Made by a program: the position numbers and the translations under genes. Shown piece after piece: positions 1-64,000 of a DNA stretch of 64,000 nucleotides. Source of the DNA: Clavelina lepadiformis. Its lineage: Eukaryota; Chordata; Ascidiacea; Aplousobranchia; Clavelinidae. A model generated the notes under the pieces. The model made no database searches and was not told the DNA's origin. It saw only the letters and a list, made by a program, of their open reading frames with translations. The stretch is taken from positions 15,817,501-15,881,500 of the forward strand of contig NC_135245.1 in assembly GCF_947623445.1 (NCBI RefSeq), written 5' to 3'. Numbering within the stretch: the stretch's first letter is position 1; each line of letters starts with the position of its first letter.

Positions 1-249
1 CTTATCTACTCAGATATCGGTACGAAATGTGCTGTTATTTAAATTATTGTATAATATTATAGGCTAATTACGCTGACAATGCTCAATTTTTAGTATTGGA
101 TTTATTGGCATTTTTAAAAACACACAATTGTAGATGATAAATACCACTTGCTGCAGTATGTAGGTTATCAATGCTTTTGCTCTATATTGAAAAAGTTGAT
201 TAGGGCCGAGCTGTTTGTAGCCAAACGTAATAACATGAGTTATTCTTTT
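1..249. other. AT-rich non-coding sequence left of the nested transposon block
   Basis: I see no convincing exon here on either strand. It probably lies inside the first intron of SMC5, whose 5'-most coding exon is not visible and is likely to be to the left of the window. Confidence 0.4.
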
Positions 250-332
250 TGAGTCATTCCATGTATAAAATCAACCAGGCCTTGTAACCACTAGTCTTGA
301 CTTTTGATGATTTGGGTGTATATGTTGTAGAG

Positions 333-846
333 CAGTGGTTCCCAACCGCGGCTCTTAGAGCCGCATGCGGCTCCAAGGTAGCTTTCTTGCGGCTCTCATT
401 GACCCACAAAAAGATAAAAAATCTATTTATAATAATTAGGGCAATTATTTTTTGACATGTCAAAAAAAGTCAGAAATTGGTCAAAATTTATAGCGTTAGT
501 TCAAAATTGTTTACATATTTTTCATTTTACATCTTACAGTTACACATTGTAGCCTACTTTATACTGTTGTGAATGGCCCATTGTCTACTTATTGTGAATC
601 ATAAACCGCCTCCAGAATCCTAAACCGCAATTGCGCCTCACTTTGACAAAGTTGTTAAAGCTCAAAGCCAATGCCAAGTTGGACATTAAATTGATTTGTG
701 TTATTTTTCTTGTTAATGTTGCTATTCGTTGGTACATGATTTCATGCTTTAAAATTTTCGTTATAATTACTTGAGTGTTTTCATGCGGCTCCATATGTAC
801 TCTGAAGTAATTCGGCCCCGACACCAAAAAAGGTTGGGAACCACTG
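333..846. mobile_element. Non-autonomous hAT element with 8-bp target duplication
   Basis: The element begins CAGTGGTTCCCAACC and ends with the exact inverse GGTTGGGAACCACTG. It is flanked by a perfect 8-bp direct repeat, TTGTAGAG (325-332 and 847-854). The 8-bp duplication and the CAG-type terminal repeat are hAT hallmarks. It is 514 bp long and has no intact transposase. It sits inside the left arm of the larger foldback element, so it inserted later. Confidence 0.93.
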
Positions 847-2242
847 TTGTAGAGCCTCAAAAAATTGAAATTAAAGAAAAAATTTTGAAAACACCTTAAG
901 TCGTTTTCAAGTTATTGCAATATGAATTTTTCACCACTTGAAGGAGATTAGGTTGGTGAACACTGGTCACTCGTAGTGATTTTCTTCAATATATATGTTT
1001 ATTTATAAAAGTACAATAATAAACAAATGACATTGTTACCATTTTTGGTGTCAAGGAATTTATTTCAGCAGTTAAAAATTTCTTAAACACCTCCTTTATA
1101 TAATAACTTAGGGTTTTTGAATGTAGATCCAAGGTTAATTTTATGGCACAATTAAAAAATAGCAATGATCTCCGAAACAAAACTTTAGAATATTTGTGTG
1201 GTATGATTCAATTATTTTCCTATATCCAAAAATTATGAACTTGTTTTTTGAGCTTAAAGAGTGAAATGAGTTTGAACAAGTGCTTGACATTTTACGACAT
1301 CAAGTTTGGATCAATAGAGACTATCTTCCAACAATAATAAATAGCAGCACATGCAATTGATATATTTTTTGAAACATTTATCAAAATATCTGATTGCACG
1401 AAAGCTGCTGTTTTATCCTTGTATAAAAATGATGAATACGAATTTACCTAACTCAACTTTTCAAAAATCTGCCCAGTTTCCATTAGAAAGGTCCTGTGCT
1501 CTAGCTTGGCCTTTTTCCTAAAGAAATTTTACAAAACTTAACTTTTGAAACAGTTAAGGAATAAATTCCTATACCTTCTATCATTTTTAATCAAAATTTT
1601 TGTTTGCAGTTAAAATATTCACATTATAATTCTATTATGATTAACTTAAAGTCTGTGTATGTTCTGTCATGTGTGAGTATAACTAGCAATTAAATCACCT
1701 AATAGTAAAATACAACGATACCAGAATTTGCTTACTAAGCATTGCATGTGGCCATGTAATTGAGATTATGTTGTTTATGTCTTGAACCAATTTCTACTTT
1801 TGAATCGCTTACAAATTCAATTTTCCAGTTTTATGAAGTGCCTTTGTCTTTAGCCCCACTAGGACCAAGTATGACAGTATCACAATAACTTTTTTACTCT
1901 TTAAGCTCAAAAAACAAGTTCACAATTTTTGGATACAGGAAACTACTTGAACCACACTACAAAAAATTTCACAAATTTTGTTTTGGAGATCGTTGCTATT
2001 TTTATAATTGTATTATGAACTGGATCTTTGATCTTCATTCAAAAACTCTAACTTATTATGTGAATGAGATGTTTAAGATTTTTTATCTGCTCAAATGAAT
2101 TCCTTGACACCAAAAATGGTAACAATGACACTTGTTTCATTATTCTATACAGTACTTCCTCGATTATCCGGTCAAGTTGGGTCAATATTTTCAAAAATCT
2201 GACCGGATAAGCAAAAAAAACGGATAATTGAATTTGTATTTT

Positions 2243-2429
2243 TACCGAGCACGCACGCAAATCGCCGCCATGGGCCTGACACCCGCTATGGGACGAAGCC
2301 TCGATCAGAAGGACGCGGGCGATGCGCGCAAGACGAATTCTATACGCCACAATTCCGGAGCGCTCCAAAAGCGACCGGATTCGGCGATGGGCTCATCCCG
2401 CTTCACTCGCCGTTACTGAGGGAATCCTC

Positions 2430-2476
<47 letters not shown>

Positions 2477-2500
2477 AGTCTCGTCCGACCTCAGGCCGAA
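2243..2500 (-). rRNA. 28S (LSU) rRNA 5'-end fragment inside the transposon
   Basis: Read on the minus strand, the region near 2410-2490 has the universally conserved LSU start, including CGCTGAATTTAAGCATAT and the AGCGGAGGAAAAGAAACTAA block, followed by the start of the D1 region. It stops near 2243 where transposon-specific sequence begins. Only about 250 bases of the roughly 3-4 kb LSU gene are present, so it cannot produce a functional 28S rRNA. Confidence 0.93.
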
Positions 2501-2727
2501 ATGTAAGAGACGTCACACGTGCCGAGGATCGACGACGTTCGCGATCGATCGCGGCGACTTGGCGAAACGAGGACACCTCTTCGAGGTCGATCCGCCGCCG
2601 CCGCGCTCTCCGATCGCGTGCCGGACCCTTGCTGACTTCGACGGGACGGCGGAGACACAGGTCTCCGTCCGACTCCGCATTCGCCCGGGCGACGGGCTCG
2701 CCGGGATTGCTTTTCAGACGACCCTGA
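2501..2727 (-). other. Internal transcribed spacer 2 (ITS2)
   Basis: This GC-rich spacer lies between the 5.8S and 28S segments in normal rDNA order on the minus strand. Its boundaries are inferred from the conserved genes on either side. It is short, roughly 230 bases. Confidence 0.8.
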
Positions 2728-2889
2728 GGCGGGCGTGGTCCCGGGATTAACCCGAGGCCGCAATTCGCGTTCAGAACGTCGATGCTCAATGTGTCCTTCA
2801 ATTCACACTAATTCACGCAGCTAGCTGCGTCCTTCATCGACTCGCGAGCCGAGTGATCCACCGCCAAGAGCCATCATCGTTTATCGTTT
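2728..2889 (-). rRNA. 5.8S rRNA, apparently full length, inside the transposon
   Basis: On the minus strand the segment contains the conserved 5.8S blocks GGCGGTGGATCACTCGGCTC, GTCGATGAAGGACGCAGC, GCGTGAATTAGTGTGAATTG and the terminal GAACGCGAATTGCGGCC. The length, about 160 bases, is normal. Ends are approximate. Small differences from the usual metazoan 5.8S (GAAGGACGC where GAAGAACGC is common; AATTAGTGTG where AATTAATGTG is common) could be species-specific or decay in this copy. Confidence 0.92.
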
Positions 2890-3103
2890 CAGCTTCTACG
2901 AAGCAGTCACAGGTTTGAATGTGAGCGCCGAGCGGACGATCTGACGACCGTCACTTGAAACCGCGGGGGTACTCGACGCCCGTGAAAGACTTGTGCCTTG
3001 TCGAGCGCCTCAACGGGCGCGTCTTGACCTCGACAAGCGCGAGAGGCGGCCGGTTTCCCGGCGACGCCGCCGCAGCTCGAGCGGGAGCCTCCGTTCGTTT
3101 CGA
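2890..3103 (-). other. Internal transcribed spacer 1 (ITS1)
   Basis: The spacer lies between the 18S 3' end and the 5.8S start on the minus strand. It is GC-rich and about 210 bases long. Boundaries come only from the flanking conserved rRNA ends. Confidence 0.8.
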
Positions 3104-3161
<58 letters not shown>

Positions 3162-3272
3162 AATGATCAAGTTAGATCGTCTTTTCGGACACCGGTTCGG
3201 CCGTTGCCAGCCGCTCCGGGTCCAATCGGAGGACCTCACTAAACCATTCAATCGGTAGGAGCTACGGCGGCG
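3104..3272 (-). rRNA. 18S (SSU) rRNA 3'-end fragment inside the transposon
   Basis: On the minus strand the sequence runs through ACCGATTGAATGGTTTAGTG, then GTAACAAGGTTTCCGTAGG and ends GAACCTGCGGAAGGATCATTA, the conserved 3' terminus of eukaryotic SSU rRNA. Only about 170 of roughly 1800 bases are present. Upstream of about 3272 the similarity ends and unrelated AT-rich transposon sequence begins. Confidence 0.93.
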
Positions 3273-3826
3273 GTTCAACGTCAATTGAAAAATAAAAACC
3301 AGAGTAATCTCACGCATATGATAGTTGCAAGTGCAATCATGCGAAGTAAAACGACCTCCCAAAGTCATTGATCACTCGGCCGGATAATCGAATGCCGGTT
3401 AAACGAGGGACGGATAATCGAGGAAGTACTGTATTCAGAATTGGAGATATTAAAGAAAATCACTATGTGTGACCAGTGTTCACCAACCTAATCTCCCTCA
3501 AGTGGTAAAAAATTCAAATCGCAACTACTCGAAAATGACATGAGACGTTTTCACAATTTTTCTTTAATTTTAAATTTTTGGAGCTCTGCCACATATATCC
3601 AAACCATCAAAATTTATGTCTAGTGGTTACAATATTTAAAAAAAAGCTGGTTGATTGCTAAACATGGAATTGCTCTTTTATGATTTTTAAAGACTAAATT
3701 TTTGCTATGTTTTTACTTTTGGAATGGAAAGGAATAGTTTGCAATCATCAAAGCATTCTGAATAGCTTGTATATATATATATTCTATAAATAGTAACTGC
3801 CAACAACGGAAGCATCAGAAAAGTAA

Positions 3827-15163
<11,337 letters not shown>

Positions 15164-16875
15164 GTATCCAGCGATCTGCTGCAAGTTGTGTTTTTACTGT
15201 TCACATATCTCTGTAGAATGTTCTCGCAAAATTCCATTTCACCCTACTTTTTTTTCACTGCCGCTCTTATTTATGCTTTTTCTATTCGATTTTATTTCGT
15301 TTCTTGTCGATTTTAACTGAAATACACTTCATCTATCGTCTTGCCTTTTCACTTTCTTTGTACTCGAAGGCGAGGAAGTTCAAAATTTAATGCAACCAAT
15401 AAATAAGGTAACATTATCAATTAGTACACAGTTATGGATTTAGGTAATCTATAAATTACAGCATGGAAATGCTATTTTATAGTTAATATTGTTCGAAAGG
15501 ATTCCAGGAAAATGATGCCATTAAAAAATTGTCAATGCAAAAGCGTGTTTCTTAATATTATATAATATAACATGAAATAGTAGCGTAGTAAGATAAACCA
15601 TTAGCCATTATGAATATTGAAGCTTGGCTCTATTTGATTGACGCTGCAACTACGTCACAGTAATAGGCTATACTCAGGGTTGCCATACCGTCCTTATTTC
15701 TAAGATTTGTCCTTATTTTAAAGGTCCTTGTCTTAGAAAATATGTTTGTCCTTTTTTTTAAGAAATGTACTTATTTTCACTTGCGTCCTTAATTTCCGTC
15801 TTATTTTTAGGGCAGAGGTTCGTATTTTGGGCATTTTGACACCTTTAGTACACCATTTTGTACCAAAGAGTTACCAAAATTAAGAACATGCAGATTGTGT
15901 CTTGTTTTTTAGGAACATTGGTTGCTTTCTCCTATTGTGCTCTGTTTAAGGTGGTATTCATCTTTCATTTCCTAGTCGTCCTTATTTTTGAGTTGAGACC
16001 AATGGCAACCCTGATGGTAGATCTATCGAAACACGTGCGTTTTGTGCAGGGATTCATCAGTTTATTGGTTTCAGTTCGCTTCAATACAAGTTTTATCAAC
16101 GTTTCTCATTTTTGTTGGCAATGTCGTCTACATGCATTGCTATCCGAGAAGAACACGGAACTTTGGGGAGTTCAGATTATCGCGGAGTCATAACGGGGCT
16201 ATCTCGTTCTTTTTCAACCATTGGCGATGTCCGTTAACCGTCTTCCAAGTGGCTTTTCAGTAATCACCCTATGCTTTCAGGAGTGTATCCAGAGGATGCC
16301 TCGCAAAGTTGATATCCATCTTTTGCTACACAACCATAAAATTATTTTACGATAGTATTATCTCTTTCCCTGCTTCGCAATTCAACAAGATATCCTGTTT
16401 AGTAACTTTGCGATTGATTGAGGCGATTATTGACAAAAATTGGTAGAAGCGTAAACGAAGACAAACTAATGTTTTTCAAATTCAATAATTCTCATACGCT
16501 GGCCAAACTTTGTTGCAGCTTATTAGTTTAATTTGCAAATTTAAAGCGTTCTTAATTTTTTTAGGCTCTTGTAAGATCCAAAATATGAATCGACGATAAA
16601 CTTAGCTAGTTATACGCGTTACTGTCGATAGCGAAACGATTTGAGCGACAGGCTCACACTCTCGCAATAGTCCGCCCTAATGCAATCCAGGCACGATACC
16701 CAAATGGCAAACACCCTGCCTTTGTATTGTTCTTGACCAAGGCAATAGGTTTGCTTTCATGTGTTCAGTGGTCCCTGTCAACAGTTCCAATACGAGATAA
16801 AAATTTAAAATCAATTAAAAATGTGTTTATTCATCTAATCTGAGTAACCGAGGCTGGAGCGATAACGAACCATCG
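15164..16875. other. Intergenic stretch downstream of SMC5
   Basis: Apart from the SMC5 3' untranslated region (poly(A)-type AATAAA near 15400) and the TIR element at 15675-16013, I see no supported gene. The open frames around 15858-16263 overlap the transposon and have no recognisable homology. Confidence 0.5.
15675..16013. mobile_element. TIR element with CAGGGTTGCCAT ends
   Basis: The left end CAGGGTTGCCAT is matched by ATGGCAACCCTG at the right end, 339 bp apart. Both subterminal regions are rich in GTCCTTATTTTT on the same strand. No clear 8-bp flanking duplication was found, so the superfamily is uncertain. A 40-base fragment of the right end recurs at 31160-31199. Confidence 0.75.
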
Positions 16876-16934
16876 ATGAGTAAACAGTCTGAAGAGTTTC
16901 CTCAATCGGAGGATAAAAATTTTGTTATCATACC
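16876..16934 (+). CDS. Possible first coding exon of an unknown gene
   Basis: An ATG opens a 19-codon acidic frame (MSKQSEEFPQ...NFVIIP) that ends exactly at a good donor, CC|GTAAAT. No downstream exon in matching phase was found. The frame at 18343-18558 needs phase 0 whereas this exon ends in phase 2. It may belong to a gene with a further small exon that I missed, or be chance. Confidence 0.25.
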
Positions 16935-17981
16935 GTAAATAACAAACGTTTCTTCATATTAGCATTTCACACAAAAATTGGTATTTGCAAAAAGTTACTT
17001 TGATTTTGGCATGAAAATCCATCAGTTAAAAAATCTCCACCAAAGCTCTAATGCATTAACGAAAAACGCAATTTCAGAACATACCATACCATTATCAATA
17101 AACAATATAAACGTTAAACTAACACAATCCGTAACGCTTTACTTTCCGACATTCCGTAAATTAGTGTTGCCCGTGTTGGGATTCTGAAATAAGATTTGGT
17201 GGCATTTTTAATCAAATAGCAGGTAACCAAAGATTGTAGACTCGCAGAGTTAGATAGGCTATAGGCTATAGGCTAGAGAGACTTCCTTGGGGCCGATGAT
17301 GGCAAACAAGCAGAGCAGGGTTTTCAGAAAGTTCTTCTAAGGATGATAATCTAGGTTCACTGAATTACCATCTCGGCCAGCCTACTAGCCTATGCAGCAG
17401 AGTTTCTGACATGCGAAATTGGTGCAGAAATTTTTTTTTATTTATAGTAGTATTTTATAGGTTTGGTAGCCATACAGGTCATTACACATTACTAACCAGA
17501 ATGCAAAGTGCCAGAATATGGCAAGAGCACATTTGTGATTTTTTTCCAAAACAATATTGCACACCAGGGCAAACCGGTGTTTCCAAAAATAAGAAGAAAC
17601 AACTTTTTTCCGATTCGCACTGCAAAATTAGCGTTTAAAACGAATGTCTATGAAAAAAAAATGCTGAGTTTTTTCTTGACTTCTATCGTACAGGCTTACC
17701 TACACAAACGCCTGGCATCCTTGGGCCACGGGTCGCAGTGCACACCAGCTGCTTTCTTGCACACCGGAATTTTGCATCTGCCCACCTAAGATCATTGTTA
17801 AAAACTCTCATACTCTGCAGTCCGCATTATTAACCTTCTATCGGGGTTGTAGCCAAATCATTCTTTTCTGAATTGAGTAAGTTTGAATTGAAATGTCAGC
17901 AAAAATTTCTACATCATTAGAAGTATAATATTATTCTCTATAACATACTTCAAAATGACAACATTTCAATCAGTGTCATAG

Positions 17982-18155
17982 GTTGCAGGTGATGCCGAAT
18001 GTTTTACTGGCACTTCTTGCGCCAGCGTGTGACAATTGTTCGAACTTCAAATGCAAAAAAATAATTTTATTTTACACTTATTTGAGCTGGTTTTTCTGTT
18101 TTCTGATAGGTTTATTTTTGTTATGTAGACATCATTCATATATCTATTATATTTA
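17982..18155. repeat. First copy of a ~170-bp direct duplication upstream of CPLANE2
   Basis: This block (GGTGATGCCGAATG ... ATAGGTTTATTTTTGTTA ... GACATCATTCATAT) is repeated in the same orientation at about 18604-18770, about 90% alike by eye. The second copy ends about 20 bases before the CPLANE2 start codon. Confidence 0.85.
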
Positions 18156-18342
18156 AGGCTTTGTCCAACTTTTACAATAAAACGAAAACATCAGACAGCG
18201 TTTTCTTTGTTCTTTAGTGTGCTATAAGGTTTGGTATTGCAATTCTCCCCCTCCATTGAAGTCAATGACGAAAAATAAATCATATTACAGGATAAACTCA
18301 TTCGAGCTAGCTTAATACCTAGTTTGGAGAAATAATAAACAG

Positions 18343-18558
18343 GAAAACAAGCAGCATAACACAGATGTTGCCAGGCGTTTGGAAAGAGTTTGTCAGGAAT
18401 CTGTTTCGACAGAGTATCTGAAAAGATTGAAATTGGAACAGATTGAGTTGGCCTTGAACGTTAGACTTGCATGGCACCAGCTAACTATGCCGAGAAAATA
18501 TGTAATAAATTCAAACTCACTCCTCAGAAGACTAAGGGAGCTTTGCATTTATATATGA
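18343..18558 (+). CDS. Possible terminal exon, 71 codons, unknown protein
   Basis: After an AAACAG acceptor, a 71-codon frame runs to TGA at 18556. Its composition is coding-like and helical, including VARRLERVCQESVSTEYLKR and LLRRLRELC. I do not recognise the protein. It lies between the two copies of the duplicated block. No start or partner exon in phase is established, so it could be chance or a decayed exon. Confidence 0.3.
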   Translation, partial: ENKQHNTDVARRLERVCQESVSTEYLKRLKLEQIELALNVRLAWHQLTMPRKYVINSNSLLRRLRELCIYI

Positions 18559-18603
18559 ATTTGTTGCATATACTTTTCATTTTTGGTACCTTTTAGAGTA
18601 GTA

Positions 18604-18770
18604 GCGATAGGTGATACCGAATATTTTATTGGCACTTCTTGCACCAGAGTGTGACAATTGTTTGAACTTGGAATGCAAAAAAAGAATATGATTCAATACT
18701 TATTCGAGCTGGTTTATCTGTTTTCTGATAGGTTTATTTTTGTTATATAGACATCATTCATATACTTATT
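18604..18770. repeat. Second copy of the direct duplication, abutting CPLANE2
   Basis: Same block as 17982-18155. It ends just before the CPLANE2 start codon and therefore probably covers the 5' untranslated region or core promoter of that gene. Confidence 0.85.
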
Positions 18771-18787
18771 ATTTTTGGTGGCCTGGC

Positions 18788-19522
18788 ATGATGGATTCTT
18801 TGCATCACAACGTCATAGATTTTGAATGGATCAAAACTCCATCAGGGCATGAATACCTTGACTCACTGATACAAAACGGAAAAAGAAGACATTTTGGATT
18901 ACTGGAGCGTCCGTCCTTACCACCACACAAGGATGTTGATTGTTTGAATTTTAAAATTGTCTTAACTGGCAAATCTGGAGTTGGAAAAAGTGCTGCGATA
19001 GCGAAATTAGCAGGTTTTAAAATATTGAAACAAAGCTATGAAAATGTAGGAATTGAAACAACGATGGTGTACTGGCCGGTTAGATTGACGGCATCTGGAC
19101 AAATTTTATTTCTCCGACTTCATTTTTGGGATGTTGGTGAAGGAGCCATCAAGAAATTTGATAATATTTTGCCGGCTTTCAAGTCTGAAGTTGATTGTGT
19201 TCTCTTCACATTTTCTTTTACTGACCAACAAAGTTTTAGAGAACTGAATCAGCGACTCAACTCATTTCTTGATGAAGGTGACAAAGACCCAGTTCGTATT
19301 CTTCTGGGAACAAAAGCGGACCAGTACATAAACAGTGACATTTCTGAACCTGAAATCACCAATTTTAGCCAAGCAAGAAATGTCCCAGTTTTAAGGATCA
19401 AATCTGTTCCATCTTCAAGAAATTACAGCAATGGAAGAGAGAGCATGTACGAAGTTGCTCCTTTGCTGAATAGACTTTGTGATTTACTTTTGCAAAGAGA
19501 CAAAATTTTGTCAAATTCCTAA
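18788..19522 (+). CDS. CPLANE2: CPLANE2 (RSG1), ciliogenesis and planar polarity small GTPase
   Basis: This is a Rab-like small GTPase of the CPLANE complex, which works with Fuzzy and Inturned in ciliogenesis and recruitment of IFT-A to basal bodies (family knowledge). The 244-residue frame has no intron. It shows the family N-terminus (GHEYLDSLIQNG, then FGLLERP), a P-loop GKSGVGKSA, the RSG1-type ETTMVYWPV segment, the DxxG motif in FWDVGEGA, SFTDQQSF, a variant G4 GTKADQY in place of NKxD, and RIKSVPSSR near G5. The start is set at the first of two adjacent ATGs (18788 or 18791); the frame stays open upstream but has no earlier ATG. Two overlapping AATAAA signals lie near 19830. Confidence 0.93.
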   Translation: MMDSLHHNVIDFEWIKTPSGHEYLDSLIQNGKRRHFGLLERPSLPPHKDVDCLNFKIVLTGKSGVGKSAAIAKLAGFKILKQSYENVGIETTMVYWPVRLTASGQILFLRLHFWDVGEGAIKKFDNILPAFKSEVDCVLFTFSFTDQQSFRELNQRLNSFLDEGDKDPVRILLGTKADQYINSDISEPEITNFSQARNVPVLRIKSVPSSRNYSNGRESMYEVAPLLNRLCDLLLQRDKILSNS

Positions 19523-20667
19523 TGCAACAACAGTAATTGTAACCATATGTTTTGGAGTTGCTTGTGCACATATTTTGAATATTTGCAGCAAATTACTGTA
19601 GCAATAGTTTGGATTTGCTACTTTTTTATACTTGTCACACTTATCTGATGTTTTTCTTTTTACATGTTCAACTTATCAGATGTTCTAGGCACTATTACGA
19701 AACTTACGTCTTTTTCTACAGTGGTCACTAGAATTTCATCAGAAAATAATTGTCTGTTTCAAATGAAACAGTTTTTCTTTTAAACTGTCCTTCTTGTTTT
19801 ATGTTGTAAAGGCAAAGTAAAAAGTAAATAAATAAATTCTATTTTTTGTAATCTATATTGATCAGACTTATTTTCCGTCAAACATTTTGCCAATGTTAAT
19901 TGCATATTTTTTAACAATTTAATATGTGACCAACTCCTTGGATGAAGCAAACAATGATCTTCATGGGCTTCATGCAGTATAAAATCACTTTAACGTTGTC
20001 ATCACATACTGTTCATACTCAATTTAAGGTGGGAAAAGATCACTCTGACAACAAAGATGGAACTGGTTGTGTGTTTGACGGCAACTGTGCCATAAAATTT
20101 CACTTGATGAAGTGAGCAAATGCAGCCACCATAGTTGATAACCCTTGTTTATTCGATTGAGCAGTAGTTTTTATCTGAGGACAATTAATACGACACATTG
20201 CATCACATAATGTTTTCTGCTACGGTCCAGTTTTGCAAAATGGCAATATGAACTATAAATAATGCCCAAAAAGTATGTTCGCTATCAACATAATTTGCCA
20301 ACGTTTGGAACAGTAACTGTTTTATACAACCACTTCGTTATTATTGTCAGTTACTTGCAACACTAAGTACATTGTAATCACGTTTTCACTGTTTCATTTT
20401 ATATCTGCGAAAAATTGGTTTTGATAATTCCTTCAAGATTTCTGTGTATACTTTCATGTATTGTGATGAATCAGTTAGTGTTACCAGTACAATGGTACTT
20501 TGTTCTTAGTACATAAATGTATTATATATGAATAGATAAATATATTTTTTATTTCATAGGCTCTTACCAAGACCACAAAAAAGGTTGGTAGTTCTTAACT
20601 TTGCAAAGAAAATCATTTTTGCTGCATTAAAAAGATTATCTAAAACTTTGGTCAATTAAGAATTTTA
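19523..20667. other. Intergenic region between CPLANE2 and PMF1
   Basis: It contains the CPLANE2 3' end with poly(A) signals near 19830 and the presumed PMF1 promoter. No exon, RNA gene or terminal-repeat element was recognised. Confidence 0.5.
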
Positions 20668-22538
20668 ATGGAGCAGTCAGCAACTAGTTCGGCTAGTAAG
20701 AAAGAAGAAACATGTGAAAAATATGAAAGTTTACTTGCATGCGTCGAGAAATTTCTCAAAAGCTTGCGTGATAAGCCAGGATCGTAAGTATGACTATTTT
20801 GAACATTAACACAAGAATTTAAGTATTTTGAACATAACAAAATTCTCAACCTTTGTGTTTAAATGTATAACTTTGTATTTTTCTGAACGATAAGATGACT
20901 TTGACATTTTTTTATATAGCTGCAAGAAATTTGCAAAGGCATTTCCAAAATGTTACAAGGAATGTCGTGAGATATTGCAAAGTATATCTGACCAGATGTG
21001 GGAAGCTTGTGAAACAAACCAGAAAGCTCATATAATGGCTTTGATTGAAGAAATAGATCTCAAACAATCTCTGTGCAAAATTGCCAATGCTGAGTTAGAT
21101 GAAAACCCTACTTGGTAAAAAGTAGTGTTTAATTTGCTTAGTTGATCGGAATGTTAAAAATAAATATCGTTTGATATTAACACATTCCCCTTAGTGGCAA
21201 AGTAAATGCAAAATGCATATAATTTGAACTTTGACTTTCCAATTGTGCTGACAATTTTTGTTGCGAAATGGTACAAAGTTTGCGGCTGGTGCTGGTGTGA
21301 CTCTCAGTATCACAAAAGTCATTTTCAACAGTCACTTAACACAAACATATAAGAAACCACAATAAATATTATCACAATGAGCATTATCAGGCAAGATACT
21401 TTATTGGTGTTTGCTTTTTCAGGCGACCCAGTGGAAATCCACAAGAAGATATCAAACCGTGGATCTACAAAGCGAGGGAAGACAAGATAGCTGAACTTGA
21501 GAAACTTGTTGAGGTATTTGATTTAAAAATTTCTGTGCCCTTTTTGTTAGCAAGATATTCTGATCAATACAAATATACAGTCGAATCCGCTTAATTCGGA
21601 CACCGGATAACCCGGACAACCGCTTTATTCGGCCAAAATGCTCGGGAACGGAACAAAAGTAAAAATTGAACGTAAAAAACTCCTGTTAATTCGGACAATT
21701 CTCCGCTTAATTCGGACACAGGTTCGCAATTCCATCGTTAGGTTATGACACAATAAACAGTACTTCGTTCGTTTTAAGACAAGATTCAATTGCATTATGA
21801 GTGATTATGGTGAAACAATGACGATCCATGCAGTAACAATCGACAATGAACTCATATAACGCCGTGCCAGCTTCATAGTCGCTTTTACTTCGGTACAATT
21901 GCGTCCATCTTGTAGGACAAAATTGTACAGAAAAGTTTAGCACAAAAAGTGAAATTGCTCACTAAAGTAAACGAAGACGTTTTATGCGATCAGTGCCAGT
22001 TACTGCTGTATAGCGCAGCTGCAATTCATTTATTACGCAACACTACAGTATTTTAAATGCGTTTTTTGCCTTTATGCATGACCATGAAACGAACAATTGA
22101 TTTTCCGCTTAATTCGGACAAAGCCGTTTCTCCGCTTAATTCGGCCAAAAGTGAGCGGAACCAAAGTGTCCGAATTAAGCGGAGTCGACTGTATTGCATT
22201 TTTCAACACATTAGTTTTTTGGCTTTTTTGCGAAATTCTGGTGTTATATAACACACACATTTATATGTTGAAGGAAGCTGAAAGTGAAAATCATATTTTG
22301 CGTGACAAACTTCAATCCAAGAAAGAGCACATTAATTCTTTAATGGAGAAAATAGAAGGAGCTGTAACTGATTGGGAACAGGTGCAGCGACTTAAAATAA
22401 AACACCGATATCAGAACACCTGCAAAGAACACCCTCCGAAAAAAATTTTGTTTTCTTTTCCAGATGAATGATGTTTGCGAGAGCAAGAAAGAGATGTTGG
22501 CTGCTGCTCAAGATCAGATGATGGACCTCACAACATAA
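20668..22538 (+). CDS. PMF1: PMF1 (Nnf1), MIS12 kinetochore complex subunit
   Basis: Nnf1/PMF1 pairs with MIS12 in the complex that links inner-kinetochore CENP-C to NDC80. Five exons join in phase: 20668-20783, 20920-21114, 21423-21513, 22274-22381 and 22464-22538, giving 194 residues. The N-terminal half has a Cys-rich helical region (KKFAKAFPKCYKECREILQ). The diagnostic family motif is PTWRPSGNPQEDIKPW at the exon 2/3 junction, the counterpart of the vertebrate AWRPSG segment. The C-terminal half is coiled coil. Intron 3 is enlarged by the TIR element at 21578-22191. The length agrees with PMF1, about 200 residues. Confidence 0.9.
21578..22191. mobile_element. Pogo/Tigger-like MITE in PMF1 intron 3
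   Basis: The left end CAGTCGAATCCGCTTAATTC and right end GAATTAAGCGGAGTCGACTG are near-perfect inverses and each is flanked by TA (21576-21577, 22192-22193). Tandem subterminal copies of CCGCTTAATTCGGAC lie near both ends. Length is 614 bp with no intact transposase. CAGT ends and a TA target indicate the pogo/Tigger branch of Tc1/mariner. Confidence 0.92.
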
Positions 22539-23564
22539 AGAGGCCACAGTGAGTCAACAGAGACCAAGGTGTACTTCAAGGCAAAGCCGAAACTTTTTGC
22601 CCACCATCTCTTTTCAGAGATAAAATCTTCATGCGACCACAGTCTTCTGTTTTGCATAAAATGCATCAGCTTATTTTTACATACTTAAACAAAACATCAA
22701 CCATCATGCACTTGATTCTTTTTTTTTGCGTCCTAATCATCGCCAAACTGGTCGAAATGATGCAAATTTGCGACATGCAGTCTTGGTGATAATTGTATCA
22801 AATGTTTTGAAAAATTGTTTTGTTGGAATTCGACAGAAATATTTGATATTATTTGCACTTTTATTATTTAGATTTAGCCCCACATTTTTAACCATTGTGG
22901 CTACCCCTAAATTACATCATGCAACCCTTGAATAGGGTTATTTTAGGAAATCCTGCTTTATACAGTAGTGTACTTGAAGAATACACTTTTTTGGGATATG
23001 GAAGGGAACTGACTGAAAACTACTTTTCCATACAACAGCCATGGTTTCCATGTTAATAAACTAATGTATGTTAAGTAGTTTTGATAAGTAATAATTCAAT
23101 TGATTGTTTATTTATGGTGAAAAACATCTTGACAAAATTCGGAGTATTAATTTATGTGACTGCAACATATCATGAGCCATTTGCCAAATTCCTGAAACTT
23201 TCTTTTACATAAGCCCATTTGTAAGTGTCATCGTAAATTTTTGTAAATAAACTTGTCTCTCAAAAAAATTTACTGGTAAGTCAGTATGCTCTTCTCATTT
23301 ACTTTTGTGAGGAGATAAGACGAAAATTTAAACAATTAAAACAAAACGCACAATCACAGTAAAGTCCAGTTGTGTCAAATATTTCTGTAACAAAATTCAA
23401 AGCGACCGGTTTGTAAAAAGCTGGTTTCTCTGTCAAAGAGTAATTGCAGCATGCATGCCACATAATTTTAATCGTCCCTATTTTCTATATAATAAACGAA
23501 ATAGATGTCACATCCGAATTTAATATATTTGTGTTTTTGTGCCAGTTTTCCGATGACGTCATAC
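22539..23564. other. PMF1 3' flank and intergenic sequence
   Basis: Contains likely PMF1 3' untranslated sequence with an AATAAA near 23247. No gene was recognised. Confidence 0.5.
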
Positions 23565-23750
23565 CTGAAGAGATGTGAATATGGTGAAGAGCCAAGCAAA
23601 AGCTAGTCTTGTCTCTTCTTCTTGCAAAACAACAACTGGAATAGCGAACACCCAAGTCATTCCCATAAGCACTGCCACTAGTATGGCTCTCAGTACCTGG
23701 ACCATAGGTGGTTCTTCTATGGATAGATTAACAGCAAACTTTACATTTCT
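23565..23750 (-). pseudogene. Isolated duplicate of an adhesion-GPCR TM6 exon
   Basis: On the minus strand this is one exon-sized frame with an intact acceptor and donor, encoding a TM5-6 loop and TM6 (VLRAILVAVLMGMTWVFAIP, ending SLQ). It is almost identical to exon 20 of the large GPCR gene at 32984-33151, including about 15 bases of downstream intron (TATGACGTCATC), but similarity stops right outside. I found no TM1-5 or TM7 exon next to it. It is most simply a stranded exon copy; use as an alternative or trans-spliced exon cannot be ruled out. The frame has no stop or frameshift. Confidence 0.75.
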
Positions 23751-25981
23751 CTGAATAAAAAGATGTTTTTTTTTTCATTTTTACGGTATTAATTTGCACG
23801 AGTTGATAGTGATGGCTTCATCGATTAACTTACGTCATCAGGCGCTTATTTCTTTTAGGTTTCACTGTTATGTGATTTATGTTGACACGTTTAGTCCTGA
23901 TTTAGGCCGAATTGGTGGTAATATATAGTTCAAGAAATCCCTTGGGGGGCTTCTTTAGAATAAATATTTTTCTACTGTATTAGAATCTTACGCTTTAAAG
24001 CTGCCGTTTTTATATCGATATGTTCGTTTATATTAAGTTCTATTTTTAAGTGGGAAATTATATTGTGGCTGCAATTACAATCCTCAACATTCGATAACCA
24101 GTGTTCGTCGAACTTAAAACTGTACCTACGTAATTTGGTTTAATTCCTTAAGAGGATAAGACTTTCTAGGTCTTTAAACCGATATCTTTCAAATTATTAA
24201 TCATCCCGGTAATTACATGGACTCAAAAGGAGCTTCTTCACACCAAGTCGCTCGGTTGATGGACTGTAACTTTAACTCAGGGCACAAAGCAAGATTTTAT
24301 GACACTGTAACAACTCTCGGAGCTTTTCTGGAGTTTGCTTAAAAGTAAAAAAAAATTATGTATAATTCTAGGCTTTTGAATAAAATAGGCCTTCTAACGC
24401 TACTCTTTTAAGCAGTTTTTGGAAACTGGCTCACTTACGGGAACGCTTCCTCCTGACCTACATAATGTTGAGGTTTTGTTGCATTGTCTTTGGTATCGGA
24501 ATTATTATACGATTTTTACTCCAAAGCTTTTTATTTATGAGGTACCTTGTCCGTGTATTAAATGAGAAACTTAACTACAAAGACAAACTAAAGTTTACAA
24601 AAAAACTTGTGCTTCAAAAAATCACACCACAGAATCGAAAAACAAACGATATACAAAAGCCCAAGGGTTGAGTGTTAAAACGATAATGTTGCGCAAATAA
24701 ACAAACAACTCAAAGTAGCTCCATAGCGCCAACCAACGTCATAAAAATAATATCGTAATTACTGCTATACTAAAACAAAGACCTTAATACACACAATAAT
24801 GACTTGCAGCAAAACGAAGAATCTTTAGACTCTGACACAGGATTTTAAACTATTTAGAACAAAAGCAAAAAATAACTGTTAAATTGCTTATTGTTTTGTG
24901 CCCGAAGTCTTCATAAATACTGATGCAAAGGCAAAGTTTTTGCCTACTATTATCAGGTTTTTATAAAGAAATTGCAATTGTCTGAGAACAGCAGCAGTGA
25001 ACAGTTAACTGCTTCAAAATTTGTCAAAACGGTCCATGTAATTTTAGTGTGAAGTTACTGAATATTAATGTGCTAATAATTTGTGTATTAGGATGAAGTC
25101 ATTATATACCGAAGCTCTTTACTGCAGATATAAAGTATTATCGCTTGTCTGGCTCCACCGTTTTTCAAGTTAGGATTAATCCTGTTTGTTGCAACCATTT
25201 TAGTGAAGAAAAGCACTAAAAACTTCTCACAATCTAACAAATTAACTGAGCTAATCAACTGCAACAGTTCTTCACGATCTCTAGCAACACACACATTTCA
25301 CACATCTTCGCAACTCACACTGCAATGTTGATAATCGCGCTGAGCGACGGGTAAATTTCTTCAAAAACTAGGGCATCTCCAATCGAGTATTGCAGATAAC
25401 AACGGACAAAACTGTAGGTCTATAATTATCAGGAACGTTGACGACATGTCTCTATAGAAAAATGCTAAAACAATCAATGAGCACCGAGTATTCCTGCACG
25501 ACGCTGCGAAATTGATGACGATTATTAAAAATCGCATTGTAGGCTTTTGCCGTTTAAGAACTCATAATTGATGCCCACAACTTCAACAAAGAAGCGAAAT
25601 TAGCATTTTCGTGCACAGAACCATCAACGTAATATACTACAGCAGTGCCCTAAATATTTTAACCTAATATGAATTTCGACAAATCTTGCTTGACAATCAT
25701 CGAAACATGCATAGAGTATACGATTCACAAAAACTAGTCACACATTAAACTGGCAAAACAAAATTGAACTAGTACCAATGATGAGAAACAATACATAAAA
25801 CCACGACTCCAAAAACACTAAAATAAAAAACATTGTGCCTGAATTCAACACTCACGTGATTATAATGCGACTGAAACACAAGTGAACAAGTTGTGTAAAA
25901 ATTGGCGCAAGTTTTGTGAAAAAGTTAAAAGTTGTGTAAAAATAGATTTATGCTGTACTTTATGGCAGAAAGAACACATTG
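23751..25981. other. Intergenic region downstream of the first adhesion GPCR
   Basis: I looked for further GPCR exons on the minus strand and found none. No terminal-repeat element was identified. AT-rich sequence without supported features. Confidence 0.45.
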
Positions 25982-28900
25982 TTACCTTTCTATTGCATCT
26001 AGAGATTGCATTGGTATATCGGTGATAACTGTTGGGTTACTTCCTCTACTTGCTTCCAGTGTGCTCCTTGGTGTTACTGAAGTAAGTGTTGCTATATGTG
26101 GTTTTGTTGGGACCCTGCCACGTTTCCTTCCATTGTTATTATGCATCTTATTTGACCTTTGTTGCAAAGAAGTGATTACTCTGTCTACAAGCAGTTTCAG
26201 TTTCGAGCGCTTCAACATGCGTTTGACATTGTTCCGGTCTTCCTTATTTGCAACACAATAAACGAAAAAGATGCCAACTCCTTGAAGACCGTTGAAGGAT
26301 ACAGAGATAACTGAAAACACAATACTTGCGCCGACTAGATCCTGCAGATAGTGAATTATCCAAGGTGCGCTCGAAACTGGCAGTAACAAACAAAAAGCCT
26401 TTATGACCGATTTCCAGTGTGAATGTTTCTGCAGCCGTTCTTGTAATGGGCAATTCGACTCAGAAGTTTGTATGGAACGCTGTTCATTGTCACGCTTGCT
26501 GAGCTTATACACCACGATTATTGTTCTTAACAAAAGGAAAATATTAAGCACAATAATAACTGCAAGTGGTATTGTGATTGTCTGCACAACCCAGGTTTTG
26601 TTTACTATACAGTTGTTATACTTTGGGTAATCCAGACCAACGTTTTCATAATATAGATCACTGTCTTTTCCTTCTTGCAGCTTGTAACCCAGAGACACTT
26701 CCAAATAATCGTCTCCTGCAATAGCGACAGTCACTCCAACGATTATGACCGGCACTAAAAAACTAAGACATATTTGACAAGCGCTGAGCAATTTATAGTT
26801 CATTTTGAGGGCCATGTTCCTATGTGTTTTCAGAGTCACTACTACTCCTTCGTTCAGCAACCATAGAGCCGATGATATTACTGTAGCATGTGTGACAGCA
26901 GCTAGCCAATAGCAGGCCATGGCATTGTCTAAGGCTTGGTCAGCAAAGATCAACAACAAATGAAGCGACATGAGCATGAAGCACAAAAACACTTGGATCA
27001 TTGTCCTGTTGTTACGGAGGTTCCCTCCATATAAAGAGGAATGTTGATTGGAAGGACCATTGGATATTCTTGTCGCTATGACATACACAATTGTTATGCA
27101 AAGGGCTACGATGCAGATTCCCTCTAACACCAACGTAGTCGTGATCAACCATGTTGGCTGTTCAATTCTGGTATGAGATAATAGGACTGAAAATGTAGTT
27201 GTATGGTTACAGATGCATTTTGCAGTTTTCCCAAAAGTGTTTTGATTTTCCTGCTCACATCCGTCCTCGCTCCAGTCCCTTTTGTTCTCATCCCACCAAA
27301 CACAAATCCAACCTGCCGAGGAGATACGGGCAAAAGGAGGCCTATCTCCATAGAGCTGAGAAAAATCTCCGCTCAGATCTATGCTGTAGTCAACCGGCAA
27401 GTTTGTTAATACTTTCGGATCAGTGGCATTAGTTACGTCGAAATAGTTGACAGTGATGAGACTGGTGTTAGTTGGCGCGTAACTGCAGTTTGTTGTTTGA
27501 TATGATGGACAGCTTTGGCTCACAAGATTTCCACTTATTCCTTCCCATCTTGCTATAACAATTTTGAGCTAGAAACAGTATTTGGATGTGTTGAGCTCTT
27601 TGCTCGTTTTAAGCCACTGGAATTAATCTAGTTCTTAAGCTAATAACTCACGTTTGAGACGTTGAAAGATTTCGAAATTCTATCCACAGGTATCCTCACA
27701 TCAGTTAACTCATCGTCAAACTTTATTCGGTACACATCCTGTGTGGACGTCGACGGAAGTGCGATAACTTGGATTGTTAGTGCCACTGAATTGTTGTACT
27801 CTGTCCTGTTGTTTGTTCCGTTTTCCTGTCTTGCCAATTGAAACGCATTTTGCTCAAATTTTCCTATGACTTCTGACGTTAGGTTTCGGATTTTATTCAT
27901 CTCTTTTACAGATTTTTCACCTAAAATTGTGAAAATGTTGCTGAAAATCAAGTAATTTTAAAAGCAAAATATGTTCTATCGATATTAAAGCAACGCAATA
28001 AGCTCGTTTTGATAACGTAGTGTAGGGATGTGCTAAATTAGAATTTTTGAGAATGCCAACAACGGATGGTTTTTTGTTTTTGTCCAAATCCCAATCTGCA
28101 AATTTTTCTCATTTTGATTCACCAGCGTACAAGAGCAAGGAAGTCATGCTTGAACTTGTCACCAGCTCGTTTTTGAAAAAAATGGATATATTATTGCTTA
28201 TATGAAATTTTTGAAATTCTTCACAACGATAACATTGACTTTACGGTTGGTCAAAGGAAAGAAAATTTAAACCTTTTGCTATTGTTTTCTTACTTCATAC
28301 ACAATAAATGATTCGATCCGAAACTGCTTGCAAGATTCGGAATCGTGAAAATAAAGAAATAGTCGATATTTGGGCCAGAGTTTTAACTCGGGCCGGGTTC
28401 GGGCTAAAGTTTGAAAAAAAACTGGCCAGATTCGGGCCCGAATTCGTACTCACACTCTGCCACATTTGCGACGTAATTTCACTTTCTTCACAAGAGTGCT
28501 AAAAGCATCCCGCAGAGAGCAAAGCTTAACTTAGAAAATGATGACACTCAAAGGATGACAACAAAAGATGACTTTGATTCATTCAGTAAATTTAACTTTC
28601 GGGCCTTATTCAGGCTTGAAATGAATTTTCAGGTTCAGGCCGGGTTCGGGTTTATAGCTTCGGGTTCTGGTTAAAAACATAAGGCCCCTTTACAATTCTG
28701 ATTTGGGCATGGCGATTCGATGTCGGCACATCCCTATATGACTGAATATACCTGTTTGACTTGTGAAGTTGACAATATTATGCAACCCAGTTGCAACGAA
28801 GTTTATATTTGGAGTTTGTTTCTGATTCGAGTCTTTATAAGGTGCTGAAAAAAAGATTGTTACAAAACAATTAAATCATTCAGTAACATGGTTAACAATG

Positions 28901-29810
28901 TCTGGCGACGTTGTCTGTAAGTACATATTTGGAAAAATGTTTTCCGCTTAGTATGCCGTGCTCTACACTTACTTAATTCTAGGGAACCAGACACATACTT
29001 GAATAATTGGCGCAGAGAATGCATTCATTGTTCTCACAACGAAAAGTGTTTGCTTTTTGATGAAGACATCGAATAACTAAGCAATGTTCTGGAACAAGTT
29101 TCTTGTCTAAACAGACTTAAATCAATTGAGGTCAAATTCAAGCTTTAACATTTACAATATGTACTAATTTACGTTGTAATAATGACCTCCTGGACGTCCA
29201 GTGCACACTCTGTCTTGAAGATAATTGTCATCACAAGGCTGATAAAAATCACACCCAGGTACCACATATGCTTTAGCTGAAATTAGAGACTCCGCGTTTG
29301 TGCTTAGGTTCATCAAAGCTTCCGTATATTTGTATGTAATTCTTCTGTACTCAATCGTAGTGCAGTAATTATCTGATATTCCGTTTGATGCATTGTTGCA
29401 GAAAACCTTGTAAGTTCCATCTAACATTACACACGAACTGCAAATTTATCGGTGTAGTTTGCAATATATGAGATCTTTTACTGATCTCAAAACCGTATCA
29501 TGTTATAGGTTATGAATTTGATTAAGGCAAAACGCATTTAAAGTAAAAAAAACACTGGTGAGCATGTTTTTGCGATCAAAGTTGTTAAATAACTTAGTTT
29601 TATTCAGTGAGAGGCAAGTTAGTTCTATACTTGCAGTTATTCAAACAAACACATCTCCTAATGAGATTGTAAACCAGATTTTTATTAGTGCGGAACTTTC
29701 TATTTAACTGTTTTACCTTTGCCAGTATTCAGTTCAAACTGCGTATCCCATTCACTGCTTATTGATTTCACAAATACAAGTAGACTCAGTACAAGTTCTA
29801 CGTTAAACAT
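25982..29810 (-). CDS. Adhesion-type GPCR with GAIN/GPS region and single-exon 7TM bundle
   Basis: A cell-surface receptor of the adhesion (B2) class, about 765 residues. Exons in minus order: 29810-29717 (start ATG, hydrophobic signal peptide MFNVELVLSLLVFVKS), 29437-29187 (Cys-rich extracellular part), 28844-28752, 27920-27652 (GAIN) and 27568-25982. Phase holds from the second exon on, but exons 1 and 2 do not match (phase 1 against 2), so a small exon is probably missing. The last exon holds the GPS motif (GWICVWWDE... then CICNHTTTFSVLLS), where autoproteolysis would occur, then seven hydrophobic helices: TWLITTTLVLEG (TM1), ACYWLAAVTHATV (TM3), SFNGLQGVGIFFVYC (TM7). The cytoplasmic tail is basic then Ser/Thr-rich, ending with TAA at 25982. 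The ligand and orthology are unknown. Confidence 0.88.
28023..28736. mobile_element. TIR element TAGGGATGTGC in the third visible intron of the first GPCR gene
   Basis: The left end TAGGGATGTGC is mirrored by GCACATCCCTA at the right end, 714 bp apart. The interior has repeated CGGGTTCGGG-type motifs near 28390 and 28640, a feature seen in many hAT MITEs. The flanking 8-mers do not match well, so the target duplication is not confirmed. No coding capacity is evident. Confidence 0.65.
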
Positions 29811-31573
29811 ATTGCTTGAAAACGATATAGCTGAAATTCAACAAAAATTTTAAAAGTAACAAAGGTTTTTATTCTTTATGAAGCAGATAATCATCAGTTG
29901 CACTAAGTTTCAAAACGGCAGACAAAAGCTGCATAAATTGTGTTATTAAATCATCTCACGACCTTTACATGGGTAGATAACAAGGGTTTAATAACACCTC
30001 AGTATAACGTTTTATGTGAGCAAAAACGTGGTTGTCTGCACGCAGCAAGCGTTAGCGCGTGTCGCTTTGCCGCTCTTCATTCCGAAAATAGTTATATAGC
30101 GAACAGGAACTAATAACCAGAATGTATCAATGACGTATATTGTATTTTCACAATAGTTAGCAGTCTGTAGTCTTTAATATATCTCCTTTCGGTTCCTTCT
30201 GTCCATTCAGTAACATTTGTTCAGTTGTTCAGTTGTTCTTCAGTCTTGCATTTTCATAATATCATTTGTCAACGTCTATATACAAAGTAATTTCTGCAGA
30301 TCGCGTTGTTAGAATTAGAAACTGGGAGTTATTTAAAGAGTAAAGCAATTAATGACAAACTGTCAAGTTTGAACTCTAAACTCTGTTTCACGCTAATTAT
30401 TGCGGCAACATGTGTTGGTTTACTGCCACTTGCAGTAAATTTCTTTTGTATATAGTGTAGTGTGATTAATTAAGCGGACGTTAACTTCTTACTTTTATAA
30501 TAAAAGGCGATTACTGTGTAAGAATAACGATCATACGTTTGGTTTAAAATGTATTAAAAAATATCAAAAGCTTGTTAACTTATTATTTTTAGCTATCATT
30601 TGATTTTTGCTAATTAAACAACATTTTTATCGTTGCGTTTCAACGGTTTATCTTGATTGTACGACTAATACTCAGCAATGCAACCTGTTAGTGCAGATCA
30701 GATTTTCATTAAACAAAAAAGTGTAAACTGTCTTTCTGAAGATTGAAAAGCATTGAACTAAATAATTCATTGCAATTACATAAACACTACATATCGATCT
30801 GTGCAAAAAACTCGACCCATATAGTTATATAGATTATAGGCTATACGTGGTCGTGTCATCAAATCACTGAGTTGCTGATGATTCACGATTAAAAATAAGA
30901 AACAAAAATGCGTTTCCCATCGCCTCGTTGTTCAGGGCATGCTTTCACAGCAAAGTTTATGACGTAAATATAGCGCAATATCACACGACAATTGATGCAT
31001 TTTTCCGGGAAAACGGCTCCACGACGCTCTGACATGTACAAAATGGAACGTTACAAGTTTTTAAGTGTAAATGGTAGTCCAATAACTTATCAATGTATAA
31101 TGCATTTGTTAAACGCATTCTGAGTATGCATTCTATATTGTAGACTATATGTTACATATAGTCGTCCTTATTTTTGAGTCCAGACCGATGGTAACCCTGT
31201 ATATATATGTTCTTTTAAGCATCTGACTTTTAACCACTCTGTAAGGCTTTGCCATTATGTTGCACGCTTATCGATCAAAGTCAGCTTTGTTATTTACGGC
31301 TTGCTATATATACAGCTGGTAAGACAAAATACGAGTTAAACGATACACGCTGGTGTCAACAATAAATTCAGGTGCAAATCCTGAATAACTATACAGAAAC
31401 TGCACGTAAAGAAAAAAAAAGTTCTTTAGGCCTACCTTATCAATTTTTTTCTCGCAATTCTGGCATTCTAAAGCGTTGTATGTTATATAAGAAAATACCA
31501 TAAAATCACGACAAGCAATTACGCTTTAATTCGAACCGCTGCCTTAACTTCGCGTATTTTATGATTAATTTTT
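29811..31573. other. Intergenic region between the two adhesion-GPCR genes
   Basis: It holds the presumed promoter of the left GPCR gene and the 3' end of the right one. The only recognised item is a short transposon fragment at 31160-31199. Confidence 0.5.
31160..31199. repeat. Terminal fragment of the CAGGGTTGCCAT element family
   Basis: The segment GTCGTCCTTATTTTTGAG...GGTAACCCTG matches the right end of the element at 15675-16013 (one family, truncated copy). Confidence 0.7.
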
Positions 31574-34500
31574 TCAGCCTCTCGCAGTCATTTCAGTTGC
31601 AACAGACGAACTTTTATGCTCGCTTGTACTTGGCCTTGGTTTTCTTGTTCTGTTCAATCTTCGCCACTGACCGTCTACGCAACAACAGCAGCAGTCAGAC
31701 TCGTTGTACTCCATCGTCGAAGTGCTTCTACGTGTGACCCCATTGCCTAAAAAAGTATACAGGAAATTAGTGCGTCATACTTTGTCGCCAACACTGTAAC
31801 TTCGTTGAATTTCTCAATTAAGAATACTACATTATGGAAACTAATCAATTAGCTATACTTACCAGTTACCACTCTTCAAATGTGCTTCACTGCACGTCAA
31901 AAAGTAACGTTTTATTAGGCACACGAACGCACGTATTGCAATCTGCACATGTTTAGGTACGGCTAAATTTAACTCGGGATCGAGTTTCGTTTGTTACGAA
32001 AAATATAGAATACGAGGGTTACTTAAAAATCCTTCAGTTCGAAACCACCAGCATGCTTCACTTTGAACAATAATTTTTTTTTAATTTATAGTTTCTATGG
32101 GAACGCCAACACGAGCGACAGATAAAGAAAAACCTTCCTATACACCCGGTATTGCTAATGTGCATAAGCGCGGTTATAAGTTCCTTCGCATTTGTAATTA
32201 TTTTCAAATCAATTGTAACCACTGGCAACAGTATAAAATAAACGTTTAGACGCACCAAGTAGTTTCGCTATTTATCTCTGCATGGTGGTATCTGCTTTGA
32301 GAAATCAACTTTCAACTTTCGAAATCATGCGCTGACTGGATTGGAAACTACCAGGTTTACTTTGGCCAACTTCCTTATGTAACAATAGTTTTGTCACGAA
32401 AATACTATCTATACTACCTGTCGTATCTGTTGTATTTTGCAATGCTGGTTTCCCCATCAAACGACGGCAAGCGTTAATCCATATTCTTCGAACCTCTTTT
32501 CTTCGTAAGCAGAAAAAATAGAACATGAACAATCCCTGCGAATTGCAATTATTAGTTTTAAAACCTTTCGTCAAACGCGTACAATCGTAAAACGCGCAAC
32601 AAGCACGTATTATGACGATGCCACAATAACTGCAATGACGTCAATCGCCTGTCAGCTAAGAGTTAAAACTAGTTTGGGAATATTTGATTTAAGTTTTGCT
32701 TTAATCGCTTGAAGTAAAACTAAAATATGCTACTAAATTCTGAAATAAAAGGATCGGCTTTGCTACGCCAGGCCAAATAGCCGATTGATTAAAGATCAAA
32801 TGTATATACCGATCTAAAATATCATATAGAACATATATACAGAAAATATGACCAATACAGATGGATTTACAAAATTTAATCGCTCCATTTGAATAATCGG
32901 TTGTCAGTTTAAATAAACTGCATCAAAATAATTTGCAAATACGACAGTTCTACTTCTTTGTCTGTTGTTTGATGACGTCATACCTGAAGAGATGCGAATA
33001 TGGTGAAGAGCCAGGCAAAAGCCAGTCTTGTCTCTTCTTCTTGCACCACAACAACTGGAATAGCGAACACCCAAGTCATTCCCATAAGCACTGCCACTAG
33101 TATGGCTCTCAGTACCTGGACCATAGGTGGTTCTTCTATGGATGAATTGATCTTTAAATAGCAAAAAGTTTATGAGGATTTTTGTTTAGAACAAAAAGTA
33201 TTGTAACTTATACTGCCAACGTTTTAAGGAATTGTACACTTGTTTGTGAAGAAATCGCCCAATTTGTTACTTAACCAAGCTTTTTGGTTTTTAATTCAAT
33301 TTATTGTAACGTAAGTTTGCAAATAATTTAGATTAAACCGGATGAAAAAAATTAACTCAGGTTTTCGTTTGTGGGAAATATACTGTATATAATTTTTTTT
33401 CAAATCTGTTTATTTTGAATAAAAGGTTTTATTTTTAAGGTTTCTTTTTGTGAGTAAAAAGAAACTTAGTAAGGTTTATGTTAATCTGCTATAATGCATC
33501 AGCCAGGTTTGCAAATTATCTTTGATTTTAAATAATCTGAAATTAAATATATAATTTTAACAGTTTTACCTTAGTGCGGCCGCACGTGATAGCTCGTATA
33601 ACCAGAACTGCCATAATGACGTTTCCTATGAAGATGATACCGATGATTAGGAGGAATCCAAAATATAGTCCGGGCCCATTGAGCCAGCAATAACCGTCTC
33701 CGACGTACGACGACCATTTATCGTGTTTAACGCATTCTGTAAAAGTTGTTTTTGAAACAGGTTTTCAACAATTGCTAATTCGATATTGTTCAGCAGTTGC
33801 TTTTATTGCTTGGCTATGGAATGCCATGTAAAATCTTTAGCTTCAGCTATTGGTCGTAGGTAGGTTGCTATTTCAAAAGCAAATGTTTTTCCCCGCATTA
33901 AACGTTACCTGTATCATCTTGTTGCCATAACAACACTGACAGAGCCATCGTTGCAAAGACGACTAATCCTGTTATCAAATATACAGCTACCGCCACCTTG
34001 CGAGCTTGCACAACATTATGACGGTTGAAAGACGTCACAAAAGTTCTGCATAAAATCTTTATTAATATGCATATATTTCTTGAACGAATAGGCTACCATT
34101 CCTTTTGTTTAGAAATGTTAGGGAATAATCAAAAATAATAATATTAATACTTTATCACGTATTTTAATACTAGCTTACTAAGTTATATTTATATGTTTAA
34201 CTAAGTCATAGTTATTCACCGAAACATTGTAATGCTTTCCACGGCCATCCATCCCCATGACGCTAGCAAGAAATAGTGAATAACAGCGGCAATGGAGACA
34301 CATAATTCCCGCGGTTCGGTAAATTCGATCCCGATCAAGAACACAAGATAAGCGAGAAGTAAACACAAACACAAATTGATGTGGATGTCGGCAGAACGGA
34401 TACGTCTTAGGTCCCTACAAGCACAACGACAAGAAAGAGATTGTTATCATTAATTCGTTAACAGCTTAATAAGCAGAATAGGCTAATTTTAAATATGGTA

Positions 34501-37500
34501 AAATGTTGTTAATAACTTGGCGGAAACAAACAAGGACAATCGGTGAGAACTTACGGTAATAAAAGAAAGAATAATATGGTCAGAAGGAGGCTCAGCACAC
34601 AAATAATTAATCCAACTTGGCTCGCAATAGTCAATGGAATATGCTGAGACTGGTCATCAAAACTCTAAATTGACAACTGCATTAAAGTCCAAAAGGTAAT
34701 TTTTGCTGTTTTTGTCAAACTGTTACGTGTATTCCAATCAACCTGTGGTATCCAAGATACCGAAAGGTACGCCTGGATGAGTTGAGACATTATATGATAG
34801 GTAGGTGATACAGAAATGATTACAGAATTCTTGCAGAAAACTGTAGGGTACATCCCTTTATCGATTAGCTCAATTAGGCAATGTCACTTTCTCACCACAA
34901 CAACGGCAAAGCTTGTTGTATGACTACAGGCGCAGTGAATGAGACTATCGTGGTCATTGTCGATATTGAAAGACTGACAACCAACTGTTGACCAAGTTTG
35001 TGTTTCCGGTTTGTAAAAACTGCATTCTTCAATGTAACAATCCTAAAGAGTATAAAATTTATATACAAAAAATTATCGATGACTGGTTTGTAATTACGAT
35101 GAAATTCCTTGGATATTGGACTTGATGTGAGATGTGCCGAGCCCGACCTAGGACTCTCGCCACAAACGTCATCATTTTTAAGTGTTCTCACGAATTTCAG
35201 CTTCACTTTCGAGTTTACCCGAAAGTAGACATTTTGGAATAAGTAAGCAAAAAGTACTATTGTTGGCTCAGAATTCTTTTTCAAAGATATCATAAAGCTT
35301 AGCTTCTGTACATTGACAAAAAGAGTTTGGGAAAAGCCACTAAGAGAGAATGTGAAAAATAAGTAAATGTGGAGCACATAGCCAGTGGGTTCGGTGATTA
35401 TGCAGAAAGGGAGAAAATTGGTTTAATTAAAATGGTCATGTGCCTTGTGTAGTTTTCGTTCATTGGTAGAAGTGCAATGCTTGTCTAAGCTTTAGTGGAA
35501 CACAACCATAATTGTTTTAAAGCAACACCACCTTGCTCCTTGACTTTATACCGGTAATTGTTTTTACACCCGCTGTAGCCTACAAGCATTTTGGAATTTA
35601 TAGATGGTGCAGAGAATGTCGCGCGTATCGTATCACGCGCAATCTTTCGGTTGGTTTATTTTAAAAATGCAAAAGTCTATACATTATACGAGTTTAACTT
35701 GGGAAAGTTAACATGGCTTTATTATACCCATTTGTTGTCATTGTTTACACAATTTGGTAATATACGAGTTTATGGTCCTGAAAGGTCTATCTTAAGATTT
35801 GTGTCTGTCAAATATTTTTACACTACAGTATTTAATACGTACAATCGTACATCTATGCTTTAATGTACTGAAGACGTAGCCTACAGGTTACAATGTTCCG
35901 ATGAAGACATTTTTCGTAGGGTTGAAATTCTTTGTCTTATGCTGACGTCATACGTTCGGGCTCGGCTCGGGTTTCCAGAAATTTTAAAGTCGTTAGCTAC
36001 AGTAGTTTTCATATTTTTACAACCGTGTTATTTCATATTTCCACAAACCTTGTCTAATTATTTTCTGTTTAACCAGACAAAAAAATTTATACAACCTGAC
36101 TAAAATTGCTCTTCTCGAAAGCATATGTTAAAGGCACGCTAACTTTGGTTTCATTGTCGTACAATACAGTTGCTGTAACGACCTGAAACAACATTATTGT
36201 GTGTTGTAAAACTATTGTAGCAGATGTTCAACAATGTCTTAGTTAATATCAATCACTTACTTTTCCAACGTTTCCTTTTGCCGATGGAAACAAGCTTGAA
36301 TTGTTGTAAGTGATAAAAACTGTCGTTAGGCTTGTAACTTGTGCGCTGGAATTGTTTGCTGGCTCTAACACAGATCGAATAGTCTCGCTGGCAATCTTCA
36401 CGTAAGGAGAATTGCCAGTTATTCCAGATGTTTGTTTGCTGAATGATCTTGGTGATACATATATGACATCATTGTTATGATTTTTTTTGTCATCCATATC
36501 AATCTTCGAAGCCTGAAGTACAATAGAACAGCTTTGTGTTTTTTACTTCTTTGCGTAACAATACAATTCAGTTGAAGTTTTTGTCTACCGGTACATACAG
36601 TTTTTGTTTGCTAGAAAAAAATATTTATTCTACCTTGACATCCATGTGGCCGGTTGAGAAGATGTATGTTGGTTCACTTGAACTTAGACTGACCCTTCCG
36701 ACAAAAGTTTCCACCAAAGACACAAGGTCTGTTTTTTCATTTTCTTTGCCGCTGGACGATGTTGCATACGTCACTTGCAATGACGTAGCAGTGGTGATGA
36801 TGTCATTAAGCATTTTGTCCGTGATCTGCTTGTTGTACACAATTTTGTTGAATGTTTCAATTCAAGACCGTTTTGCTATGTTTACATCATTCTTGATACG
36901 ACCAGATCTTACAATGTGACCTGAAGTAGCTTTAAATACTTACAGTTGACTCCGTTTCGGAAGTACTGTCCTGGTAACTTGTAACGTTACCGACGCTTCG
37001 CAAAATATGTACAGCATTTGTGACGTCATTATCGGTTAAAAGACTTGGTTGTGAAGTCAGAAGCCTCACGTTTGCCGTCAATGAACTTAGTTGATCCGGC
37101 GATCCATAGCGAGTGTCAACATGACTGGACAGCTTCATAAGTTAAATAAAGTTGATTTGATAAATAACGAAATCCTCCGGCAGGAACCGGTAATACGTAA
37201 CGACGTATAACATCTGCGTGTGCTGCATAGTTATGAAGGTGATCCTGTTACGTATGGTGCTTTTACACTATTGCATTTCCTGCACCTGAGACAACTTATT
37301 ACGTTGTTACCTTGTTCGCGATTTCTTCCAATGTTTCCTCGCATGACGTAGTTGCCAGAGTCGTGACGTCATATTTTACGATGCCGGAGATGAAACCGCA
37401 AAACACGCTCGCCATGGGCTGACCTGCACGGAAATAGAGATGTTAAATCTACTATCATTTCACAATTAAAGCTCACAGTTGGATTATTATGCATACTGGT

Positions 37501-40500
37501 GTTACGATTCACCTGATGAACATTTTTCCATTGAATCAGAAAAAGTCTTGTAGTGCGCGTCAGGAAAACTGAAGACGTTTGAATTGCGAGTGAAATTCTC
37601 GGGGGCGCAAGAGAGCATGACATCGTCACGCTCTGCTTGTGGAGTTGTGATGATCTTTTCCGTCGTTGCAGCTTTAGTGGTAACAAAGTGAAGAGGGGAT
37701 GGTTCTTTTCCTTTTGTTGTCAGCGTTTGGGTTTCACTGCGGCGTGTTGATCTTTCTATGTTTAGGATTCCGTCGGGTTTATTCATACAGTCTGGAAACA
37801 TTTTAAACGCATTTTAAACATAGTAAGTTACTCAAGAAGTTAGCTTGCCCAAGAATACCTACAATAGAAAGGTAGCCTACTGCAAGGTGCAGGCAAAAAT
37901 ATCTTCTTCAACCTGCCTGTGGTAATATTGCTTGCCGTATTTCAATCTAGTTAACTAACGACTATAAATTTCACAAAAATTACACTGGTTTTACCTTCTT
38001 TTTTGAATACTTTTTCGCACATAAAGGGCATCAATTTAGAACAAGGTAAGCCTTCGTCACTAACCAGTGATCTCATCGACGGTGGTTCATCCCCACACAA
38101 ACGATCACTAAAAATTGTATTTGTAAAATTTATGTGCCTAATATTTACTTCATAAACCTGTAATGCCAATTTCTTCGTTATAAGCAGATCGTTTCGTCTA
38201 TTTTTTGCCGTTGTCGGTGGGGAAGGAAAAAATGGTGCATACTTTGTTATAAGCGTAATATAACGAGAACATGTTCATAAACACCAACCAACGATAAAGT
38301 TTCAAAACCTCGCGTGCTTAAAACGTGCCTGTGGTTAACTATGCTGAGGTGCTATAACGATGAAGGTGGTTAGCACGGACAACAACCCCAAATACTTTAA
38401 GTTAAAAAAATGGAATAGAACTTATACACGAAAAAGCATAAAGAGATACTGTAACAAACGATCCTGTTATGGTAATCATGTTAAAACATGTTTAGTTCTA
38501 GTATAGGGTATATACGTATAGTCTTAATTTTTAATGATTTATTTGTTCCATACCTCCAGTATTCTGTAGAGTTTATGGCAAAAATAAGTTGATTTGTAAC
38601 TTGTTTTTGACTTTGCTGGTCACTGGGATTCGATAGAACTCCTCCCAACATCATGCATGAGTTTCTTGCATCGTAGAAATTTTTAGGAGTTGAGTTGAAC
38701 GTGTAGATCATTCCACTGACCAGAGCCGACTGAATGTATCCGACTGTTTGCGAATCTATGACCGGAGTTTTACTTGATTTTAGAAAAAGTAGCTTACTAA
38801 TTTACAACAGTTTTAATAATTACACGTTAAGTCGTACTATATTTCATTGATTGGCATACGAATCCTGCAGCCCGTTCTCCACAACTTTCAGGTGACCAAG
38901 CACCCAATACAGGAGATAAATTAAACATTCCACATAGCTGGCGGTCATTAGGGAATGTGACAGCAAACGATTCAGCATTCCAATTCTGTTGCAAAATCAA
39001 AACAACCTTTTTTGCTGTCATAAAGTTTGTTTTGTTTTCCAGCTATAAATCTCTATTACGGCACGAAAAACAATCATTTTCTTCTAAAGTATGGTTGTAG
39101 CTCACCTGTCTTTGCAGGCAGCAAAGTTTTAACCTTTTTACAGCATACAATTTTTTATCTCTCACCTGATATTTCAAACTATTCTGTGGACAAGAGACTG
39201 CTGATTTTGGCGGTGGAATGTAATCCCCACGATCATTCCAATACCACAGGTTACCGGCTTTTTGAGCTCCCATCCACAATTTATCGTTGGAGATATCTTG
39301 TATTAAAAACAAGAGAAAAAATCTAAAGCTTGAATAAACCAAAGTATCGCTTTTTGCTATTAAGCAAAATATATAATTAAAAGCATGCAAAACGGGAAAA
39401 GAATGGAAAACAGAATAAGTACAACAACTCAATTAGTTTATGTGTTTACTTTAGATTAGATAAGGATAGAGATAAGTCTCATCGGTTGAAATTTTTAATT
39501 ACATACAGGGTCAATATTTATTTGGAAAATCTTGCTTTAAGAATGTGCTTTTCCGATAACGTAAGAAGAGCCTGTCCGAAATATTACCTGTGTCAGGCTT
39601 TCTCATGGAAGCAATTTTTCTTTCCAAAAAGCTTTGAATATCGGAATCACGAATTGAAGCCATTGACTGCCCAAGTTTTAAGCACTCCATGTTGGCTTCC
39701 CAAAATGTTGCTGGTCGCCATACCAGGGTAAATGTGTAAGGGCTCAAAGTGATTTTATGAATGGAAGTTTCTGCACAATCGTAAAGTGTAGCCTATATGA
39801 AGGACAGGTTTTCTGTTTGCATATACCATCCTGGTTCACTGGTATTATTCAATTCTATAATCTTGTACCGAGATACTTGATAATCATTTAAAATAAAATC
39901 CACTCTTTACATTCTTATCAATGGCGTTGCTTTGGATATTTTGAATTAAAAATCGTAGGCCTAACTAAAATTTCTATTTACCACCTGATGATTTGACATC
40001 GGTCAACTCGGAGTTGCATAGATCTGTATCACAATCCGAGCATTGAAATCCACCATCTGCATCGCCCCTCCGTGTTGGACAAGCTTCAACACAACCTTTC
40101 ATAATTCCGACGCTGCTGATAGCGGTTCCGCAGCGAGACTAGACAGAAGACAACACTGTTATAGCCTACTGTCAAACATTTGAATAGTTTGTAGCGGTGT
40201 AAGTGCATCAGATGATTTTATAAACAGTTTAATTAGAAACGCTTTGATACCTGAAGCTTGCCGCATTCCATCGGATGGTTTTCGTTGCATTTTATATTGG
40301 CGGAAACAGCATCTGTACTAGCTTCATCGCAGGAGTAGCAAAAAAGCGCATCTACAATAACACATCATTATATCTGAAGTCATTGAAAAGAAAATGATAC
40401 CTGGACAATATCCACTGTGTGACAAACCGGCGTGAATTTAGTTACCGCGGTTCATCGGTCACTTATTGATCATCATTAACCAAATTCGTCGACGAGTTAA

Positions 40501-40974
40501 TAATTAAATGAGCATTGAGCAAGTAACTAAGTTGCAATTAAGTGGCCAACTTCATTTGCATGAACTACTTGATAACGTTTATATTATCTATTTCTAAGGG
40601 ATAAATTTTATAACCCCATGTTACACAATTGACTTCCGGAAGTTACATTACCCGACCATTAACTTTCGGTAACTTTCATAGGTTTTCTTATGTCATATTA
40701 ACGTAGCCTAGGCTATATGGCCACCGTATGTAGGCCACCACCTAACGAAACAAGAAACCGTAAAGCGGGTAACCAAGTTCAAGTTTTAAATAAGCAACCA
40801 AGTTACTACTGGTAACCAAATTTTCGCCGACTTGTGATATATGACCTTTGCTTTCTTGTCAAAATGCCTATAGGTTATTATAAACTATGCTGTTTTAAAG
40901 CGTTGCTTACCTGTTTCTTTCCAGCTTACTGTAAGCAATATAGTTAACAGAACAAAGTTAAATATATAATCCAT
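31574..40974 (-). CDS. Adhesion GPCR with Ly6/uPAR-like and C-type-lectin-like domains, 1176 residues
   Basis: Twenty-three minus-strand exons join in phase: 40974-40911, 40351-40251, 40138-39985, 39770-39588, 39296-39166, 38985-38838, 38743-38554, 38137-37995, 37791-37513, 37423-37311, 37132-36944, 36828-36634, 36512-36261, 36182-36096, 35305-35219, 35042-34896, 34664-34555, 34414-34220, 34045-33909, 33736-33570, 33151-32984, 32535-32418, 31746-31574. Residues 1-21 are a signal peptide. Residues 22-106 form a three-finger-like Cys module (FCYSCDE ... CDTDLCN). Residues 107-260 are a C-type lectin domain (WMGAQKAGNLWYW, GFVCQ). Residues 261-371 are a second, degenerate lectin-like region, 372-464 a Thr-rich linker, 465-772 a GAIN-like stalk, and 773-821 the GPS (IHCACSHTTSFAVVV). 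TM1-7 follow, with MGMTWVFA in TM6 and GLFMFYFFCLRRKEVRRIW in TM7. The tail has five consecutive Cys. The exon 8 acceptor and exon 15 donor are the least certain. Confidence 0.88.
40417..40837. repeat. Inverted-repeat MITE (GGCGTGAA/GTTACC family) in intron 1 of the lectin GPCR
   Basis: The left end (GACAAACCGGCGTGAATTTA then GTTACC) is mirrored by GGTAACCAAATTTTCGCCG at the right end. It shares terminal motifs with the element at 5741-5930. About 420 bp, non-coding; ends approximate. Confidence 0.6.
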
Positions 40975-43000
40975 ATCTTAGTATCGCAAAGGTATGATTG
41001 GTGACTTGCGGTTACACTGTTTAGTCTGTACAATCTCTGAAATCTTTATGCTTTCTTTCAGTCTTAAAAGTTTTTTTCTAATAGTCTAAAGCAAACATAG
41101 TGTCAGTCTTTTTATGAATAAGTACATCGTACACGACACTAAACAGAACTTTAAAGTACAAAGTTTAGATGTTTTTAAGACCAAAGCGGTACGTCAAACC
41201 TGATTACTTGTAGTACTGAGATAAATTGTGCAACCCTCCCATCGCTATATAAAAGAGATTCCTTTTTCTTATTCTTTCAATTGAATATGTAACCGTGACT
41301 TCATTTCCGTTCAAATCAATGGCCAAACCAATATATGGAAATCTACCGCTACTATATCTTTAAGGAGACTTGTGCTGGGGCATTTCCTATTTTACAAGCT
41401 TTGATTGAGATTGTACTAAGTGCTATAAAAATTTATCACTCTCACGTCCGTTATTAAGAGCATTATACAAATTAATGACTGTGTATTACTTCAAAGTATT
41501 CCAAATGGAATTAATGATGCCGTTACAAATAAACACCTTGAGACGCTATATCGTTACAATATTTTATTCCTGTTATTTGACATCAGCGTGATATTCAATT
41601 TTAAAAGGGATTGTTAGTCTTCTAAATTTAAGCTAAGCAATATACACTCCTCCTGTACTCCTTGTAGCAGGGGTGTCAAACTCAATCGCACCAGGGGCCA
41701 AAACTCAAAACTTATTTAACGCCGCGGGCCGTAAGGATAAAACTTGATTGAACTTTTCGTGACACGAGTACATAAATTGGAATAGGCAGCGAAACAACAC
41801 CAAATTTTTGATGTTTTTGACGATTTTTGACTGTGCTATTTTTCTCTTACGTCATTATGTTTCATTCATCTCCTTGCAAAAGCATTAAAGAATTAACAAA
41901 CAATAAAGAAAAAAGCAGCCCAGATGCCAAGCGTTTGAATAAATCTATTTATTCTATCGTATGGTGGGGCAACTGCTGTGCTGCGGTATTGTGCGATTTG
42001 TTATAATCTTGTTTCTTGTTTAAAAAAGTAAGTTATAAGTTTACTGTACAATGATATAGCGGGCCGGAAATAGTTCAATGTATAAAATAACATTGCGGGC
42101 CAAGTTTTATTGTAAAGCGGGCCGGATGTGGCCCGCGGGCCGGGAGTTTGACACGTATGCCTTGTAGCATCCCCGTCTGTTGCTATTACAAAAAAATGCT
42201 AGTCAATTACAAACAAAAAGTAGGCCTACAGTTCGTGACCTGGACTCGAAAAAGTCAAACTAGAATGAATTTATAAATATTTGAGTTTAATATAACACAG
42301 CCTTGCAATTAGTAATTCATCAAAACACAATATGTTGCAGTTATGAAGACTACATATTTATTTTATGTCATTACCTTTAATTTGGCTCGACAACGTAGCA
42401 GCTAGGGTGCCGGGTTTACAGTGATGCAAACCTATTTTCGAAAATCCAAGAATAAGGCATGAACGACGCATTGACTTGTTTACTAGGGTAAACTGTGTGA
42501 ACAGCTTCGAATTAGCTAACATAAAATGTAAGTTAAAACACAAAAATAAATATTGCATCTCTCAGAAAAACGCACGAAAACAACCTCGTTCACTGGAGGT
42601 CGTGCGGAAACATCTGTGTAAACCCTTTCCTCAGTCTGAGGACAAAGATCTCGATACGATACCATAACTGCTCCAAACGTAATACCTACATATTATTGTA
42701 CCATGTATGTTTTCCGTATTTTGTCTTGGCCGTGGCGATTGGTACCAGCGCATCCGACGTCGCCACGTTATGGACTATCTACTTTATTTCTTTTTGCTTT
42801 GCTGATTTCCATACTTTTTGCGTTAATTAATGTTGATTGCTTTGCTTTATATATTGCTCCCCGTTGGAAATTCTGATTGGCACAAAGTTACCGTACTTTT
42901 TCCACGTGTTGGCCCTTAGTTACTTTGTTTCTGCGAAAGTGCTGCCGAGAACGACACTCAACCTCAAAGAGTTAAACAAACTAAGTTTTCCTTAGGAGAC
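40975..43000. other. Upstream region of the lectin GPCR gene
   Basis: It contains the presumed promoter of the minus-strand GPCR and the hAT element at 41668-42159. I see no other supported gene; the small frames near 42358-42667 look spurious. Confidence 0.45.
41668..42159. mobile_element. Non-autonomous hAT element with GGGCCGG-rich ends
   Basis: The ends are CAGGGGTGTCAAACTC and GAGTTTGACACGTATG, inverted with a few mismatches. The flanking 8-bp duplication CCTTGTAG is perfect (41660-41667, 42160-42167). Subterminal GCGGGCCG repeats are typical of this hAT group. 492 bp, no transposase. Confidence 0.93.
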
Positions 43001-43032
43001 AACTGCATAGGTTGGCATCAAGCTGAAGCGGA

Positions 43033-44202
43033 TTAAATCGATTTTGGTATTATTTGTATATTTTTCAAAACATAAGCATCCAAGTCATAATTATTAGTGA
43101 TGTCATGGAACTCTGACAAATCAAAAGAAGTAATTGCATTAAATATAGTATCTTTTAAAGTTGCATGATTTCGAAAGTTAATTTCTAAAAACTTAAGTAC
43201 ATCAAGCAATGTTTGATTAGGTTTAAGCAATGTCTCATACTCATTGCACTGTAAGATAGAAATTAATGAATTAATTCATCAGGAGTGAAATTACTTGATG
43301 GCAATTCTGTTGTACTTTCTGCGTGTTTTTTCCTAGAGTAAACAATCCAACTTATTGCAATTGATTTCAGAAATTTGGAACCTATTACTACACCATTCAA
43401 TATTAGTAACTTATAATACAACATTACACTTTTATTACATTAAATGTTGCGCTGAATCATAAAAATATCTACCTGAGGAAAAGATGAAACAATTTTCTTG
43501 TGGCTTCAAGTGATTTTGCATCGATCTGCATTTGGGCCAAAATAATGAGCAATTCTAGATATGCCATCTATACTTAACTCAGTCAACAACTCAGATCCAT
43601 GAGGTATGGTGGCAAAGATATTACTAAAGTAGCCTAATCAACCGCTTCTTTCGTCAAACCATCTGGTGATGCACATACCTCAGCCCACATATTTTTAATT
43701 GTTTTTCTGGAATACTTCTTAGAGGAAAAGCCTTAAAAAAATAATGTTAGTTGGTGAAAAATCCTGTATTTGGCATACATACAAATTTATTTTGCTAAAC
43801 ATGTAAACTTATAAAAATATAAAAAACCTTAAGGTAGCAGTTCTTACCTAAATAACCACGATGCTTAACCTTTTGATGGACTCTTAAAACCTCGCTAACT
43901 TTTAAATTTTTCATCACAGTATTCACACCTAATCGGTAAGATGCAAAAGTAAACTCATTCAATGCATCCAATCTTCTATTTTCCTGGAGTGAGAGATAGT
44001 TTTTAAATAATATAAAGCTTTAAGTATTATATACTTAAAAAATCTATGCTTGTAGCTTCAGCCTATCTTAATTCTTAACTTACTGAAAGAGATCATTAGC
44101 TTGCAAAGCAAAAGATGATACAGGCTTGATTCTGCTGCACTCTTCATCGTCAACAACGATTTCAACGAAATATTCGGCAGTAAGTGCTGGTGCAGACGAC
44201 AT
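43033..44202 (-). pseudogene. Decayed coding remnants of an unrecognised gene
   Basis: Several exon-like frames lie in a row on the minus strand: 44202-44084 (starts MSSAPALTAEYFVEIVVDDE), 43983-43848 (ENRRLDALNEFTFASYRLGV), about 43736-43680 (FSSKKYSRKTIKNMWAE), a frame near 43640-43515 (IFATIPHGSELLTELS) and 43230-43033. Codon-like composition and splice-like borders suggest real former exons. The phases do not agree between the first and second, or third and fourth, so a gene cannot be assembled. I do not recognise the protein. It could be a transposase-derived gene linked to the THAP-like frame just upstream. Confidence 0.35.
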
Positions 44203-44399
44203 GTTGGTAACTGAAAGGAGCTGCTACACACGTTTGAATTGTCAAAACAACGTAAACAGCAACTTCAATTCTTAGTAATTGATGAACGAGTCATGGGAAT
44301 GTGTAAAACATTTCGCCACGACTGGCGAAGTGTAGGGGGAATAAGTGTACGCAACCATGCATGACGCGGGAGAAACAAAACTTTCTCTTCTCATAAAAA

Positions 44400-44790
44400 A
44401 GAATGAAACGAGGAGGAAGTAGTTTCCCATCATGTTCTTTATATCTTTTGTCAAAGTGTACTTTACAATTTGCAGCCTTTTTAGACATTAAAAGTTAGCA
44501 TCTAGCCTAAACAAAGTTAATCTTGTAACACTAACCTAGGCTAGCCTAACTTAATTAACCAAATAAAATTTCTTACTTTTCCCTATAAAACATTTCTTTT
44601 TTCTATCTCCTATTTTAGAATCCCTCATAGATGATATAAAGTTTGTTAATTCTTCACGATTCTGCCTTTCCTGAGGTGTCATGGCCAGATCCGATCTACG
44701 AATCGAAAATAATGCTGGCATTTTCCCTTGTTGTTTTCCTTTTTTGTGTATCCAGCTGCATAAAGGTACGCAACAGTGTGTAACAGGCAT
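44400..44790 (-). pseudogene. THAP-like zinc-finger remnant
   Basis: The frame from 44790 starts MPVTHCCVPLCSWIHKKG, resembling the N-terminus of THAP domains (C2CH zinc-binding, DNA-binding, common in P-element-type transposases and in host genes derived from them). A second frame near 44480-44440 supplies the C-x2-H pair (NCKVHFDKRY). The likely donor (44567) and acceptor (44482) are out of phase, so the domain appears broken or my splice choice is wrong. An AVPTIF-like box was not seen. Confidence 0.4.
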
Positions 44791-44961
44791 AATTATTTAT
44801 TACTTAGCTTATGACTTACGAGTCTTAACAAAACTGCATTAAAAACTATGACAAATTCTTATTGACTGAAGTATCGTTGTGCGCTGCTGAGCAAGAACAT
44901 AGAAGCAATCAAGCGTGACAAACATCACAACGTCATTATGGAAAATGGAGTTGCACTATAG

Positions 44962-45291
44962 CAGGGGCGGGCAGCCGGGCAACCACTTCGGTCGGCGGGC
45001 CTGATATGAGAAAATGAAGTACTTGGCGGGCCGGATTCCTGATTCGATACATTAATTATGTATTTATCCACCTATGCAAGTAATAAATCGTATTTAATGT
45101 AAACTTTAAGTTTTAAGCATAGAGACCAAAATCAGTATTTCATGAATTTATTAACGAATAATGTACTTCAATAGCAGAATAATGTGGCCGCAGGCCGCCA
45201 TTATCATGTAAGACCGGAAACTGTCTGCGGGCCGCTCAAAACCCCGTCGCGGGCCGAGTCCGGCCCGCGGGCCCTATGTTGCCCGCCCCTG
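44962..45291. mobile_element. Non-autonomous hAT element, 330 bp
   Basis: The ends are CAGGGGCGGGCA and TGCCCGCCCCTG-type inverse, with an exact 8-bp duplication CACTATAG (44954-44961 and 45292-45299). Interior is rich in CGGGCCG motifs. No coding capacity. Confidence 0.93.
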
Positions 45292-45402
45292 CACTATAGA
45301 GTACTTTGCTTAAGGACTTCTGCAATTTTGCGGCACTGTACTGTCCCGCATGGGCCCTGGCATAGGCTAATGTAAATGAAACTTATGTGGTTTAGTACCT
45401 CC

Positions 45403-45562
45403 CAGTGGTGGTATTCAGCCGGTTCTTGCAATTTTAATGACCTCCGTGAATCGGTTGTTAACAAGCGTATGTATATAGGCCTATGTGTATATCGGCCCCG
45501 GGTCAATATGGCGTGCTGGTAGTGAGATAACCAGATGTTAAAATATTTGAATCCTACCACTG
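45403..45562. mobile_element. Probable small hAT MITE, 160 bp
   Basis: The left end CAGTGGTGGTATTCA and right end TGAATCCTACCACTG are inverted with few mismatches. The flanking 8-mers are not convincingly duplicated, so the call rests on the termini. Confidence 0.6.
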
Positions 45563-46356
45563 GTATGCTACCTCCCACAAGTTTTAAACTACCAGTCAAT
45601 TAAATAATTATCTCGTAAAGTTACACCATTTACAAGTTTAGTTGGTAAGATTTGAAGAGCTTACTAGGCTATGCTTATAGGCAAGTGTAGAGGGCAGAAG
45701 CTATAGGCGAGCCTAGGGTTTTGCAAACTTTTTAGTTCAAATGATATTTTTGTCTCTTACAAAATCATAAATGACACAATCCACCAAAGTACAGTAACAG
45801 TAGTCTACAGTAATAAAAGAATCAAGTAATGGAAACAGTAAAATGAATAAAAAGTTAACAAAAACAAGTCATTTTATAAAAATTGAATTTGTTTTACGAC
45901 CCCAAATTTACATTTTGCTATCCCAAACAGGGTCAAGGCCCAGTGTGGGAAGCCCTGGCCTAGCCTGCATGGTATGGCATGCCGGTGAATAATGCCATGA
46001 TTTGTTTTGGGTAAGGAAAGCAGACGACAATTCACCAGAGCTCTAAAGATTTTGCTCATTTGATCCATTTTCCAAACTGCTGTAACCTATACACGTTATC
46101 TGATGCGCGCACATGTGTTAAAATGTTGGTGTTTATGTCCTATATATCTACTTATACATTTAACTGCATAAGTAATTGGATTGGTTCTCATTTGTAATAA
46201 AATATATTTGTATATACAGTAAATGAATGACTTTTCTGGACCTTGGATAGCTTCGTTAGATCTTAGATTAGTAGTTTAATTATTCCAAGCAGTCGTTAAA
46301 GCAAAGATTGTGCGTGTTTGTTAGTGTTTGGCACATTACCTGAAGAATATTTGGAA
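45563..46356. other. Intergenic region before the unknown 227-residue gene
   Basis: AT-rich, with no supported exon or RNA gene. It presumably includes the promoter of the plus-strand gene starting at 46357. Confidence 0.45.
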
Positions 46357-49157
46357 ATGTTTCAAATGGAAGGGCTCACAGTGAGCGATGCTGATCCGTT
46401 TCCCACTTTTGAAACAGAAGGTATATAGTTAATTATCAAAGGTTCACCATTTTAATGCTAAAATAAATATATATATATACAGTAGATAAATAACAGTTTA
46501 GCCCATACATCCATAGGAGCTAAACTGTAGATTATTTTCATTTACTTAACTATTTTCACGCCTGGGTGTGCATATATAGTATATATACACACAGTATTGC
46601 ATACACTTACGTACGGCTATTTCTCTTTATAATTGACCTTGCCTTTTACTACTCATATATATATATATATCTGTATATATATACAGTCAGACTTCGTTAA
46701 TGCAGACCACTTTGTTTCGTCATAAAATATCGGTTTAGCGAGGTATTCAGATTATCGGAAAGCGAAAAATCAATCCAATTCAAAGTACCGAGTTTATGGT
46801 TTGACAGCAACAAAATAATAATTTTATTTTTGTGTGATCCAACCCAACATTAACATCCAACATTATTATACGTAGATAATCAGCTATTGTTTTCGTCAAT
46901 TAACTACTGTATCTATGACAATCGTGAATTAATTTCGCTTCACTCTGAATAATCCGGTTTGTCGGATTTTATTGCTATTGATTTAGCGCATTTGTTCCAA
47001 AACTTTTGTGTCGGAGTTGGACAGCTGGTTTTCTGGATTAAAGTAGTAAAATGAATAGGAAGAAATCTGTTCTTGGCAGTTTTGTGTCGGATAATGGAGA
47101 TTTTGGTTGTTCAGGGTTCGGATTAACGAGTTCTGACTGTACTCATGTTAGTAAGAAGTTAAATTCGAAATGCGATATTCAGCTGGTGATTTTGTCATGT
47201 ATCCAGTTACAAATAAGTCTGGTTTGAAGCAAGTGCGAGGTTCGAGAAAGTATGTTTTAAAATATTTTGCTTTATTGTAACCAACAGGTAGAAATATGAG
47301 TTAACTGTATTTGTGCTCCAAATATCCATGGGTTATTATTGTTTTATACAGGTGTAGTACATGCATTCTTTAAAAGCTTCAATTATGAACATGCGTAAAT
47401 TAATTATGATACATTGTGATTAAATTGTAAGTTGTCACAATAAAATCAAAATGTTTTTGTGGTTGGTTGAATTTGCCAGGAATGTAATGTTGAGAAAGGG
47501 ACAAATAAACGTTAACTTTTGTCAGTAGTAAGAGTTTTGCCAAACATCCAGAACTCCGAAAAGGGGGTGATTTCATAAAAAAGGTTGAAGACGACTGGTT
47601 TAGACTCGTAAGGGCTAAGGCCTATAACATGGATTTTCACTGTCTTCATATAAAAGCTGCATAAAGATAAAACACAGTGTAGTATATTTAATCTAAATCA
47701 TTTTGCCCTTATCACACTTTATTGGATTAGTGTGGTTTCTAGAGTAGTGAAATGGCATCACACGAATGAATGAATTTAGTACCGTTATAAATGTAATTAA
47801 CTTGCTCCTACATACTAATGATAATACGGTGCTGCAACCCCTCCAGTTTGTATGAAGTCTCTGCAATGTCTGTAAAGTCTCGGTTGCCTGTTACCCTTTT
47901 GTTGTTAGTGTTATGTAATGTCCAGTATCATGGTATATAAATATCAGAAAGTGTTTTAAAAATGCATATTTCTAAGACCGTAGGCCTTATTTTTTCATAT
48001 ATGCACATTTATGAAGGCAAGCCAAAGGCCAAAAAGAAGACCGAGAAGACCACTAAAGGTTCATATACCGAAGGCAGCGGCCGGAGTTCAAAATTTAAAA
48101 GCAGACCTTTTTGGGAAGAAGAAGACTTTGGCCCGCCTCAATATCAGGAGGTTGCAACTGATGGAAGTGGTAATGATTAAACTCATTTCACAGATCTATT
48201 TATGCTCATATATTTGACCACAAGTTTAAATTTAATGATTTTGACTAAGTTTGATAATTAATTGATTGTTTTCTTGATGTGTCCACGTTTACTTGTCATA
48301 GACAAACACATGGAGCATAGAGTTTTAAAGTAGTTGATACTTATGATAATTAAGCGAAGAATTCAATTTTTTTTGTTAAAGTCCCGAGAAAGTATGTGAA
48401 GTCTACGTTCAAAATAAGAAACTGTGACATTTTAAATGCAAACATTGCCGGTCAAGGACCTGTTGACATGGAGACCTCTTATCAGAGTAAGTAATAATAT
48501 TGATGCCTATACCCACATTTTATGTCATGGCTTTTTAACGAACAGAACACTTGCGCTTATGCTTAACAAATTTCTGCAGGATATCAGCCTGGATCAAAAA
48601 AATCTAATTTGAAGGTTTCCGGTGGTGAATTTAACCAAACAACTCTTGGTGGGGATGCAACGTATAAAAACGACAGTTCGGTAATTGGTGCAGGTAAGAA
48701 AGGACAAGACCTTACATTACTGGTAGTGGTATATAATTGTTACTTGGTCTGATAGAATTATGATGACAAAATGTCAAGCTGTACGTAACAGTGTCGTGTT
48801 TTCAATGATTGTTAGTTCAACATTATTTACGCCTTTTTACAAATTTTAATCATACTTTGTTATGAAAATGTACAACAATTGTCAATGGAAGGAATTCAAC
48901 ATTTTACAGGTACAGGTGCAGGTGTTGGAACAGTGCCTGGATTAATAGACATTGACAAAGTTCAACCACCGTTTAGCCCAGAGTCATATATTGTCAAGTT
49001 ATTGCAGACGAAAATTTCGTCTGAAAACCTTGTGAAACTTCTAGAAAAGAAATATGGTGTTGTGCGACTGGCTCATTCTATACCAAAATCTGCCAACAAA
49101 AGAGAGGAAATGATCCATACTCTTTTAAAAATTGCTGATATGGAAGAGGTTTGTTGA
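46357..49157 (+). CDS. Unrecognised 227-residue protein, five exons
   Basis: Exons 46357-46420, 48017-48169, 48382-48486, 48580-48693 and 48910-49157 all join at phase 1 and give one uninterrupted frame ending in TGA. Uniform phase-1 introns and sound GT-AG sites make the gene model strong. Residues 1-21 start MFQMEGLTVSDADPF. Next comes a Lys-rich low-complexity part (KPKAKKKTEKTTKG) and then FWEEEDFGPPQYQE. The middle is Gly/Ser/Asn-rich. The C-terminal 60 residues look like a small folded helical domain (YIVKLLQTKISSENLVKLL, KREEMIHTLLKIADM). There is no signal peptide or membrane segment. A second ATG at 46366 could be the start. I do not recognise the family. Intron 1 contains a pogo-like MITE. 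Confidence 0.8.
46684..47139. mobile_element. Pogo/Tigger-like MITE in intron 1 of the unknown gene
   Basis: The ends CAGTCAGACTTCGTTAAT and ATTAACGAGTTCTGACTG are inverted with few mismatches, and TA flanks both (46682-46683, 47140-47141). 456 bp, no intact transposase. A TATATA microsatellite lies immediately left. Confidence 0.88.
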
Positions 49158-50957
49158 GCTTGGTTTGCTGATGCTTTAATCGTATTGTTTTCATACAACA
49201 GTCAACCTCCTAAAAACATGAGCTTAACAGACAAGTGTGTACAGTCAGGCCTCGTTTATTTGAACAACTTTGTATCATTGAAAAATGCAGGTATATATCC
49301 TGCTAATTGAAAGTATCCGATAAGAATTGTTGATTATGTGAAGACAATTGGCTATGAATTGTTGTAGTAAACTGTACACATTTAATCACAATCATTGCAT
49401 AGGCCAGGGGTCACCAAACTACGGCCCATGGGCCAGATCCGGCCTGCTTCACTGAATCACAATTATCTTATTGTATGGCAGCCTGTTGAACAAAGTTGGA
49501 ATTTGGATTTTGAATTATAATTCGCTGATGACAATTCTTTGCTATAAGTTGAAGTTTCTTTTACTTTTTCTTTAGATGGAAGGTTGATACATTGTGTGGC
49601 ATGGCTCAGCTCTTCCTGATTTGCTTACAAGTGCCTTGCAACGCTTTTTGTTTACTTTGTGGTGTAACTGTAAATCTTATTCGTGATATTCTTTAGTTTA
49701 ATGTAACCTGAGGGCTGCAGTTAACAGCCTGACCAGAGTTACTTGCAAATCTTAGTATTTTTTCACTTACTACTAGACCTTGTTTGTTCCCATTATTTTT
49801 TCCAAGTGTTTATTAATGTTTTTAATGGTAGGAAAACCTATGGTTATAATAGTGATTTAACATCAATGAAACCTTTTAGTGATTTAACATCAAAAAACTT
49901 CTTATAATTTATGTGACACATCTATCAGAACTTTATTTAAGTTCATAAATCTAAATCATATCATTTCTTTTTCGTCAAAGTGCTCAAAGCTAAGTGGCAA
50001 GTACTTAATGCTAGACATATAAAAGTGCTAAATGCGTAAAGCTTAATGATGTGTAAAGCACTGTTAGTACAGCATTGTTGAAATTTTATGTTAGTTCAAT
50101 GACAATCTGAAACTTTCAATGACAATCTGAAATGCATTTTCTTTATGTCTATCGTTTGTTCAGATAATCATTTTAGCATTATGTGATCTCAATTTTTGTT
50201 TAAAAGATATGTTTCACAATTTGTCGCACTGTTTGGTGACTTTATACCCTTTAAAGTGTAAAGCTAGTGAAACTGGACAGTCAGGTAAGGTTTGTTTGTC
50301 TGTTGGTGGTCACAGTTTTGGTAACTGGCGTTTTAAACTAATTTAACCTTTATAAATATTGTCTTCATCCAATTATGCATGCACTGTACGTCATAGAAGT
50401 GATGAAACAGGATGTGTAAAATTTTATTACAAGAAAATAATTAGGCTGCACAATTTCAAATTAATCCCCTCCAAGGATTACATGCTCTTTGAATTCTTTT
50501 ATATTTTCTTTGAATATTTTACTGTCAAAAATCAGTGGGTTAAGTGTTGGTATATTATAAAGCTTCTCAAGACTATTTCTATTTTTCTTTCAATTGCTCT
50601 TGGCTTGTTTTTTTGCCGGCATATGAATCTTGTTCTGTACTTTTTTTTGTGAAAGCTTAAAGTTTTTATTGGATGTTAATGTTAACTGTCGTACAACATC
50701 ATGCACAGTTTTCAATTGTTATTTTAGTTAAGTTTGTTCAATAATTGTGCTCTTTTGTTATGTCTGGCATTGTTTGTTTGTATCTTATCTTGGCATCTTT
50801 GTTTGTTAAAATCCAGAGATGTAATATGTACCATACCTGTGATGGCGTTTAATTTCACTTTTTTCTTGTAGGAACAGGTCGTGATTAGAAACATGATCAA
50901 ATACGAGTGCAGTTATTGCTATAAATTACTATTTATGATAAAGTATTACATGTGGTG
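49158..50957. other. Intergenic region before TBC1D5
   Basis: It contains one hAT end near 49405 and otherwise AT-rich sequence. A non-coding 5' exon of TBC1D5 may exist here (an acceptor-like TTTTCTTGTAG is at about 50860-50870), but this is not established. Confidence 0.45.
49405..49460. mobile_element. Solo hAT-type terminus
   Basis: CAGGGGTCACCAAACTACGG followed by CCCATGGGCC resembles the left end of a hAT MITE of the GGCC-rich group. I could not find a matching inverted right end nearby, so it appears truncated. Confidence 0.5.
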
Positions 50958-53900
50958 ATGCTTGCTACTGTTCCATTAAACCCTGACACTCATGGTCCTC
51001 AGCGAAAATCATCCCAGTCAAGTATCAAACATGACCAAATTGACAAATCACCAGTTGCAAAGGATGTGAAAGCAGAAGAGTTTGAAAAAAACAATCTTGA
51101 GCGTGGAGATGTCCAATCCAACACAATTACAAGTTACCTTGCTCAATGGACTACCTATTTTCAAACAGAAAATAATGCCTCGGACACTTTACTGGCGAAA
51201 TTAAGGAACAAAGCTTTTACGGAGAGTTTACGAAGCTGTCACTTTCGTAGTGTATGTTGGAGGGTAAGTTGTCTTGTTGCACTTAACAAAGGATTAGTGT
51301 GTGAGTTTGATATACATATATATAATTATTGTTTAGGTGAATGATTATTGTCGTGAGTTAAGAATAATTATAGTGATTATTTGCATGTCACTTACGCATA
51401 TTTTTTTTTGGTCTTAATATATATATAGTTTGCATGTTTTTTATGTGTAAATATGTGTATAAATATTAATATTATGCATGAATAATTTGTGTATTGTGGT
51501 TAATGTGCTTTTGAGAGAACATATTTACTGTATGTGTTGGTTAATAGTTAACATAATCATTCTCAATGTATTTATGCTCTGAAAAGGTTTTCCTTGGCTG
51601 TCTGCCAGAAGATGTTAAGCAGTGGGAGGACATTATACATAAGAGCAGGCAAGCTTATGGGAAGATAAAGTTGAGGCATGTAACCAATCCTCACTCTTCG
51701 GAAAGTGACGTACAGCTTGAAAATCCCTTGTCACAAAGTGACAATGTAAGATTCATTGCTACTTCATGCCCTTGACACTTAATAATTTCATTGGAATGAT
51801 TTTACTTCTGTGAATGCCTTCCCTGTTACTATAGCTATGTAACATTTTGAAATTATTTTCCAAAAATTTAGCTACTACAGTTATGCTCAATCTTTTTTTC
51901 TTTGATAATAGTACATAAGTGTTTTTCAAACATTTTTTTAGAGCACATGGCTGCAATACTTTAAAAACAATGAACTGAAGAATATTATTGAAAGAGATGT
52001 CACAAGAACGTGAGTTATATTGCAGTTGAAAGTACCTCAGCAGTATCAACCAAAATGGAACAAACTCAACTTTTTTGCTTTTCTTTTAGCATAAATGCTA
52101 CCCATATTGCTTTTAAAAGACTAAGTTGTTCACATACTGTAATTCTATTGTAGTCCAAAGCTGTTTATACATTTTTTTCAACAGTTGTCCAGAAATGGAT
52201 TTTTTTCGTTCGCCTGCAGTTCGTGAGATCTTGAGAAACGTGTTGTTTTGCTATGCACGTGAAAATGACAGTCTATGCTATAGACAGGGAATGCATGAAT
52301 TGCTGGGACCCCTTGTGTTTGTTTTACATTGTGATCTGCAAGGTGCGGCCCATGCAAGAGAAATAGGAACTTTACCGTAAGTGCAACATGTCGGAAATGT
52401 TAATAAAATCGTTTTATTAAAACCTTTTGAAATTGTAATAAGTAACATTTTCTTCTTTTAGAGATATTATTTCTTTACTTCTTGATGAAGACTATTTGGA
52501 ACATGATGCATAGTAAGAAATTGTTTGCATATTATTTTTCAAGTAACATAACCTATTTTGCTGTCTTTATTTCCTCTAAACCAGTGGTTTTCAACCTGGG
52601 GGTTGCGACCTCCATGGGGGTCATTAACCTTTTTTCTAGGGTTCGCGAGAGCTTTCAATGTAACGATGCCTATGTATTTCGATCATTTAGTTGTTTTTAT
52701 TTTGCTATTTTGAATACACAACAGCATTACATATGTTTAGCTTGAAATTTTGGAAGGGGGTCATTTGATTTGATTTGGTTGCAAAATGGGTTGCTGTATG
52801 AAAAGGTTGAAAACCACTGCTTTGAACGTCAGCTTAAGTGTTGATATCTGGGCTGAGTGTTTTTCTCTGGTGCAACCATATCTGTATTGATAGTTGATGC
52901 AAGTAGGACTTGGGATACAATGTAACTTATTTTATGAGCATTATTTTAACTGATATTCTGTTGTCATAGATTTTCTTTGTGGTATGTACTAAACCAGAGG
53001 TTCCCAACCTTTTTTGCTGCTTGTACATCTTTGTCAGGTCAAAGCATTCTTCGTACCCCCAAAAAAATTCGGATGGAATTTTTCATATATATATTGAAAA
53101 ATTCCATCATTTTCATATATATATTGCTCTGTGGCCAAAGGATCTTCGTACCCATTGATGTTCAATCTCGTACCCCCAAGGGGTACGAGTACCCCCGGTT
53201 GGGAACCGCTGTACTAAACAAATGTGCATGTGCTTATAGTTGCACATTCAAGAAAAATGAATCCTTAAAAAAAATAGAATCTCGAAATATTCATATCCGA
53301 ATATCCTTTTTTCGTAATTAAACGCTTGCTTTTGTTAGCACACGCACACAGACATTTTGTTGTCTCTTTGTTTTCACACCGCAAAATGTAGCGCTACATG
53401 CGTTGGTTGCCATGGTATCTGGCAGGTTAAGTCGCATTATGTCAATTTGGCAGTTGTCATCTCACTTGAACCGTTAGTAAGTTTGCAAAAGTGAAGGAAA
53501 AGAACTGTTGGGGCAAGCATTTTTAACTTCCAAATTATTCCAAAACAGTTCAATATGCATTTATTGTCCATCTTTACGATATACGCAGCAAGTGCATACA
53601 GAGGAGCAGGAAGAGGAAAACAACTTTCAGCAAACCCTGGAATAGTATTTTTTATATGTGTTTTGTTTCCTAGTTTAATGTTCTGCCAAGTTATGAACGC
53701 CACCAATGAATGGTATTCTGTGTCATGCAAATCCAAGGTTGAAGCTGAACGTGACGATGGTGATACCGCTGAAAAAGCTGCCACTCCCGCTCTGCCATTC
53801 CAACCTGTCGATGTAGGTACTTTTTTTTATAGAAGCAGCCAGTCAAAGCATTTAATTTAATTTAATAGTTTCCTGTATGTTGCATGCATCGCTAAGCTCA

Positions 53901-56900
53901 ACTCATTCTGTCCATTGAAACATTAGCATTCAGATGGAAGTATCTTTATGCAAAAGATGTTAAGGGTGTACCATATACTGGTATGCAAAGTATGTCTGGC
54001 AATATGCAAAGTATATGCACATCTTTGTGCATGTGTTCGCAGTGACTTAAAAGCAATTATGAAGTCACAGCCTTTTTCTAATTAACATCAGGTCTATACA
54101 TAACTCTTCTTGCGCTACCTTCGTCACCACTGAAGATGTTTCAAGACAAAAATGAAACGTCTCCTGCAATATTTGTTTAGACGTGTTTTATTCCTGCTTC
54201 CAGTTACCAGTTGTTCAAAATATTACGCACTGAAAGTCTCGCAGCTTCTGCTGATAACCTTACAATGTTTTCAATTTCAGAACAATGTGGGCAGCGCCCC
54301 ACTTGCCATCACAAATAAGCTGACCCGGATTCACGATAAACTACTCGCACACTTTGACCTTGAACTTTATCACCACATAAGCAGGCTGGAGATTATTCCT
54401 CAAGTATATGGCCTGTGAGTTGCTATAATGGAGTGAAAGTCGATTTTTTTCTTTAACGAAATTGTGTTTTCATTTTATGATGATTTTAGACGCTGGGTCC
54501 GCCTCCTCTTCGGAAGAGAATTTGATCTTCAAGACCTTCTCGTTCTCTGGGATGCGTTATTTGCTGATAGTTCATCACTTGACCTGGTTGATTACATATT
54601 TGTTGCCATGATGCACAACATAAGACATCGACGTAAGTAAGTTTGGGATGAGTCGAAACCGAGTCTGAGTGCTCATTTTGGATTGAGGCATTTCAAAGGT
54701 TTAGAAGTTGGCATCATGCATGATCTCAGTTAAGTTATAGTAAACTTACACAGTTACTCTCACAACTAGTTTAAAATGGAATAGGTATTGGTTGCTAAAT
54801 CATAAAACATAATCATTGACCGACAACAAAGAAAAAAATATATATATCGTTTTTACTCAAGTTTTACATTTCTTTACATAACCATTTAAAACTACAGTTT
54901 TGTGATAAAGAGTGTGTTCCGTACGATCTAGTGTGATAGATACCGAATCACATAGTAATAAAGTTGATGAAAGAAAATTAAATTTACAATAAAATTGGTA
55001 CTCCAGCCAAGTACTTTACTCAAGTAAAACAGCTGAAAACATTCAAACTTATACTTATTCTATGAAGTTGTGTTGCCAGGCGTTGTTGTGCAAGGATGTT
55101 GCTCTTTTTATCTTGCTATGCAGTTCTTTTCATCCACAAATTTTATGTTTGGTGTAAGTAAGTGACGTCATTAATGGCGTTTGCTCGAACTTGACCGAAT
55201 AATAACTTAAGGTTCATTTCATTATGATAGGAACAAAAATTTCAACTTTTGTAACCACCCTATTTTTTATTTGCTTCAATTAAAAGTTCTGAGCTTAAAA
55301 TCAGCATTTGTAATTCAAAGCTCAGGCGAATACAAATCAATTTTCATGCTCCTTCGTAATTTGAGGTACGGTTATTAAGTTCGATTTGTTTGTTTCTCCA
55401 ATTAGTACTGGCTGCTGACTACTGCAAGTGTATGCAACTTCTAATGAAATATCCACCCATAGAAGATATTTATGACCTGGTACACTTGGCAATGCACTAC
55501 CGTGACCCTAAGGTAAACATTTGCTTTTTTTGCATCGTACGTTAATCCACTATCATGTGTTATGGCTATAGCGCAATGTACATTTAAATAAAATTTAAGT
55601 TGCTTCTAGAACCATCCTATGCCCCAACATCGTTTTCGTGCACAATTGAAAGTTTCTACGGTTCAACAACAGACTGAAGAAAAAGTTGTTGATAAGAAAA
55701 ATAAAATGAACTTTCTTACCAACATCAAGTTTGACAACCCATTTGACAAGTATTGTCTTTGTGAAATGCAGAAATCTTGTGTTATAAATAATTAATACTT
55801 TTACTATAAAAAGTTCAATTTAATTTGATATCCTACTTGTACATATATTATGCAATGTCCTACTTGTACATGTACACATATTATCATGTTTATTGTCATA
55901 AAATTGATATTGATAGATTCAAAAAAGGCATTGCATCAGCAACGAAGACAAAGAAAAGCAACATATCTCCATGTAAACGAATTTTGTCTTTCACTGCAAG
56001 AAAATTATTTTAAGATATTACATATATGTTGGAAAAAATCATTTTAATAAGCAAATTCATATAAACAAATATATATACTTTATACCAGCAAATGCTAGAC
56101 ATCAAAAATGTATTTAAATGCAAGCAGATATGGCTTCAGAGCGCAAGGTTGTTCAAAAGAAAGAAGATAATTCAGATAAACCGAATAAAACACATGAACC
56201 AAAATACAGCAGAATGCATTCAATTTCCGGCAGTGATGAAATGAGTGCACAGGTTGGTATTTTTATGCTTTGCTGTAAAATAAAGATTTTAAAAATGACA
56301 ATGTACCGGTTTAATTTATATTCGCTGGGTGCATATAAACTGGTGTACCAGTGTATTTTCAAGATTCCTTTTGTGTTTATTTAAATTTTGAATAACCACT
56401 TCTAATGCTTGTTGTACTGATGCAAAGCATTTGATGAAAAAAACTATAAAGATTGCTCGAGAACTGATGTTTTTATGAGGAATTTACGTTGGCTATACAA
56501 GAAACATCTGCGATTAAAATGGTTATTAGGAAGTCTTGCATTTGTTTGTTTGGTTTTGTATCTTATTAGATCTCTCAATATTTTGCTCGTATGATTGTCG
56601 TTTGCTCATTTGTCTGCAGCATGTTGAGTTTCTCCATCAGAAAGAAATTGAAACTGTAAAGAAACAATTGCACGATTTACATGACAAATGCTCGTTTTGT
56701 TCTGAAAAGCTTGACATTAACATTAAAGTTCTGCAAAAACACCTTTCCGTCAAGACTTCAAGAACCAACAGTACCACCGACGATATTTCCAATGCAGAAA
56801 AGCAAGGTTCTTCATCTACTATTACATTGTCAGCTGAAGAAGATACCGCACTTGTTGCATTGGCTAATCTCAAGCAAGTGAGAAATTGTTGTAATGGACT

Positions 56901-57522
56901 TAACGTAATTACAAATTTGCTGAAAAAACCGTGACAGGTATTGTTCAAAATGTTGCAATAAGCCTTTTAAAATAGGTGTCCAATTTGCAATAAGCAATGC
57001 TGGAGTAAGATATAGTAATGCAAAAAAATTGGAAACCTATTGCTTCACTTTGCTTATTATTGTTTGATACTTCCGTCACTAAGATAAGGTTTACTTAAGT
57101 CATTACATCCCATAACACACACTCTACTAGAGTCTGTGTAATGCTATAATTGCTGCCTATTTTTCCAAAACAACGCTAGACACAAAGTATAAATACTGCC
57201 TAAAAAATGAGTAACTTTGACATTAAAAGTTTTGAAAGATTGAACAAAGAAATTTGTTGAATTGATAGACTGGATATCAAGGATGTAAACAATGCTTTGT
57301 ATCTTCCAGATACGTGATATCCTGAAAGGCGTATTGAATGTAAAAGAGCATGCTGGAAACGATAATAATCTTCAATCAACGCTTGACAACTTCCCAACTC
57401 CTCCCAGTCATACTCCAGATGAAGTGGAAGACAACAAGCTGGAGAAAGAGACAGACATGTCGGAGAAGCAACCAAGAAAAGAGTCCTGGACGGTTGTGGA
57501 GGACCTAGACAACCCTAACTAA
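50958..57522 (+). CDS. TBC1D5: TBC1D5, Rab GTPase-activating protein of the retromer pathway
   Basis: TBC1D5 binds retromer, inactivates RAB7 and bridges endosomes to autophagy (family knowledge). Fourteen exons join in phase to 697 residues: 50958-51263, 51587-51745, 51942-52009, 52185-52376, 52462-52512, 53674-53812, 54281-54414, 54490-54632, 55406-55512, 55610-55749, 55917-55972, 56125-56252, 56620-56877, 57310-57522. The TBC domain starts at SLRSCHFRSVCWR. Its catalytic Arg finger is in IIERDVTRTCPEM (exons 3/4) and its Gln finger in CYRQGMHELLGPLVFVLHC (exon 4). The later TBC helices include RWVRLLFGREFDLQDLLVLW (exon 8). The C-terminal third is Ser/Thr-rich with a coiled coil (HQKEIETVKKQLHDL) and ends LDNPN. 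Start chosen at the first in-frame ATG. Intron 5 carries two hAT MITEs. Human TBC1D5 is longer, about 795 residues. Confidence 0.95.
52582..52819. mobile_element. Small hAT MITE in TBC1D5 intron 5 (first of two)
   Basis: The ends are CAGTGGTTTTCAACCT and AGGTTGAAAACCACTG, exact inverses. Flanking 8-mers CTCTAAAC and CTTTGAAC agree at 6 of 8 positions, fitting an old target duplication. 238 bp, non-coding. Confidence 0.85.
52995..53211. mobile_element. Small hAT MITE in TBC1D5 intron 5 (second of two)
   Basis: The ends CAGAGGTTCCCAACC and GGTTGGGAACCGCTG are inverted with one or two mismatches. The 8-bp duplication TACTAAAC is exact (52987-52994, 53212-53219). 217 bp, rich in GTACCCCC-type subterminal repeats. 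Confidence 0.92.
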
Positions 57523-59433
57523 CATAGTCTTTAAACGTTGACAATAAGAGTTTGGTAATTTATGATAATGCGAGAAAGTGCGTTTGAAGTTTCAAATCTA
57601 TGATATTGTTAGCGTACCCCACCACTATAGTAGAGATGTTGCTTCAAGGTGGTCATGGAAAAACATACCTAACAAACCCAAGTCTTGTTGATTTGACTCT
57701 GCAACTTGTATTTTGTATAGTTTTCTTCCAAACTTGAAATATAATTAGTTCCAGCTCGTATTTTTTTGTCACAACTGCATGCGTAATTTCTGATACTGCT
57801 GTAGTAGCAACTATATTATTGTTTATGTTTTTTTGGCAAAAAAAATTTACATAACTTAAGTAAATACTTACCTTGAGTATAGGTTTAACAAATTTTTTAT
57901 CTTTTTGTAACGGCATTCACTCGAATTTTATCAAGAAAAATCATCTACTGATTAATCCATTGAAGTAATTTTTCAATTAAATGTTATTCTTGTTTTATAT
58001 TATGCACTACAGGCAAGGTAAACAATGGATGAAAACTATTTATTGCAACCGTTATTTATCGGACCTACTTCTTGAAAAACATTGTTCCTAACTTCATTGT
58101 TTGTCTTTAACAACGTAATCTGTGACCATTTTCTTGTGCAAAGCAAACACCATTCCTCTTGTGCTTTATGCAGTTTGACATCGTTTTAACTGCTTTGATG
58201 CCATATCCCATATCACTTCAGATGAAAAATTCACTATAACAATGGGCTTTGCTGTCAGATGATTTATAAGGATGTTTTTTGTCACATAATTACTGTTGGC
58301 CGAAGTAGCCACAAGCCCTGTTGGAGATACCATGCATATTTCAAATAGTAGTTTCCGTAGAATACGGATTGATTTTAATTGTCCATAAAAATACCCAAGA
58401 AATATGTTATGTAATTTATGCAAAAGGTTTGCAACTTTTGCTCAAGTTCATAAATTTCGTATTTTTCGTCAATTATGTGCAATACTGATTTTATTCATTG
58501 TGTATCCAATTTTATTGAAGGTAGACTTGCCCAGTGTCATAACACATGCTACTTTCTGATTAATACGTATGCACATGATGTTATATAACAAACTGTTTGT
58601 CACCTAAAAGCTGAAATTATATTTAAATGGTCATGTAGAATGCATAAGCACTATTGTTTTATAAGTTTCTGTAAAACGAGCTTTTCCTGCAATAAAGTAT
58701 CGGCTGCAATGATATTGTACGTAAATCTTGTAATTGCCATCTTTGACCACAATTAATGTTTTTTGTACTTCCTTGGGAATCGTTTAGGCATGAATCAACA
58801 CACAGCTTTATCATAAAAACCAGCGTTCTCTTAAAAGTTATGTGAAATGTTTCCATTTTCACTAAACAATGGGTCTAAGTAAATCTGTAGGTTTAAGAGG
58901 GTGTTAGTAATTGTGGTATTACGACAAGTACAGTAACTGTAAGGACTAGTTCAAACCGGAGTGTATGCAATAAGAACCTATATATTTGTAACGAATATTG
59001 TACACTTGTAAAAGTGTTTGCACAGTACAAATATCAGCACTAGTAATAGAAACTATGTCATTTTACAGTGAACCAAGCACTGCACTTGTACTTGTACTTT
59101 TGCAGTACAAATATTAATATGCAAATGATACTAGTACATAACTTGTTTAACATGCTGTTAAGCATTTATTTTGTGGTTAATGGTGAAATAAAACCACTCA
59201 CTAACATATTTTTGAAAAAATATTACGACAAAAAGTGCAGTTTTGTATTGTTTTTTTTTCAGCCAACAAGATTTGGAAAACAATGTAAAGACTAAAAGAA
59301 AGGGACCATAAATTTACAAAACACTGTTTGAATAAATAGTTTTGTTTGTCTGAAGCCCTGCATACAGTTAGCTACTGATACAGCATCAAGCATGCCTAAT
59401 GATCATTCTGGTAAATGACTAGCTTTGATTACA
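57523..59433. other. Convergent intergenic region between TBC1D5 and MTRES1
   Basis: The 3' ends of the plus-strand TBC1D5 and the minus-strand MTRES1 face each other here. No exon, RNA gene or terminal-repeat element was recognised in about 1.9 kb. Confidence 0.5.
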
Positions 59434-60416
59434 TCAATTTATAATTCTGTTAAGTTTCAGCCTCTTCCATCTTCTCAACCAAATTTTCATTCTTCCTTTT
59501 TCATTCTTGTTGCGATCGATATAAAGGACTTCTACTCGTTTTACTGTTAAGTCCTTGGCTATTACATCTACCACTAAATCCACTATATCTCCAGTGGTCA
59601 CCTAAATTAAAGAATCAACATTTTAAAATTATATATATATACACATAAAACAAACTAATTGGCAACATTAACCTAAAATATAAAATAAAGTAACAAAAGT
59701 TGTATTCCACATATAATCGAAATTTTCCACTATAAAACCGGAATATTAAAAGCTTTTCACTATGAGGTATCATCTGTTAGATTTTACTAACAACTGTTCA
59801 TTCACAAATATTTCAGTAAAAAAACAAAAAAAATGTGTTAAATAAATAACCTTCACTGCTCTCTTCCCAACTCTCTTCTTGTTGATTCTAAAAAGTGCAT
59901 TATAAAAGAATTCATCCATCTCAGACTCCTTCATCTGCAAAGCAGCCTGGGCCACTTTGAATGCTTGAAGTGTTTCGCAGTGTACGCAGAAATCTTTATA
60001 ACCAGGATGTTTCAAGTTGGGTGGAAATTCTGGTGGTTTTTCATTGTTGCTAATATCATCGTTGTCATAGTCTTCAGCTGATGCATCATAGAAAGAGTAC
60101 TGTAGATAATAAACATAACAGAAACTAATCATTCCATAATTGAAATCCGTCAAAAGAAATTGTTTATTTTCCAGGCACCTAACAGGGCAAAAGCTCTCAA
60201 TCAAAAAGTGCTGTTACATAGTACCTTTGATCTGTTTTGCATATAAAAGCAGTGGTTTATTTGCTCTGCTGGAAACATACAATGTTTTAATGTGAAAGGT
60301 ACAAAAGCATTGGTATAGGGTTTACTTTCAGGCAACAACACAGAGAATGAGTTACTGCATTTAGCATAGGAGAAAACACGACAAGTAAGAAAGTTTAAAG
60401 TGTGCCTGCTCCACAT
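59434..60416 (-). CDS. MTRES1: MTRES1 (C6orf203), mitochondrial transcription rescue factor
   Basis: MTRES1 is a mitochondrial RNA-binding protein that supports mitochondrial transcription and ribosome-associated quality control (family knowledge). Three exons in phase, minus order 60416-60225, 60099-59851 and 59601-59434, encode 202 residues. Exon 1 is a basic, hydrophobic presequence (MWSRHTLNFLTCRVFSYAK), expected to target the matrix. Exon 2 starts with an acidic stretch (DASAEDYDNDDIS). The S4-like RNA-binding fold spans exons 2 and 3: DEFFYNALFRINKKRVGKRA then VTTGDIVDLVVDV, ending in the family's terminal motif WLRRWKRLKL, the counterpart of LRRWKSLKLP in vertebrates. It ends at TGA (59434-59436). 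The human protein has 240 residues. Confidence 0.88.
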
Positions 60417-61653
60417 GTCAACGTTTACATTTCAATCTTTAATTTTTTCACTTAAACCTGCAATTGAAAAAATTCTTATAACTGTAGGCCTATAGAGGAT
60501 GTTTGGCGCATAAGCATGCGTGCCAGTTGTTCGTTATATAACGCATCACTAGCCTCATCTTAGCCTTTTCTGCGGTTGTTTTCTGTTATAGGCTACACTT
60601 TGCAGACAGAGTGGCCGGTACCTGCATGAAGGACATTAACAAAATGTTACGTGTTTTTGCGATTCCAAGTTAACATGTAACACACAAGTAAATTTTAAGA
60701 AACGACATATTTTAGTTAACACGGGAAATGACTTCACGAGTCATTGTCGCGTAGCCATTACCTTTAGCAAGGTATAGCCTAGGTGAAAGGTGTCGCGGTA
60801 AGCTCATGCATATTGATGTTGACATAAAGTTTGCGCATTTTACTTCGATTACGAAGTACTTTCTAGATGTCTAATTGCTTGTACGTTGCCTTTCATGGGT
60901 CTATGAAGTTTTTTCGTCATAGCTTACAAAAAACGAGCCACTATCTTGGCGTGTTAACGGCAAAAACCGTGGTTCATGGACAATACGTCTACGATTTTTG
61001 CTACAATTAACATGACCAATTTTATTTATGCTTTGTGACTAACTTGTTTTCAATTTGGTAATTTCCCTAAATAACAACTTTTCACGCACGATTTTATATT
61101 GTATGTAAGGTGTAGTGTCGTCATTTATTTATAAACGTCATTTGCAAAACTTTATACGGCTTAGTAGCTACCAAGTCCTAAGAAATATAAATATTATTTG
61201 GTTCATCTTTTGTCATTCCAAATAAAAGAATTAAAAAGTGCAAACTTTATTGAATCTCTGTGGCTTTTACGTGCATACGATTAAACAAATATAATGATGA
61301 AGAAAAGTCTAAAAATTTATGTACACATTCTCAAAGTGTGCAACAGTTGCACTGTTCAGCATATAAAAAATATACAATTAATTTTAGTCTCACGGAGAAA
61401 TATACACACATTTTGTCAACTTTAACGAAAAAATTTGAAAAATAAGATTGAAGTATAGTGCTGCAGTAGCTTGTTAAAATAATCACTAAAAAAGCAATAC
61501 GGTAACACAAGATAATGAAAAGAAGACACAAAAACAACTCAAGAAATCCAACGAATACAAGCACTCAATAGGTGCATTGTGCAGTAACTGCATTTGTGAC
61601 ACAGATGAAAATAACTCTGTCTACATGATACAATGATATAACGAAAATATTGC
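60417..61653. other. Intergenic region between MTRES1 and the JmjC gene
   Basis: It includes the MTRES1 promoter and the 3' flank of the JmjC gene; a minus-strand AATAAA is present near 61247. No other feature recognised. Confidence 0.5.
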
Positions 61654-63986
61654 TTAAAGCTCATCTTTTGACACTTTGATTTGATCTGCCGGGTAGAGCA
61701 AGGCAGCAATCTTTTCAGAAGGATATAAATTGACTTCATTCACAGCTAATATTCCACTTTTGTCGGCATCCATTTCATCAAACAATTTGGAAAATACCTG
61801 CAATATCAAATTATCATAAAGCACAGCATAACAGGACTGTAAAAAACACGAGTGTGTGTTTTATACCGCTACATCGTTTGTCAATTCTGCGTAATCTTCC
61901 AGGGCACCAATAAAACTTTTCTTTTGAGCTGTCGAATTATCTTCATGCAACAATCCAAGTATAAAATGTCTGTACAAGAATTTTTTATGCAAAAAATGCA
62001 AAACTGTAAAGTCAAGCAAATCAATGCTAATTAAAAGATATGAGATGCTTACAGTAGGCTAGAAGAAAATATTTTACCTCAGCATTTCAGACTCAGAGAG
62101 GAATTTATGTTTTGAAAGCTTTTCATATTCTGGCAGACGTGAAACATTTTGACATTGCGAGCGGTGCAGCAATTTGGGCTTATTAACCCACCAAATGTTA
62201 ATTGCAAGATTTCTAGTCGGTGACGAGTTAACTTGGTGATACCACCTGATAAAAAATAACCACACTACACATGTACATGATATAAAAACTGCACTAAAAA
62301 CAAAGTTAAAATTCAAAATTAGTAAAAATTCATATGTAAGAAGTTTGTTTCCAGACTTTTGCTGTATTGGGCGGTGCAAAAAAAGTGATAACACTTTTCA
62401 ATCTAGAATGTTTCAAAAGCTTGTTATCTTTTACATAAGCAAACGTGCAAACATTATTCATCTTTCCTCATAGTTTCAACTTCATAGGTTGAATGATATT
62501 GAAATTGTAACATTTCAGAAGATTCTGGTAAAAAAGTTTAATGCTGATTACCGGGCGCCTGATCATTCGATAGTCACTTTGATACTTTTTAAAAAATTCC
62601 AACATGAAAAGGGTTATATTTATCTCTTTTTGCATTACCGCCTATCAGATATATCTCTCCGTAAGTATGACCCTCCATGAGTAGGGTTAAATTTGTATAT
62701 GAAGTATGGAGTGCAGTGAAAAGCTTTCTGTTTTTAGCCTCTTACATGTATGGAATGTACAAGCAGTCACCCGGTTCCATGCTTGCTCTATGCCATGGAA
62801 TCTTTGACAGCGAAGGATATTTTTGCATGTCAACCCTTTCCACATCAATTGGACTGTGATTTGTTTTTTCACTGTAAGGCACCAAGTCATATAAAGCCTA
62901 TAAAAATCATTGTTAGTGATCGATAGAATGCAAAACAGTACATGAAAAAATCTCAGCATGTTGTAATGAAGCTGATTAAACAATAGATATTGAGAGAAAT
63001 TTTATTATAGTGCTTTCTGTTATTGCGCAAATAATACCATTAAATAGTGCTGTTAACTGTTGTGATACCTTATCAATTAACACAAGTTCTTTTGAACCAT
63101 CATAGAGGCAGTTTATATTTTCAAATTCATCAATATGCAAAACAGATTTTGTGCCACCAGATGAAAACCACATAACAGCAGTTTTCAGAAGGTCAGTATA
63201 TCCTCCACAGAGCAAGCATTTTGGCAAAAAAACTTCGTCTAAATAATTAAAAAACAATTTACGTATGACTTGTTTCATGGTATTAATTTCTCAATGACTG
63301 TCAGCATACAGTTTGAATATTACCGGCCATGTGTGTAGTAGGAAGTATATCTTGAACAAGGTAAATGTCTTCAGTTTTGTAACGATCCAAAAATTCTGCA
63401 AAAGTCATCTGCTCTGTCCCCCAGCTGCGGTTTTCTTTTTTCCCTTCTTCAACTTCAATAAACCATTCACCATATTTTTCTCTATAAATATATTGCATAA
63501 GATATGTATCAATTAATCACAAAATTTGTTGGAATGGCCACATTCTGCTAAGCAGAAATTTCTTTTCAATTTTTTTCGTGATATAATTTTGAAATAGGCT
63601 ATATCTATATTTAAAAAAACACCAGAGTGTGTCACTATCACTGATTACATCAAGTGCAAGGAATCACTGCATTAAAATGCTCTTTAAGCCTTTTCAATAC
63701 TATGAAACTTCTTATGTCCTTACCTTAAATGACTGTCACCTTGCCACGTTTTAAATGAAGGAAAAGACTTGGCTGCGCCCTTGAACAAAACAGGCCTGCC
63801 ATGTTTGACATATTTATTAAAGAATTCAACAGGATTGGGCACATCTTCTCTTTCATCTATTAGTGATGGTGTTGTATGTGACCCTAATGGTTGCAAATGT
63901 CCAGAGAGATCAGTAGGTGACACCAACGTTATGTTGAATCCAACATACAGTAGAAATGAAACGGATAACAAAGTAGTCTGTTTCAT
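61654..63986 (-). CDS. Secretory JmjC/cupin-8 protein with EF-hand and KDEL signal, 385 residues
   Basis: Seven minus-strand exons join in phase: 63986-63724, 63481-63324, 63238-63069, 62897-62746, 62245-62078, 61969-61867 and 61797-61654. Residues 1-23 (MKQTTLLSVSFLLYVGFN) are a signal peptide. Then NPVEFFNKYVKHGRPVLFKG is the typical start of a cupin-8/JmjC fold. The metal-site HxD is in SVLHIDEFENINCL, the distal His probably in MWYHQVNS, and a Lys in ELVLIDK could serve the 2-oxoglutarate site. GDCLYIPYMW is the usual cupin strand. The C-terminal exon has an EF-hand loop, DEMDADKSGILAVNEV, and ends SKDEL, the classical ER-retrieval signal. The protein should therefore be an ER-luminal, calcium-binding Fe(II)/2-oxoglutarate oxygenase. 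The substrate is unknown. I know of no vertebrate JmjC protein with this layout, so no symbol is given. Confidence 0.87.
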
Positions 63987-64000
63987 ATTGTATTGTACTA

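Follow-up and report, generated by a model that had tools for sequence, protein, structure and literature searches.

A transposon with Tigger-like ends in Clavelina lepadiformis carries about 1.02 kb of ribosomal DNA (rDNA), and at least 24 copies of it, complete from one terminal inverted repeat (TIR) to the other, lie on eight of the nine chromosomes. One copy is in the window, the 64,000-nucleotide stretch of DNA that was analysed, inside an intron of an apparent DNA-repair gene. With sequence that is not of transposon origin between both TIRs of one element, it is a Pack-TIR by structure. Taken jointly, the observations are best explained, very probably correctly, by one capture of rDNA followed by spread in trans.

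The window element occupies positions 2150-3431 (1,282 bp), exact to the base as the earlier note had placed it, and reads CAG...CTG with TA on both sides at 2148-2149 and 3432-3433, as that note also had it. It starts CAGTACTTCCTCGATTATCCG, and its other end is the exact reverse complement. The claim of exact inverted ends holds, and the length of 20 bases given for them was slightly short: the perfect TIRs are 21 bp, and together with flanking bases the exact match is 24 nt (2147-2170 and 3411-3434). Rfam gives gathering-level matches to LSU, complete 5.8S and SSU, all on the minus strand, which bears out the reading of the interior as the 18S 3' end, ITS1, full 5.8S, ITS2 and 28S 5' end in normal order. 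Within the element, rDNA covers 2246-3262 on the minus strand. The LSU match (2145-2475) scores 110.3 bits, or 136.7 bits when 2130-2720 is searched alone; its alignment is strong over about the first 100 positions and weaker nearing the junction, and its course across the TIR is model overreach, because 2150-2245 is transposon arm. The SSU match (3112-3274, 113.5 bits) continues past 3262, where identity with native 18S stops; the native 18S match in the window runs up to GGTAGTAGC (GGTAGGAGC in the window copy). The parts are as follows.

2088-2147, no strand: left portion of the target, a dispersed host repeat; the joined flanks match 40 junction-crossing places
2148-2149, no strand: left TA (target duplication); 22 of the 24 rDNA-bearing copies have TA on both sides
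2150-2170, plus strand: left TIR, 21 bp; exact match to the right end
2150-2245, plus strand: transposon arm on the left, 96 bp; same sequence as the left end of L044, a relative of 2,450 bp
2246-2475, minus strand: 5' part of the 28S rRNA gene (Rfam RF02543); about 20 nt beside the transposon arm weakly supported
2476-2718, minus strand: ITS2; between the Rfam LSU and 5.8S matches, and matching the native unit L036
2719-2872, minus strand: complete 5.8S rRNA gene (Rfam RF00002, 120 bits, model 1-154)
2873-3111, minus strand: ITS1; between the Rfam 5.8S and SSU matches, and matching the native unit L036
3112-3262, minus strand: 3' end of the 18S rRNA gene (Rfam RF01960 and alignment with native 18S)
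3263-3280, no strand: 18-nt filler at the right junction; aligned in 23 copies, its pattern with variants in 24 of 24
3281-3431, plus strand: transposon arm on the right, 151 bp; L049, L050 and L066 match it at 99-100% identity
3411-3431, minus strand: right TIR, 21 bp; exact match to the left end
3432-3433, no strand: right TA, seen in the sequence
3434-3491, no strand: right part of the target host repeat, from the joined-flank search and comparison
3844-3962, plus strand: SMC5 exon with the Walker A motif; AG before, GT after

The gene around the element is presumably SMC5, a name taken from SMC5 motifs; an NCBIfam search with the SMC5 exon gave no hits. Its likely first exon, ending GSIIRIALQNFL, is just upstream of the window, and the Walker A exon lies downstream of the element, which is therefore in intron 1, consistent with the location claimed earlier.

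The genome searched comprises 209 Mb in 95 contigs; the kaClaLepa1.1 assembly is described as 210.1 Mb in 102 scaffolds, at 117-fold PacBio HiFi coverage (PMC10884593). A search with the element gave at least 47 matches (best 40 of 185 candidates scored). Copies with both TIRs and rDNA, the object of a check proposed in the earlier note, number at least 24 (the window and L011-L033): four on contig C1, three on C2, six on C3, three on C4, two on C5, two on C6, three on C7 and one on C9. The suggested spread of rDNA to dispersed sites is thus seen directly. Terminal bases are altered in L015 and L026. Copies diverge from their consensus by 0.23-2.59%. Two further loci, L034 (C1:3414224) and L035 (C1:3174547), have rDNA and the right end, lack the left end and are not among the 24. 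These rearranged half-copies lie 240 kb apart in opposite orientation and are equal at 4,620 of 4,630 bases, so they represent one duplicated segment.

The right junction and its filler (with the listed variants) are common to all 24 copies, which rules out a separate capture for each copy. An assembly artefact, with reads from rDNA wrongly joined to a transposon locus, might draw on the poor state of native rDNA in the assembly (L040 and L041 end in 18S, and the native unit has a run of N and no 28S start). Such an artefact is extremely improbable, as the same right breakpoint and filler recur in 24 copies with different flanking sequence, private mutations are present in single copies, and the assembly has 117-fold HiFi coverage (PMC10884593). 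The left junction takes form A in 19 copies and form B in L022, L029, L031 and L032, and is odd in L023. Alignment of 23 copies leaves out L030, which has a 529-bp nested insertion; in the poorly resolved tree of these 23, the form-B copies are one clade with 99% support. The two main forms imply that the left end was remodelled after capture. Form B probably arose later than the capture, perhaps by exchange with a plain element.

The L024 site without the element is present in the flank of L022, where 115 of 118 bases equal the joined L024 flanks and a single TA stands at the insertion spot; L022 and L024 occupy copies of a single host repeat, each inserted at its own position. This is the clearest case of a clean single-TA unoccupied target, clearer than the window site. 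There, the joined flanks (with one TA) gave at least 41 matches at 82-89%, 40 of them across the junction (best 40 of 106 candidates scored). The 22 relatives that were compared are collinear through the site and none has TA at the insertion point, the dinucleotide being, by eye, CC in 16, AC in four, TC in one and CG in one; the window site therefore needed two substitutions or small changes. Unoccupied relatives of the targets support precise insertion, and their presence for two target sites leads us to reject both misassembly and local insertion of rDNA. Insertion of rDNA into a single element is rejected as well. The target repeat occurs at least twice in the SMC5 intron (window 948-1068, and 2088-2147 with 3434-3491), and the relative at 948-1068 is not collinear at the insertion point.

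The parent transposon has left many relatives. A 24-base end pattern, with up to 2 mismatches, occurs 126 times genome-wide and its reversed control 0 times, so the element ends are beyond chance. From at least 100 places, 29 end-pattern loci without rDNA were taken in, and 28 gave both ends; loci left out include C2:16887399, C3:14338737, C4:6667785, C5:4154926, C6:13021063, C6:16204018, C6:17172758 and C7:11231502. Of the 28 rDNA-free elements, three measure about 2.45 kb; another four, of 2.06-2.08 kb, are without a stretch on the right-hand side; fourteen more are shorter forms with deletions, and the other seven contain sequence absent from the 2.45-kb form. TA is on both sides in 26 of the 28 pairs. 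In four relatives of 2.06-2.45 kb (L043, L046, L047 and L048) one uninterrupted frame runs from stop to stop over 548-557 aa; the transposase frames of L044, L045 and L052 are shortened or split. The L044 protein (460 aa) has the Pfam domains DDE_1 (6.7e-44), HTH_Tnp_Tc5 and CENP-B_N, with a DD34D spacing of residues picked by motif. An NCBIfam search with the transposase gave no hits. Among the 120 relatives listed for L044, four are named jerky-like or TIGD2-like, and jerky and TIGD2 are described as derived from Tigger (PMC7386202).

Like the Tigger elements described within the pogo superfamily, the family shows a duplicated TA target, short TIRs (21 bp here, where 40 bp or less is type 1), CENP-B/Tc5-type and DDE_1 domains and a spacing within DD29-36D; unlike the Tigger described, this is a non-autonomous derivative with rDNA replacing the interior (PMC7386202). 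Domains and the names of relatives place the element ends as derived from a Tigger/pogo transposon, in line with the non-autonomous pogo/Tigger element first proposed, whose parent family with open frames is in the same genome. The right 151 bp match only L049, L050 and L066 among the 28 rDNA-free elements, so that the donor probably belonged to this subfamily.

The cargo can be compared with one native unit, L036 (C7:2643000-2652900), which matches it at 98.2% over 788 bp. Over about 770 positions there are nine substitutions and a 3-nt indel: ITS2 has three of the substitutions, ITS1 five together with the indel, 18S one and 5.8S none, so that the comparison of captured ITS with this one native unit comes to eight substitutions and one 3-nt indel. 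The 18S substitution is at a site also variable among other 18S copies of the genome. At the fixed differences the native state is found in none of the 23 aligned copies, except at 801 in L032 and at 802 in L015, and the cargo is therefore of single origin. The differences would be expected if the native spacers changed after capture, and a variant donor is possible instead. They would also suit an element that a related tunicate passed on already loaded, through horizontal transfer or introgression, and that spread afterwards, with 5.8S unchanged and ITS altered; transfer of Tigger between animals is stated in the literature (PMC9219625). The same pattern, however, results if native ITS changed after capture in this species, and the full-length relatives L043-L045 in the same genome share the element ends at 99-100%, so that arrival from outside is distinctly unlikely.

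The L036 unit is a parental copy of the cargo elsewhere in the genome, and none was found for the 28S 5' part: a search for a native 28S 5' end outside element copies gave 28 matches, all within 26 element copies. The left breakpoint thus has no source for comparison, because the native 28S 5' end was found in element copies alone. At L036 7002-7320, apparent 28S interior is joined straight to the ITS2 side, with the first 28S part absent and a run of N adjoining; the missing 28S start is due either to a deletion or to an assembly fault. Copies of 18S (the two units in L036 and L037-L041) differ at one or more sites, with C or T at consensus position 1055, and 18S is therefore heterogeneous here. 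Overall, native rDNA is poorly assembled, with the L040 and L041 contigs ending inside 18S.

Neither the 18S and 28S bodies nor the intergenic spacer belong to the cargo. Among 23 copies the mutation load is 0.80% in 5.8S, 0.84% in ITS2, 0.98% in ITS1, 0.92% in the right arm, 0.36% in the left arm, 0.50% in 18S and 1.61% in the 28S part, where the high value is probably due to an indel-rich alignment. Since the loads of 5.8S, ITS and right arm are alike, no selection on rRNA is visible, and constraint on the cargo is not apparent when 5.8S (0.80%) is set against ITS (0.84-0.98%). A functional rRNA gene is ruled out, 5.8S mutating about as fast as ITS. No ribosomal role can be seen for the cargo in its sequence.

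The captured kilobase of the earlier note is thus confirmed as a cargo of about 1.02 kb, and its capture is a step that we infer. A Tigger transposon of C. lepadiformis, close to L049, L050 and L066, would have lost its interior, and the nuclear rDNA segment from the 18S 3' end to the 28S 5' end would have taken its place. Probably a break in the element was repaired by copy synthesis that switched template to the abundant rDNA, and the right junction was closed with the 18-nt filler; gap-filling and FoSTeST models have been described (PMC8277862), and the filler is consistent with error-prone joining. The chimera would have retained both ends and the subterminal repeats, and may therefore have been mobile in trans by the transposase of intact relatives, moving by cut-and-paste into TA sites to reach at least 24 places on eight chromosomes, SMC5 intron 1 among them. 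Several observations do not sit easily with the capture model: the right junction is filler, not clean microhomology; the left breakpoint has no native 28S source; the left junction has two main forms; the load is uneven, with 1.61% in the 28S part and 0.50% in 18S; and none of the 22 compared relatives of the window target has TA at the insertion point.

The rDNA might instead have come through RNA, if reverse transcription of an unprocessed pre-rRNA fragment had taken place into a break of the transposon. The cargo lies entirely inside the pre-rRNA transcript in the same order, and a fungal hAT element is known to have captured a histone H3 transcript (PMC6710886), yet the junctions examined show no poly(A) tract or processed rRNA end and no result sets this route apart from DNA copying; we regard it as unlikely. 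Composite mobilisation, in which two transposon end fragments flanked an rDNA segment in the array and were excised with it as a unit, could account for the collinear single piece of rDNA and for arms of different depth (96 and 151 bp). It requires, however, that rDNA had contained two truncated ends, suitably oriented and separated by about 1 kb, the native stretches L036, L040 and L041 (which are incomplete) contain no element end, and the filler would be unexpected; this origin is very unlikely. Capture by copying of DNA, followed by spread in trans, remains our preferred reading.

A second dispersed repeat in the genome also has rDNA. Its rDNA is 18S, shortened at the start by about 120-170 nt, together with 35 bp of ITS1, and the repeat occurs at three loci that are 97-98% alike (C3:10158900-10163000, C6:17127308-17130500 and C1:3052900-3057200; L037, L038 and L039 with L071-L075). 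The ITS1 breakpoint is the same at all three, with ends TAGTCCAGTC; more of the 18S start is absent from the C1 copy, which has long inverted repeats at its ends. A search of these loci for Tigger ends found none, and the repeat is apparently an independent transposon capture of rDNA. It is doubtful, though conceivable, that rDNA is a recurrent cargo of DNA transposons here, as two inverted-end repeats with different rDNA pieces at several loci each might suggest. If so, transposon breaks close to the nucleolus may preferentially be repaired from rDNA as the template, and the dispersed islands of rDNA could act as seeds for ectopic recombination and for new rDNA loci; nucleolus organisers have long been suspected of moving in this way.

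Other cargo is present among the Tigger-family elements. L054, L060 and C6:13021395 (the last from search matches alone) have a GC-rich insert (0.57-0.58) of up to 640 bp, a piece of which is also at other genome places at 76-95%. The frame of the L054 insert gave nothing above cut-off in Pfam and, in PDB, an R2 retrotransposon protein at a non-significant E of 0.6. This retroelement-like insert, whose frame weakly recalls R2 proteins, may be another multicopy capture. The insert of about 350 bp in L056 and L070 was rejected as a capture, being a common dispersed repeat (best 40 of 486 candidates scored) and therefore probably a nested insertion.

The animal survey of Tan et al. 2021 describes four multicopy Pack-TIRs in 100 reference genomes and a family in fly populations, Ssk-FB4, with TcMariner accounting for 115 of 370 Pack-TIR cases (PMC8277862). 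The element described here resembles those in having host sequence between the ends of a TIR transposon, for which a template-switch origin was proposed, and differs from them in number, the frog example having three copies (PMC8277862) against at least 24 here. The main text of that survey uses none of the words rDNA, rRNA, ribosomal and pogo (PMC8277862). The fungal hAT elements with histone H3 are likewise cut-and-paste elements that amplified a captured gene, but their cargo is a protein gene, the superfamily is hAT and the copies number tens or hundreds (PMC6710886); copy number alone is therefore not new, as those elements amplified histone H3 further. Pokey (PMC3849761) and R1/R2 (PMC10257491) are also mobile elements tied to rDNA. 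They insert into it, whereas here the rDNA is inside the element and away from the array. Among the titles and abstract openings of the open-licence literature, with most subscription papers and preprints outside that scope, no DNA transposon carrying rDNA in this way was found. As far as that literature shows, a Tigger element that carries rDNA at two dozen sites is without precedent.

Transposons are often blamed for the scattering of rDNA across chromosomes. A long-read study of moths favoured satellite arrays over mobile elements for the movement of rDNA (PMC10257491). In this tunicate, a piece of rDNA carried by a cut-and-paste transposon to at least 24 sites can be followed at base resolution. 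The copies preserve an rDNA spacer variant outside the array. They also mislead rRNA annotation, since 24 of the 25 5.8S loci listed for the assembly are transposon copies and one is native (best 40 of 7,045 candidates scored), and an ITS survey of C. lepadiformis could pick up transposon copies.
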